Below the pieces are notes generated by a model that was not told where the DNA came from, did no database searches, and worked only from the letters and a program-made list of their open reading frames with translations. The translations under genes were made by a program, and so were the position numbers. Below, in pieces: positions 1-52,364 of a stretch of 52,364 nt of DNA. The stretch is from positions 1 to 52,364 of the forward strand of contig JAHBZV010000018.1 of the NCBI GenBank assembly GCA_019635275.1. The letters run 5' to 3'. Every line of letters starts with the position of its first letter. The first letter of the stretch is position 1. This stretch comes from Burkholderiaceae bacterium. Its GTDB lineage: Bacteria; Pseudomonadota; Gammaproteobacteria; Burkholderiales; Burkholderiaceae_E.

Positions 1-104
1 GTGAGCAGCTGCTTGGTCGGCGTAACCGAGATCTTTCCGGGGCTGCCCTGCTCGTGGTACTCGAGCGCAGCCTTGCGCAGGTCGTGGGAAGTCGATTTGG
101 GCAT
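1..104 (-). CDS. maeB: NADP-dependent malic enzyme, N-terminal fragment (runs off the window)
   Basis: Only the first 34 codons are inside the window. The reverse-strand translation starts at the ATG at 104 and contains AALEYHEQGSPGKISVTPTK, the conserved opening of MaeB-type malic enzymes, just before the usual 'QRDLALAYSPGVA' block, which would lie outside. Family members decarboxylate malate to pyruvate oxidatively with NADP, often with a C-terminal phosphotransacetylase-like domain that cannot be checked here. A sigma70-like promoter lies just upstream at 141-169. Recognition rests on a short but distinctive stretch. Confidence 0.75.
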   Translation of the reverse strand, partial: MPKSTSHDLRKAALEYHEQGSPGKISVTPTKQLL

Positions 105-140
105 CGGATGACAGCGCCTCGCTGCGCGTGAGAGGGTCGG

Positions 141-169
141 ATTATCCGTCCGTGCCCCGGCAATGACAA
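141..169 (-). promoter_or_regulatory. sigma70-like promoter of the malic enzyme gene
   Basis: On the minus strand TTGTCA (169-164) and GATAAT (146-141) are separated by exactly 17 bp. Each hexamer matches its consensus in five of six positions. The -10 lies 37 bp upstream of the maeB start codon. The spacing and position make this a credible promoter, with no experimental support. Confidence 0.6.
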
Positions 170-243
170 TCGCGTCGCCTCGTGTCGGCCTGGCTCGATG
201 GTCGGGGGCCTGGCGCAGCTCGTGCGTGCGTCGGTTGGCGCGA

Positions 244-300
244 GCAAAGGGGCAGGCAGTGGGGCGCGCAGCGCGGCAGGCCATTCGCCGTGGGCGCGCC
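244..300. repeat. Inverted repeat A, left arm (partner 474-530)
   Basis: The 57-bp arm is the reverse complement of 474-530 with one mismatch that I can see (near position 253). It includes the core GCGGCAGGCCATTCGCCGTG. The arms are separated by 173 bp that contain the left arm of repeat B, so the pairs are interleaved, not nested. Confidence 0.85.
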
Positions 301-354
301 GGGTGCTTGCCCCCGCTTCGCGGGGGTGCCCTGCGATGCTCGCAGCACCGGCTG

Positions 355-440
355 GCGCGGCGAAACTCGCTGCGCTCGCTGCGCGAGCTCCGCTCGGACA
401 ATCGCCGCGAGAATGATGGACGAAGCGCGCTGCGCGCGCC
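355..440. repeat. Inverted repeat B, left arm (partner 709-794)
   Basis: The 86-bp arm corresponds to the reverse complement of 709-794. Long blocks are identical (GCGCGGCGAAACTCGCT, CAATCGCCGCGAG, CGAAGCGCGCT). They are separated by scattered substitutions and a divergent 9-bp centre near 412-420. The arm is itself full of short palindromes of the 'gctcgctgcgcgagc' type. Confidence 0.8.
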
Positions 441-473
441 GCCGGTGCTGCTGTGCTTCTCGGCTGCGCACAA

Positions 474-530
474 GGCGCGCCCACGGCGAATGGCCTGCCG
501 CGCTGCGCGCCCCACTGCCCGCCCCTTTGC
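474..530. repeat. Inverted repeat A, right arm
   Basis: Reverse-complement partner of 244-300 with one mismatch in 57 bp. It falls between the two arms of repeat B. Confidence 0.85.
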
Positions 531-597
531 GAACATCGTGGCGAACCTCGCGAGCAACGGCCCCGTCTTTGACACGAGCACCACCGACGCTTCCCGA

Positions 598-675
598 GCG
601 GCCTTCGGTGGCGGGCCGGGGCGCGTCGCGGCGCGGCGGGCACAGGCGGCGCGGGCCGGTCGCTTCGGGGCGCCG
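598..675. repeat. Inverted repeat C, left arm (partner 848-925)
   Basis: The 78-bp arm appears to be an exact reverse complement of 848-925, with the match ending at both sides in clear mismatches. It contains GGCGGGCACAGGCGGCGCGG. Identity over 78 bp implies a recent duplication or ongoing gene conversion. Confidence 0.85.
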
Positions 676-708
676 TCGATGGCGCCGAGCAGCGCAGTCT
701 CGGGGTCG

Positions 709-794
709 GCGCGCGAAGCGCGCTTCGTACCTCTGACTCGCGGCGATTGTTTGAGCGGAGCTCGCGAAGCGAGCGTAGCGAGTTTCGCCGCGCG
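709..794. repeat. Inverted repeat B, right arm
   Basis: Reverse-complement partner of 355-440, with point differences. It lies wholly between the two arms of repeat C, 33 bp after the left one and 53 bp before the right one. Confidence 0.8.
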
Positions 795-847
795 ACCCCG
801 TGACGAGCAGCGCAGGGAAGTCGGTGCGCAGCACCGACCGCCACCGT

Positions 848-925
848 CGGCGCCCCGAAGCGACCGGCCCGCGCCGCCTGTGCCCGCCGCGCCGCGACGC
901 GCCCCGGCCCGCCACCGAAGGCCGC
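848..925. repeat. Inverted repeat C, right arm
   Basis: Exact reverse complement of 598-675 as far as can be read. It ends 45 bp before the stop codon of the FAD/Fe-S dehydrogenase gene. Confidence 0.85.
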
Positions 926-970
926 GACGCGCGCCGGATTCGAACCGGGAGAACGAGGAGCCGCCTCGAG

Positions 971-3900
971 TCACGCGCCCCGATCGACCAGCGCCCGCGC
1001 CAGCACGCACGCGACGTGCTCCGCGCGGCGGCCCGCGCCGTCGGCGATCTGGTGCCTGCAGCTGGTGCCGTCGGCGACGACCAGGTCGTCCGGACCGGCC
1101 GCGCGCACGGCCGGCAGCAGCGCCGCCTCGCCCATCTTCATCGAGATGTCGTGGTGCTCGGACTCGTAGCCGAACGCGCCCGCCATGCCGCAACAACTGG
1201 ACTCGACCAGCTCGACCTTCAGCGACGGGATCAGGCCGAGCACGGTGCGGACCGGACCTACCGCGTCGAACGCCTTCTGGTGGCAATGGCCATGGACAAG
1301 CGCGCGGGCCTGCGGCAGCGCCCGCAGCGGCAGGTTCAGGCGACCGGCCTCGTGCTCGCGGGCGAGGAACTCCTCGAACAGCATCGCCCGCGACGCGAGC
1401 GCAGTGGCCGCCCCGCCGAGGCCGAGCGCCAGGAACTCGTCGCGCATCGTCAGCAGGCACGAGGGCTCGAGCCCCACGACGGGCGCGCCGCGTTGCACCC
1501 AGGGCGCGAGCGCCGCGACCGTGCGCCGCGCCTCGGCGCGCGCCTCGTCGACCAGGCCGGTGGCCAGGAAGGTCCGGCCGCAGCACAACGGCCGGGCCGG
1601 ATCCGCGTCGTCGCCCCCGACGCGCGCCACGTGCACCCGATAGCCGGCCGCCTGCAGCACGCGGCGCGCTGCCCGCAGGTTGTCCGGCTCGAAATAGTTG
1701 TCGAAGGTGTCCGCCCAGAGCACGACGTCGCGTCCGTCGCCTTCCGGGCCCGCTTCGGCGCGCACCGGCTGCGCCCGATCCCTCGTGAACACGTCGGCGC
1801 GCCACGCCGGCAGCCGCCGCCGCGCCGACAGGCCGATGAGCCGCTCGCTCAGGCGTGCCGCGCCCGGCAGCAGGTCACGCAAGTTCGCCAGCCACGGCAG
1901 CCGCGCCAGCCAGGGGGCGTATCGCGGCAGGTAGGCGACCATCCGGTCGCGCAGGCGCAGCGCGTGGCGCTTGCGCCAGTGGTAGAGGAACTCGGTCTTC
2001 ATCCGGGCCATGTCGACGCCGGTCGGGCACTCGCGCTTGCACCCCTTGCAGCCGACGCACAGCGACATCGTGTCGTGCATCGCCTGCGACGTGAATGCGT
2101 CCTCGCCGAGCTGGCCCGACAGCGCCAGCCGCAGCGTGTTCGCGCGGCCGCGCGTGAGGTCGCGCTCGTCGCGCGTCACGCGGTAGCTCGGGCACATCGT
2201 CCCCGCGTCGAACTTCCGGCAGTGGCCGTTGTTGTTGCACATCTCGACCGCCTTGGCGAAGCCGCGGGCGGGGTCGCCGCCGCTGCCCGGCGCGGTCGTG
2301 CGCTCGGTGACCGGATCGTTCTGCACGTCCCAGGCCGACCAGTCGAGCGCGGTGTCGAGCGGCCGCGCCGCGTAACCGGGGCCGAAGCGGAACAGCGACG
2401 CGTCGTCCATCCGGGACGGCCTGACGATCTTGCCGGGGTTCATCAGGCCGAGCGGGTCGAACAGGTCCTTGATCTCCTCGAACGCGCGCGTCAGGCGCGG
2501 CCCGAACTGCCAGGCGACCCATTCGCTGCGCACCAGCCCGTCGCCGTGCTCTCCCGAGTAGGCGCCCTTGAACCGGCGCACCATCGCCGACGCCTCCTCG
2601 GCGATCGCGCGCATCTTCGCCGCGCCGCCGTCGGGACCGGCGCGGCGCATGTCGAGGATCGGGCGCACGTGCAGCGTGCCGACCGAAGCGTGCGCGTACC
2701 AGGTGCCGCGCGTGCCGTGGCGCGCGAACACCTCGGTGAGATTCGCCGTGTACTCGGCCAGGTGCTCGAGCGGCACCGCGCAGTCCTCGATGAAGCTGAC
2801 CGGCTTGCCGTCGCCCTTGAGCGACATCATGATGTTCAGGCCGGCCTTTCGCACCTCCCACAGCGCCTTCTGCCGTCCCTCGTCGGGCATCTCGACCACC
2901 GAGCCCGGCAGGCCGAGGTCGCCCATCAACTCGACGAGACGCGCGAGGCGCTCGAGCAGCGCCGCGCGGTCTTCGCCGCTGAACTCCACCAGCAGGATGG
3001 CCTCGGGCGCACGCCCTTCGCGCTCGACCAGCGCCGACTCGATCGTCGGGCGGAACACCGGATTGGCGCGCGACAGGTCGATCATCGTCCGGTCGACGAG
3101 TTCGACCGCCGATGGGCCGAGCCTGACGATGTGCTGCGCGCTGTCCATCGCCGCATGGAAGCTCGGGAAGTTCACCACGCCGAGCACCTTCGCCGCAGGC
3201 AGCGGCGACAGCTTCAGGACCAGCCGGCGGAACCAGGCGAGCGTGCCCTCCGAGCCGACCAGCAGGTGTGCCAGGTTGACCGAGCCGTCGTCGGTGTAGG
3301 GTCGCTCGGACTGCGGATGGAACACGTCGAGGTTATAGCCGCCGACGCGGCGCAGCACCTTCGGCCAGACGCGCTCGATCTCGCCGCGCTCGCGCCCGGC
3401 GATCCCGAACAGCCGCGAGACGAGTTCGCCGCTGCGCATCGTCGCGAGCGGCCGCTTCGCGCCGGCGCCGAACGGCCCGAAGTGCTCGCTGGTGCCGTCG
3501 GAGAGGACCGCTTCGATCCCGAGCACGTTGTGCACCATGTTGCCGTAGGCGATCGAGCGGGATCCGCACGAATTGTTGCCCGCCATGCCGCCCAGCGTGG
3601 CCTGCGCCGACGTGGACACGTCGACCGGGAACCACAGGCCGTGCGGCTTGAGCCAGGCGTTGAGCGCGTCGAGCACGATGCCGGGCTGCACCTCGACGGT
3701 CATCGCCTCGCGATCGAACGCGATCACCTTGTTCAGGTTCCGGCTGCTGTCGATGACCAGCGCCTCGCCGACCGTCTGGCCGCACTGGCTGGTGCCGCCC
3801 CCGCGCGGCAGGATCGGCACGCGCGACTCGCGCGCGAGGTCGATCGCGGCAATCACGTCGGCCTCATCCGCCGGCACCACGACGCCCACCGGGTCGACCT

Positions 3901-4048
3901 GGTAGATCGACGCGTCGGTGGCATAGCGCCCGCGGGAGAACGCGTCGAAGAGGACCTCGCCCCTCACCACGCGGCGCAGCCGCTGCGCCAGCCGGCTGCG
4001 CTCGAGCGGCGCCGCTCTCAGCGATCGGGCGGGGGTCGGGGCGTTCAT
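971..4048 (-). CDS. ydiJ: FAD-binding and (Fe-S)-binding oxidoreductase, YdiJ / D-2-hydroxyglutarate dehydrogenase type
   Basis: A 1,025-residue protein, close to the length of E. coli YdiJ (about 1,018), which oxidises D-2-hydroxyglutarate. The N-terminal half is a PCMH-type FAD domain with PRGGGTSQCGQ at 81-91 and GGMAGNNSCGSRSI at 153-166, followed by an FAD-oxidase C-terminal domain. The C-terminal third carries Fe-S motifs: cysteines around 602-620, CVGCKGCKRECP near 663-674, and two CCG motifs near 824 and 951 as in GlpC/heterodisulfide-reductase-like domains. It follows the GntR gene on the same strand after 27 bp, so the two are probably cotranscribed. A 2-hydroxyacid dehydrogenase role is family knowledge; the exact substrate here is not known. 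Confidence 0.85.
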   Translation of the reverse strand: MNAPTPARSLRAAPLERSRLAQRLRRVVRGEVLFDAFSRGRYATDASIYQVDPVGVVVPADEADVIAAIDLARESRVPILPRGGGTSQCGQTVGEALVIDSSRNLNKVIAFDREAMTVEVQPGIVLDALNAWLKPHGLWFPVDVSTSAQATLGGMAGNNSCGSRSIAYGNMVHNVLGIEAVLSDGTSEHFGPFGAGAKRPLATMRSGELVSRLFGIAGRERGEIERVWPKVLRRVGGYNLDVFHPQSERPYTDDGSVNLAHLLVGSEGTLAWFRRLVLKLSPLPAAKVLGVVNFPSFHAAMDSAQHIVRLGPSAVELVDRTMIDLSRANPVFRPTIESALVEREGRAPEAILLVEFSGEDRAALLERLARLVELMGDLGLPGSVVEMPDEGRQKALWEVRKAGLNIMMSLKGDGKPVSFIEDCAVPLEHLAEYTANLTEVFARHGTRGTWYAHASVGTLHVRPILDMRRAGPDGGAAKMRAIAEEASAMVRRFKGAYSGEHGDGLVRSEWVAWQFGPRLTRAFEEIKDLFDPLGLMNPGKIVRPSRMDDASLFRFGPGYAARPLDTALDWSAWDVQNDPVTERTTAPGSGGDPARGFAKAVEMCNNNGHCRKFDAGTMCPSYRVTRDERDLTRGRANTLRLALSGQLGEDAFTSQAMHDTMSLCVGCKGCKRECPTGVDMARMKTEFLYHWRKRHALRLRDRMVAYLPRYAPWLARLPWLANLRDLLPGAARLSERLIGLSARRRLPAWRADVFTRDRAQPVRAEAGPEGDGRDVVLWADTFDNYFEPDNLRAARRVLQAAGYRVHVARVGGDDADPARPLCCGRTFLATGLVDEARAEARRTVAALAPWVQRGAPVVGLEPSCLLTMRDEFLALGLGGAATALASRAMLFEEFLAREHEAGRLNLPLRALPQARALVHGHCHQKAFDAVGPVRTVLGLIPSLKVELVESSCCGMAGAFGYESEHHDISMKMGEAALLPAVRAAGPDDLVVADGTSCRHQIADGAGRRAEHVACVLARALVDRGA

Positions 4049-4075
4049 GCCGGGGCGCTCTGCGCGATGCCGGCG

Positions 4076-4768
4076 TCAACCGGCGGGGCGCCCGTCCGAG
4101 GCCGGCCAGTGCTCGAGCACTGCGTCGCGCTTGTGGCGCAGGTGCTCCTCGAGCAGGGCGCGCAGCGCGACGCTGTCGCCCGCCTCGAGCGCCTCGAGCA
4201 TGCGCTGGTGCTCGCGCACCGCGGCATCCCACTTGTCGCGATTGAAGTTCGAGCGGAACCGCAAGTTCTGGATGCGCGAGTTGATGCTGTCATAGGTTTC
4301 CGTGAGCACGGCATTGCGCGCGCAGCGATTGATCGCGCGGTGGATCTGTCGGTTCAGCGCGTAGTAGGTCGGCAGGTCGCGCCGCGCATGGGCGGCGAGC
4401 ATCTCGAAGTGAAGCGCGCGGACTTCGACGATCTCGGCGTCGGTGCGCCGGGCGGCGGCGAGCTCGCCCGAGAGCGCCTCGAGCGCGCCCATCAGCTCGA
4501 ACAGCTGCTCGACGTCGCCGCGAGACAGCGCGACGACGCTGGCGCCCCGGTTCGGGCTGAGCTCGATCAGCCGTTCGGCCGCCAGCACCTTGAACGCCTC
4601 GCGCAGCGGCGTGCGCGAGACCCCGATCTGCTCGCACAGCACCCGCTCGTTGAGCCGCACGCCCGGCGCGAGATGCCCCTCGGTGATCAGCCCGCGCAGT
4701 CGCTCGGCGACTTCCTCGTGCAGCGGGCGGCGATCTGCGGCAACGGTCGATTCACCCGGATTTTGCAT
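4076..4768 (-). CDS. GntR family transcriptional regulator, FCD (FadR-type) subfamily
   Basis: A 230-residue protein. An N-terminal winged helix-turn-helix (about 14-78, with EEVAERLRGLITEGHLAPG and VSRTPLREAFKVLA) precedes an all-helical FCD effector domain (about 85-215). FCD regulators usually bind small organic acids and repress nearby catabolic genes. The gene heads a leftward unit with the FAD/Fe-S dehydrogenase and is divergent from the aminotransferase-TRAP operon. The ATG at 4768 lies inside one copy of a repeated operator-like sequence, which points to direct autoregulation. The HTH follows the start by only 13 residues, so no much later start is possible. Confidence 0.88.
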   Translation of the reverse strand: MQNPGESTVAADRRPLHEEVAERLRGLITEGHLAPGVRLNERVLCEQIGVSRTPLREAFKVLAAERLIELSPNRGASVVALSRGDVEQLFELMGALEALSGELAAARRTDAEIVEVRALHFEMLAAHARRDLPTYYALNRQIHRAINRCARNAVLTETYDSINSRIQNLRFRSNFNRDKWDAAVREHQRMLEALEAGDSVALRALLEEHLRHKRDAVLEHWPASDGRPAG

Positions 4769-4774
4769 ACAAAC
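4760..4774. promoter_or_regulatory. GntR/FCD-type operator, copy 1, over the regulator's start codon
   Basis: TTTTGCATACAAA (4761-4773) is a pseudo-palindrome with TTG-N4-CAA half sites, the form usual for FCD-family operators. The same 13 bp recur at 4826-4838. The copy covers the regulator's ATG (4766-4768), so binding here would block its own expression. The assignment to this regulator is inference from position and duplication. Confidence 0.6.
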
Positions 4775-4824
4775 TTCGACGAGAGGACGGTGTTACGGGT
4801 GAAACCCCAACTTGCAGGTCGCCA

Positions 4825-4840
4825 ATTTTGCATACAAAAT
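4825..4840. promoter_or_regulatory. GntR/FCD-type operator, copy 2, upstream of the aminotransferase-TRAP operon
   Basis: ATTTTGCATACAAAAT is the more symmetric copy, 65 bp from copy 1. A possible rightward promoter, TTGCAG (4812-4817), 17 bp, CAAAAT (4835-4840), would be covered by it, which fits repression of the aminotransferase-TRAP genes. The -10 match is only four of six, so the promoter part is weak; the repeat itself is exact. Confidence 0.6.
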
Positions 4841-4893
4841 GCACCGAGGCAAGCATTTCCGGCCTTCCCCAGGCCCGTCTCCGAGGCATCCCG

Positions 4894-6123
4894 ATGAGAC
4901 TCTCCAACGGTCTTTCGCTCAACGGCCACCCGTCCGGCCGCCACTTCCTGCAGATCCCGGGGCCGTCGAACGTGCCCGACCGGATCCTGCGCGCGATGGA
5001 CTATCCCACGATCGACCACCGCGGCCCCGAGTTCCAGCAGCTCGGCAGGTCGGTGCTCGGCGGAATGCGCAGGATCTTCCAGACCGATGGACCGGTGGTG
5101 ATCTACCCGTCCTCGGGCACGGGCGCATGGGAAGCCGCCCTGGTGAACACGCTGTCGCCCGGCGACGCGGTGCTGATGTGCGAGACCGGTCATTTCGCGT
5201 CGCTGTGGAAGCGGATGGCCGACCGGCTCGGGCTGGCCGTCGAGTTCATTCCCGGCGACTGGCGGCACGGCGCCGATCCCGGCGCGATCGAAGCACGGTT
5301 GGCCGCCGACGACGGGCACCGCTTCAAGGCGGTCTGCGTCGTCCACAACGAGACCTCCACCGGCGTGACCAGCCGGATCGACGAGGTGCGCCGTGCGATC
5401 GATCGGGCGAAGCACCCCGCGCTGCTGATGGTCGACACGATCTCGTCGCTCGGGTCGGTCGATTACCGACACGACGAGTGGGGCGTGGACGTCTCCGTCG
5501 CGGGCTCGCAGAAGGGGCTGATGCTGCCGCCGGGCCTGTCGTTCAACGCGATCAGCGCGAAGGCGCTCGAGGCGGCGAGGAACGCGCGGATGCCGCGCTC
5601 GTACTGGGACTGGAGCGAGATGCTCGGCCCGAACGCGAACGGCTTCTTCCCCTACACGCCGGCGACCAACCTGCTCTACGGCCTGCACGAGGCGATCGCG
5701 ATGCTGCTCGAGGAGGGGCTGCCGAACGTCTTCGCGCGTCACCGGCGCCACGCCGAGGCCACGCGATCGGCGGTGCGCGGCTGGGGACTCGACATCCTCT
5801 GCCAGGATCCGGGCGGCCACAGCCCCGTGCTCACCGCGGTCGTGATGCCGGAGGGCCATAGCGCCGATGCGCTGCGCAAGCTGGCACTGGAGAACTTCAA
5901 CCTGTCGCTCGGCCAGGGGCTGAGCAAGCTCTCCGGACGGGTGTTCCGCATCGGGCACCTCGGCGACTTCAACGACCTGACGCTGCTCGGCACGCTGGGC
6001 GGCGTGGAGATGGCGCTAGGGCTGGCCGGCGTGCCGCACCGCAAGGGCGGCGTACAGGCAGCGATGGACAGCCTGGCGGCATCGGCCCCGAAGGCGCCGC
6101 GCACCGAGCGGGCCGCCGCCTGA
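4894..6123 (+). CDS. Class V aminotransferase (alanine-glyoxylate / serine-pyruvate aminotransferase family)
   Basis: A PLP fold-type I enzyme of 409 residues that moves an amino group between small amino acids and 2-oxo acids such as glyoxylate or pyruvate. It has the IPGPSNVP opening, the PSSGTGAWEAA cofactor-phosphate loop at 72-82, D181 in MVDTISSLG and the Schiff-base lysine K207 in GSQKGLMLPPG. The frame is open to an ATG at 4828, but that codon falls inside the operator, and homology starts only with HFLQIPGPSN, so the ATG at 4894 is chosen. It is the first gene of a rightward operon with a TRAP transporter. Its exact substrate pair is not evident. Confidence 0.85.
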   Translation: MRLSNGLSLNGHPSGRHFLQIPGPSNVPDRILRAMDYPTIDHRGPEFQQLGRSVLGGMRRIFQTDGPVVIYPSSGTGAWEAALVNTLSPGDAVLMCETGHFASLWKRMADRLGLAVEFIPGDWRHGADPGAIEARLAADDGHRFKAVCVVHNETSTGVTSRIDEVRRAIDRAKHPALLMVDTISSLGSVDYRHDEWGVDVSVAGSQKGLMLPPGLSFNAISAKALEAARNARMPRSYWDWSEMLGPNANGFFPYTPATNLLYGLHEAIAMLLEEGLPNVFARHRRHAEATRSAVRGWGLDILCQDPGGHSPVLTAVVMPEGHSADALRKLALENFNLSLGQGLSKLSGRVFRIGHLGDFNDLTLLGTLGGVEMALGLAGVPHRKGGVQAAMDSLAASAPKAPRTERAAA

Positions 6124-6151
6124 GCAACGACCCCACCAAGAGGAGGAGACC

Positions 6152-7204
6152 ATGAAGCACAACGCGAAGACCCGTGCCGCCGCCGGCGGCCATCCGGCGA
6201 CGACGCAGCGCCGCCGTGCCCTGCGGGGCGCCCTCGGCGCCGCGATCGGCCTGACCGTGGCGCTCGGCGCGTTCGCGCCCGGCGCGAAGGCGCAGGAGAT
6301 CGAACTCAAGCTCGGCCACGTCGGCGAGCCCGGATCGCTGTTCCAGATCAGCGCCGACGAATTCGCTCGGCGCGCCAACGCCAAGCTCGCCGGCAAGGCC
6401 AAGGTCGTGGTCTTCGGCTCGAGCCAGCTGGGCGGCGACAAGGAGATGCTGCAGAAGCTCAAGCTCGGCACGATCGACATGGCCGTGCCGTCGACGGTGA
6501 TGAGCAGCGAAGTCGACACCTTCGGCGTCTTCGAGATGCCCTACCTCGTGAGGGACCGCAAGCACATGGCCCTGATCGAGAAGGAGATCGTGTGGCCGAA
6601 GCTCGCTCCGGCCGCCGAGGCGAAGGGCCTGAAGATCATCGGGGTCTGGGAGAACGGCTACCGGCACATCACCAACAACCGCAGGCCGATCCGCAAGCCC
6701 GAGGACCTGTCCGGCATCAAGCTGCGGGTGCCCGAGGGCAAGTGGCGGGTCGCGATGTTCAAGGCCTACGGCGCCAACCCGAGCCCGATGAAATTCTCGG
6801 AGCTGTTCACCGCGCTGCAGACCGGCGTGATGGACGGGCAGGAGAATCCCTTCACGCAGATCTACAGCGCCAAGCTGCACGAGGTGCAGAAGTACCTGTC
6901 GCTGTCGGGCCACGTCTACACGCCCGCCTACCTGACCGTCGGCGCGCGCAAGTGGGCGACGCTGCCGGCCGACGTGCGCAGCACGCTCGAGCAGACCGCG
7001 AAGGAAACCCAGGCCTTCGTCTACGAGACCGCGCAGAAGCAGGAGACCGAGCTGCTCGAGAAGATCAAGGCGAGCGGCATCCAGGTCAACGAGGTCGACA
7101 AGAACGCGTTCATCGCCGCCAGCAAGCCGACCTACGACGAGTTCGGCAAGGCGGTTGCCGGCGCGAAGGAGCTGATCGATCGCGCGATCGAGCTCGGCAA
7201 GTGA
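6152..7204 (+). CDS. dctP: TRAP transporter substrate-binding protein, DctP family
   Basis: A 350-residue periplasmic receptor. A long Arg-containing N-terminus and hydrophobic segment end in GAKA-QEIELKLGH, so cleavage is likely after residue 47. The mature part has the DctP pattern: LKLGHVGEPGSLFQ, a KEMLQKLKLGTIDMAV block, LRVPEGKWRVAMFKAYGANP and MDGQENPF near the ligand-binding arginine region. A strong AAGAGGAGGA site precedes the ATG. It delivers a carboxylate ligand to the DctQM permease encoded next. The ligand may be a 2-oxo, 2-hydroxy or amino acid, judging from the flanking aminotransferases, but this is inference. Confidence 0.88.
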   Translation: MKHNAKTRAAAGGHPATTQRRRALRGALGAAIGLTVALGAFAPGAKAQEIELKLGHVGEPGSLFQISADEFARRANAKLAGKAKVVVFGSSQLGGDKEMLQKLKLGTIDMAVPSTVMSSEVDTFGVFEMPYLVRDRKHMALIEKEIVWPKLAPAAEAKGLKIIGVWENGYRHITNNRRPIRKPEDLSGIKLRVPEGKWRVAMFKAYGANPSPMKFSELFTALQTGVMDGQENPFTQIYSAKLHEVQKYLSLSGHVYTPAYLTVGARKWATLPADVRSTLEQTAKETQAFVYETAQKQETELLEKIKASGIQVNEVDKNAFIAASKPTYDEFGKAVAGAKELIDRAIELGK

Positions 7205-7232
7205 CACGGGCGGCCAGGCGGGAGACCGGGCG

Positions 7233-7754
7233 ATGCTGAAGTTGCGCAAGCTGTACGAGGCCGCGCTGGAGTGGATCGTCATCGCGCTGATGGTGGCGCT
7301 GGCCGTCGAAGTGACGGTCGGCGTCGTCTTCCGCACGATCGGCGCGTCGCTGGTCTGGTACGACGAGGTGGCTTCGATCCTGCTCGCCTGGCTGACCTTC
7401 TACGGCTCGGCCTACGCGGCAGCCAAGCGCGGGCACATCAGCTGCCCGGAGCTGGTCGCGTTGATGCCGCCGGGGCCGCGACTCGCGGTCACGATCGCGG
7501 TCGAGGCGCTGGTGATCGGGTTCTTCGCGTTGCTCGGCGTGATCGGATGGCAGGTGCTCGACGTGCTCGCGACCGACACGCTGGTGAGCCTGCCCGAAGT
7601 GCCGGTGTCGCTGGTGCAGTCGGTGGTTCCGATTTCCGCGGCACTGATCATCGTCGCCGAGTTGCTGACGCTGCCCGAGGCGCTGGCGTGGGCGCGCACC
7701 GAGCGCGCCCACGGCGCCACGGCCGAGGGCGCGGTGCGGGAAGCGTCGCACTGA
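7233..7754 (+). CDS. dctQ: TRAP transporter small permease subunit, DctQ family
   Basis: A 173-residue inner-membrane protein with four predicted membrane spans, the DctQ architecture. It contains WYDEVASILLAWLTFYGSA, the typical DctQ signature region with acidic E and W residues. It forms a complex with the large DctM subunit and uses an ion gradient, not ATP, for uptake. It sits between the receptor gene (28 bp upstream) and the large permease gene (56 bp downstream) on the same strand. Confidence 0.85.
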   Translation: MLKLRKLYEAALEWIVIALMVALAVEVTVGVVFRTIGASLVWYDEVASILLAWLTFYGSAYAAAKRGHISCPELVALMPPGPRLAVTIAVEALVIGFFALLGVIGWQVLDVLATDTLVSLPEVPVSLVQSVVPISAALIIVAELLTLPEALAWARTERAHGATAEGAVREASH

Positions 7755-7810
7755 TCGCCGCAGCGCTCCCCGTAGAAACGAAAACAACGACATCCCGAGG
7801 AGTCCCGAGC

Positions 7811-9094
7811 GTGGAGATGCTGCTGCTGTTCGGCTGCGTGCTGGGCCTGGTCCTGCTGAACGTCCCGATCGCGGTCGCGCTCGGCGTCGTCGCCATCGCG
7901 GCGATCTGGCTGGTCCAGGGCACCGCGGCGCTGCCGAACCTGCCGATCGTCGTCTATAACGCTGCGACCAACTTTCCGCTGCTCGCGATCCCGCTGTTCA
8001 TCCTGGCCGGCGCGATCATGAACGCGTCGGGCATCTCGTCGCGGCTGATCGCGTTCGCGACCGCGCTGCTCGGGTTCATCCGCGGCGGGCTGGCGATGGT
8101 GTCGATCGGCGCGTCGCTGTTCTTCGCCGAGATCTCCGGGTCGGCGGTGGCCGACGTCGCGGCGCTCGGGTCGATCACCATTCCGGCAATGAAGAAGAAG
8201 GGCTACCCGCCCGCACTGGCCGCCTCCGTGATGTCCTCGGCAGCGACGCTGGCGGTGATCATCCCGCCGTCGATCCCGATGATCCTCTACGCAGTGATGG
8301 CCGAGGCCTCGGTCGTGCAACTGTTCGTCGCCGGGATCGTGCCCGGCATCATCGGCGGCCTCGGGCTGATGGCGATGGCCTACTGGTTCGCGCGCCGATA
8401 CGACCTGCCGATCGAGCAGACGTTCAGGTGGAGCGAGGTGCGGCGCACGGCGCGCGAGGCGCTGTGGGCGTTCACGCTGCCGATGATCATCCTGGGCGGC
8501 ATCTTCGGCGGCGTCGTGACTGCGACCGAAGGCGCGGCGCTGGCGGTCGTCGCGGCGCTGTTCATCGGCCTGGTCGTCTATCGCGAGCTCGACCTCGCGC
8601 ACTTGCGTGCCGCGGTGATCGAGGGCGGCGCGCAGACCGCGGTCGTCATGCTGCTCGTCGCCACGTCGGCGCTGCTCGGCGTCTACCTGACCGAGGTGCA
8701 GGCGCCGCAGAAGCTCGCGCACGCGGTGACCGAGCTCACGTCCAACAAGTGGGCGATCCTCGCGCTGCTGAACCTGCTGTTCCTGCTGCTCGGCATGTTC
8801 CTGCACTCGGCCGCGGCGATCATCCTGGTCGTCCCGGTGGTGATGCCTCTGGTCAAGGCGGCAGGCATCGACCCGGTGCACTTCGGGCTGATCGTCACGA
8901 TCAACCTCGGCATCGGCCAGCAGACGCCACCGGTGGCCAGCGTGCTGATGGTGGCCTGCTCGATCGCCAAGGAGAGCGTCTGGGCGGTCACGAAGACGAA
9001 CGTCTGGTTCGTCGCCGTGCTGCTGGCCGTCCTGCTGATGGTGACCTACGTGCCGATCACCGGACTGGGACTGGTGGAGCTGTTCTACCGGTAG
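7811..9094 (+). CDS. dctM: TRAP transporter large permease subunit, DctM family
   Basis: A 427-residue polytopic membrane protein with about twelve hydrophobic segments. Characteristic stretches are NFPLLAIPLFILAGAIMN, ISGSAVADVAALGSI, PPSIPMILYA and LGIGQQTPPVASVL. It is the ion-coupled translocation subunit of the TRAP system. I place the start at the GTG at 7811 because AGGAG (7798-7802) lies 8 nt before it; an ATG two codons later is an alternative. The open frame extends upstream to 7271, but that part overlaps dctQ and reads as low-complexity shadow. Confidence 0.88.
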   Translation: MEMLLLFGCVLGLVLLNVPIAVALGVVAIAAIWLVQGTAALPNLPIVVYNAATNFPLLAIPLFILAGAIMNASGISSRLIAFATALLGFIRGGLAMVSIGASLFFAEISGSAVADVAALGSITIPAMKKKGYPPALAASVMSSAATLAVIIPPSIPMILYAVMAEASVVQLFVAGIVPGIIGGLGLMAMAYWFARRYDLPIEQTFRWSEVRRTAREALWAFTLPMIILGGIFGGVVTATEGAALAVVAALFIGLVVYRELDLAHLRAAVIEGGAQTAVVMLLVATSALLGVYLTEVQAPQKLAHAVTELTSNKWAILALLNLLFLLLGMFLHSAAAIILVVPVVMPLVKAAGIDPVHFGLIVTINLGIGQQTPPVASVLMVACSIAKESVWAVTKTNVWFVAVLLAVLLMVTYVPITGLGLVELFYR

Positions 9095-9105
9095 CATTCG
9101 GTGCG

Positions 9106-10293
9106 ATGAGCACTCGCTACCCGCTGGCGCGGCGCACCGCGCAGATCGACCCGTTCCACGTGATGGAGCTGACCAAGCGGGCGGCCGCCCTCGAGGCGGC
9201 CGGCCACCCGGTCATCCACCTGAACATCGGCGAGCCCGACTTCACCGCGCCCGAGCCGGTGGTCGCGGCACTCGAGCGCGCCGTGCGCGCCGGCCACACG
9301 CGCTACACCGCCGCCACCGGCCTCGCGCCGCTACGCGAGGCGATCGCGCGCGACTACGGCGAGCGTTACGGGCTGGACATCGCCCCGTCGCGGATCGTCG
9401 TGACGGCGGGCGCCTCGGCCGCGCTGTCGCTGGCCTGCTGTGCGCTGGTCGATCCGGGCGCCTCGGTGCTGATGACCGACCCCGGATACCCGTGCAATCG
9501 CCATTTCGTGACGGCCTTCGACGGCGCGCCGCAGCTCGTGGCGGTCGGCCCGGAGACCCGCTTCCAGCTCACGCGGGCGATGGTGGAAGCGCACTGGCAC
9601 GCCGGCACCCGCGGCGCCCTGATCGCGTCGCCCGCGAATCCGACGGGCACCTCGATCCCGTTCGACGAGCTGGGCCGGATCGTCGACACCGTGCGCGCAC
9701 GGGGCGGCTTCACGATCGTCGACGAGATCTATCTCGGCCTGTCGTACGACGGCGCGCCGCGCTCGGCGCTCGCCTGGGGCGACGACCTGGTCGTCACCAA
9801 CAGCTTCTCGAAGTATTTCCACATGACCGGCTGGCGACTCGGATGGCTGGTGGTGCCCGAGGCGCTCGCACCGGTGTTCGAGAAGCTCGCGCAGAACCTC
9901 TACATCTGCGCGTCGACGCTCGCCCAGCACGCGGCGATCGCGTGCTTCGACGCCGAATCGCTCGCCGAATACGAAGCGCGACGCCGCGAATTCCAGCGGC
10001 GTCGCGACTACATCGTGCCGGCCTTGCGGGAAGCGGGCCTGCCGGTGCCGGTGACGCCGGACGGGGCCTTCTACGCGTACGCCGACTGCAGCGCCCATAG
10101 CGACGACAGTTCGGCGTTCGCGCTCGAATTGCTCGAGCGCATCCACGTGTCGGTGGTGCCGGGCAAGGACTTCGGCCGCCACGAACCGTCGCGCTACCTG
10201 CGACTGTCGTATGCGACCTCCATGGATCGCCTTCACGAGGCGATCGCCCGGCTCGCGCGCTACCTGCCCGCGCGAGAGCGCCAGCGCGGCTGA
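9106..10293 (+). CDS. Class I/II pyridoxal-phosphate-dependent aminotransferase
   Basis: A 395-residue fold-type I aminotransferase of the aspartate-aminotransferase superfamily. It shows NIGEPDFTAPEPV, YTAATGLAPLREAIA, the ASPANPTGT block, the DEIYLGLSYD segment, the Schiff-base lysine K236 in NSFSKYFHMTGWRLGW and the carboxylate-binding arginine in RYLRLSYA. It starts 11 bp after dctM and is probably the last gene of the TRAP operon. Substrates cannot be told from sequence. With the class V aminotransferase at the other end of the operon it points to amino-acid or 2-oxo-acid metabolism. The open frame upstream of the ATG is a shadow inside dctM. Confidence 0.85.
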   Translation: MSTRYPLARRTAQIDPFHVMELTKRAAALEAAGHPVIHLNIGEPDFTAPEPVVAALERAVRAGHTRYTAATGLAPLREAIARDYGERYGLDIAPSRIVVTAGASAALSLACCALVDPGASVLMTDPGYPCNRHFVTAFDGAPQLVAVGPETRFQLTRAMVEAHWHAGTRGALIASPANPTGTSIPFDELGRIVDTVRARGGFTIVDEIYLGLSYDGAPRSALAWGDDLVVTNSFSKYFHMTGWRLGWLVVPEALAPVFEKLAQNLYICASTLAQHAAIACFDAESLAEYEARRREFQRRRDYIVPALREAGLPVPVTPDGAFYAYADCSAHSDDSSAFALELLERIHVSVVPGKDFGRHEPSRYLRLSYATSMDRLHEAIARLARYLPARERQRG

Positions 10294-10294
10294 C

Positions 10295-10310
10295 GCGGGG
10301 CCGGCCCCGC
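10295..10310. other. Perfect GC palindrome between convergent genes
   Basis: GCGGGGCCGGCCCCGC lies directly after the aminotransferase stop and before the stop of the oppositely oriented transglycosylase gene. It could form a hairpin and act as a weak bidirectional terminator, but there is no T-tract on either side, so the function is uncertain. Confidence 0.3.
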
Positions 10311-10334
10311 TGCGGCTTCCGGCTGCGTCGCCGC

Positions 10335-11429
10335 TCAGAGCGCGGCGAATGCGTACGATGCGTGGGCGAGCGGTTCGCCGGCCGACGGCGCCGGCGGCGC
10401 GTCGGCAGCGGCGTCGATCAGCGGCGCGTCGGGCGGCATGGCGGGCGCGGCATCGCGCGCGGCACGGCCGGGGGCATCGCCGCGCGCGCCGCCGATCGGC
10501 GCGGCGCGCTCATCGGGCGGACGCAACGCGGCCGGGACGACGGCCCGGCTTTCGCCCGGCGCACCGAGCGCCGTCGTCGCGACCGCGCGGTCGCGGCCGT
10601 CGTCGCTGGCTGCGATGGGCGGCTTGAGCGGCTGGACGGGAATCGGCCGGCCCGCCGCCGCCGCCGCGATCCGCTCGCGCTCCGACAGGACCTTGTAACC
10701 GTAGCCCGAATCGTGCTCGTGCAGCGCGGCGCCCACGTACGACTTCAGCGCGCCCTCGACGCTGCCCTCGCGCACCAGGTACTCCTTGAGGATGCGCGAG
10801 CCCACGCTGATGTTGGCCACCGGGTCGAACGCGGCAGAGGCCCCGCCGAACGGCGCGAACTTGTCCGCATGCACGCGCGTGAGCACCTGCATCAGCCCCT
10901 GCGCGCCGGCGGGACTGCGCGCGTTCGGATTGAAACTGGATTCGATCGACATCACCGCCAGGACGAGGTACGGATCGAGCCGCAACTCCCTGGCTGCGCG
11001 ATACGCATATCCGACGAGGTCCTGCACGTCGCCGACCGCCATGCGATATTTCTTCGCGACGAACTGCGCGACCTTCTGCTGCTCGGGGGTGAGCTTCAGC
11101 GGCGAACGCGACGCGGCCTGCGAAGACGCCGGCTTCGAGCCGGCGTCGTGCCGGGGCGTCGCGTGCGACGGCGACGTTTCCCACGGCAGCGTGAGCGCCG
11201 GCAACGCGAAGCGCGGCGCGAATGCGTTCGCCAGGACCGTCGGCTGCGCCGGCGCGCCCGCTTCGGACAACGCGTCCGCCTCGGCAGCGACGCGATCGCC
11301 CTCGCGCAGCGACACCGCCGCGACGACCAGCATTGCGGCGAGCGGTACCGCGACCATCGACAGACGCGTTGCGCCGATGGCGCGAACGCACAGATCGAAC
11401 AACATCCCGACCTGACGCTGCTTGAGCAT
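10335..11429 (-). CDS. Lytic transglycosylase domain protein (SLT family)
   Basis: A 364-residue predicted inner-membrane or exported protein. An N-terminal hydrophobic segment (about 25-43) is followed by a Pro/Ala-rich linker, then an SLT domain with the catalytic glutamate in SIESSFNPNARSPAGAQGLM and the NISVGSRILKEYL block. The C-terminal 100 residues are Ala/Pro-rich and disordered. Such enzymes cleave the MurNAc-GlcNAc bond of peptidoglycan with 1,6-anhydro product formation. The frame is open further upstream to 11579, but the ATG at 11429 has an AAGGAGG site 5 nt before it and begins the hydrophobic leader, so it is preferred. Confidence 0.82.
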   Translation of the reverse strand: MLKQRQVGMLFDLCVRAIGATRLSMVAVPLAAMLVVAAVSLREGDRVAAEADALSEAGAPAQPTVLANAFAPRFALPALTLPWETSPSHATPRHDAGSKPASSQAASRSPLKLTPEQQKVAQFVAKKYRMAVGDVQDLVGYAYRAARELRLDPYLVLAVMSIESSFNPNARSPAGAQGLMQVLTRVHADKFAPFGGASAAFDPVANISVGSRILKEYLVREGSVEGALKSYVGAALHEHDSGYGYKVLSERERIAAAAAGRPIPVQPLKPPIAASDDGRDRAVATTALGAPGESRAVVPAALRPPDERAAPIGGARGDAPGRAARDAAPAMPPDAPLIDAAADAPPAPSAGEPLAHASYAFAAL

Positions 11430-11759
11430 CGAGCCTCCTTCCGGCTTGCGCCGTACGGTTCGCCGAACAGGCGATCGGTCCTTGCTGTGCCCGCCAGTAT
11501 CCGGGGATGCGGGCCTCAACTCTCTCGCACAGGCGATGCTTCGCCGCCTGCTGATGATTGAATGCGGTTCGTGCCGCATGATCCCGGTCTGCGCCGGGAC
11601 TCGTTAAGGGCTTCGATCACAGGCCGCCACATGACGGCACATCGAAAACCCGGCGCGATTCTATGGACGCGACCGCGGAAGGTCAAATTTCAGCGTCCCA
11701 TGATGCGCAATGGAATCGATGAGACAATCCGCATCGCGAAATCGCAGTGACATACTTCC
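11430..11759. other. 330-bp intergenic region, no clear feature
   Basis: This divergent spacer lies between the transglycosylase gene and ubiD and must hold the promoters of both. A CCCGG-TCTGCG-CCGGG hairpin lies near 11583-11598. A 62-codon open frame (11562-11750) has unusual composition and no recognisable protein. I see no convincing promoter pair or RNA gene. It is AT-richer near ubiD, around 11690-11755. Confidence 0.5.
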
Positions 11760-13316
11760 GTGAAATACAAAGACCTACGTGACTTCCTTCAGCAACTCGA
11801 TGCGGTCGGCGAGTTGAAGCGGGTCTCTATTCCGGTCTCGCCGCACCTGGAAATGACCGAGGTGTCGGATCGCGTCCTGCGCGCCGGCGGCCCCGCGCTG
11901 CTGTTCGAGCATCCGCGCGACGAGTCTCGCTCGCACGCAATGCCCGTGCTCGCGAACCTGTTCGGCACGCCGCGCCGCGTGGCGCTCGGCATGGGCGCCG
12001 AATCGATCGATGCGCTGCGCGGAATCGGCGAGTTGCTCGCCTACCTGAAGGAGCCCGAGCCGCCGAAAGGCCTGCGCGACGCGTGGGACAAGTGGCCCGT
12101 GCTTCGCCAGGTGATGAACATGGCGCCGCGCGAGATCTCCGACGCGCCCTGCCAGCAGGTCGTGCACGAAGGCGACTCGGTCGACCTCGCGCAATTGCCG
12201 GTGCAGACCTGCTGGCCCGGCGACGCGGCGCCGCTGATCACGTGGGGACTCGTGGTCACGCGCGGGCCGCACGCGCCGCGCCAGAACCTCGGCATCTACC
12301 GACAGCAGGTGATCGGCCCGAACCGGACGATCATGCGCTGGCTCGCGCATCGCGGTGGCGCACTCGACTTTCGCGCGCACGCGGCACGGCACGCTGGCGA
12401 GCCGTTTCCGATCGCGGTCGCGCTGGGCGCCGATCCTGCGACCACGCTCGCCGCGGTGACGCCGGTGCCCGACACGCTGTCCGAATACCAGTTCGCCGGG
12501 CTGCTGCGCGGCGCGAAGACCGAGCTCGCGGCCTGCGTCGGCAACGACTTGCGCGTGCCGGCATCGTCGGAGATCGTCCTCGAAGGCTCGATCCGCCCCG
12601 ATCCGGACGCGAGCGCGACGCTGGCCCACGCGCGACGCCTGGGCTGGAAGCAGGACCTTCCGCCTGCCGCGCGCAACGGCTGGGAAATGGCGCTCGAAGG
12701 CCCCTACGGCGACCACACCGGCTACTACAACGAGCAGGACTGGTTCCCCGTGTTCACGATCGATCGCATCACGATGCGCCGCGATCCGATCTATCACTCG
12801 ACTTACACCGGCAAGCCTCCCGACGAGCCGGCGGTGCTTGGCGTCGCGTTGAACGAGCTGTTCGTGCCCATCCTCAGGAAGCAGTTCCCCGAGATCGTCG
12901 ATTTCTACCTGCCGCCCGAAGGATGCTCGTACCGGATGGCCGTCGTGTCGATGCGCAAGCAGTACCCGGGGCACGCGAAGCGCGTGATGTTCGGGATCTG
13001 GAGTTTCCTGCGCCAGTTCATGTACACCAAGTTCATCGTCGTGACCGACGACGACATCGACGTCCGCGACTGGAAGGAAGTGATCTGGGCGATCACCACG
13101 CGAGTCGACCCGGTTCGCGACACGACGCTGGTCGAGCGCACGCCGATCGACTACCTCGACTTCGCGTCGCCGGTCTCCGGGCTGGGCTCGAAGATGGGCA
13201 TCGACGCAACCGGCAAGTGGCCGGGCGAGACGACGCGCGAGTGGGGTCGCCCGATCGTGATGGACGAGGCAGTCAGGAAGCGGGTCGACGCGCTCTGGTC
13301 GGAGCTCGGTCTCTGA
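11760..13316 (+). CDS. ubiD: 4-hydroxy-3-polyprenylbenzoate decarboxylase
   Basis: A 518-residue UbiD. It opens with [21 protein letters not shown], nearly the same as E. coli UbiD, and starts at a GTG. Conserved blocks include [20 protein letters not shown], the EIVLEGSI motif, [19 protein letters not shown] and [15 protein letters not shown], which carry the prenylated-FMN-binding and acidic catalytic residues of the family. It removes the carboxyl group in ubiquinone ring synthesis, using the cofactor made by UbiX, which is not encoded nearby. Its last 44 bp overlap the end of the convergent VanZ-like gene. Confidence 0.93.
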
Positions 13317-14499
13317 CCGGCGAACCGGTCAGCGCCCACGCGACACCGAAGGCCAGCACCGTCAGCAGCGGCGCCGAGGTGTCGGGGGTGCGCCCGGGTA
13401 TCCACGCCTGCGCAAGCTCGGTAAGCATCAGGATGGCCGCCGCCGCCGCGGGCCACGCGATGCGCCGGCGCCCGATGTCCTCGCCGCGCAGCGCCGACCA
13501 GCGCAGCGACAGCGTCAACGTCGCGCCGAGCCATCCGAAGTAGAGCGCGAGCTCGAGGGCAGCGAGCAGCCCGCCGCGTCCCACCTGCGGCCACCACGAA
13601 ACGCCGCGTGCGAGCGGCTCGCCGGCGTGCGGCGCGAGCTGGTAGGCGAGCACCGACAGCAACGCCAGCGCGGCCGGCAGGCGCGCGCGGCCAGCGCCCG
13701 ACGCGAGCGCGCACGCCAGCGCACTCACCGGGAGCGCGAGCGCCATGCCGGCGAGTTCCCCGAACGATAGCGCGGGCACGTCGAGCAGCACTTGCCCGAG
13801 CGTCGCCGCGGCAGCCAGCAGCGCCAACCCGCGCAGCGCCGTCGCGGCGTCGACGGGCAGCGCGCGCAGCGCCACGCCGATCGCCGTCCATCCGAGCAGA
13901 TGCCGCGCGAATCTCCACGGATCGAGCGGCACCCCGTCGACGAGATGGCGCAGGAACGAGAGGTTGCCGCGGATGGTGCCCACGTCGAGCGTGAAGCGCC
14001 ACGGCGCGAGCGACAGCGCCATCCAGGCGCCCACGCACAGCGCCACTGGCCACCACGGGGGCGCATCGACGACCGCCGCCAGCGCCGGCCGTGCCCGCGC
14101 CAGCCGCAGCAGCCGGGTCGCCACCGGCCACGCCATCAGGCCGAGCAGTCCGCCGGCGGAATTGGTCGACCAGTCGTACCAGGACGAGACGCGGCCCGGC
14201 AGGCACGCCTGCAGCGCCTCCATCGCCAGGGAAAATCCGGCGATCGACGCGAACGCGGCGGCGAGCACCCACGCACGCGCGCGCAGCCGCGCGGCCCACG
14301 CCGCGGCCATCAGGCCCAGCGGCACGTACGCCACCAGGTTCGCGAGCCCGTCGCTGCGCGACAGGTGGCTGCCCTGCTGCGCCAGCGGGACCACGCACGC
14401 GCCTGGGGCCGCGCCGGCAAGCGACTGGTAGGCAATGAACGCGAGGTACGCTGCGAACGCCGACAGGAGCGCGGCGCGCGATGCTTCAGCCGTTCGCAT
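13273..14499 (-). CDS. VanZ-like multi-pass membrane protein
   Basis: A 408-residue integral membrane protein with about ten hydrophobic segments. The N-terminal third matches VanZ-like domains: [15 protein letters not shown] near 48-62, followed by [20 protein letters not shown] and a Gly-rich helix. The second half is also membrane-spanning and resembles longer two-domain VanZ proteins. Function in this family is poorly known; some members affect teicoplanin susceptibility or cell-envelope processes. Its start overlaps the end of the dacB-like gene by 14 bp, which suggests translational coupling. Its end overlaps ubiD antisense by 44 bp. Confidence 0.72.
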
Positions 14500-15958
14500 A
14501 CACCCAGCGCAGGAACTCGTCCTGCAGCGCGCGGCTCGCGGCGGCGGCCGGGCCGTTGACGATCATCGCGACCGAATAGCGACGGCCCGACGCGGCCTGC
14601 ACGTAGCCCGCGATCGATCGCACGCCCTCGAGGCTGCCGGTCTTGATCCACGCGCGCCCGGCGATCGGCTCGCCGGCCAGCCGCGCCTTCATCGTCCCGT
14701 CGACGCCGACCACGGGCAGCGAGTCGCGGACCAGGTCGGCCAGGGGCCCTGCCGCCGCGTGTCGCAGCAACTGCGCGAGTTGCGCCGCGCTCGCGCGCGA
14801 ATCTCGCGACAACCCCGATCCGTTGTCGAGCAGGAGCCCGCGGAACCGCAAGCCCTGCGCATCGAGCCAGTCACCGATGACGCGCCGCGCAGCGGCTGAG
14901 GTCGCCGGATGCGTGCCCGCCTCGGCGGCCACCTGCAGCATCAGCTGGCGCGTCATCACGTTGTTGCTGAACTTGTTGATGTCGTGCACCACGTCGGCGA
15001 GCGTGCGCGGCGAGACCCAGACCAGCCATGGCTCGCCGGTGGACGCGCCGCGCTCGATGCGCGTGCGCCCGCTCCAGCGGCCGCCGGCTGCCTGCCACGC
15101 GGCCTTGAACAGCGCGTGGACGAACTGCCGATGGTCGAGCATCGCGGCAAACAGGCCCTGCTCGCCACAGGCGCGCGAGTAGCTGCCCGATACGCTGACC
15201 CGGGGCCCGCCGCGGCGCACGCCGTCGCGCACCTGCAGGCTGCTCGCGCCGAAGCGGCAGGGCCCGCCGACCAGACGGACGCGATTGTCGACCGCCACGT
15301 CGGCGAGCGCGGGGTCGAAGGCGATCTGCGCGTGGCGTCCGGCGGGACGGACGACGATCCGCGTCGACTTGAAGTTCATCAGCGCGCCGAACGGGCGCAC
15401 GTTGTACGGCTGCGAGGGCTCGCCGTCGAAGTCGTCGACGCTGCGCGGCCCGCTGTCGAAGATCGCGTCGTCGAGCACCAGATCGCCATCGATCTCGTCG
15501 AGGCCGGCTGCGCGCATGCGCGCGATGAACTCGGTGAGGTCCTCGATGACGAGCTTCGGGTCGCCGCCGCCGCGCAACACCAGGTCGCCGTGCAGCACGC
15601 CCTCGCGCAGCACGCCGCGCAGCCTCGCCTCGGTGCGCCAGCGGTAGTCCGGCCCGAGCAGCGACAGTCCGGCATAGGTGGTGACCAGCTTGATGGTCGA
15701 CGCGGGGTTCAGCGGCAGCTCTGCGTCGTAGGCGACGAGCGCCTGCGCACCGTCGAGCGGGAGCGCGACTGCCCCGACCTGCTGCGGCGCGAGCCCGACG
15801 TCGTGCAGCCATCCTTCGATCGGCCCGCGTGCGGGCGCCGCGTCGGCCACGGGGGACTGCGCGCGCGCGCCGCCCGCCGCAAGCACCGCGAAGCACGCGG
15901 CGGCCATCGCGCAGGCCGCCCGACGTCGTAAGATTCTCAACCACCTCATCGACTGCAT
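14486..15958 (-). CDS. dacB: D-alanyl-D-alanine carboxypeptidase/endopeptidase, PBP4 (DacB) family
   Basis: A 490-residue periplasmic penicillin-binding protein of peptidase family S13. A signal peptide ends around ARA-Q34. The three active-site motifs are present: S87-T-I-K90 in NPASTIKLV, SNN in INKFSNNVMTR and KTG in WIKTGSLEG. A large insertion between the first two motifs is typical of this class. It trims or cleaves D-Ala cross-links in peptidoglycan. The ATG at 15958 starts the signal peptide (an in-frame ATG at 15949 is possible). The open frame continues upstream under the SDR gene but only as a shadow. A VanZ-like gene overlaps its end. Confidence 0.88.
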   Translation of the reverse strand: MQSMRWLRILRRRAACAMAAACFAVLAAGGARAQSPVADAAPARGPIEGWLHDVGLAPQQVGAVALPLDGAQALVAYDAELPLNPASTIKLVTTYAGLSLLGPDYRWRTEARLRGVLREGVLHGDLVLRGGGDPKLVIEDLTEFIARMRAAGLDEIDGDLVLDDAIFDSGPRSVDDFDGEPSQPYNVRPFGALMNFKSTRIVVRPAGRHAQIAFDPALADVAVDNRVRLVGGPCRFGASSLQVRDGVRRGGPRVSVSGSYSRACGEQGLFAAMLDHRQFVHALFKAAWQAAGGRWSGRTRIERGASTGEPWLVWVSPRTLADVVHDINKFSNNVMTRQLMLQVAAEAGTHPATSAAARRVIGDWLDAQGLRFRGLLLDNGSGLSRDSRASAAQLAQLLRHAAAGPLADLVRDSLPVVGVDGTMKARLAGEPIAGRAWIKTGSLEGVRSIAGYVQAASGRRYSVAMIVNGPAAAASRALQDEFLRWVYANG

Positions 15959-15998
15959 TATCACACCGCCCTGGCGGCGTGACCGCGGAGCCCAGCCC

Positions 15999-16760
15999 AT
16001 GCGATTGCAAGGAAAGACCGCCCTCGTGACCGGCGGAGCCAAGGGGATCGGCGCAGCAATCGTGCAACGCTTCGCCGCCGAAGGCGCCAGCGTCGCGTTC
16101 GTCGACGCCGACGAGACAGCCGGGCGCGCACTGTCGGGCGACACCGGGACGCTGTTCGTTCCGGGCGACGTGACGCGACGCGGCCTGGCGGAGCAGGCGG
16201 TGGCGGCCGCCGTCGAACGCTTCGGGCGGCTCGATATCCTCGTGAACAACGCAGGGATCACGCACGCCGCGCCGTTCCTCGACCTCGACGAAGCCGACTT
16301 CGACCGCGTGCTCGCCGTCAACCTGCGCTCGTACTTCACGATGGGCCAGGCCGGCGCGCGGCAGATGGCTGCCCAGGGCGCGGGTGGCGCGATCGTGAAC
16401 ATGTCGAGCGTCAACGCGGTGCTGGCGATTCCCGACCAGGTCCCCTACGTGGTCTCGAAGGGCGCGGTCAACCAGCTCACGCGCGTCATGGCGCTCTCGC
16501 TGGCCCCTCACCGCATCCGGGTCAACGCGATCGGCCCGGGCACCATCGCCACCGAGCTCGCCCGAAAAGCGGTGATGGCCTCCGAGGAAGCGCGTCGCCG
16601 GCTGCTATCGCGCACGCCGATGAAGCGGCTCGGCGAGCCGGAGGAAGTCGCCTCGGTGGCGGTCTTCCTGGCCAGCGACGACGCGTCCTACATGACCGGG
16701 CAGGTCGTCTACCCGGACGGCGGGCGGATGGCCCTGAACTACACGGTGGACGTCGACTGA
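15999..16760 (+). CDS. Short-chain dehydrogenase/reductase (SDR)
   Basis: A 253-residue classical SDR with a Rossmann fold. It has GGAKGIG at 12-18 for dinucleotide binding, D36 after the second strand (favouring NAD), NNAG at 83-86 and the catalytic set S137, Y150 and K154. It ends with VYPDGGRMALNYT, the usual SDR tail. Similar proteins act as 3-oxoacyl-ACP reductases, glucose or alcohol dehydrogenases; the substrate cannot be assigned. It is divergent from dacB (40 bp between starts). Immediately downstream lies a remnant of a LysR-type gene. Confidence 0.85.
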   Translation: MRLQGKTALVTGGAKGIGAAIVQRFAAEGASVAFVDADETAGRALSGDTGTLFVPGDVTRRGLAEQAVAAAVERFGRLDILVNNAGITHAAPFLDLDEADFDRVLAVNLRSYFTMGQAGARQMAAQGAGGAIVNMSSVNAVLAIPDQVPYVVSKGAVNQLTRVMALSLAPHRIRVNAIGPGTIATELARKAVMASEEARRRLLSRTPMKRLGEPEEVASVAVFLASDDASYMTGQVVYPDGGRMALNYTVDVD

Positions 16761-16778
16761 CGCCATGCCGGAGGCGGC

Positions 16779-16862
16779 ATGGAACTGAGGCAGCTGCGCT
16801 ACTTCGTCGCCGTCGTCGCGGCGGGCAGCATGGGCCGCGCTTCGTTCCCGCGCCTCCCTTGA
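16779..16862 (+). pseudogene. Remnant of a LysR-family regulator gene (first 22 codons)
   Basis: An ATG 18 bp after the SDR stop opens a 27-codon frame beginning MELRQLRYFVAVVAAGSMGR. This is the standard beginning of a LysR-type winged helix-turn-helix (MELRQLRYFVAVAEAGSFGRAA in many members). The reading then breaks off into unrelated sequence and a TGA at 16860-16862, before the recognition helix. No continuation is visible in other frames. It looks like the 5' stub of a deleted regulator, with the deletion joint near 16842. A real 27-residue peptide is possible but less likely. Confidence 0.6.
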
Positions 16863-16916
16863 TCCCTTCCACCGGAACGCACGGGCGCCCGCCGGCCAGG
16901 CCGGCGCCGCCGCGAC

Positions 16917-17222
16917 TCAGCGGTAGCGATAGCGGCCGTCGCCGCGATGCCAGTGCCGATAGGGGCGATGGCGCGGTGCCACCCAGACCGGCGCCGGCGC
17001 ATAGGCGTACGGCGGCGCGTAGTAGACCGGCGGCGCGTAATAGTACGAATAGGCGGGCGGCGCGACGACGATGGGCGGCGCATAGACCGGGGCCGGTGCG
17101 TAGACGCCGAACCCCGGCACGCCGATCGACAGGGACCAGTTCACGCTACCGTGCGCCTGCGCCGCGCCGGCCAGTAGCCCCGCGGCAGCCAATCCGATTC
17201 CGAAGCGGACGATCCTGCTCAC
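16917..17222 (-). CDS. Small exported Tyr/Pro/Ala-rich protein of unknown function
   Basis: A 101-residue product. A signal peptide (SRIVRFGIGLAAAGLLAGAA, cleavage near AQA-H) is followed by a short GSVNWSLSIGVPGFGVYAP segment. The rest is low complexity, dominated by Tyr, Pro, Ala and Val and ending in His/Arg-rich HRPYRHWHRGDGRYRYR. Similar short 'YXPP'-type exported proteins are common in betaproteobacteria with no assigned role. I choose the GTG at 17222 because GGGAGGG lies about 6 nt upstream and the signal peptide begins there; the open frame extends to 17348. It is divergent from hemN. Confidence 0.65.
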   Translation of the reverse strand: MSRIVRFGIGLAAAGLLAGAAQAHGSVNWSLSIGVPGFGVYAPAPVYAPPIVVAPPAYSYYYAPPVYYAPPYAYAPAPVWVAPRHRPYRHWHRGDGRYRYR

Positions 17223-17256
17223 GACGTCCCTCCCGCAGTGTCGACAATGGGTCCAG

Positions 17257-17286
17257 ATTAGACCTTGGCGGCCGGCGATGCGACAA
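17257..17286 (-). promoter_or_regulatory. Possible promoter for the small exported protein
   Basis: On the minus strand TTGTCG (17286-17281) and TCTAAT (17262-17257) are 18 bp apart, 34 bp upstream of the chosen GTG start. The match is moderate (four and five of six). Confidence 0.4.
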
Positions 17287-17316
17287 TGATTACAAAGACT
17301 TACGCGCGAAGCCGAA

Positions 17317-18711
17317 ATGACTGTCCAGGCCAGCGAGCCGCTGATCATCGACGAGGAACTGCTGCGCCGCTTCGGCGGCCGCGGTCCACGTTACACCTCC
17401 TACCCCACCGCCGACCGCTTCGACGACCGGGTGGGCGCCGAGCGCTATGGCCAGGCCCTGTCCGCGCGCGCCGGCCGGCGCGGCGAGCCGCTGGGCCTGT
17501 ACGTCCACATCCCGTTCTGCCGGTCGATCTGCTACTACTGCGGGTGCAACAAGATCGGCACCCGGCACGTCGAGCAGAGCACGCCGTACCTGGCTGCGCT
17601 CGAGCGCGAGGTGGCGATGGTGACGGCGCTCACCGGCCGCGGCCAGGCGATCAGCCATCTGCACTTCGGCGGCGGCACGCCGACCTTCATGCCCGACGCC
17701 GAACTCGGCGCGCTGATCGACATGCTGCGGCGTGCGTTCGACTTCCGCGACGACGGCGAGTATTCGATCGAGATCGACCCGCGCACGGTCAGCCCGCAGC
17801 GCGTGCGCGCGCTGCGCTCGATGGGGCTGAACCGCGTCAGCCTCGGCGTGCAGGACTTCGACCCGGTCGTGCAGGCGGCGGTCAACCGCATCCAGCCCTA
17901 CGAGCAGACGCTCGAGCTCATCGAGGCCGCCCGCGACGCGGGATTCCGGTCGATCAACGTCGACCTGATCTACGGGCTTCCGAGGCAGCACCACGCCGGC
18001 TTCGAGGAAACGCTGCGCAAGACGATCGCCGCTGCGCCGGGCCGCATCGCGCTGTACCACTACGCGCACCTGCCCGCGCTGTTCAAGCCGCAGCGGCGCA
18101 TCGCGGAAGCCGACCTGCCGTCGTCGGAGGAGAAGGCGCGCATGTTCCAGACGGCGGTCGCGATGTTCGCGCGCGCGGGCTACCGGCACCTGGGCCTGGA
18201 CCACTTCGCGCTCGAGGACGACGAGCTCTCGGTCGCGCAGCGCGAAGGGCGGCTGCATCGCAACTTCCAGGGCTATTGCTCACACGACGCCGGCGACCTG
18301 ATCGCGCTGGGCGTCTCGTCGATCTCCTCGGTCGGCGACGTCTACGCGCAGAACGACAAGCTGCTCGACGGCTACTACCGTCGCATCGAGCGCGGCGAAC
18401 TGCCGGCCGTGCGCGGCATCGTGCTCGACGCCGACGACTTCGTTCGCCGCGATGCGATCAACGCGCTGATGAGCGAGTTCAGGCTCGACTGGGCCGAGCT
18501 CGACGCGCGCCGCGGCATCGACAGCCGCCGCTGGCTCGCGGAGTCGATCGAGGCGCTCGCGCCGCTGGCCGACGCGGGCGTCGTGCGCGTCGACGAACGC
18601 GGCGTCGAGGTGACGCCCCGCGGCCGGCTGCTGGTGCGCGCAGTCGCGATGGCCTTCGATCGCCATCTCGCCCGCTCTTCCAGCGGCGCCTCGTACTCCC
18701 GAATCGCCTGA
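17317..18711 (+). CDS. hemN: Oxygen-independent coproporphyrinogen III oxidase
   Basis: A 464-residue radical SAM enzyme that converts coproporphyrinogen III to protoporphyrinogen IX without oxygen in heme synthesis. The cluster motif C68-x3-C72-x2-C75 lies in FCRSICYYCGCNK, followed by the HLHFGGGTPTFM SAM-binding segment, ISIEIDPRTV-like strands and the DLIYGLPRQ block. The N-terminal GPRYTSYPTADRF and the C-terminal domain are those of true HemN, as opposed to HemW-like relatives. Length agrees with the family (about 455-460). No convincing FNR box is visible upstream. Confidence 0.92.
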   Translation: MTVQASEPLIIDEELLRRFGGRGPRYTSYPTADRFDDRVGAERYGQALSARAGRRGEPLGLYVHIPFCRSICYYCGCNKIGTRHVEQSTPYLAALEREVAMVTALTGRGQAISHLHFGGGTPTFMPDAELGALIDMLRRAFDFRDDGEYSIEIDPRTVSPQRVRALRSMGLNRVSLGVQDFDPVVQAAVNRIQPYEQTLELIEAARDAGFRSINVDLIYGLPRQHHAGFEETLRKTIAAAPGRIALYHYAHLPALFKPQRRIAEADLPSSEEKARMFQTAVAMFARAGYRHLGLDHFALEDDELSVAQREGRLHRNFQGYCSHDAGDLIALGVSSISSVGDVYAQNDKLLDGYYRRIERGELPAVRGIVLDADDFVRRDAINALMSEFRLDWAELDARRGIDSRRWLAESIEALAPLADAGVVRVDERGVEVTPRGRLLVRAVAMAFDRHLARSSSGASYSRIA

Positions 18712-18771
18712 TCCGGGCAACACGCCCGCCTGGGCCTCGTCACGCCACGATCGTCCCCGCACGAGCCTTCC

Positions 18772-19302
18772 ATGCCCCGAGTTCCCTACGTTCCAGCCGA
18801 CCTGACCGAGCCGCACGCGATCGTCGCCGCGGTGCGCGCTCGCCGCGGCGGCACGCTGCTCAACCTCGACCGCATGCTGCTGCACAGTCCCGAGATGGCG
18901 GCAGGCTGGAACGCCTACCTCGGCGCGATCCGCACGCAGCTGAAGCTCTCGCCCAGGCTGCGCGAGCTCGCGATGTGCGTGGTCGCCGTGCTCAACCGCG
19001 CCGACTACGAGTTCGGCCATCACGCGCCCGAGTTCCTGAAGGCGGGCGGCACGCCGGCGCAGCTCGATGCGCTGCGCGACCCGCAGCGCGCGCAGGCGAA
19101 CGACGCGCTGTTCGACGCGACCGAGCGCGCCGCGCTCGCGGTGGCCGTCGAGATGACCCACTCCGTGAACGTGTCCGATGCGAGCTTCGAGGCGTTGGCC
19201 CGGGCACTGCCGCCGCGCGAGCTGGTCGAGTTCGTCGGCACCGTCGCGACCTACAACATGGTGTCGCGCTTCCTCGTGGCGCTGGGGGTCGAGCCCGAGT
19301 AG
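18772..19302 (+). CDS. Carboxymuconolactone decarboxylase family protein
   Basis: A 176-residue all-helical protein of the CMD/AhpD superfamily. The core is LRELAMCVVAVLNRADYEFG followed by HH (C69, E80, H83, H84), equivalent to the conserved E-x-H-H part of carboxymuconolactone decarboxylases. The CxxC pair of AhpD peroxidase partners is absent, so a thiol peroxidase role is unlikely. Actual function could be decarboxylation of an aromatic-pathway intermediate or something uncharacterised. It lies 60 bp after hemN on the same strand, possibly cotranscribed. Confidence 0.75.
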   Translation: MPRVPYVPADLTEPHAIVAAVRARRGGTLLNLDRMLLHSPEMAAGWNAYLGAIRTQLKLSPRLRELAMCVVAVLNRADYEFGHHAPEFLKAGGTPAQLDALRDPQRAQANDALFDATERAALAVAVEMTHSVNVSDASFEALARALPPRELVEFVGTVATYNMVSRFLVALGVEPE

Positions 19303-19363
19303 CGCAAGGCGCCGGGCGCGGCGGCGATTAGTGCGCCGCCTCCAGCGTCGCCGTGGAATCCGC

Positions 19364-19392
19364 TCGACAAAGCCGCCGCGATCGGTTATCGT
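19364..19392 (+). promoter_or_regulatory. sigma70-like promoter of the cold-shock gene
   Basis: TCGACA (19364-19369) and TATCGT (19387-19392) are 17 bp apart (five and four of six). It would give a leader of about 150 nt before the csp start codon, in line with the long structured leaders usual for cspA-type genes. Confidence 0.45.
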
Positions 19393-19550
19393 TCGCCGGC
19401 ATTCAGTTCAAGTAGATCATCTTTGCGTGTCAAGCCTGCCTGCCTTCGCGCAGCGCGCCTCGAATACCTGGTTGTGCCTCTTGATTCGTCTGCCGCCGCG
19501 GCGAGTTCGCCCGCGGTGTATGTCCTAACGCGTAACGAATGGAGCGCAAC

Positions 19551-19763
19551 ATGAGCAATCGAGTGACCGGCGTGGTCAAGTGGTTCAACGAGTCCAAGGG
19601 TTTCGGCTTCATCGCCCCCGATGACGGCAGCGCGGATCTCTTCGCGCACTTCTCCGAGATCCAGGGCAGCGGGTTCAAGACGCTGCAGGAAGCGCAGCGC
19701 GTCGAATTCGCGGTCAAGCAGGGCCCGAAGGGCCTTCAGGCCTCGGCGATCCGCCCGCTGTAA
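19551..19763 (+). CDS. Cold-shock protein, CspA family
   Basis: A 70-residue single cold-shock (OB-fold) domain that binds single-stranded RNA and DNA and acts as an RNA chaperone. RNP1 is KGFGFI at 16-21 and RNP2 is LFAHF at 30-34, both complete, after the [10 protein letters not shown] opening. Length is standard. The ATG at 19551 (MSNRV) follows a GGAG at 19541-19544; an ATG four codons earlier would put that site inside the gene and is rejected. A long leader precedes it and an intrinsic terminator follows. Confidence 0.93.
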
Positions 19764-19816
19764 AGCGACTCGCGTGCAGGCCGGCCTCCCTTGCGGGAAC
19801 GCCGGCCCCTGACGGA

Positions 19817-19841
19817 ACGGCCGCCCTCGGGCGGCCGTTTT
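19817..19841 (+). terminator. Intrinsic terminator after the cold-shock gene
   Basis: A stem CGGCCGCC-CTCG-GGCGGCCG, extended by an A-T pair, is followed by TTTT. It lies 54 bp past the csp stop and separates csp from the groESL promoter. Confidence 0.8.
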
Positions 19842-19927
19842 GCTTCTGCTTCCCCCCACCCCGGATCCCGGGAGTCGAGCCTGGCCGCCGCCGGGTCGAT
19901 CATCGCCCCGGCGGACCCCGGTTCCAC

Positions 19928-19956
19928 TTGAAATCCGGGCGCCGAGTTCCTACAAT
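19928..19956 (+). promoter_or_regulatory. groESL promoter
   Basis: TTGAAA (19928-19933) and TACAAT (19951-19956) are separated by exactly 17 bp, each five of six to the sigma70 consensus. The -35 reads CTTGAAA, which also fits a sigma32 -35 element, although no good sigma32 -10 is obvious. The CIRCE operator begins at the last base of the -10, so HrcA would repress here. Confidence 0.75.
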
Positions 19957-19982
19957 CAGCACTCGCCAGCGGTGAGTGCTAA
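19956..19982. promoter_or_regulatory. CIRCE operator (HrcA binding site)
   Basis: TCAGCACTC, 9 bp, GAGTGCTAA matches the CIRCE consensus TTAGCACTC-N9-GAGTGCTAA with one substitution. It overlaps the transcription start area of groESL. CIRCE is bound by HrcA, which releases it on heat shock. hrcA itself is not in the window. Confidence 0.92.
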
Positions 19983-20099
19983 CAAGAGCGTGACCGGATT
20001 CCGCCGGAACGTGCGGCGCCCACCCGCGGGGATACCGGAAGCCGGCCTGCCGGCCTCCAGATTTTCTGAGCATTTTCAATCACTTGGGAGCTACCTCGC

Positions 20100-20387
20100 A
20101 TGAAACTCCGTCCGCTGCATGATCGCGTGATCATCAAACGTCTGGACAACGAGCGCAAGACCGCGTCGGGCATCGTCATCCCCGACAACGCCGCCGAAAA
20201 GCCGGACCAGGGCGAAATCCTCGCCGTGGGCGGTGGCAAGGTGGGCGACGACGGCAAGGTCCGCCCGCTCGGCGTGAAGGTCGGCGACAAGGTGCTCTTC
20301 GGCAAGTACAGCGGCCAGACCGTCAAGGTCGACGGCGACGAACTGCTGGTGATGCGCGAAGAAGACATCATGGCCGTGGTCGAATAA
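20100..20387 (+). CDS. groES: Co-chaperonin GroES
   Basis: A 95-residue GroES that caps the GroEL folding chamber. It begins [20 protein letters not shown] and keeps the mobile loop [19 protein letters not shown] and the [19 protein letters not shown] strand block. The gene is 118 bp downstream of the CIRCE element and 36 bp ahead of groEL, the standard heat-shock operon. Confidence 0.97.
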
Positions 20388-22070
<1,683 letters not shown>

Positions 22071-22116
22071 GACCCGCGGCGGCCCCCTGCGGGCCACCAG
22101 CCATCGCAACGAAAGG

Positions 22117-22146
22117 AAAGGCCCGCCTTCTGGCGGGCCTTTCTTC
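22117..22146 (+). terminator. Intrinsic terminator after groEL, probably bidirectional
   Basis: A stem AAAGGCCCGCC-TTCT-GGCGGGCCTTT is followed by T-rich sequence on the plus strand. On the minus strand the same stem is followed by CCTTTCCTTT, so it may also stop the OmpA-lipoprotein transcript that ends at 22194. Confidence 0.85.
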
Positions 22147-22193
22147 TTTCATCCCCCCGGGCGGCCGATCGGCCGCGACAGGGCGCCCGGGCG

Positions 22194-22853
22194 TCAGCGC
22201 GGCGCGGCCTCGGCCACGTAGATCTCGACGCGGCGATTCTTCGCCCGGCCGGCAGCCGTGCTGTTGTCGGCGATCGGCTCGCGCGAACCGCGACCGTCGA
22301 TCGAGATGCGCGCCGGATCGACGCCGCGCGCCGCGAGGTACTGCCGCGTGTTCGCCGCGCGGTTGACCGACAACGGATCGTTGATCGCGTCGGACCCCGT
22401 GCTGTCGGTGTGGCCGACGATGCGCACCGTCGTGCCCGCGTTCGCGTTCAGCGTCTGCGCGAAGCGGTCGAGGATCGGCTGGAAGTTCGACTTGATGTCC
22501 GCGCGACCGGTGTCGAACGAGATGTCGCTGGGGATGTCCAGCTTCAGCTGGTTGTCGGCGGTCTGCGACACCCCGACGCCGGTGCCGGCCGTGGCCTGCT
22601 CCATCGCCTTCTTCTGGTCTTCCATCCGCTTGGACCAGACGTAGGTGCCGATGCCGCCGGCTGCCGCGCCGAGCACGGCGCCGGTGCGCGTCGCCCCGCC
22701 GCTGCCGCCGACTGCGCTACCCAGCGCAGCGCCCACCACGGCGCCGACGCCCGTGCCGACGGCCGTGCGCTGCTGGGTCTCGGTCATGTTGGCGCAACCC
22801 GCGAGCGCGGTCGACGCGACGACAACAGCCAGGAAAGTCTTCTTGGTCACCAT
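22194..22853 (-). CDS. OmpA-family outer-membrane lipoprotein (YiaD-like)
   Basis: A 219-residue lipoprotein. The signal peptide ends in the lipobox STALAGC with the lipidated C20. A glycine-zipper segment (about 32-70, alternating G/A and V) follows, then a charged linker and an OmpA-type peptidoglycan-binding domain (about 105-215) with FDTGRADIKSNFQPIL, VRIVGHTDSTGSDAIN and NRRVEIYV. It should tether the outer membrane to peptidoglycan. A GAGGTG site precedes the ATG. It is convergent to groESL and divergent from the trypsin-like gene. Confidence 0.87.
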   Translation of the reverse strand: MVTKKTFLAVVVASTALAGCANMTETQQRTAVGTGVGAVVGAALGSAVGGSGGATRTGAVLGAAAGGIGTYVWSKRMEDQKKAMEQATAGTGVGVSQTADNQLKLDIPSDISFDTGRADIKSNFQPILDRFAQTLNANAGTTVRIVGHTDSTGSDAINDPLSVNRAANTRQYLAARGVDPARISIDGRGSREPIADNSTAAGRAKNRRVEIYVAEAAPR

Positions 22854-22966
22854 GGTTCACCTCGCTTTCGATTGCGTCGGAACGTCGGGCCGACAGACGG
22901 GGCGTCCCGTCGCCTTCCCATCGACGCTATCCTAACGGACATCGTGGATCGACCGCAGACGCGAGC

Positions 22967-23707
22967 TTGCTCGAGGCCCTCGAACCGCTGACCGTCCGAC
23001 TCGACGATGGTGCCGTGCCCCGCGGCCCGGCGCAGGAGTGGGCGCTGCTCTCGCTGCCGCTGGTGCGCCGGCTGGCGAACCGCGTGGCCATCCTCGGGTC
23101 GGGAACGCTCTGGCAGTCCGGACGGCGTCTCTACCTCGCCACGGCCGCGCACCTGTTCGAGCACGGCGCGCGAGCCTGCGATCTGGGCATCGCCGGCCCG
23201 GGGCGCCACGAAATCACCTGGCTCGGCCTGCACGCGCGCGCGCCGCAGCTCCACCCGCAGGCCGACGTGGCCGTGGTGCCGATCGCCGATCCGGGGCCGG
23301 TTCCGCGCCACTGGCGACGCTATCCGGCGCAGTGGCTATCGGACGAGGCCGGCGAAGCCTGCGCGCCGACCGCTACCGCACACCCGGCACGCTACGTGCT
23401 CTGCGGTTGGCCGGCCGAGCAGGCGCAGTGGTCGGGGGCCGGTCTGGTCGCACGGCCGATCGTCTGCTTCACGACCCCGCATCCGGTCGAGTTCGGCGCG
23501 TTCCGCTACGGACGCATCGCCGAAGACGGCCACGGGCGCGCGCTGGAGACGCCGGCACTCGACGGCGTCAGCGGCGCGCTCGTCTGGCGAGTCGAGCAGG
23601 CAGCCGACCGCTGCCGGCTCGCGCCGGTCGGCATCCAGGTCTCGTTCGCGCATGGCCGGCTGCTGCGCTGCGAGCCGATCGCGACGCTGCGCGGACTGCT
23701 GCGCTGA
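22967..23707 (+). CDS. Trypsin-like serine peptidase domain protein, function unknown
   Basis: I do not recognise a named family. The 246-residue frame has the three-part pattern of a chymotrypsin-like fold: GSGTLW strand then TAAH (H62), D100 in QADVAVVPI, and S202 in DGVSGALVW, in the right order and spacing. No signal peptide or membrane segment is visible, so it may be cytoplasmic. The start is uncertain: TTG at 22967 gives the longest frame, and a GTG at 23015 is possible. A transglutaminase-like gene follows after 53 bp on the same strand. The gene is divergent from the OmpA lipoprotein gene. Confidence 0.6.
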   Translation: MLEALEPLTVRLDDGAVPRGPAQEWALLSLPLVRRLANRVAILGSGTLWQSGRRLYLATAAHLFEHGARACDLGIAGPGRHEITWLGLHARAPQLHPQADVAVVPIADPGPVPRHWRRYPAQWLSDEAGEACAPTATAHPARYVLCGWPAEQAQWSGAGLVARPIVCFTTPHPVEFGAFRYGRIAEDGHGRALETPALDGVSGALVWRVEQAADRCRLAPVGIQVSFAHGRLLRCEPIATLRGLLR

Positions 23708-23760
23708 GGCCGGGACGGGCGCAGCGCTCGTGCCGCTACAATGCCCCAACGGAGGGCAAC

Positions 23761-24495
23761 ATGAACGTGGTTCACCTACCGGGACTGCCCGAAGTCCCGC
23801 GCACGCCAGCGCAACTCGAGCAGTACCTCGCGCCGACCTATTTCCTCGACTGGCAGGCGCCGGCGGTCCAGCGCTTCGTCAGTGATGCGATCGGCGACGC
23901 GCCCGACGCCCGAAGCCGCGCGGTCCGCCTGTTCTACGCGGTGCGCGACCGCATCCGCTACGACCCCTACCGCATCAGTTACGAGCCCGCGGCCTACCGC
24001 GCGAGCCAGGTCATCGAGGACGGCTACGGGTGGTGCGTCTCGAAGGCCGGCCTGCTCGCGGCCTGCGCGCGGGCGGTGGGCATCGCGTCGGCGATCGGCC
24101 TGGCCGACGTCGTCAATCACCTGAACACCGAGAAGCTGCGCGCGCGAATGGGCGGCGTCGACGTGTTCTACGACCACGGCTACGCCGTACTGCTGATCGA
24201 GGGCCGCTGGGTGAAGGCGGTGCCCGCCTTCAACATCGAGCTCTGCGAACGCTTCGGCGTGCGCCCGACCGACTTCGACGGGGCGAGCGACGCGTTGTAC
24301 CAGGAGCACGACGCGCACGGCCGCCTGCACATGCAGTACCTCGCCGACCACGGCACCTGGTCGGACCTCCCGCTGCAGCAGGTGCGAGAGGACATGCTGC
24401 GACACTATCCGGGCGCCACGTTCTCGGCAGGCGCCGACTCGGACTCGGTGGCGCCCGGCGACCGTTTCGAGAACGAGACCCCGCTGGCCGGGTAA
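23761..24495 (+). CDS. Transglutaminase-like (papain-fold) domain protein
   Basis: A 244-residue protein with the transglutaminase-like core: RLFYAVRDRIRYDPY helix, then the nucleophile C92 in DGYGWCVSKAGLLAACARAVGI and the histidine H139 in YDHGYAVLLIEGRW. The third catalytic residue, normally Asp, is not clear; N158 (VPAFNIEL) lies near the expected place. Members act as cysteine peptidases or amidases, and many are uncharacterised. GGAGGG sits 5 nt before the ATG, so the long upstream open frame over the neighbouring gene is a shadow. It is convergent with the oxidoreductase gene, 7 bp between stops. Confidence 0.75.
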   Translation: MNVVHLPGLPEVPRTPAQLEQYLAPTYFLDWQAPAVQRFVSDAIGDAPDARSRAVRLFYAVRDRIRYDPYRISYEPAAYRASQVIEDGYGWCVSKAGLLAACARAVGIASAIGLADVVNHLNTEKLRARMGGVDVFYDHGYAVLLIEGRWVKAVPAFNIELCERFGVRPTDFDGASDALYQEHDAHGRLHMQYLADHGTWSDLPLQQVREDMLRHYPGATFSAGADSDSVAPGDRFENETPLAG

Positions 24496-24502
24496 CGCGG
24501 GC

Positions 24503-27500
24503 TCAGGCCGCGCGCGTCGCGGGGGCCTGGAGGCTCGCGTTCGCCGTCGCAGGTTCGCCGCGGAACTGCGCCAGCCATTGCGCCTGGCGAATCCGCGCAT
24601 CGTGCAGGTGTTGCTGCTTCACGGGCCCGTAGCCGCGGATGTGCTCGGGAATGCGGGCCAGTTCGACCGCGATCGCGTGGTTGCCGGTGTTCAGTCGCGG
24701 CAGGATCTCCTCCATGAGCTTTTCGTAGCCGGACACCAGCGCGCGCTCGGCGCGCCGCTCTTCGGTGCGCCCGAACGGATCGAACGCGGTGCCGCGCAGG
24801 AACTTCAGCTTTGCCAGCGCGCGCAAGACCGGCATCATCCAGGGCCCGAACGCGAGCTTGCGCGGACGGCCGGTCTTGGGATCGGTACGCGCAAGCAGCG
24901 GCGGCGCGAAGTGGAACTTCAGCTTCAAGTCGCCCTCGAAGCGCGCCGCAATGCCGGCGACGAAGGCCGGATCGCCGTGCAGGCGTGCGACCTCGTACTC
25001 GTCCTTGTACGCCATCAGCTTGAAGAAGTAACGCGCGACCGCCTCGGTGAGCTCGAAGCCGGCGTCGACGCCGATGCGCTCGCCCTCGGCCGCGCGCACC
25101 CGATCGACCAGGCGGCGGTAGCGATCGGCGTAGGCGCGATCCTGGTAGGCCACCAGCTCCTGCTCGCGACGCTCGATCAGCGCATCGAGCGCGGCGGCGA
25201 CCGCCGCCGGGTTGGACGGCGCGGGCGCCTGCCCCGCCACGGCCTCGCGACGCCTGAATTCGACGATGCGCACCGGACGCGCCGGCGCGATCAGCCTGCG
25301 CACGCCGTCCGGGTCGTGCGCCATGCGCCGCCCCCAATCGAACGCGCGACGGTTCGCCGCCACCTGCACGCCGTTCAGTTCGATCGCGCGCTCGATCGCG
25401 CGCCGCTCGAGTGGCAGCCAGCCCTTCTGCCACGCGTAGCCGACCAATAGCGGATTGGTGTAGAGGGCGTCGCCGAGCAGCGCTTCCGCGACCGTGTTCG
25501 CCTCGACGAAGTCGACGTCGCGCTCGCCGGCCGCGTCGAGGATGTTGCGGCGCAGTTCCGGCGCCGGCAGGTGCCAGTCGGGGTTGCGCAGGAAGTCCGA
25601 GGTCGGCATCACGTCGGCGTTGACGACCGCGCGCGTCACGTCGGCGCGCATCCGGGACAGCGCCTCGTTGCCCGCCGTCACGACCAGGTCGCAACCGATG
25701 ACGAGGTCGGCCTCGCCGGTGGCGATCCGGGTGGCGAACAGCTGCCCGGGCGCGGCTGCGAACTGCACGTGCGAGAACACTGCGCCGCCCTTCTGCGCGA
25801 GCCCGGCCATGTCGAGCACCGAAACCCCCTTGCCCTCGAGATGCGCGGCCATCCCGAGCAGCTGGCCGACGGTAACGACCCCGGTTCCGCCGACACCGGT
25901 GACCAGGACGCCGTAGCTGCGACTGCCCGACGATTCGATCGGCATCGGCTGCGCCTCGGGCAGCTCGTCGGCTCGGGGGTCGGCATCGCCTGCCGCCGCC
26001 TTCGAGGCGTCGGCGCGCTCAGCGGGCGCAACCGCGCCGCGTCGCAGCGCGCCGCCTTCCACCGTCACGAAGCTCGGGCAGAACCCCTTCAGGCAGGAGA
26101 AGTCCTTGTTGCACGACGACTGGTTGATGCGTCGCTTGCGACCGAACTCGGTCTCGACCGGCTCGACCGACACGCACGAGCTCTGTACGCTGCAGTCGCC
26201 GCAACCTTCGCAGACCGCCTCGTTGATCACGACGCGGCGCGCGGGATCGGGGAACCCCGGCTTGCCGTCGACGATCTTCTTGCGCCGGCGTCGCTTCTCG
26301 GTGGCGCAGGTCTGGTCGTAGATCAGCACCGTGCAGCCGGGCGTCTCGCGCAGCTGCCGCTGCACCCAATCGAGGTGATCGCGGTGGTGGACCTCGACCC
26401 CGCCCATCGCCGGGCGGCCCTTCACCGCGTCGTACCTGTGCGGCTCGTCGGTGACGACGACGATCTTCTTCGCGCCCTCTGCATCGAGCTGCGCGACGAT
26501 CTGCGGCACGGTGAGCGTGCCGTCGATCGGCTGGCCGCCGGTCATCGCCACCGCGTCGTTGTAGAGGATCTTGTAGGTGATGTTGACGCCGGCGGCGATC
26601 GCGGCCCGGATCGCCAGGATTCCCGAGTGGAAGTACGTGCCGTCGCCGAGATTGGCGAAGACGTGCTGCTCGTCGGTGAACGGCGCCTGACCGATCCACG
26701 GCGCGCCCTCGCCGCCCATCTGCGTGAACGTGCCGGTGCGGCGCTCGGGCATCCAGTTCGCCATGTAGTGGCAACCGATACCGGCCAGCGCGCGCGACCC
26801 CTCGGGAACGTGGGTCGACGTGTTGTGCGGACAGCCCGAGCAGAAGGTCGGTACGCGCTCGACGACCGCGTGCGGCGCCGCCAGCGCGCGTTCTTTCGCG
26901 TCGATGATCGCCAGCCTCGCTTCGATCTGCGCGCGCAGGTCGCCGGCCAGCTCGAACTTCGATCCGAACTTGCCCGGATTGAGCAGGCGCGCGGCGATCG
27001 CCTTGGCGATCAGCGCCGGCGACAGCTCGGCGTGGGCCGGCAGCAGCCAGCGTCCGCGCGGCATCGCCCACTCGCCGCTGCGATCGTCCTTCTCGTCGAA
27101 CTTGCCGTAGACGCGCGGACGCACGTCGTCGCGCCAGTTGTAGAGCTCTTCCTTCAGCGCGTACTCGATGATCTGGCGCTTCTCCTCGACGACCAGGATC
27201 TCGTCCAGGCCGGTGGCGAACTCGCGCACCGTCTGCGCCTCGAGCGGCCAGACCACGCCGCACTTGAACAGCCGCACGCCGATGCGCGCGCAGGCCGCCT
27301 CGTCGAGCCCGAGATCGAGCAGCGCCTGGCGCGTGTCGAGATACGCCTTGCCGCCGGTGACGATGCCGAACCACGCGCGCGGCGAGTCGATCACCGTGTG
27401 GTTCAGCCGGTTGGCGCGCACGTAGGCGAGCGACGCATACCACTTGTAGTCGAACAGCCGCGCCTCCTGCGCGAGCGGCGTATCGGGCCAGCGGATGTTC

Positions 27501-28243
27501 AGCCCGTCGGGCGGCAGCTCGAAGTCGGCCGGAATCACGATGTTCACGCGATCGGGGTCGATCTCGACCGACGCGGACGCCTCGACCACCTCGGTCACCG
27601 TCTTCATCGCGACCCACAGACCCGACCAGCGTGACATCGCCCAGCCGTGCAGGCCGAGGTCGAGGTACTCCTGCACCGTCGCCGGATAGAACACCGGCAG
27701 CCCGCAGGCCTTGAAGACGTGGTCCGACTGGTGCGGCAGCGTCGAGGACTTCGCGCCGTGGTCGTCGCCGGCCAGCACCAGCACGCCACCGTGGCGGCTC
27801 GTGCCCGCCGCGTTGGCGTGCTTGAAGACGTCGCCGCTGCGGTCCACGCCCGGCCCCTTGCCGTACCACATCGCGAAGACGCCGTCGACGCGCGCCTTCG
27901 GCGACAGGTTCACCTGCTGGGTGCCCCAGATGCTGGTCGCGGCGATGTCCTCGTTCAGTCCCGGCTGGAAGACCACCTGGTGCGCCGCGAGGTGCTCGCG
28001 CGCCTTCCACAACGATTGGTCGAGGCCGCCGAGCGGCGAGCCGCGATAGCCCGAGACGAAGCCTGCGGTGTTCAGCCCGGCGCGGCGGTCGCGCTCGCGC
28101 TGCAGCATCGGCAGGCGCACCAGCGCCTGCGTGCCCGACATGAACGCGCGCCCGCGTTCGAGCGTGTACTTGTCGTCGAGCGTGACCTGCGCGAGCGCGC
28201 GCTCGAGGGCCTGCGAAACCGAACGCGGAACCGGTGCGTTCAT
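24503..28243 (-). CDS. Indolepyruvate ferredoxin oxidoreductase family protein (alpha-gamma fusion)
   Basis: A 1,246-residue single-chain 2-oxoacid:ferredoxin oxidoreductase. The N-terminal pyrimidine-binding part has GFVSGYRGSPLGGLDQSLW (about 61-79). The TPP-binding part has the GDGTYFHSG motif near 531. Two cysteine clusters, CEGCGDCSVQSSC near 680 and CNKDFSCLKGFC near 710, bind Fe-S. The C-terminal third, starting YGVLVTGVGGTGVVTVGQLL, is the gamma domain. Fused forms of this length are widespread in proteobacteria and oxidatively decarboxylate indolepyruvate or other aromatic/branched 2-oxo acids to acyl-CoA. A GGAGG site precedes the ATG. It is transcribed alone, 169 bp after nrdR. Confidence 0.88.
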   Translation of the reverse strand: MNAPVPRSVSQALERALAQVTLDDKYTLERGRAFMSGTQALVRLPMLQRERDRRAGLNTAGFVSGYRGSPLGGLDQSLWKAREHLAAHQVVFQPGLNEDIAATSIWGTQQVNLSPKARVDGVFAMWYGKGPGVDRSGDVFKHANAAGTSRHGGVLVLAGDDHGAKSSTLPHQSDHVFKACGLPVFYPATVQEYLDLGLHGWAMSRWSGLWVAMKTVTEVVEASASVEIDPDRVNIVIPADFELPPDGLNIRWPDTPLAQEARLFDYKWYASLAYVRANRLNHTVIDSPRAWFGIVTGGKAYLDTRQALLDLGLDEAACARIGVRLFKCGVVWPLEAQTVREFATGLDEILVVEEKRQIIEYALKEELYNWRDDVRPRVYGKFDEKDDRSGEWAMPRGRWLLPAHAELSPALIAKAIAARLLNPGKFGSKFELAGDLRAQIEARLAIIDAKERALAAPHAVVERVPTFCSGCPHNTSTHVPEGSRALAGIGCHYMANWMPERRTGTFTQMGGEGAPWIGQAPFTDEQHVFANLGDGTYFHSGILAIRAAIAAGVNITYKILYNDAVAMTGGQPIDGTLTVPQIVAQLDAEGAKKIVVVTDEPHRYDAVKGRPAMGGVEVHHRDHLDWVQRQLRETPGCTVLIYDQTCATEKRRRRKKIVDGKPGFPDPARRVVINEAVCEGCGDCSVQSSCVSVEPVETEFGRKRRINQSSCNKDFSCLKGFCPSFVTVEGGALRRGAVAPAERADASKAAAGDADPRADELPEAQPMPIESSGSRSYGVLVTGVGGTGVVTVGQLLGMAAHLEGKGVSVLDMAGLAQKGGAVFSHVQFAAAPGQLFATRIATGEADLVIGCDLVVTAGNEALSRMRADVTRAVVNADVMPTSDFLRNPDWHLPAPELRRNILDAAGERDVDFVEANTVAEALLGDALYTNPLLVGYAWQKGWLPLERRAIERAIELNGVQVAANRRAFDWGRRMAHDPDGVRRLIAPARPVRIVEFRRREAVAGQAPAPSNPAAVAAALDALIERREQELVAYQDRAYADRYRRLVDRVRAAEGERIGVDAGFELTEAVARYFFKLMAYKDEYEVARLHGDPAFVAGIAARFEGDLKLKFHFAPPLLARTDPKTGRPRKLAFGPWMMPVLRALAKLKFLRGTAFDPFGRTEERRAERALVSGYEKLMEEILPRLNTGNHAIAVELARIPEHIRGYGPVKQQHLHDARIRQAQWLAQFRGEPATANASLQAPATRAA

Positions 28244-28412
28244 CGTGATCTGCCTCCGGACGGGGTGGGTGTCCTCGTGAACGGGCCGCTTGCGCGCGGT
28301 GGCGCGCGAGCGGCAGCGACCGGCGCGCTCGTGGCGCGCCGGCGCCGATTATCCGTCAGATCGCGCGCAGCGCCGGGGTCGCGGCGCGCGGGCGGCCGCG
28401 CAGACCCGCCGC

Positions 28413-28877
28413 TCAGCCCCTGCGCTTGCGCGCCTGCACTTCCAGGATGACGTCGGCGAACTCGTCGACGTCCTCGAAACTGCGGTACACGGATGCGAAG
28501 CGCACGTAGGCCACCTTGTCGAGCTTCTTCAGCTCGCGCATCACCAGCTCGCCGATGCGCTCGCTGGGCACCTCGCGCAGGCCGAGACTGAGCAGCTTCT
28601 CCTCGATCCGGTGGATCGCCGCGTCGACCGCCTCGGCGCTCACCGGCCGCTTGCGCAGCGCGAGCGCCATCGACGCGCGCATCTTGCGCCGGTCGAAGTC
28701 GGTGCGAACGCCGTTCTTCTTCACCACGGCCGGCAACGCCAGTTCGACGCGCTCGTAGGTGGTGAAGCGCTTGTCGCAGTTCAGGCAACGACGGCGCCGC
28801 CGGGTGCTGGCGCCGTCGTCGGACTCGCGGGTCTCGATGACCTGGGTGTCGGGGTGGTCGCAGAACGGGCAGCGCAT
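28413..28877 (-). CDS. nrdR: Transcriptional repressor NrdR
   Basis: A 154-residue zinc-ribbon/ATP-cone repressor of ribonucleotide reductase genes. The ribbon cysteines are C3, C6, C31 and C34, with the [16 protein letters not shown] stretch between them. The ATP-cone (about 49-139) opens [16 protein letters not shown] and includes [17 protein letters not shown]. Length is standard. It starts 16 bp after the glyA stop, so the two form an operon, a common arrangement in betaproteobacteria. Confidence 0.96.
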
Positions 28878-28893
28878 CGCGCGCTCGCGCCGT

Positions 28894-30147
28894 TCAACCG
28901 TAGACCGGGAACTTCGCGGTCAGCTGACCGACCTTCTCGCGCACCATCGCCAGCTTCGCGGCATCGCCCGGATGGTCGAGCACGTCGGCGATCAGGTGTC
29001 CGACCAGGCGCGCCTCCTCGTCGCGGAAGCCGCGGGTGGTCATCGCCGGCGTGCCGAGGCGGATCCCGCTGGTGACCATCGGCTTCTCGGGGTCGTTCGG
29101 GATCGCGTTCTTGTTGCAGGTGATGTGTGCCTCGCCCAGCACGCGCTCGGCCTCCTTGCCGGTGATGCGCTTGGCGCGCAGGTCGACCAGCATCAGGTGC
29201 GACTCGGTGCGGCCCGAGACGATGCGCAGCCCGCGCTCGATCAGCGTCTGCGCGAGCACCTGCGCGTTGGTCGCGACCTGCTGCTGGTAGGCCTTGAACG
29301 ACGGCTGCAGCGCCTCGTGGAACGCGACCGCCTTGGCGGCGATCACGTGCATCAGCGGCCCGCCCTGCAGGCCGGGGAAGATCGCCGAGTTGACCGCCTT
29401 CTCGTGGCGTTCCGGCATCAGGATGAAGCCGCCGCGCGGGCCGCGCAGGCTCTTGTGCGTCGTCGACGTCACGATGTCGGCGTGCGGCACCGGATTCGGG
29501 TAGACGCCGGCGGCGATCAGGCCCGAGTAGTGCGCCATGTCGACCATCAGCAGCGCGCCGACGTCCTTCGCGACCTTCGCGAAGCGCTCCCAGTCGATGC
29601 GAAGGCTGTAGGCCGACGCACCGGCGATGATCAGCTTCGGCCTGTGCTCGTGCGCCTTGCGCTCCATCGCGTCGTAGTCGATCGCCTCGGCCTCGTTCAG
29701 GCCATAGGAGACGACGTTGAACCACTTGCCCGACATGTTCAGCGCCATGCCGTGCGTGAGGTGGCCGCCCTCGGCGAGGCTCATCCCCATGATGGTGTCG
29801 CCGGGCTTCAGGAACGCGAGGAACACCGCCTCGTTCGCCTGGGCACCGGAGTGCGGCTGCACGTTGGCGCATTCGGCGCCGAACAGCCGCTTGATGCGCT
29901 CGATCGCCAGTTGCTCGGCGACGTCGACGTACTCGCAACCGCCGTAGTAGCGCTTGCCCGGATACCCCTCGGCGTACTTGTTGGTGAGCTGGCTGCCTTG
30001 CGCGGCCATCACCGCCGGGCTCGCGTAGTTCTCGGACGCGATCAGCTCGATGTGGGCTTCCTGGCGCTGGTTCTCCAGCCGGATCGCGTTCCAGAGTTCG
30101 GGGTCGGTCAGGGAAATGCCGTGGTTGCGGTCGAACATTTGGGTCAC
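28894..30147 (-). CDS. glyA: Serine hydroxymethyltransferase
   Basis: A 417-residue PLP enzyme that interconverts serine and glycine with transfer of a one-carbon unit to tetrahydrofolate. It shows [63 protein letters not shown] and the cofactor lysine K232 in [14 protein letters not shown]. Length is typical. nrdR follows directly. No glycine riboswitch or other leader structure is visible in the 64 bp upstream; a TAGAAT that could serve as a -10 lies there. Confidence 0.97.
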
Positions 30148-30211
30148 CTGGTGGCGCCGGTGTCACGCGGCACCTGCGATTCTAAAGGATCGGGCTGCGG
30201 GCCTGTTCACC

Positions 30212-30889
30212 CTAGGGGCGCGCCTCGACGTCGTCGAGCGCCGCCCCGGGTACGGCCTCGAGGTGCGCCACGTCGGCCCACGCGATGAGGCCGAATTCGC
30301 GGCCGTCCCATCCGATGCGGTTCAGGCTGGCGTTGAGCAGGTCGTGCCGGCGCGGCGCCTCCAGCGGCAGCCCGGTGGCCATCCGGTAGGCGATGTCCAG
30401 CACGCCGCCGTGCGTGACGACGACCACGGTCTGCCCCGGGTGGCGCCGCACGAGGTCGAGCAGCGCCGAAGCGACGCGCGCGTGGAACGTGCGCAGCGAC
30501 TCGCCACCGCCGGGCAGTCCGAAATCGGGCTCGCGCGAACGCCAGCGTCTCCAGGCCTCGGCCTCGACGCGCTCCAGCTCGTCGTGCGTGCGCCCCTCGA
30601 AGCTGCCGTAGTGGCGCTCGCGCAGCCGGGAATCGAAGCGCGTCGCGAGGCCGCGCGCCGCCGCGATCGGCTCGGCGGTCTGGCGAGCGCGTGCCAGGTC
30701 GCTCGCGTACACGGCGTCGAGCGGCCAGCCGGCCAGCCGCCGGCCGGTGAGCGCCGCCTGCGCCAGGCCTTCGTCGTCCAGCGCGATGTCGATCTGCCCC
30801 TGGAAGCGCCGTTCGCGATTCCAGGCGGTGACGCCGTGGCGGATCAGCACCAGCTCGGTGTGCGGGCGATCGCCCGCTTGCGCGCTCAA
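30212..30889 (-). CDS. Histidine phosphatase family protein (phosphoglycerate-mutase-like)
   Basis: A 225-residue member of histidine phosphatase branch 1. The RHG motif is R17-H18-G19 in LVLIRHGVTAWNRERRFQGQ. The downstream ASDLARARQTAEPIA, the acid residue in RERHYGSFEG and the second histidine in VVVVTHGGVLD are all present. It may act on phosphoglycerate, alpha-ribazole phosphate or another phosphoester; the substrate is not determined by sequence. I place the start at the TTG at 30889. It overlaps the TGA of the preceding gene (TTGA), which suggests translational coupling, and no better start precedes the RHG motif. Confidence 0.8.
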   Translation of the reverse strand: MSAQAGDRPHTELVLIRHGVTAWNRERRFQGQIDIALDDEGLAQAALTGRRLAGWPLDAVYASDLARARQTAEPIAAARGLATRFDSRLRERHYGSFEGRTHDELERVEAEAWRRWRSREPDFGLPGGGESLRTFHARVASALLDLVRRHPGQTVVVVTHGGVLDIAYRMATGLPLEAPRRHDLLNASLNRIGWDGREFGLIAWADVAHLEAVPGAALDDVEARP

Positions 30890-31524
30890 CGTGAAACCGG
30901 CGCGAGTCTCGGGTTCAGCGTGTAGGTGCCGGTGATCGACGCCTCGCCGAGCCGATGGTGCGCGATCACCTTGCGCGCGTCGGCACCGCCGAAGCGGCCC
31001 ATCAGCGGCAGCCGCTCGACGTCGAGCGCGTACACCGTGAACACGTAGCGGTGGACGATCGAGTCGTTCCACGGCGGGCACGGGCCGTCGTAACCGTAAT
31101 AGTCGCCGGCCATGTCGTGGTCGTCGGCGAACCACGCGGTGTAGTCGTTGATGCCCTGCCGGGCGCCGTGCCGCGCGGCAGGCCCCGACTTGCCTTTCGG
31201 CGTCACCTTGTCCGAGTACTCGCCGGCGGCGATCGCATCGAGGCTCGCCGGCAGGTCGACCAGGATCCAGTGGAAGAACTCCACCCGCTTGAGCGTCGAC
31301 GGAATCTCGCGCCCCTCCTGGTTTACGTCGTCGGGGCGGCTCGGCACGTCGGGATCGTGGCAGATGATCGCAAACGAGCGAGTGCCCACCGGCGCCCCCG
31401 ACCACGACAGCTGCGGGTTGCGGTTCGACGACAGCGTCACGTGCGACTTCGGATCGATGCGGCAGAACGCGAACTCGGGCGCGAGGGGCTGCCCGTCGGC
31501 GAAGGATTCACTGAACAGTCTCAT
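30886..31524 (-). CDS. YbhB/YbcL family Raf kinase inhibitor-like protein (PEBP)
   Basis: A 212-residue phosphatidylethanolamine-binding-protein-type domain: NPQLSWSGAPVGTRSFAIIC, then HDPDVPS, FFHWILVDLPASL, YYGYDGPCPPWNDSIVHRY and a C-terminal RLPLMGRF...ITGTYTL. Bacterial members are soluble and poorly characterised. The protein is longer than E. coli YbhB (about 158 residues) through insertions around 80-95 and 120-140. The ATG at 31524 begins the conserved MRLFSESFADGQ; the upstream open frame is antisense to other coding and has no homology. The next gene overlaps its stop. Confidence 0.82.
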   Translation of the reverse strand: MRLFSESFADGQPLAPEFAFCRIDPKSHVTLSSNRNPQLSWSGAPVGTRSFAIICHDPDVPSRPDDVNQEGREIPSTLKRVEFFHWILVDLPASLDAIAAGEYSDKVTPKGKSGPAARHGARQGINDYTAWFADDHDMAGDYYGYDGPCPPWNDSIVHRYVFTVYALDVERLPLMGRFGGADARKVIAHHRLGEASITGTYTLNPRLAPVSR

Positions 31525-31645
31525 TCGATGGATCTCCCTGGCCGCGGCGGTGCGCGGCATTCCCAATCGAACCTTACCGCGAGCGGCGCGCCCTTGCACC
31601 TCTCGGGTCTCGTCGGCCGCGCCGCCCCGCACCGATTGTTCCCGG

Positions 31646-32092
31646 TCAAGCCGGCGGCACCCGGATCCAGAGCGTGACCGGCCCGTCGTTGACGAGCGCC
31701 ACCTGCATGTCGGCGCCGAAGCGCCCGCACGCGACGTCCGGGTGCCGGGCACGAGCCGCCTCGACGAAGCGCTCGTACAGCCGGCGCCCTTCGTCGGGCG
31801 CCGCGGCCCGCGAAAAACCCGGCCGGTTGCCGCCGTCGGTATCCGCTGCCAGCGTGAACTGCGAGACGACGAGCAGCGCGCCGGCGACGTCCTGCACGCT
31901 GCGATTCATCCGCCCGTCGTCGTCGGGAAAACAGCGCAGTTTCAGGACTCGTTCGAGCAGTCGTTCGCAGCCGGCGTCGGTGTCGCCCCGCTCGGCGCAA
32001 TAGAAGACGAGCAGCCCGCGGCCGATGCGCCCGACCGGCTCTGCGGAGATCTTCACCTCGGCGCCCGCCACCCGCTGCAGCAGCGCGATCAT
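31646..32092 (-). CDS. dtd: D-aminoacyl-tRNA deacylase
   Basis: A 148-residue DTD that removes D-amino acids (and glycine from tRNA-Ala) mischarged on tRNA. It begins MIALLQRVAGAEV and has the two signature motifs: SQFTLAADTDGGNRPGFSRA at 77-96 and NDGPVT at 135-140, which form the active site across the dimer. Length is standard. It starts 8 bp after the tyrS stop on the same strand. Pairing with tyrS is biologically apt because DTD was first known for D-Tyr-tRNA. Confidence 0.95.
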   Translation of the reverse strand: MIALLQRVAGAEVKISAEPVGRIGRGLLVFYCAERGDTDAGCERLLERVLKLRCFPDDDGRMNRSVQDVAGALLVVSQFTLAADTDGGNRPGFSRAAAPDEGRRLYERFVEAARARHPDVACGRFGADMQVALVNDGPVTLWIRVPPA

Positions 32093-32100
32093 CGCGGGGA

Positions 32101-33432
32101 TCAGGCTGCCGCTTCGAGCGTGACCCGCGCGAACCGGCGCTTGCCCACCTGCACGACGTACGTGCCGGCGGGCAGCTTCAGCGCCTTGTCCTCGACCCGC
32201 TCGCCGTCGATGCGCACGCCGCCCTGCTCGATGTTCCGGTTCGCCTCGGTGGTCGACGGCGCCAGCTGCGCCTGCTTGAGCAGCTGCGCGATCGGCATCG
32301 GCGCACCGCGCAGCACCACCTCCGGGATGTTCTCCGGCAGCGCGCCGTGGCGAAAGCGCGCCTCGAATTCGGCCAGCGCGGCATCGGCCGCGGCGTGCGA
32401 GTGGAAGCGCTCGACGATCTCCTGCGCGAGCGCGACCTTGGCGTCGCGCGGGTTGCGCCCGGCCGCGCATTCCTCCCGCAACTGCGCAATCTGCGCCAGC
32501 GAGCGGAACGACAGCAGCTCGTAGTAGCGCCACATCAGCTCGTCGGAGATCGACATCAGCTTGCCGAACATCTGCGCCGGCGCCTCGGTGATCCCGACGT
32601 AGTTGTTCTTCGACTTCGACATCTTCTCGACGCCGTCCAGGCCCTCGAGCAGCGGCATCGTCAGGATGCACTGCGGCTCCTGGCCGTACTCGCGCTGCAG
32701 CTCGCGCCCCACCAGCAGGTTGAACTTCTGGTCGGTGCCGCCCAGTTCGATGTCGGACTTCAGCGCAACCGAATCGTAGCCCTGCATCAGCGGGTAGAGC
32801 AGCTCGTGCACCGAGATCGGCACGCCGGCGCGGAATCGCTTGGTGAAGTCGTCGCGCTCCATCATCCGCGCCAGCGTGTACTTCGCCGCCAGCTGGATCA
32901 TGCCGCGCGCGCCCAGCGGGTCGGACCACTCGGAGTTGTAGCGGATCTCGGTACGCTCGCGATCGAGCACGAGGCTGGCCTGCTCGAAGTAGGTCTTCGC
33001 GTTCTGCTCGATCTGCTCGCGGGTCAGCGGCGGCCGGGTCGTGTTGCGGCCGGACGGGTCGCCGATCATCGCGGTGAAGTCGCCGATCAGGAAGATCACC
33101 CGGTGCCCGAGGTCCTGGAGCTGGCGCATCTTGTTCAGCACGACCGTGTGTCCCAGGTGCAGGTCGGGCGCGGTCGGGTCCAGGCCGAGCTTGATCCGCA
33201 GCGGGGCGCCGGTGGCCTCGCTGCGCGCCAGCTTGGCGAGCCAGTCGGACTCGACGAGTAGCTCCTCGCAGCCGCGCAGGCTGATGGCCAGTGCCTCCCG
33301 GGCCCGGTCGGTCACCGGCCAGCCGGCTGGGGCGGCAGCACCGGCAGAGCCAGCCTGGGCAGCGGCGCCGGTGGCGCCCGCGGGGGCGCCGCGTTCGGGG
33401 CCCGTCGGTCTGTGTGCGCCGTCCATCGTCAT
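32101..33432 (-). CDS. tyrS: Tyrosyl-tRNA synthetase
   Basis: A class I aminoacyl-tRNA synthetase of 443 residues. The HIGH motif reads HLGH at 92-95 in [20 protein letters not shown] and the KMSKS motif is intact in [16 protein letters not shown]-terminal S4-like RNA-binding domain (about 375-440) follows. The KMSKS spelling marks the TyrRS form common in betaproteobacteria. The first 40 residues are an Ala/Gly/Pro-rich extension not needed by the fold. The ATG at 33432 is preferred over upstream in-frame codons, although an ATG two codons later is also possible. dtd follows. Confidence 0.93.
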
Positions 33433-33606
33433 TTCGTGACAGGTTTCCTGGATTGATCCGGTAGAATCGGCCGCTGTTCCCGGACCGGCCGGGCGGCGCC
33501 GCTGGCACCGCCGAATTCGCCGGGCCGAGGGGCCAGATTCTAGCCGAGGGTTCACAGGCTCCCGGCGACGAAGCCGAACCTCAGACCGGACGAGCCTGAC
33601 AGCCCG

Positions 33607-34947
33607 ATGAGCCAGCTACCCCTGCCCAGCTTCCCCAAGGTCGCAACCGCTGTCGCCGCGACGCTGACCCTGGCCGCCGTCACCGCCTTCGGTACCGCGC
33701 CGCTGCGCGAGGTCGACCTGCCGCCGGTGCAGACCATCGTCGAGAGCGTCGCGATCGCTCCGGCGGTCCGCTCGGCCGAAGACGCCCCCGGCCTGCTGCA
33801 GCCGTACGTGCGCTCCGAGCGCATCCAGCGCGGCGAGACGCTCGCCTCGCTGCTCGACCGGCTCGGCGCAACCGACAGCGAATTCCAGAAGTTCGTGGCC
33901 TCCGACGCCCGCGCGCGCAAGCTGATGCAACTGCAAGCCGGGCGCACCGTCACCGCCGAGATCGACGAGGCCGGTCGGGTGCAGTCGCTGCAGTACCGCT
34001 ACGCCAGTATCGACACCGAATCGGCCTACGCGGCGCAGCCCACCGGGCGGGTCACGATCCATCGCGACGCAGGCCGGTTCGAGGCTCGCGACGAGCCGAT
34101 CGTCCTCGAGCGCCAGGTAGCGATGGGCATCGCCGAGATCCGCACGTCGCTGTTCGCAGCGATCGACGCCGCGGGAATCCCCGACGCCGTCGCCAGCCAG
34201 ATCGCCGACATCCTCGACGGCGAGGTCGATTTCACCCGCGACCTGCGACGGGGCGACACGCTTCGCGTCGTCTACGAGGTGGTGCGCGAAGCCGACAGCC
34301 TCGATCCGCCGAGCATCGGGCGCATCCTGGCGCTGGAATTCTCGGTCAACCGCAGCCGCCACGAGGCCGTCTGGTTCGACCGCGACGGCTCGGGACAGGG
34401 CGAGTACTTTTCCTTCGACGGCCGCAGCCTGCGCAAGGCGTTCCTGCAGCATCCGGTCGAGTTCAGCCGCATCTCGTCGGGCTTCAGCCACGCGCGGATG
34501 CACCCGATCCTCAAGTACACCCGCGAGCACAAGGGGGTGGACTTCGCCGCCCCGATCGGCACCAAGGTGCGCAGCTCCGGCGACGGCATCGTCGAGTTCA
34601 TCGGCCAGCAGCGCGGCTACGGCAACGTCATCGAGATCCGCCACCGCAACGGCGTCTCGACGCTCTACGCGCACCTCAACGGCTTCGCGTCCGGGCTTTC
34701 GCACGGCGCCCGGGTCGCGCAGGGCGAGGTCATCGGCTTCGTCGGCACCACGGGCTGGTCGACGGGGCCGCACCTGCACTACGAGTTCAAGGTCAACGGC
34801 GACCAGGTCGATCCGCTTTCGGTCGCGATGCCCGAATCGGCCCCGCTCGACGCCGGCGAGCGCGACCGGTTCGTCGCGCAGACCTCCGGGCTGCGCACCC
34901 GCCTGGCCCAACTCGACGGCGTCGTCCGCCTCGCCCGTTTCGAGTAG
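33607..34947 (+). CDS. M23 family peptidoglycan metallopeptidase (MepM/YebA-like)
   Basis: A 446-residue envelope endopeptidase. An N-terminal hydrophobic segment (about 9-28) anchors or exports it. A LysM/OapA-like region with [17 protein letters not shown] (about 75-92) precedes the C-terminal LytM domain. Zinc ligands are present: H308 and D312 in [11 protein letters not shown], and HLHYEF with H389 and H391. The family cleaves D-Ala-mDAP cross-links so that the sacculus can grow. It is divergent from tyrS and followed after 25 bp by anmK, so cell-wall cleavage and recycling are linked here. Confidence 0.88.
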
Positions 34948-34972
34948 GCGCGGCCCGCGGGCGCCCGAAACC

Positions 34973-36109
34973 GTGCGCCGCTTCATCGGGCTGATGTCGG
35001 GCACCAGCGTCGACGCGGTCGACGGCGCGCTGGTCGAGTTCGAGCCGCGTTCCGATTTCCACTCGCATGGCGCCGGCCTGCGCACCACCGCGTTCGCCAG
35101 CCGCCCGATCCGTCCGGCGCTGCGCGACGAACTCGAGGCGCTGCAGTCGCCGGGGGCGGACGAGCTGGCCCGCGCCGCGCTCGCCGCCAACGCCCTGTCC
35201 GACACGTACGCCGAGGTCGTCGCCGACCTGCTCGCTGCGTCGGGCTGCCCCGCGACGTCGATTGCCGCCATCGGCGCGCACGGCCAGACGGTGCGGCACC
35301 GGCCGGAACTGGGCTACACGATCCAGCTGCTCAATCCGGCCCGCCTGGCCGAGGCGACCGGCATCACCGTGGTCTGCGACCTGCGCGCGGCCGACGTCGC
35401 GGCCGGAGGCCAGGGGGCGCCGCTGGCGCCAGCCTTCCACGCGCAGGTGTTTCGCCACGACGGCGAGCGGCGCGCCGTCGTCAACCTCGGCGGAATCGCC
35501 AACGTGAGCCTGCTGCCGCCCGGCGCGCTAGCCGATCCGGTGATCGGCTTCGACACCGGACCGGCGAACACGCTGCTCGACGCCTGGTGCCGGCGGCACA
35601 CCGGCGCGGATTTCGACCGCGACGGCGATTGGGCGCGCGGCGGCCAGGTCGATGCGGCGCTGCTGGCCGCGTGGTTGGCCGAGCCTTACTTCGGGCTGGC
35701 GCCACCCAAGAGCACCGGCCGCGACCTGTTCAACGCCGACTGGCTCGACCGCACGCTGGCCCGCCACCCGGGCGCGACGCCGCCGCGCGACGTGCAGGCT
35801 ACGCTGATCGAACTGAGCGCGGCGACGGTCGGGCGGGCGTGCCGCGACTTCGGGGCAGAACGGGTCTTCGTCTGCGGAGGCGGGGCCCGGAACGCGTTCA
35901 TGATGGAGCGTCTCGCCGCCCATTGCGCGCCGGCGCCGGTCGCATCCACGCAGGGGCTCGGCATCGACCCGCAAGCGGTGGAAGCGGCCGCCTTTGCCTG
36001 GCTGGCCGCTCGACGGATCGACGGATTGGCCGGCAACCTTGCGTCGGTCACCGGCGCGCGCGGCGCGCGCGTGCTCGGCCTGCTGGCCGAGCCGCGGCCG
36101 CGCGATTGA
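34973..36109 (+). CDS. anmK: Anhydro-N-acetylmuramic acid kinase
   Basis: A 378-residue kinase of the ASKHA fold that hydrates and phosphorylates 1,6-anhydroMurNAc to MurNAc-6-phosphate in peptidoglycan recycling. It begins RRFIGLMSGTSVDAVDGALV and includes AIGAHGQTVRHRP, VNLGGIANVSLLP, GFDTGPANTLLDAW and FVCGGGARNAFMM, all AnmK hallmarks. The start is a GTG. Its substrate is what lytic transglycosylases, such as the one at 10335-11429, release. The stop codon abuts the end of the convergent erpA gene with no spacer. Confidence 0.94.
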   Translation: MRRFIGLMSGTSVDAVDGALVEFEPRSDFHSHGAGLRTTAFASRPIRPALRDELEALQSPGADELARAALAANALSDTYAEVVADLLAASGCPATSIAAIGAHGQTVRHRPELGYTIQLLNPARLAEATGITVVCDLRAADVAAGGQGAPLAPAFHAQVFRHDGERRAVVNLGGIANVSLLPPGALADPVIGFDTGPANTLLDAWCRRHTGADFDRDGDWARGGQVDAALLAAWLAEPYFGLAPPKSTGRDLFNADWLDRTLARHPGATPPRDVQATLIELSAATVGRACRDFGAERVFVCGGGARNAFMMERLAAHCAPAPVASTQGLGIDPQAVEAAAFAWLAARRIDGLAGNLASVTGARGARVLGLLAEPRPRD

Positions 36110-36457
36110 TCAGGAGAACGAGGAGCCGCAGCCGCAGGTGCTGGTTGCGTTCGGATTCTTGATCACGAACTGCGCGCCCTGCAGGTCTTCCTTGTAGTCG
36201 ATCTCGGCCCCGACGAGGTACTGGAAGCTCATCGCGTCGATGAGCAGCGTGACCCCGCCCTTCTCCATGACGGTGTCGTCCTCGTTGGTTTCCTCGTCGA
36301 ACGTGAAGCCGTACTGGAAGCCGGAACAGCCTCCGCCCTGCACGAACACGCGCAGTTTCAGGGCCGGGTTGCCCTCTTCGTCGATCAGTTCCTTGACCTT
36401 GGCGGCCGCGCTGTCGGTGAACAGCAGCGGCGCGGGCATTTCGGCGACAGCACTCAT
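36110..36457 (-). CDS. erpA: Iron-sulfur cluster insertion protein ErpA
   Basis: A 115-residue A-type Fe-S carrier that delivers clusters to apoproteins. The three ligand cysteines are C44 in [15 protein letters not shown] and C108/C110 in the C-terminal [26 protein letters not shown] is typical of ErpA. The ATG that starts [10 protein letters not shown] follows a GGAGG site; the upstream TTG extension is discarded. It is convergent with anmK. Confidence 0.95.
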
Positions 36458-36555
36458 CGGTTGAACCTCCGTTGGCCGGGTATTGTAGGGTGCGGCCAGA
36501 AACCGCGCCAGCAACGGGGCATTTCCGCTTGGGCGTCGCGCGGCCCTCGCGCGAC

Positions 36556-36951
36556 CTACTCGTTGCTGGCAGCCAGTTTGAGGTCGGGACGGCCGTCTTC
36601 AAGGTGCGCGAGCGCACCGTCGAGCACCGCGCCGTGGTGCATCTCGATCGCCCGGTAACGGATCTCGCCACTGACCTGTGCCTTCGGCTGCAGCTCGAGC
36701 AGTTCGTCGGCCTGCACCGGCCCGACGATCGTGCCGTTGACCACCAGGTGGGCCGCGCGGACCTGCCCCTCGATGCGCGCGTTCTCCGACAGCACGAGCA
36801 TGCTCGGCTCGCCTTCCTCGGCGATCACGTTGCCGCGGACCTCGCCATCGATGCGCAGGCCCCCCTTGAAGCGGACGTCGCCGCGGATCGCCGTGCCGGC
36901 GCCGATCAGGCAGTCGATCGTGCCCGTATTGAGCTTCTTCTTGCCGAACAT
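36556..36951 (-). CDS. Bactofilin (polymer-forming cytoskeletal protein)
   Basis: A 131-residue bactofilin. After a short [10 protein letters not shown] membrane-targeting type N-terminus, it consists of a right-handed beta-helix of short hydrophobic repeats: [57 protein letters not shown]. Bactofilins polymerise without nucleotide and often localise cell-wall enzymes. A GAGGAG site precedes the ATG. It starts 13 bp after the coiled-coil membrane protein gene on the same strand, so the two are likely cotranscribed and may work together. Confidence 0.9.
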
Positions 36952-36964
36952 TGCTCCTCCTCGC

Positions 36965-37744
36965 TCAGAGCGAGGCGGTCTGTTCGGCCCGCAGCGCGCC
37001 CTTCTCGAGCACGCGCATCTGCACCGACTTCAGCACCGCCCCTTGCGGAACCTCGAAGTGGCCTTCGACGCGCAGCATGCGCCGGAAGGACAGCTTCATC
37101 CGCTCGCGCGCCTCGGGCGGTCCCTCGTCGGGCAGCACCAGGGTCGTGGTGCGGCCCTGGCTCTCGGTCGTCACGCGCAGCTGCAACGACCCCGAGAAGA
37201 CCCGCTCGGCGCGTCCCGCGAGCATCACCAGGGCACGATATCGCATCCGGTTCGGCTCGCTGGCGTCGGGCTCGACCTCGAACCGACGAATGGCCACCGG
37301 GCCCTGCGCATCGGCAGCCGGCAGCAGGCTCTCGAGGTAGGCAAGGTCGGCCTTCAACTCGGCGTTCTCGGCTTCGAGCTCCCTGATCTGCTGCTCGCGA
37401 CGGGCGGCCGCGACCTGGTCGATGCGCACCTGGCTGTCGGCCGACACCATCGTGCCCGCGATTCGCCGACGGTCGGCCGTCGCTTCGGCGAGCTGGTCGC
37501 GCAGGCGCGACACCTCGGCACCGAGGCGGTCGCGCTCGGCCGCGGCGCCGTCGAACGCGTTTCGCCACAGCCACATGCCGCCCGCTGCCCCGACGGCCAC
37601 CGCGAGCGCCAGCGACGCCAATCTGAGCGGCCACGGCACGTGTCGCCTGACGGTCATCCTGGCCGCGCTCACCGAACGGCGGCGCGCGAGCAACTTCTTC
37701 TTCACGGCGGGCGTGGCGCTGGCGCGTAATCCGGCGACGGGCAT
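36965..37744 (-). CDS. Membrane-anchored coiled-coil protein (DUF6776-like)
   Basis: A 259-residue single-pass membrane protein. A basic N-terminus and one hydrophobic segment (about 40-62, PLRLASLALAVAVGAAGGMW) are followed by a coiled coil (about 70-140, with AERDRLGAEVSRLRDQLAEA and EQQIRELEAENAELKADLAY). A C-terminal beta-rich domain of about 110 residues follows. This is the layout of DUF6776 proteins, found next to bactofilin genes in betaproteobacteria; the role is unknown. An in-frame ATG at 37657 (MTVRRHVPW) is an alternative start that keeps the membrane segment. Confidence 0.72.
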   Translation of the reverse strand: MPVAGLRASATPAVKKKLLARRRSVSAARMTVRRHVPWPLRLASLALAVAVGAAGGMWLWRNAFDGAAAERDRLGAEVSRLRDQLAEATADRRRIAGTMVSADSQVRIDQVAAARREQQIRELEAENAELKADLAYLESLLPAADAQGPVAIRRFEVEPDASEPNRMRYRALVMLAGRAERVFSGSLQLRVTTESQGRTTTLVLPDEGPPEARERMKLSFRRMLRVEGHFEVPQGAVLKSVQMRVLEKGALRAEQTASL

Positions 37745-37895
37745 GACGGTCCGACGCGCGAGCGAGGACCCGGACCGCGGCGGCGGCGGACCAGGGACCC
37801 CCGGAACGGCCGGAGCCGGCTGATGCGTACAGCGGCCAGGCCCGTGGCCGGCCGCAAGCGGATTCAGTGCAAGCCGGCCCCGCCCGGGCGAGGTT

Positions 37896-38957
37896 TCATG
37901 GTAGCACCGGCACCTGCTCGAGCCCGGTGCCTTCCGGCAGCCCGAACATGAGGTTCATCGCCTGCACGCCCTGCCCCGAGGCACCCTTGACCAGGTTGTC
38001 CTCGACGACCAGCACCATCAGCATGTCGCTGCCCGGCGGCCGGTGAATCGCGATGCGCGCGGTGTTCGACGCACGCACCGAGCGGGTCTCGGGCGTGGAA
38101 CCCGCCGGCATCACGTCGACGAACGGTTCGCCTGCGAAGCGCTTCTCGTAGAGCGCCTGCAGGTCGACCTTGCGGCCCGCCGGCGTCAGTCGCGCGTACA
38201 GCGTCGAGAAGATGCCGCGCACCATCGGCACCAGGTGCGGCGTGAAGACGAGGTTCACCGGCTTGCCGGCAATCGCCTCGAGCCCCTGGCGGATCTCCGG
38301 CAGGTGCCGGTGGCCCGTCACCGAGTACGCCTTGAAGTTGTCGCTCGCCTCGGCCAGCAGCGTCGCCACTTCGGCCTTGCGGCCGGCGCCGGACGCGCCC
38401 GACTTGCAGTCGGCGATCAGGCTGTCGCGCTCGACGAGATCGCCGCCCACGGCTGCCACGGCCGCCGGATCGAGCACCGGCAGGAAGCCCAGCTGGACCG
38501 AGGTCGGGTAGCAGCCCGGCAGGCCGATCACGCGCGCCTTGCGGATCGCCTCGCGATTGACCTCCGGCAGCCCGTAGACCGCCTCGGCGAGGATGTCGGG
38601 GCAGGCGTGCGGCATCTTGTACCAGCGCTCGAACTCCGCCGTGTCCTTCAGCCGGAAGTCGGCGGCGAGGTCGATGACCTTGACCCCCGCAGCGAGCAGC
38701 TCGCGCGCCTGCGACATCGCCACGCCGTGCGGCGTGGCGAAGAACACCACGTCGCAGCGGTCGAGCGGCGCCTCGGCCGGATCGGAAAAGGCCAGCTTCA
38801 CGCGCCCGCGCAGCGACGGGAACATCTCGGCCACCGGCATCCCGGTTTCCTTGCGGGAAGTGATCGCGACCAGCTCGGCCTGCGGATGCTGCGCCAGCAG
38901 CCGCAGCAGCTCGACGCCCGTGTAGCCGGTGCCGCCTACGATTCCGATCCTGATCAT
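37896..38957 (-). CDS. argC: N-acetyl-gamma-glutamyl-phosphate reductase
   Basis: A 353-residue NADPH-dependent reductase for the third step of arginine synthesis. The Rossmann motif is [10 protein letters not shown] at 5-14 and the catalytic cysteine is C149 in [33 protein letters not shown] and the H in TGHRHLPEI are also conserved. The ATG at 38957 directly starts the Rossmann strand and has a GGAG site upstream; the frame upstream is discarded. No other arg genes are near. It may be read from the rpsI side only if transcription passes the terminator at 39032-39062. Confidence 0.94.
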
Positions 38958-39031
38958 GTTCGACTCCGTGGATGCCTGTTGGGTCGCCGGCCGGGTCGCC
39001 GGAAAGGGCTGCCGAAAGGGTCGCCGGATGT

Positions 39032-39062
39032 AAAAAGGCCGCCTGCGAAGCAAGGCGGCCTG
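39032..39062 (-). terminator. Intrinsic terminator after rpsI
   Basis: Read on the minus strand, GGCCGCC, a 10-nt loop and GGCGGCC are followed by TTTTT. It lies 41 bp past the rpsI stop and separates the ribosomal operon from argC. Confidence 0.85.
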
Positions 39063-39102
39063 TTCCCGAAGCGCGCGGTATCGCGCAGGGTGTGCGCGGA
39101 AA

Positions 39103-39495
39103 TCAGCGCTTCGAGAACTGCTTGCGACGTCGCGCCTTGTGGAAGCCGACCTTCTTGCGCTCGACCTCGCGCGCGTCGCGCGTGACCAGGCCCGCGTTCG
39201 ACAGCGACGGCTTGAGCGCCGCGTCGTAGTCGATCAGCGCGCGCGTGACGCCGTGGCGCACCGCGCCGGCCTGGCCGGACTCGCCGCCACCGGCGACGTT
39301 GACCATGATGTCGAAGCTGCGCACGTTGTCGGTGAGCTCGAGCGGCTGGCGCACGACCATGCGGCCGGTCTCGCGCGCGAAGTAGTCGTCGAGCGGCTTG
39401 CCGTTGACGACGAACTTGCCGGTGCCGCGCTTCAGGAAGACCCGGGCGACCGAGGTCTTGCGCCGGCCGGTGCCGTAGTAGTAATCGCCGATCAT
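39103..39495 (-). CDS. rpsI: 30S ribosomal protein S9
   Basis: A 130-residue S9, the standard length. It has [20 protein letters not shown] near the start, the [20 protein letters not shown] segment and the basic C-terminal tail [12 protein letters not shown] that reaches the P-site tRNA. It starts 4 bp after the rplM stop and is cotranscribed with it. A strong terminator follows. Confidence 0.98.
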
Positions 39496-39499
39496 CGCG

Positions 39500-39928
39500 T
39501 CAAACCTCCAGGACCTTCGGCTGCTGCGCCGAATGCGGGTGCGTGCCCTCGGCATACACCTTGAGCTTCTTGATCATCGCATAGCCGAGCGGCCCCTTGG
39601 GCAGCATGCCCTTGACCGCCTTCTCGAGCGCGCGGCCGGGGAAACGCGACTGCATCTTGCCGAACGTGGTTTCGGAGATGCCGCCCGGATAGCCGCTGTG
39701 CCGGTAGTACATCTTGTCTTCGGCCTTGTTGCCGGTGACGCGCAGTTTCGCGGCATTGACGACGACGATGAAGTCGCCGGTGTCGACGTGCGGCGTGAAT
39801 TCGGGCTTGTGCTTGCCGCGCAGGCGCAGCGCGATCTCGGCGGCCAGGCGCCCCAGCACCTTGTCGCTCGCATCGACCACGAACCAGTCGCGCTTGACCT
39901 CGTGCGGCTTGGCGGAAAACGTCTTCAT
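39500..39928 (-). CDS. rplM: 50S ribosomal protein L13
   Basis: A 142-residue L13, the standard length. It begins [20 protein letters not shown] and includes [27 protein letters not shown] and the [14 protein letters not shown] tail. The ATG at 39928 is preferred over the longer frame because it gives the family length. The promoter is at 39989-40018. Confidence 0.98.
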
Positions 39929-39988
39929 GACTCTCTCTTCGGAAACCCTCGGAAACCGTACGCGGGAGGGGAGCGCGGAAAGCCTTTG

Positions 39989-40018
39989 ATTGTAGCCGAA
40001 TACGTCATCGCCAGTCAA
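39989..40018 (-). promoter_or_regulatory. rplM-rpsI promoter
   Basis: On the minus strand TTGACT (40018-40013) and TACAAT (39994-39989) are separated by 18 bp, each five of six to the sigma70 consensus. The promoter lies about 60 bp upstream of the rplM start, leaving a leader of some 55 nt. Confidence 0.75.
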
Positions 40019-40057
40019 AGGAGCGACGGAAACCGCGAGCCATGCCGAAAATGATAG

Positions 40058-40081
40058 ACTTAGTCCGAGAACTTAGTCCGA
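40058..40081. repeat. Direct repeat upstream of the toxin-antitoxin pair (possible operator)
   Basis: ACTTAGTCCGA occurs twice, at 40058-40068 and 40071-40081, with a 13-bp period, ending 18 bp before the antitoxin start. Tandem sites in this position are often bound by the antitoxin or the toxin-antitoxin complex. That role is inference. Confidence 0.55.
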
Positions 40082-40099
40082 CCCTCCAAGAGAAACACC

Positions 40100-40333
40100 A
40101 TGCCCACCGTCGTCAATGTTCACGAAGCCAAGACACACCTGTCGCGGCTGCTCGACCAAGCACACGCCGGCGAGGAGATCATCGTCGCGAAGGCGGGCAA
40201 GCCGTACGCGCGGCTCGTCCCGCTCGCACCGCAAGCCGACGCACGCCGACCCGGCCGGCTGCCCGGCAGGATTGGCGACGCCTTCTTCGAGCCGCTTCCG
40301 GAGGAAGAGCTTTCGGCATGGGAGGGCTCGTGA
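40100..40333 (+). CDS. Phd/YefM family antitoxin
   Basis: A 77-residue antitoxin. The N-terminal DNA-binding domain has the family pattern VNVHEAKTHLSRLLDQAHAG followed by EEIIVAKAGKPYARLVPL. The C-terminal 25 residues, acidic and proline-containing (FFEPLPEEELSAWEGS), should wrap around and block the toxin. Its stop overlaps the toxin's start codon (GTGA), the usual coupling in such pairs. It probably autoregulates through the direct repeat at 40058-40081. Confidence 0.85.
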   Translation: MPTVVNVHEAKTHLSRLLDQAHAGEEIIVAKAGKPYARLVPLAPQADARRPGRLPGRIGDAFFEPLPEEELSAWEGS

Positions 40334-40719
40334 ACGGGCTGCTGCTCGATACCCACGCCCTGCTCTGGTGGTTCACCGACGACCCGCGCCTATCGGCCAA
40401 TGCGCGCGCGGCGATCGCGGACGAACACCGACCGATCCTTGTGAGCGCAGCCAGCGCTTGGGAAATCGCGACGAAGCATCGGCTCGGAAAGCTGGAGGGC
40501 ATCCCCGAGATCCTGTCCCTGTATGGTGAACTGATCGTGGCCGACGGGTTCACCCATCTCCCGGTCAGTTGGCTGCATGGCCTGCGCGCCGGCAGCTACG
40601 CGATCGATCACCGCGACCCGTTCGACCGGATGCTGGCGGCGCAAGCCGAGATCGAGCGCCTGGTGCTGGTCACGCGGGATCCCGCATTCCGGAAGTTCGG
40701 CTGCCCGACGCTGTGGTGA
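40330..40719 (+). CDS. vapC: VapC-type PIN-domain toxin (ribonuclease)
   Basis: A 129-residue PIN-domain endoribonuclease. Metal-binding acidic residues are D7 in LLLDTHALLWW, E45 in SAASAWEIATKHRLGK, D96 in DHRDPFDRMLAAQA and probably D117 in LVTRDPAF, a complete active site. Toxins of this group cleave tRNA or rRNA and are neutralised by the upstream antitoxin. The GTG at 40330 has GGGAGG 5 nt before it and overlaps the antitoxin stop; an ATG at 40318 is an alternative start. The downstream hairpin belongs to the opposite strand. Confidence 0.87.
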   Translation: MNGLLLDTHALLWWFTDDPRLSANARAAIADEHRPILVSAASAWEIATKHRLGKLEGIPEILSLYGELIVADGFTHLPVSWLHGLRAGSYAIDHRDPFDRMLAAQAEIERLVLVTRDPAFRKFGCPTLW

Positions 40720-40742
40720 GCGGCGGCAGCCCCGGACGCACC

Positions 40743-40775
40743 AAAAAAAAAAGCCCGGACGCGAAGGTCCGGGCT
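40743..40775 (-). terminator. Strong intrinsic terminator on the minus strand
   Basis: AGCCCGGAC-CTTCGC-GTCCGGGCT is a perfect 9-bp stem followed by nine unpaired T residues (40751-40743). No minus-strand protein gene ends here: the nearest minus-strand gene upstream is coq7, about 800 bp away beyond the plus-strand OsmC gene. It therefore most likely terminates the small RNA. Confidence 0.85.
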
Positions 40776-40806
40776 GAATCCACCAAAGGAGGAGGGTGGA
40801 GGAGAC
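40743..40806 (-). ncRNA. Candidate small RNA with an anti-Shine-Dalgarno-like loop
   Basis: On the minus strand a promoter (40841-40813) is followed by a predicted transcript of about 64 nt. Hairpin 1 is UCCACC (40800-40795), loop CUCCUCCUUU (40794-40785), GGUGGA (40784-40779). Hairpin 2 is the terminator. The loop contains CCUCCUUU, which equals the anti-Shine-Dalgarno core at the 3' end of betaproteobacterial 16S rRNA, and CUCCUCC occurs in it; UCUCCUCC precedes the first stem. This is the design of C-rich-loop trans-acting sRNAs that mask ribosome binding sites. No open frame is present. The promoter, loop and terminator are seen directly; being expressed and functional is inference. Confidence 0.6.
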
Positions 40807-40812
40807 GAAGCA

Positions 40813-40841
40813 AATATAGCGAAGCTGTTTGTGCAATGCAA
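40813..40841 (-). promoter_or_regulatory. Promoter of the candidate small RNA
   Basis: TTGCAT (40841-40836) and TATATT (40818-40813) lie 17 bp apart on the minus strand. The -10 matches five of six; the -35 matches only at its TTG. Transcription would start near 40806. The spacer is locally AT-rich against a GC-rich background. Confidence 0.5.
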
Positions 40842-41106
40842 GATGGGCAAAGCGCCTGCAGCGACCGGCGAGGCGCGGGCACCCGGCGAGCGCAGCAGGA
40901 AGCGATCGTAACAAACTGATTTTGTTTGCATTTTCCATGCGCCAGCCGTCGCAGGGCGGCGCGTTCCGGATTTCGAATAGACCCTCCAGTCGTCGCGCCC
41001 ACCGGCACCGCGTTGCGGCGGCGCCGCAAAACCTCCTGCCTGCGAGCGCGGCGGACGCGGCACTACAATCCATCGGCATCGGCATCGGCAGCGAAGAGGA
41101 GCGACG

Positions 41107-41529
41107 ATGGAGTGCGTGGTGAAATGGACCGGTCCCGGCGGCATGAGCTTCGTCGCCGAAACCGGAAGCGGTCACGCGGTCGTCATGGATGGCGCGCCCG
41201 ACGTCGGCGGGCGCAACGTCGGCCCGCGCCCGATGGAAATGGTGCTGCTGGGCACCGGCGGCTGCACCGCGTCCGACGTCGTGGTCATCCTGAGCAAGAG
41301 CGGCCAGGACGTGCGCGGCTGCGAGGTGCAGCTGCACGCCGAGCGCGCCGAGACAGACCCGAAGGTATTCACGCGGATCCACTTCCACTTCGTGGTGCGC
41401 GGGCGCGGCCTGAAGCCGAACGTGGTCGAACGGGCGATCAAGCTCTCGCACGACAAGTACTGCTCGGCCTCGATCATGCTCGGCAAGACGGCCGAGATGA
41501 CTCACGACTGGGAAATCGTCGAGGACTGA
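41107..41529 (+). CDS. OsmC family protein
   Basis: A 140-residue OsmC-fold protein of the YhfA type. The two redox cysteines are C53 in LLGTGGCTASDVVVIL and C119 in SHDKYCSASIML, on the helices where OsmC/Ohr peroxidases carry them. The GPRPMEMVLLG segment is typical. The role is likely reduction of organic hydroperoxides or another thiol-based detoxification, with homodimer formation; YhfA-type members are not well characterised. GAAGAGGAG precedes the ATG. A 14-bp tandem repeat begins at its 3' end. Confidence 0.85.
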   Translation: MECVVKWTGPGGMSFVAETGSGHAVVMDGAPDVGGRNVGPRPMEMVLLGTGGCTASDVVVILSKSGQDVRGCEVQLHAERAETDPKVFTRIHFHFVVRGRGLKPNVVERAIKLSHDKYCSASIMLGKTAEMTHDWEIVED

Positions 41530-41562
41530 GCGCCGAGGACTGAGCGTCGAGGACCGAGCGCC
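41520..41562. repeat. 14-bp tandem repeat across the osmC-like stop codon
   Basis: The unit CGAGGACTGAGCGC occurs about three times in a row with single-base changes (GACTGA, GACTGA, GACCGA). The first copy contains the OsmC stop codon and the second carries a spare TGA in the same sense. Confidence 0.7.
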
Positions 41563-41563
41563 G

Positions 41564-42211
41564 CTAGATGTAGTGCGCGGTCGCAGTCATCAGCCGCGCG
41601 GTGGCGCGCATCGCCCCGCGCACCGGCGCGGGCAGTTCGGCGCCGCCCAGCCGCAGCGCGTTCTGCGCGTGGCGCACCTCGTCGTCCTTCATGGCCACGA
41701 CGATCGCCCGCGACCGCAGGTCCGAGACCGGCAGGCGCTCGAGGTGGCCGTCCAGGTGCGCCTCGACCTGCCGTTCGGTCTCGGCCATGAACCCCAGGCT
41801 CAGACGGTCTCCCGCGCGCCCGGCGACCAGCCCCAGCAGCAGGGCACCGCCATACCAGAGGGGATTGAGCAGCGAAGGCCGGGCGTCGAGCTCGCGCAGC
41901 CGCTGGCGGGTCCAGGCGAGGTGGTCGCCCTCCTCGCGGGCCGCTTCGCGGAACTCGCTGGCCAGGCGCGGATCGGAGGTGGCCGCCGCCTGCCCCTCGT
42001 ACAGCGCCTGAGCACAGATTTCGCCGACGTGGTTGACCCGCATCAGCGACGCCGACAGCCGGCGCTCGGCCGGATGGGCCGGCTCCGAGGGGTCGCCGCC
42101 GGCCACCGGCAGCGCGCGCCCGGCCGGCGTGACGCCGCTCAGGGTGGCCAGCGCCCGACAGGCGCCGGAAAGCAGCCGATCGGCGGCGTTCGGGCGGCGA
42201 AATCCATTCAT
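41564..42211 (-). CDS. coq7: 2-polyprenyl-3-methyl-6-methoxy-1,4-benzoquinone monooxygenase (Coq7)
   Basis: A 215-residue di-iron hydroxylase for the demethoxyubiquinone step of ubiquinone synthesis. The six expected iron ligands are visible in order: E64 ([14 protein letters not shown]), E94 and H97 (REEGDHLAW), E146 (MAETERQVE), E178 and H181 (DDEVRHAQ). A hydrophobic membrane-associating stretch lies near 118-132. The ATG at 42211 starts the [14 protein letters not shown] leader; the upstream frame is discarded. With ubiD at 11760-13316 it is the second ubiquinone gene in the window, but the two are not linked in an operon. Confidence 0.93.
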
Positions 42212-42482
42212 GGTGAGACGTCCTTCACGTCGGCCACCGGGCATTCGTCACGCCCCGTCCGGCCGGACCGACCGGCGGCGCCGCGCGCCGTCATCCGACT
42301 GTTGTTGACGAGCGACAGGATACCCAAAAAAACAACGGCCGACAGGTGCCCGGCTTTGCCCCCTCCCCGAATTTGGCGAGAATACGCAGGACTTCTGACC
42401 GGGGAAGGCCCACCAGCCGCTTCGGGGAGTTGCGGCGGCGTGGAGGCCGTCGATTGATTTCAGAAACCTAGGAGAACCTTCA

Positions 42483-43679
42483 ATGAAGAAATCGCTTCTC
42501 GCAGTGGCTGTCGCGGCAGCTCTGCCGGCGGCCGCGTTCGCGCAGACGAACGTCACGCTGTCCGGTATCGTCAAAGTCGGGGTCGCGAACACGAAGTATT
42601 CGAACGGAGAGAACTTCGCCGGCGCGTCCTATGGCAACGGGAGCAACACCAGTCTGGACGACGGTTCGTCGCGCTTCATCATCAGCGGCTCCGAGGATCT
42701 GGGCGGCGGCATGAAGGGCATCTTCATGGTCGACTCGCGCTTCCGTCCGGACGTCGGCACGGGCACGCTGGCCAGCGGCAACTCGTTCGTCGGCTTGGCC
42801 GGTGGCTTCGGCTCGATCCGGGCCGGTCGTCTTGACCAGTACTACCACTTGGGAACCGACGAATTCGGCGCTCGCGCAGTCGCGTTGCAGCACTCGAACA
42901 TCTCGATCCTGAGCTGGGTGGGCGGCGTTGGCAACCTGACTGCCGCCGGAACGCCGGCGGCGACGGCCGCAGCGGCCACCGGCGTTCCGGGTCTGGCTGC
43001 CATCGCCAACGCGTCGCGTTCCGCAAATATGCTCCGCTACGACCTCCCCGCGATGGGCGGCCTGAGTGGCGGCGTGGGCTTCTCGAACAACTTCCAGGCC
43101 GACGATGGCGCAATCGGTGACGCCGGCAAGGGAACGGCTTGGACGGCCGATCTCGCTTGGCGGGGCGGCCCGATCACCGTCGGTGGCGCGTACTGGACCG
43201 CGGACTTTGAGGGCCAGACGGCGACCACGGGCAAGAACGACGGACAGCGTGCGTGGCGCCTCTACGGCAACTACAACTTCGGCGTGTTCAGCGTCGGCCT
43301 CACGGTGGACGAATCGAAGATCAAGGGGATCACGGTTCCGATCGTGGGCGCGACGAGTGGCGACTTCAAGCGTACCGCATGGTCGCTGCCTGTGACCGCG
43401 AAGGTGGGCCCGGGCACGCTGCTCTTCACGTACACGCAAGCGCGCGACGTGAAAGGTCCTGGCGGTACGCTGTCGGACAGTGGCGCCAAGATGTTTTCCA
43501 TCGGCTATGACTACCCGCTCTCCAAGCGGACGTCGGTCGGCGTGTCCTACACGAACCTGAACAACGACAGTGGCGCGAACTACGCACTGTTTACCAGCAC
43601 CGCGTTGGGTGGACACGACCAACCGGTCGCTGGCACCGATCAGCGTCAACTCTACGTCGGTCTGCGTCACGCGTTCTGA
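42483..43679 (+). CDS. Gram-negative general porin (OmpC/porin_4 type)
   Basis: A 398-residue outer-membrane beta-barrel. The signal peptide is MKKSLLAVAVAAALPAAAFA, with the mature protein starting QTNVTLSGIVKVGV, the common start of betaproteobacterial trimeric porins. Strands such as SSRFIISGSEDLGGGMKGIF, SFVGLAGGFGSIRAGRLDQY and the C-terminal QLYVGLRHAF, with its terminal Phe needed for Bam-mediated assembly, complete the family picture. AGGAG precedes the ATG. Its codon use is noticeably less GC-extreme than its neighbours, as is usual for highly expressed porins. Confidence 0.94.
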   Translation: MKKSLLAVAVAAALPAAAFAQTNVTLSGIVKVGVANTKYSNGENFAGASYGNGSNTSLDDGSSRFIISGSEDLGGGMKGIFMVDSRFRPDVGTGTLASGNSFVGLAGGFGSIRAGRLDQYYHLGTDEFGARAVALQHSNISILSWVGGVGNLTAAGTPAATAAAATGVPGLAAIANASRSANMLRYDLPAMGGLSGGVGFSNNFQADDGAIGDAGKGTAWTADLAWRGGPITVGGAYWTADFEGQTATTGKNDGQRAWRLYGNYNFGVFSVGLTVDESKIKGITVPIVGATSGDFKRTAWSLPVTAKVGPGTLLFTYTQARDVKGPGGTLSDSGAKMFSIGYDYPLSKRTSVGVSYTNLNNDSGANYALFTSTALGGHDQPVAGTDQRQLYVGLRHAF

Positions 43680-43717
43680 TCGCCGGCCGGCGCAAGCCGG
43701 CCTCGCGAGAGAGCTTG

Positions 43718-43747
43718 AAAACGCCGGGGCAACCCGGCGTTTTTTTT
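43718..43747 (+). terminator. Intrinsic terminator after the porin gene
   Basis: A stem AAACGCCGGG-GCAA-CCCGGCGTTT with a GNRA-type loop is followed by a T run. It lies about 40 bp past the porin stop. Confidence 0.88.
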
Positions 43748-43826
43748 CGCCCGTTTGCGCCTCCGCGCGCCATCGCGTCAGCGCCCAACGGATCACCCCC
43801 GCCCGATGATTGAGATCGAAACATTT

Positions 43827-43843
43827 CAGACTTAAACTGTCTG
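43827..43843. promoter_or_regulatory. Possible MarR operator
   Basis: CAGAC-TTAAACT-GTCTG is a perfect 5-bp inverted repeat with a 7-bp AT-rich centre, 2 bp before the MarR start codon. It is the sort of short palindrome a MarR dimer binds for autoregulation. The assignment is inference. Confidence 0.45.
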
Positions 43844-43845
43844 GC

Positions 43846-44388
43846 ATGGGATCGATCGACGACGCCGCGCTCGCGGGGGCGCTGGACCACGAGACGCGGG
43901 TCCAGGCGCACGACCACACGGCGCTGAAGCTGTGGCTGCGGCTGCTCACCTGCACGAACCTGATCGAAGGCTCGGTGCGTCGCAAGTTGCGCAGCGAGTT
44001 CGAGTCCACGCTGCCGCGCTTCGACCTGCTGGCGCAACTCGAGCGCCACCCGCAGGGCCTGAAGATGAGCGAGCTGTCGCAGCGCCTGATGGTGACCGGC
44101 GGCAACGTCACCGGGCTGGCCGACCAGCTCGAGTCCGAGGGCTGGATCACCCGCGAGCCGGTTGCCGACGATCGCCGCGCGATCCGCCTGAAGCTGTCGC
44201 CCACTGGCCGCCGTCGTTTCGCGGAGATGGCCGCGGGCCACGAGCGATGGGTGATCTCGCTGTTCGAGGCGCTGTCGCGCGACGAGCAGCAGCAACTGCT
44301 GCGCCTGCTCGGAAAGCTCAAGCCCGGCCTGCTCGCCGGCGTGCAACGCGGCGGCGACGCCCGCCCTGCGGAGCGGCGACGCTCCTGA
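43846..44388 (+). CDS. MarR family transcriptional regulator
   Basis: A 180-residue winged-helix regulator. The DNA-binding part is LKMSELSQRLMVTGGNVTGL followed by the wing with REPVADDRRAIRLKLSPTGR. Dimerisation helices flank it on both sides. The ATG at 43846 begins MGSIDDAAL; a TTG 36 bp earlier is rejected. It lies 16 bp ahead of an aryl-CoA ligase gene, so a role in sensing an aromatic acid or its CoA thioester is likely, as for MarR regulators of benzoate-type pathways. That is inference from context. Confidence 0.88.
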   Translation: MGSIDDAALAGALDHETRVQAHDHTALKLWLRLLTCTNLIEGSVRRKLRSEFESTLPRFDLLAQLERHPQGLKMSELSQRLMVTGGNVTGLADQLESEGWITREPVADDRRAIRLKLSPTGRRRFAEMAAGHERWVISLFEALSRDEQQQLLRLLGKLKPGLLAGVQRGGDARPAERRRS

Positions 44389-44404
44389 CCGGAGGAGTCC
44401 CACG

Positions 44405-46018
44405 ATGCATCGCTCCGCACACCTCGACACCTTCGCCCGCGACAACCTGCCGCCGGCCGAGCAGTGGCCCGAGCTTCCCCAGTCGCCCGACACGCAGTAC
44501 CCGGAGCGGCTCAACGCCGCCGTCGAGCTGCTCGACCGGATGGTCGAGCGCGGCTTCGGCGACGCGATCGCGCTGCGCACCGACGCGGCCTCCTGCACCT
44601 ATTACCAGCTCTACGTGCGCGTGAACCAGATCGCGCACGCGCTGCGCGAGCGGATGGGGCTGGTGCCGGGCAACCGCGTGCTGTTGCGCGGCACGAACAA
44701 CCCGATGATGGCCGCCTGCCTGCTGGCGACGATCAAGGCCGGGCTGGTCGCCGTGCCGACGATGCCACTGCTGCGCGCCCGGGACCTCGCGCCGGTGGTC
44801 GCCAAGGCGAAGGTGTCGGCGGCGCTTTGCGACATCGCGCTGCGCGACGAGCTCGACGCGCTCGCGCGCGAGACGCCGGCGCTGAAGCAGGTCATGTTCT
44901 TCAACGACGGCAGCGGCGCGTTCGACGCGCTCGAGACGCACCTGGCCGCGATGCCGACGCGCTTCGCGGCCTGCGACACCGCACAGGACGACGTCGCGCT
45001 GATCGCGTTCACGTCGGGCACGACGGGCACGCCGAAGGGCACGATGCACTTTCATCGCGACATCGTCGCGATGTGCGACCTGTTCCCCCGCCACGTGCTG
45101 CGCCCGGGGCCCGACGACGTCTTCTGCGGCACGCCGCCGCTGGCGTTCACCTTCGGGCTGGGCGGCATGTTGTGCTTTCCGATGCGCGTCGGCGCGTCGG
45201 TGGTGCTGCTCGAGCGCGGCACGCCCGAGACGCTGCTCGGCGCGATCCAGCGTCATCGCGCGAGCGTGCTGTTCACCGCGCCGACGATGTACCGGCAGAT
45301 GGCCGCAATCGTGAAACGGTTCGACCTGTCGTCGCTGAAGAAGTGCGTGTCGGCCGGCGAGGCGTTGCCCGACGCGACGCGGCAGTTGTGGAAGGAAGCG
45401 ACCGGCATCGAGATCATCGACGGGATCGGCTCGACCGAGATGATCCACATCTTCATCTCGTCGCCGCCCGAATCGGTGCGCCGCGGCGCGATCGGCAAGG
45501 TGGTGCCAGGCTACGAGGCGCGCATCGTCGACGACCAGATGAACGAGCTGCCGCCGGAGACGGTGGGCAAGCTCGCGGTGAAGGGCCCGACCGGCTGCCG
45601 CTACCTGGCCGACGCGCGGCAGCTGAACTACGTGAAGAAGGGCTGGAACCTGCCCGGCGACACGTTCAGGATGGACGCCGACGGCTACTTCTACTACCAG
45701 GCGCGCTCGGACGACATGATCGTCTCGGGCGGCTACAACATCGCCGGCCCCGAAGTGGAGGCGGCGCTGATGATGCACGACGCGGTGGCCGAGTGCGGCG
45801 TGATCGGCGTGCCGGACGACGCGCGCGGGCAGATCGTCAAGGCGTTCGTCGTGCTCGAGCCGGGCTACACGGGCGACGCGGCGTTGGCCGCCGCGCTGCA
45901 GGACTTCGTCAAGCGGACAATCGCGCCGTACAAGTACCCGCGCGCGGTCGAGTTCCGCGAGTCGCTGCCGCGCACCGAAACCGGCAAGCTGCAGCGGTTC
46001 CGGCTGCGCAGCGGCTGA
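44405..46018 (+). CDS. AMP-binding aryl-CoA ligase (2-aminobenzoate/benzoate-CoA ligase group)
   Basis: A 537-residue acyl-adenylate-forming enzyme. The P-loop is FTSGTTGTPKGTMHFHRD, followed by PPLAFTFGLGG, IDGIGSTEMIHIFISS (A5 region, diagnostic for benzoate-CoA-ligase relatives) and the C-terminal RSDDMIVSGGYNIAGPEVE and PRTETGKLQRF with the catalytic lysine. It activates an aromatic acid with ATP and CoA. The N-terminal HLDTFARDNLPP is typical of 2-aminobenzoate-CoA ligases. GGAGGAG precedes the ATG. It forms a two-gene unit with the MarR gene; no ring-cleavage genes are adjacent. Confidence 0.85.
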   Translation: MHRSAHLDTFARDNLPPAEQWPELPQSPDTQYPERLNAAVELLDRMVERGFGDAIALRTDAASCTYYQLYVRVNQIAHALRERMGLVPGNRVLLRGTNNPMMAACLLATIKAGLVAVPTMPLLRARDLAPVVAKAKVSAALCDIALRDELDALARETPALKQVMFFNDGSGAFDALETHLAAMPTRFAACDTAQDDVALIAFTSGTTGTPKGTMHFHRDIVAMCDLFPRHVLRPGPDDVFCGTPPLAFTFGLGGMLCFPMRVGASVVLLERGTPETLLGAIQRHRASVLFTAPTMYRQMAAIVKRFDLSSLKKCVSAGEALPDATRQLWKEATGIEIIDGIGSTEMIHIFISSPPESVRRGAIGKVVPGYEARIVDDQMNELPPETVGKLAVKGPTGCRYLADARQLNYVKKGWNLPGDTFRMDADGYFYYQARSDDMIVSGGYNIAGPEVEAALMMHDAVAECGVIGVPDDARGQIVKAFVVLEPGYTGDAALAAALQDFVKRTIAPYKYPRAVEFRESLPRTETGKLQRFRLRSG

Positions 46019-46078
46019 CGCGGCGGGGCGGCTGACGCGGTGCGTCGGCGCCCGGCTCGTGCGCCGCGTGCCGACCGC

Positions 46079-47776
46079 CTACGCTGCCTTCTTCAGCGCC
46101 TCGTCGCGCAGTTCGCGGCGCAGGATCTTGCCGACGTTGGTCTTGGGCAACTCGACGCGGAACTCGATGTACTTCGGCTTCTTGTAGCCGGTGAGGTTCT
46201 CGGCGCAGTACTGCATCAGGTCGCGCTCGGTGAGGCTCTCGTCCTTCTTCACGACGAAGAGTTTCACCGCCTCGCCCGAGTTCGCGTCGGGCACGCCCAC
46301 CGCCGCGACCTCGAGCACGCCCGGGTGGTTGGCGACGACACCCTCGATCTCGTTGGGGTACACGTTGAAGCCCGAGACCAGGATCATGTCCTTCTTGCGG
46401 TCGACGATGCGCGTGTAGCCGCGCTCGTCCATGATGCCGACGTCGCCGGTCTTGAAGAAGCCGTCCGGCGTCATGACCTTGGCGGTCTCGTCGGGGTGGC
46501 CCCAGTAGCCCACCATGACCTGCGGGCCGCGGATCGCGATCTCGCCGCGCTCGCCCAGCGGCACCGGCTTGCCGTCGTCATCGAGGATCGCGACGTCGGT
46601 GGACGGGAACGGCAGGCCGATCGTGCCGCTGAACGCGTCGGTGTCGGTCGGGTTGCCGGTGGCCGCGGGCGAGGTCTCCGAGAGCCCGTAGGCCTCGCAG
46701 ATCGGGCAGCCGGTGATGGCGAGCCACTTCTTCGCGACCGCCTCCTGCACCGCCATGCCGCCGCCCAGCGACACGCGCAGCTCGGAGAAGTCGAGCTTGG
46801 CGAACTCGGGGTTGTTCGCCAGCGCGTTGAACAGCGTGTTGACCGACGGGAACAGGCTGATCTTGTAGGGCCGCGCCTCCTTGATCAGCGCCGCCTGGTC
46901 GCGCGGATTGGGGATCAGCACGTTCAGGCCGCCCAGCCGGATGCCGAGCAGGCAGCACGAAGTGAGCGCGAAGATGTGGTAGAGCGGCAGCGCGCACAGC
47001 CAGATCATCTGTTCGGGCGCCGGCCCCTTGCGCGGGTTGTGCAGCGCCGGCTGGATCCACGCCTCGGCCTGAAGCACGTTGGCAACGAGGTTGCGATGGA
47101 CCAGCGTCGCGCCCTTGGCCAGGCCGGTCGTGCCGCCGGTGTACTGCAGGAACGCGACGTCCTCGTGCCCGAGCGCGACCGGCTTGTACTGCATCCGGCT
47201 GCCTTCGGCGAGCACGGTGTTGAAGCGCGTGGCATGGGGCAACTCGAACGCCGGCACCATCTTCTTCACGTGGCGCACGACGAAGTTGACCAGCATGCCC
47301 TTGGCGAAGCCGAGCAGGTCGCCCATCGACGCGAGCACGACGTGCTCGATCTTCGTGCGCGCAATCACCTGCTGAAGCGTGGTAGCGAAATTCTCGAGGA
47401 TGACGATGGCCCGGGTGCCGGAGTCCTTCAGCTGGTGCTCGAGCTCGCGCGGCGTGTACATCGGGTTGACGTTGACGACGACGTAGCCTGCGCGCAGGAT
47501 CGCGGCGATCGTCACCGGGTACTGCAGCACGTTGGGCATCATGACCGCGACCCGGTCGCCCTTCTGCATGCCGCGCGACTGCAGCCAGGCCGCGACGCAC
47601 TTGGACAGGTCGTCGAGCTCGCCGTAGGTCATCGGCTTGCCGAAGCCGACGAAGGCCTTGCGGTTGCGGTACTTGGCGAATGCTTCGTCGAAGATCTGCA
47701 CCACCGACTCGTAGCGATGGTGGTCGATCTCGTGGGGCACGCTCGGGGGGTAGCTCTTCAACCAGAAGCGGTCCAT
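46079..47776 (-). CDS. fadD: Long-chain fatty-acid-CoA ligase
   Basis: A 565-residue acyl-CoA synthetase that activates long-chain fatty acids for beta-oxidation. It begins FWLKSYPPSVPHEID like other FadD proteins, and shows the P-loop YTGGTTGLAKGATLVHRN, CEAYGLSETSP, the FadD motif GWFKTGD-equivalent DGFFKTGDVGIMDERGY and VDRKKDMILVSGFNVYPNEI. The C-terminal lysine is in PKTNVGKILRREL. It is convergent with the aryl-CoA ligase gene and probably monocistronic. Confidence 0.94.
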   Translation of the reverse strand: MDRFWLKSYPPSVPHEIDHHRYESVVQIFDEAFAKYRNRKAFVGFGKPMTYGELDDLSKCVAAWLQSRGMQKGDRVAVMMPNVLQYPVTIAAILRAGYVVVNVNPMYTPRELEHQLKDSGTRAIVILENFATTLQQVIARTKIEHVVLASMGDLLGFAKGMLVNFVVRHVKKMVPAFELPHATRFNTVLAEGSRMQYKPVALGHEDVAFLQYTGGTTGLAKGATLVHRNLVANVLQAEAWIQPALHNPRKGPAPEQMIWLCALPLYHIFALTSCCLLGIRLGGLNVLIPNPRDQAALIKEARPYKISLFPSVNTLFNALANNPEFAKLDFSELRVSLGGGMAVQEAVAKKWLAITGCPICEAYGLSETSPAATGNPTDTDAFSGTIGLPFPSTDVAILDDDGKPVPLGERGEIAIRGPQVMVGYWGHPDETAKVMTPDGFFKTGDVGIMDERGYTRIVDRKKDMILVSGFNVYPNEIEGVVANHPGVLEVAAVGVPDANSGEAVKLFVVKKDESLTERDLMQYCAENLTGYKKPKYIEFRVELPKTNVGKILRRELRDEALKKAA

Positions 47777-47849
47777 GTTCGGCTCTCTGCGGCAATGCGA
47801 CCGTGAGCAGGCCCCTCGCCCGCTCCTCGAGTCGGGGCCGATTATGCCT

Positions 47850-49109
47850 TCAGCGCCCCAACTTCGGGCTGAGCAGGGTCAAGGCCGGCGTGGCGGGCGG
47901 TGCGGCGGGCAGCGAGGCCGGGCGCTGGACCTGCGCCGCCTGCGGGGTCTGCCCCGCCTGCGGGGTCTGCCCCGCCTGCGGGGTCTGCCCCGCCTGCGAC
48001 ATCAGTGGCACCTGCGGGGCCAGCGCCGCCAGCGCGCGCTCGCGATCGGCCTTCGGGAGCTCGCCCAGCCGCCGGGCGGCGGCGTAGAAGGCGGGCAGGT
48101 CGTCGCCCTGCTGCGCGAGCAGCGCCCGGAACGCCGGGACCTGCTCGGTGTAGGTGGCGACCGACGCGAGGTGCGCGTTGGTCAGCGGCTGGGCGAACCA
48201 GCGGTCGTAGCCGGCGTAGCCGCCCCATTGCTCCTTGAGCGCCACGTAGTCGCGGCGCAGCGACGCGAAGATCTCGCGCTTCGACGCGCGCTTCTCGTCG
48301 TCGGACGCGGGCGACGCGTAGGCCGCCTCGAGCGCGCCGCGATAGCGCTTCAGCAGGGCCAGGAACTGCTCGCGCCGCTCGGCGAAGCGCTGCCACTCGC
48401 TGCGCAGCGCGGGATCGCGGCTCGCCGCCTCGCGCGCGGCCAGCCAGCGCTCGAGGCCGGCCTGCTCGACCGCGGTCGCGAACGACTCGTTGAAGGTCGA
48501 GTCGCCCTTCACGTAGAGCACCTGGTGCGCGAGCTCGTGGAACACCAGCCGCGCGAGCTCGCCGTCGTGGTAGCGGACGAAGGTGTTGAGCACCGGATCG
48601 TCGAACCAGCCCAGCGTCGAGTACGCCGGCACGCCCCGCACGAAGGCCTCGAAGCCTTCGGCCCGAAGCTTCGCGGCGAAGCGCTCGGCGTCCTGCCGGT
48701 CGTAGTAGCCGCGGTACGTGACGCAGCCAGCGACCGGGAAGCACCACTCCTGGAGCTTCATCGACAGCTCCGGCGTCGCGAACACGTTCCAGACGACGAA
48801 GGGGCGCTTGAGGTCGGCGTACTCGGTGTAGCTGCCGTTGGCCGGCAGCGCGAGTTCGGCCGATGCGAAGCGGCGGATCTCGATCACCTGCTCGAGCTTG
48901 TGCCTCAGCGCCGGATCGATCCCCGGCTGCGCGAGCAGCTCGCGGATCGGGCGCGCCTCGCGCATCACCGCCAGGTGTCCGGCCATCGATTGCCAGTAGT
49001 AGCCGGGCCCGTCGCTCCAGGCCGAGCAGCCGCCGAGCGAGACGAGCGACGCGAGCAGCGCGCTCGCCGCCACCGCTCGTGCCGCCACCGCTCGTGCCGC
49101 CGCGATCAC
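47850..49109 (-). CDS. Predicted aminopeptidase lipoprotein (COG4324 type)
   Basis: A 419-residue zinc-metallopeptidase-like lipoprotein. The lipobox is VSLGGC with C28. GYYWQSMAGHLAVMREARPI follows, as in COG4324 proteins, and the zinc motif HELAH lies at about 190-194 in LVFHELAHQVLYVKGDSTFNE, with the downstream E as third ligand. Actual peptidase activity is unproven for the family. The C-terminus has repeats of AGQTPQ from an 18-bp tandem DNA repeat, absent from the family core. The GTG start overlaps the stop of the molybdopterin oxidoreductase gene (GTGA), so the two are translationally coupled. Confidence 0.8.
   Translation of the reverse strand: MIAAARAVAARAVAASALLASLVSLGGCSAWSDGPGYYWQSMAGHLAVMREARPIRELLAQPGIDPALRHKLEQVIEIRRFASAELALPANGSYTEYADLKRPFVVWNVFATPELSMKLQEWCFPVAGCVTYRGYYDRQDAERFAAKLRAEGFEAFVRGVPAYSTLGWFDDPVLNTFVRYHDGELARLVFHELAHQVLYVKGDSTFNESFATAVEQAGLERWLAAREAASRDPALRSEWQRFAERREQFLALLKRYRGALEAAYASPASDDEKRASKREIFASLRRDYVALKEQWGGYAGYDRWFAQPLTNAHLASVATYTEQVPAFRALLAQQGDDLPAFYAAARRLGELPKADRERALAALAPQVPLMSQAGQTPQAGQTPQAGQTPQAAQVQRPASLPAAPPATPALTLLSPKLGR
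47941..47994. repeat. 18-bp tandem repeat in the aminopeptidase gene
   Basis: TGCGGGGTCTGCCCCGCC is present in three exact consecutive copies, with a degenerate copy at 47923-47940. On the coding strand it gives AGQTPQ repeats. Being a multiple of three, copy-number change by slippage would keep the frame. Confidence 0.9.
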
Positions 49110-51292
49110 GGGTTACCCCCGCCGGCCGGTGGCGCGGCCGGCGCTCCCGATCGCTCGGCTGCCCGGTCGGCAGCCGGCTTCGCGGGCTGCCCTGGCGACT
49201 TCGCGGGCTGTTCCGCGGCGTGCCGCAACTCGACCAGGCAGTCGTAGAAGGTCGGGCCGCGCCCGAGGTCGGTGAGCGCCGGGCTGGTCACCGCGTTCAC
49301 GTTGCGGCCGCCGGGGGCGAGCTTGTGCCACCAGACGCCCCAGGCGACGACGAGGCCGCGGCGTACGCGATCGGACAGCTTCGCACGCGCGAGGAACGCG
49401 CCGCGGTCGTTGAACAGTTCGACCCGATCCCCGTCGGCGATGCCGCGCGCCGCGGCGTCCTCCGGGTGTACCTCGCAGCCGGGCTCGCGCTCGGCGGCGC
49501 GCAGGCTGTCGACGTTCACGAAGGTGGAGTTCAGGAAGTTGCGCGCCGGCGGCGAGATCAGCGCCAGCGGATAGCGCCGAGCCAGGTCCGGCGCGCTGGC
49601 GGCCGACTCGTGTGGGGGCACCCAGTCGGGCAACGGATCGAGACCCTGCGCGGCGAGCCGCTCGCTGTGGAACTCGCATTTGCCCGAAGGGGTCGGAAAG
49701 CCGCCTTCGGCGAACGGGGCCGGCGGCACCGCCAGTTTCGCCCAGCCGCGGCGCCTGAGCCCGGCGAGATCGAGGCCGCCCAGGCGCGGGTCGCTCCAGT
49801 CGATCGCGTCGCGCGCGATCTCCTCGTCGCTGGCGGCCAGCGCCGGATGCGCGAGACCCATCCGCCGCGCGAGCTCGCGGAAGACGTCTGCGTTCGGGCG
49901 GGCCTCGCCCAGCGGCGTGATCGCCGGCTCGTTGGCGAGCAGGTACAGGTGGCCGTAGGTACGGTGCACGTCGAAGTGCTCGAGCTGCGTCGTGGCCGGC
50001 AGAAGGTAGTCGGCGTAGTCGGCGGTGTCGGTCCGGAAGTGCTCGAGCACGACCGTGAACAGGTCTTCGCGCGCGAACCCGGCGAGCACCCGCTCGGTGT
50101 CGGGCGCCACGGCGACCGGGTTCGAGTTGTAGACGACCAGCGCCTCGATCGGCGGATCGGCGGCGAGCAGCGCCTCGCCGATGCGGACCATGTTGATCGT
50201 GCGCGGCGGGCGCGCCGGCCAGCCGGGCATCAGGTCGGGCCGGGTGTGGCGGTCGGGGGTGAGCGGCAGCATCCCGCTCACCGACAGCAGCACGCCGCCG
50301 GCGGGGTCGCGCCAGGCGCCGACCAGCGCCGGCAGCGACGCGATCGCGCGCACCGCGTTGGCGCCGCCGTGCGTGCGCTGCACGCCGTAGTTCAGCCGGA
50401 TCGCCGCCGGACGCGTGCGGCCGTAGAGCCGGGCCAGCTCGCGCACCTCGTCGGCGCCGATGCCGCAGATCGCCGCGACCCGCTCGGGCGGGTAGCGCGA
50501 CGCGCGCTCGGCCAGCGCGCCGAAGCCCAGCGTGTGCCGCGAAACGTAGTCGCGATCGACGAGCCCTTCGGCGATCAGCAGGTGGGCGATGCCGAGCGCC
50601 AGCGCCGCGTCGGTGCCGGGCCACAGCGCCACGTGGCGGTCGCAGCGCGCGGCGGTATCGCTTCGGTACGGGTCGATCGCGACCAGCGTCGCGCCGCGCC
50701 GCTTCGCCTCCTGGGCGAAGCTCCAGAAGTGCAGGTTAGCGGCGATCGAGTTCGAGCCCCAGATCAGGATGAGCTTCGAGTCGACATAGCGCTCGACGTC
50801 CATGCCGACCAGTCCGCCCAGCGTGTACGTCATGCCGGCCGCGCCGGCGGTCGCGCAGATCGTGCGGTCGAGCAGCGAGGCGCCCAGCGCATGGAAGAAG
50901 CGGCTCGCCATGCCCTCGCCCTGCACCCAGCCCATCGTGCCGCAGTAGCTGTACGGGAGGATGCGCTGCGGATCGCGGGCGGCGATCGTCGCCAGGCGCG
51001 CCGCGATGTCTTCGAGCGCAGCGTCCCAGGAGACCGGCTCGAACCGGCCCTCGCCCTTGCGGCCCACCCGCTTCATCGGCCGCAATACGCGGCCGGCGCT
51101 GTAAGTGCGCTCGGGATAGCGCGACACCTTCGCGCACAGCGCGCCGTGGGTGGTCGGGTGGTCGGGGTCGCCGGCGACCTTGACCGCACGCCCGTCGCGC
51201 ACCGTGATCCGCAGCGCGCAGGTGTCCGGGCAGTCGTGCGGGCAGGCGCCGCGGACGACGCGCTCGGCCGTTGCGGGGTCGGCGGCACTCAT
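49106..51292 (-). CDS. Molybdopterin-dependent oxidoreductase (DMSO reductase superfamily)
   Basis: A 728-residue bis-MGD enzyme. The N-terminal 4Fe-4S motif is C17-x3-C21-x3-C25 and C53 in GACPHDCPDTC and HGALCAKV. Domain blocks include GEGRFEPVSWDAALEDIA, SYCGTMGWVQGEGMASRFF, LILIWGSNSIAAN, YGVQRTHGGANAVRAI and the C-terminal molydopterin-dinucleotide-binding domain (about 590-700). No twin-arginine signal is present, so it should be cytoplasmic. The electron acceptor and substrate are unknown. The last 25 residues are an Ala/Pro/Gly tail. The aminopeptidase gene overlaps its stop. It is divergent from the M20 amidohydrolase gene, with 50 bp between start codons. Confidence 0.87.
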   Translation of the reverse strand: MSAADPATAERVVRGACPHDCPDTCALRITVRDGRAVKVAGDPDHPTTHGALCAKVSRYPERTYSAGRVLRPMKRVGRKGEGRFEPVSWDAALEDIAARLATIAARDPQRILPYSYCGTMGWVQGEGMASRFFHALGASLLDRTICATAGAAGMTYTLGGLVGMDVERYVDSKLILIWGSNSIAANLHFWSFAQEAKRRGATLVAIDPYRSDTAARCDRHVALWPGTDAALALGIAHLLIAEGLVDRDYVSRHTLGFGALAERASRYPPERVAAICGIGADEVRELARLYGRTRPAAIRLNYGVQRTHGGANAVRAIASLPALVGAWRDPAGGVLLSVSGMLPLTPDRHTRPDLMPGWPARPPRTINMVRIGEALLAADPPIEALVVYNSNPVAVAPDTERVLAGFAREDLFTVVLEHFRTDTADYADYLLPATTQLEHFDVHRTYGHLYLLANEPAITPLGEARPNADVFRELARRMGLAHPALAASDEEIARDAIDWSDPRLGGLDLAGLRRRGWAKLAVPPAPFAEGGFPTPSGKCEFHSERLAAQGLDPLPDWVPPHESAASAPDLARRYPLALISPPARNFLNSTFVNVDSLRAAEREPGCEVHPEDAAARGIADGDRVELFNDRGAFLARAKLSDRVRRGLVVAWGVWWHKLAPGGRNVNAVTSPALTDLGRGPTFYDCLVELRHAAEQPAKSPGQPAKPAADRAAERSGAPAAPPAGGGNP

Positions 51293-51342
51293 ATGCCAAT
51301 GCTAATCTATCGGAACCGCCCTGCGCCGCCACGAGTGCCTCC

Positions 51343-52364
51343 ATGAAGCTGGTCGAACAGATCGCCGAGTTCCACGCCGAGATCCGCGAGTTCCGCCGCG
51401 ACCTGCACGCGCACCCGGAGCTGAAGTTCGAGGAATTCCGCACCGCCGACCTGGTCGCGGCGCGCCTGGCCGAATGGGGTATCCCGGTCGACCGCGGGCT
51501 GGGCGGCACCGGCGTGGTCGGCATCGTGAAGGCGGGCACGTCGAGCCGAGCGATCGGCCTGCGCGCCGACATGGACGCGCTGCCGATGACCGAGTTCAAC
51601 CGCTTCGCGCACGCGTCGAAGCACCCGGGGCGCATGCACGCCTGCGGCCACGACGGCCACGTCGCGATGCTGCTCGCCGCGGCGAAGCACTTCGCCACGC
51701 AGCGCCACTTCGACGGCACGGTCTACCTGGTCTACCAGCCGGCCGAGGAAGGCGGCGGCGGCGCGCGCGAGATGATCCGCGACGGCCTGTTCGAGAAGTT
51801 CCCGATGGAGGCGATCTTCGGGATGCACAACTGGCCCGGCCTGGCCGCCGGACAGTTCGCACTGCGGGCCGGCCCGGTGATGGGCTCGTCCACCGAGTTC
51901 AAGGTCACGATCCGCGGCCGCGGCTCGCACGCGGCGCTGCCCCACAACGGCGTCGACCCGGTGCCGGTGGCCTGCCAGATGGTGCAGGCGTTCCAGACCA
52001 TCATCACGCGCAACAAGCGGCCGATCGAGGCGGCGGTGCTGTCGGTGACGATGATCCACGCCGGCGAAGCGACCAACGTGGTGCCCGACACCGCCGAGAT
52101 CCAGGGCACGCTGCGCACGTTCACCGTCGAGACGATCGACCTGGTCGAGCAGCGGATGCGTGCATTGGTCGAGCACACCGCGGCGGCGTTCGGCTGCACC
52201 GCCGAACTGGAATTCGTGCGCAACTATCCGCCGACGATCAACCACGCGAAGGAAACCGACTTCTGCCGCGAGGTGATGAAGGACATCGTCGGCGAGGCCA
52301 ACGTGTTCGACTTCGAGCCGACGCTCGGCTCGGAGGACTTCGCCTACTTCCTGCTCGAGAAGCC
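51343..52364 (+). CDS. M20 family amidohydrolase (hippurate / N-acyl-amino-acid hydrolase type), 3' end outside window
   Basis: The frame runs from the ATG at 51343 to the window edge without a stop (340 codons). It begins MKLVEQIAEFHAEIREFRRD and has LHAHPELKFEEFRTA, LRADMDALPM, the metal-binding HACGHDGHVAMLLAA (C101, H103), the catalytic glutamate in YQPAEEGGGGA (E135/E136), the dimerisation domain with IRGRGSHAALPHNGVDP and the final SEDFAYFLLEKP, near the usual end of the family (about 390-400 residues). It hydrolyses amide bonds of N-acylated amino acids such as hippurate. Only about 50 residues are missing. Confidence 0.9.
   Translation, partial: MKLVEQIAEFHAEIREFRRDLHAHPELKFEEFRTADLVAARLAEWGIPVDRGLGGTGVVGIVKAGTSSRAIGLRADMDALPMTEFNRFAHASKHPGRMHACGHDGHVAMLLAAAKHFATQRHFDGTVYLVYQPAEEGGGGAREMIRDGLFEKFPMEAIFGMHNWPGLAAGQFALRAGPVMGSSTEFKVTIRGRGSHAALPHNGVDPVPVACQMVQAFQTIITRNKRPIEAAVLSVTMIHAGEATNVVPDTAEIQGTLRTFTVETIDLVEQRMRALVEHTAAAFGCTAELEFVRNYPPTINHAKETDFCREVMKDIVGEANVFDFEPTLGSEDFAYFLLEK

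Follow-up and report, generated by a model that had tools for sequence, protein, structure and literature searches.

The name of the Rfam family RF02278, "Betaproteobacteria toxic sRNA", alludes to toxicity in E. coli. Four double-hairpin RNAs of Burkholderia cenocepacia, ncS03, ncS05, ncS27 and ncS62, are expressed; ncS03, ncS05 and ncS27 go up in biofilm, under starvation and in glucose medium, growth is slower when ncS27 is over-expressed, and three of the four genes have an upstream motif in common (PMC5688073). The main text of that report leaves the motif unnamed and mentions neither PHB, phasin nor PhaR. In B. pertussis, the sRNA S17 is flanked by a glycosyltransferase gene and coq7 and has the promoter TTGCAT-17-TACTAT; it is Hfq-dependent, and RNase E shortens its 190-nt primary form to 67 nt (PMC11722255). 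According to the same report, S17 lowers translation by pairing near ribosome-binding sites, chiefly via its 5' end (Site 1): mutations in Site 1 abolish the repression of BP2158, and matching mutations restore it. Two more of the five fusions tested drop about 2-fold, the other two are unresponsive, and over-expression of S17 hardly impairs the exponential growth of E. coli. The authors postulate a repressor, which they do not name (PMC11722255). The regulator PhbF, a homologue of PhaR, is described as recognizing the motif TG[N]TGC[N]3GCAA, as seen by footprinting at the phbF promoter. In E. coli it acts as a repressor of phaP1 and phbF fusions, and it also binds to granules of PHB; the site of Ralstonia eutropha PhaR had earlier been described otherwise, as two 12-bp repeats (PMC3206438). 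PHB-related words are absent from the main texts of PMC5688073, PMC11722255 and PMC4603805, and occur in PMC7011215 solely in a reference title. Among the matches listed, in a search of freely accessible main texts, no paper was seen to connect PhaR with RF02278.

We analyzed a predicted minus-strand sRNA in the window, i.e., the whole 52,364-nt stretch of DNA under study. In contrast to the B. cenocepacia RNAs, it comes from an uncultured Burkholderiales genome and is known from sequence alone. The features of the locus are given in Table 1. A TTGCAT/TATATT pair 17 bp apart, a hairpin, a 9-bp stem and nine T residues had been described in a sequence-only reading of this region, and all were found where that reading had placed them. 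Its statement that no protein gene explains the unit also agreed with the neighbours, as the PIN-domain gene ends at 40719 and the OsmC gene starts at 41107, both on the plus strand. The Phd/YefM antitoxin and PIN-domain genes point towards the sRNA terminator, and 23 bases separate the stop codon of the PIN gene from the T run. The sequence TTGCANTGCACAA was found once in the window's genome, at the sRNA locus.

Table 1. Features of the sRNA locus and its neighbours in the window.
Feature	Position	Strand	Remark
sRNA transcript (predicted), about 64 nt	40743..40806	-	start put about 7 nt past the -10
RF02278 match	40807-40745	-	model positions 1-64 of 64
5' CU stretch TCTCCTCC	40798..40805	-	positional counterpart of S17 Site 1; within the invariant GTCTCCTCCA
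First hairpin	40779..40800	-	TCCACC 40800-40795 / GGTGGA 40784-40779; RNAfold
Loop CTCCTCCTTT of first hairpin	40794-40785	-	contains CCTCCTTT
Intrinsic terminator	40743..40775	-	9-bp stem and nine T; RNAfold, covariation
Terminator stem arms	AGCCCGGAC 40775-40767 / GTCCGGGCT 40760-40752	-	9 bp
Nine-T run	40751-40743	-	read from the sequence
-10 TATATT	40813..40818	-	17-bp spacer from TTGCAT
-35 TTGCAT	40841-40836	-	inside TTGCATTGCACAA
PhaR/PhbF-type operator (putative) TTGCATTGCACAA	40829..40841	-	matrix match 40844-40828
Phd/PIN gene pair	40100-40719	+	converging on the terminator
OsmC gene	41107-41529	+	separates the sRNA from coq7
coq7	41564..42244	-	PF03232, E 2e-42; neighbour common to S17

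The sequence-only reading had matched the RNA to no named family. This view was ruled out by a match of the window copy to RF02278, which scored 73.5 bits, the gathering score being 50 (E 4.7e-13); the published members are those of PMC5688073 and PMC11722255. The copy scores over the cut-off, has the double hairpin with a terminator and belongs to a betaproteobacterial host, and the sRNA is thus already named, as a member of RF02278. It has in common with the B. cenocepacia RNAs the full-length covariance match, the two hairpins, the unpaired CU-rich stretches, the short length and the presence in several copies, of which the window's genome holds two. Matches to RF02278 were found in 48 of the 61 genomes made up of the window's own and 60 relatives (40 over the gathering score), and in 191 of the 299 genomes of a sample of the order (119 over the gathering score), with 0/14 in the controls in either case.

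The 99 copies of the 61-genome set were divided into type A (51), A2 (7), B (18) and others (23), a division drawn up once the scores had first been inspected. An alignment was made of 43 of the 50 distinct type-A cores, seven being left out. The 5'-end sequence GTCTCCTCCA was unvaried in 43/43 aligned copies, and the terminator helix showed compensatory changes in eight of its nine pairs over these copies, with 66 two-sided cells vs. 15.3 in shuffles. Helix 1 hardly varies among type-A copies and was dropped as covariation evidence. RNAfold predicted both hairpins, at -26.1 kcal/mol and a z score of -5.6, and none of 200 shuffles was equally stable. A consensus sigma-70 scan reported no promoter at the sRNA, TTGCAT/TATATT falling under its threshold, and a terminator scan found 1 against 1.0 in shuffles; such simple consensus scans alone do not carry the claim of an sRNA. 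The sRNA goes beyond chance because of the Rfam match, the matches in 48/61 genomes and the covariation in the terminator stem, and a chance hairpin was ruled out by the Rfam match, the fold z score and this covariation. Promoter, CU-rich loop and terminator are kept together in relatives, in line with the free-standing unit proposed earlier. A terminator kept while promoter and C-rich loop were lost, which that reading had named as evidence against itself, was found in a minority only, the type-B copies: these retain both the terminator and the CU stretch at the 5' end, have short loops without CU and are mostly without such a promoter. The 16S gene of the window's genome ends GGATCACCTCCTTTC, and therefore the loop sequence CCTCCTTT equals the anti-SD core, as the reading had said. 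A 16S pattern ending in TTTCT was matched in 6 of 37 genomes, none from the window's genus; a shorter pattern was matched in four of five.

The locus resembles that of S17 in the coq7 neighbour, the TTGCAT -35, the 17-bp spacer, the nine-T terminator and the same 5' CU stretch, the promoters being compared by the published hexamers only. It differs in that the S17 primary RNA of 190 nt is cut to 67 nt, whereas the window promoter would yield an RNA of about 64 nt directly, and in that S17 adjoins coq7, whereas the OsmC gene lies between in the window. This comparison suggested that the window copy is likely an S17 orthologue. The closest named relatives of its COQ7 were those of the Burkholderiales MAGs PRO11 (84 percent) and PRO2 (87 percent). 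Among 80 named coq7 loci selected by a text filter, in 45 the sRNA followed coq7 on the same strand; the 35 loci without it include Burkholderia, Paraburkholderia and Caballeronia, whose copies sit elsewhere in the three genomes examined.

Upstream of many copies, we observed a recurring imperfect palindrome, TTGC-N3-GCA with flanks TTG/CAA. This palindrome over the -35 had been overlooked in the sequence-only reading. In the window, the site TTGCATTGCACAA has one mismatch among nine fixed positions to the PhbF motif, on the other strand, and resembles the known PhaR/PhbF targets phaP1 and phbF in having a TGC-N3-GCAA site at the promoter; the known members described in PMC3206438 differ in being PHB-metabolism genes, with no sRNA named. 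Since the site contains the -35, a bound repressor would block RNA polymerase there. The window's genome has one PHB_acc_N gene (PhaR), plus phasin, and two similar sites, TTGTTGCGACGCACCAA and TTGTTGCGATGCACAAA, lie upstream of its main phasin gene; no site was found in the locus of a second, weaker phasin-like gene (L114). The new element at this locus appears to be the promoter, with a putative PhaR operator that would offer a testable answer to what controls RF02278.

Upstream stretches of 150 nt were searched for the published motif, one mismatch being tolerated. The motif was present at 44/51 type-A copies, as compared with 3.4 in shuffles, 4 for the backwards motif and 0/51 downstream; exact matches occurred at 22/51 vs. 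0.16 in shuffles. With one mismatch allowed, the other types gave 4/7 (A2), 1/18 (B) and 3/23 (others), and the phasin upstream regions gave 30/30 (shuffles 4.5). A matrix was also built from 48 phasin sites, at least one site being present in 28 of the 30 phasin loci and at least two in 17; 10 of 92 phasin matches were under the curated cut-off and were left out. At a threshold of 8 bits, our own choice, the matrix found sites at 42/51 type-A copies (0.98 expected; downstream 1/51), 4/7 A2, 2/18 B and 3/23 others. The window site scored 17.1 bits, a value equalled in 0/100 shuffles. The test with the published motif is the cleaner one, because the matrix was seeded by inspection of the sRNAs themselves. 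A 14-point palindrome score failed to separate real from chance sites, and the matrix and the published motif, used by itself, took its place. When regulon members were sought in the window's own genome with the strict palindrome TTGNNGCNNNGCNNCAA, it gave five places (10 strand matches) vs. 50 strand matches of the reversed control and is therefore not enriched; one place lies upstream of phasin, and one, at 41013-41029 of the window, looks like a GC-rich chance match.

Sites of at least 8 bits were present at 41 of the 45 coq7-linked copies, as compared with 4/45 in the downstream control. RF02278 copies were found in 11 of 12 named genomes, and 18 of these 29 copies had such a site: P. xenovorans LB400 3/4, B. 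cenocepacia 2/5, Trinickia 2/3, Caballeronia 2/5, Pandoraea 2/4, Roseateles 2/2 and Ralstonia 1/2, together with the single copies of Variovorax, Polaromonas, Ramlibacter and Sphaerotilus, each with a site. Promoter geometry was analyzed in 179 copies, i.e., the 99 of the 61-genome set and 80 further copies, of which 101 bore a site. A -10 with at least four of six positions of TATAAT lay exactly 17 bp past the TTGCNN of the site in 48/101 site-bearing copies, and each other spacing from 8 to 29 accounted for 0 to 8 of the 101. The distance from site to RNA peaked at 20-21 nt (28/101) and ranged from 8 to 131 nt. Two operator-like sites lie upstream of the coq7-linked sRNA in L100 and L093, the second being located 17 bp before TACTAT or TACAAT. 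In L100, from a MAG labelled B. parapertussis, these are TTGTTGCGGTGCACAAA and TTCTTGCAACGCACAAA, and TACTAT stands 17 bp past the TTGCAA of the second site, as published for S17.

We then compared the distribution of the site with that of PhaR (PF07879), which was present in 203/299 genomes of the order sample. The copies scored were 128, namely, the RF02278 matches listed in the order sample minus the 61-genome set. Among these matches, the site was found in 90/101 copies of PhaR-bearing genomes, made up of 70/78 in a first set and 20/23 in a second, vs. 1/27 copies of PhaR-lacking genomes, the latter being L301 (13.0 bits). Among the same matches, the counts were 68/72 vs. 1/21 per genome, with kinship ignored; 49/50 vs. 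1/13 for genera with the site in at least half of their genomes; and 17/17 vs. 1/8 for families with any site. A Fisher test on the 105 copies scored first, among the matches listed, gave p 1.5e-16, relatedness being uncorrected. Both states occur in the genus g107, where G194 has PhaR and a site of 22.1 bits and G287 has no PhaR and a score of -6.0. The 11 of 101 copies with PhaR and without a site, among the matches listed, were L280, L282, L299, L332, L343, L349, L375, L377, L386, L387 and L394; G033 likewise has PhaR and no site. Agreement was poor in the family f43, where, among the matches listed, the site was present in 1/3 PhaR-bearing (at 129 nt) and 1/6 PhaR-lacking cases. In five RF02278-bearing genomes of the 61-genome set, PhaR was not found: the near-complete G018 and G049 are without the site, and G004 (83 percent), G024 (78 percent) and G029 (57 percent), all incomplete, have it; a PhaR gene in the missing part of these genomes may be the reason. 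The locus thus has the operator motif and the -35 overlap of a PhaR/PhbF regulon member, as well as the co-occurrence of regulator and site, with the exceptions listed. Family, fold, site, promoter geometry and this co-occurrence are direct observations on the sequences.

Taken together with the published systems, these data make it probable that the RF02278 RNA is repressed by PhaR, is freed when PHB granules titrate PhaR and restrains chosen carbon-use mRNAs. A promoter of the sigma-70 type and a terminator of its own would yield an RF02278 RNA of about 64 nt, whose unpaired 5' end and first loop, CU-rich and anti-SD, may pair at ribosome-binding sites, so that chosen mRNAs would be translated less, by analogy with S17. 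PhaR/PhbF bound to the TTGC-N3-GCA palindrome over the -35 would repress the promoter, PHB granules would free it by binding PhaR away, and the freed RNA would turn down genes of carbon uptake and catabolism, coupling storage status to carbon use. The putative PhaR site may account for the conditions under which this widespread RNA is produced; it would give RF02278 a signal, PHB granules, which fits the published rise in glucose, biofilm and starvation. By their descriptions, two other sRNAs are alike in part: Neisseria NmsR has two unpaired CU-rich stretches directed against the ribosome-binding sites of metabolic genes (PMC5688073), and Sinorhizobium MmgR is tied to the amount of PHB and the level of phasin (PMC9049629). 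MmgR acts on PHB accumulation, whereas PHB status is proposed here to act on the sRNA.

Co-occurrence cannot name the bound protein, and the palindrome might instead belong to a different regulator with similar specificity that accompanies PhaR in these genomes, in which case the RNA would be the same and its signal not PHB. Some PhaR-bearing genomes are without the site and one PhaR-lacking genome has it, as this explanation would allow, but the motif enriched at 44/51 type-A copies is the footprinted PhbF motif itself, and the same kind of site lies upstream of 30/30 phasin genes; we regard another regulator as unlikely. The palindrome might also be no more than an enlarged core promoter, inherited by the copies from an ancestor and bound by no repressor. 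The copies are related and the stretch does overlap the -35, as such a promoter would, but both halves are kept although the distance to the RNA varies from 8 to 131 nt, and the site is missing at equally conserved RNA cores in PhaR-lacking genomes (1/27 among the matches listed), which makes this highly improbable.

What the RNA does once made was put differently in the sequence-only reading, in which it competes with ribosomes generally, masking Shine-Dalgarno sites or titrating ribosomes broadly rather than acting on chosen mRNAs. The loop does equal the core of the 16S tail, and over-expression of a relative, ncS27, slows growth (PMC5688073). However, S17 pairs with chosen mRNAs, chiefly through Site 1, as the mutation and restoration experiments, the two unresponsive of five fusions and the unimpaired growth of E. 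coli indicate (PMC11722255), and type-B copies are without the CU loop, so that a general competitor seems quite improbable. The observation made in that reading is confirmed, and its interpretation is partly supported. Returning to PhaR control with action on chosen mRNAs, we also lean, with some reserve, towards a wider proposal: the RF02278 sRNAs may be the RNA arm of a PHB regulon of the betaproteobacterial order, in which free-standing copies would be repressed by PhaR and induced by PHB, many phasin 3' UTRs would carry a related anti-SD double hairpin, granule-making would release RNAs that lower carbon-use genes, and PhaR would be the repressor postulated for S17. If true, an RNA layer would be added to the carbon-storage switch of bioplastic-making bacteria.

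The 3' ends of phasin genes were examined for CTCCTCC within 150 nt past the stop codon. It was present in 17/30 phasin loci (shuffles 0.94), namely, L113 of the window's own genome and 16 more among L120-L148, and in 0/29 phaR genes and 0/30 phasin 5' regions used as controls. In most of these 17 phasin 3' ends, that of the window's genome included, the CU stretch is displayed in the loop of a hairpin, and a terminator comes next. Further, 9 of the 99 RF02278 matches start within 450 bases past a phasin-domain match, all on the same strand, and a tenth lies 2.1 kb off. All nine score low (29-38 bits, short of the gathering score), and kinship of the phasin 3' hairpins with RF02278 is therefore no more than likely.

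Fifteen copies (13/18 type B and two type A: L187, L193, L198, L209-L212, L214-L219, L221 and L222) lie 11-86 nt past the stop codon of a small protein of 70-118 aa with a DPRV-type tail. A Pfam search with three of the small proteins that precede type-B copies assigned two to no family and gave the third an E of 0.088, under the cut-off. In the family f8, genomes contain many RF02278 copies (nine in G043), some of them a few hundred bases apart. These include L194, L195 and L225 (G043), L389 and L395 (G311), and L402 and L403 (G222), and several copies of this family have an operator-like site 8-9 nt from the RNA.
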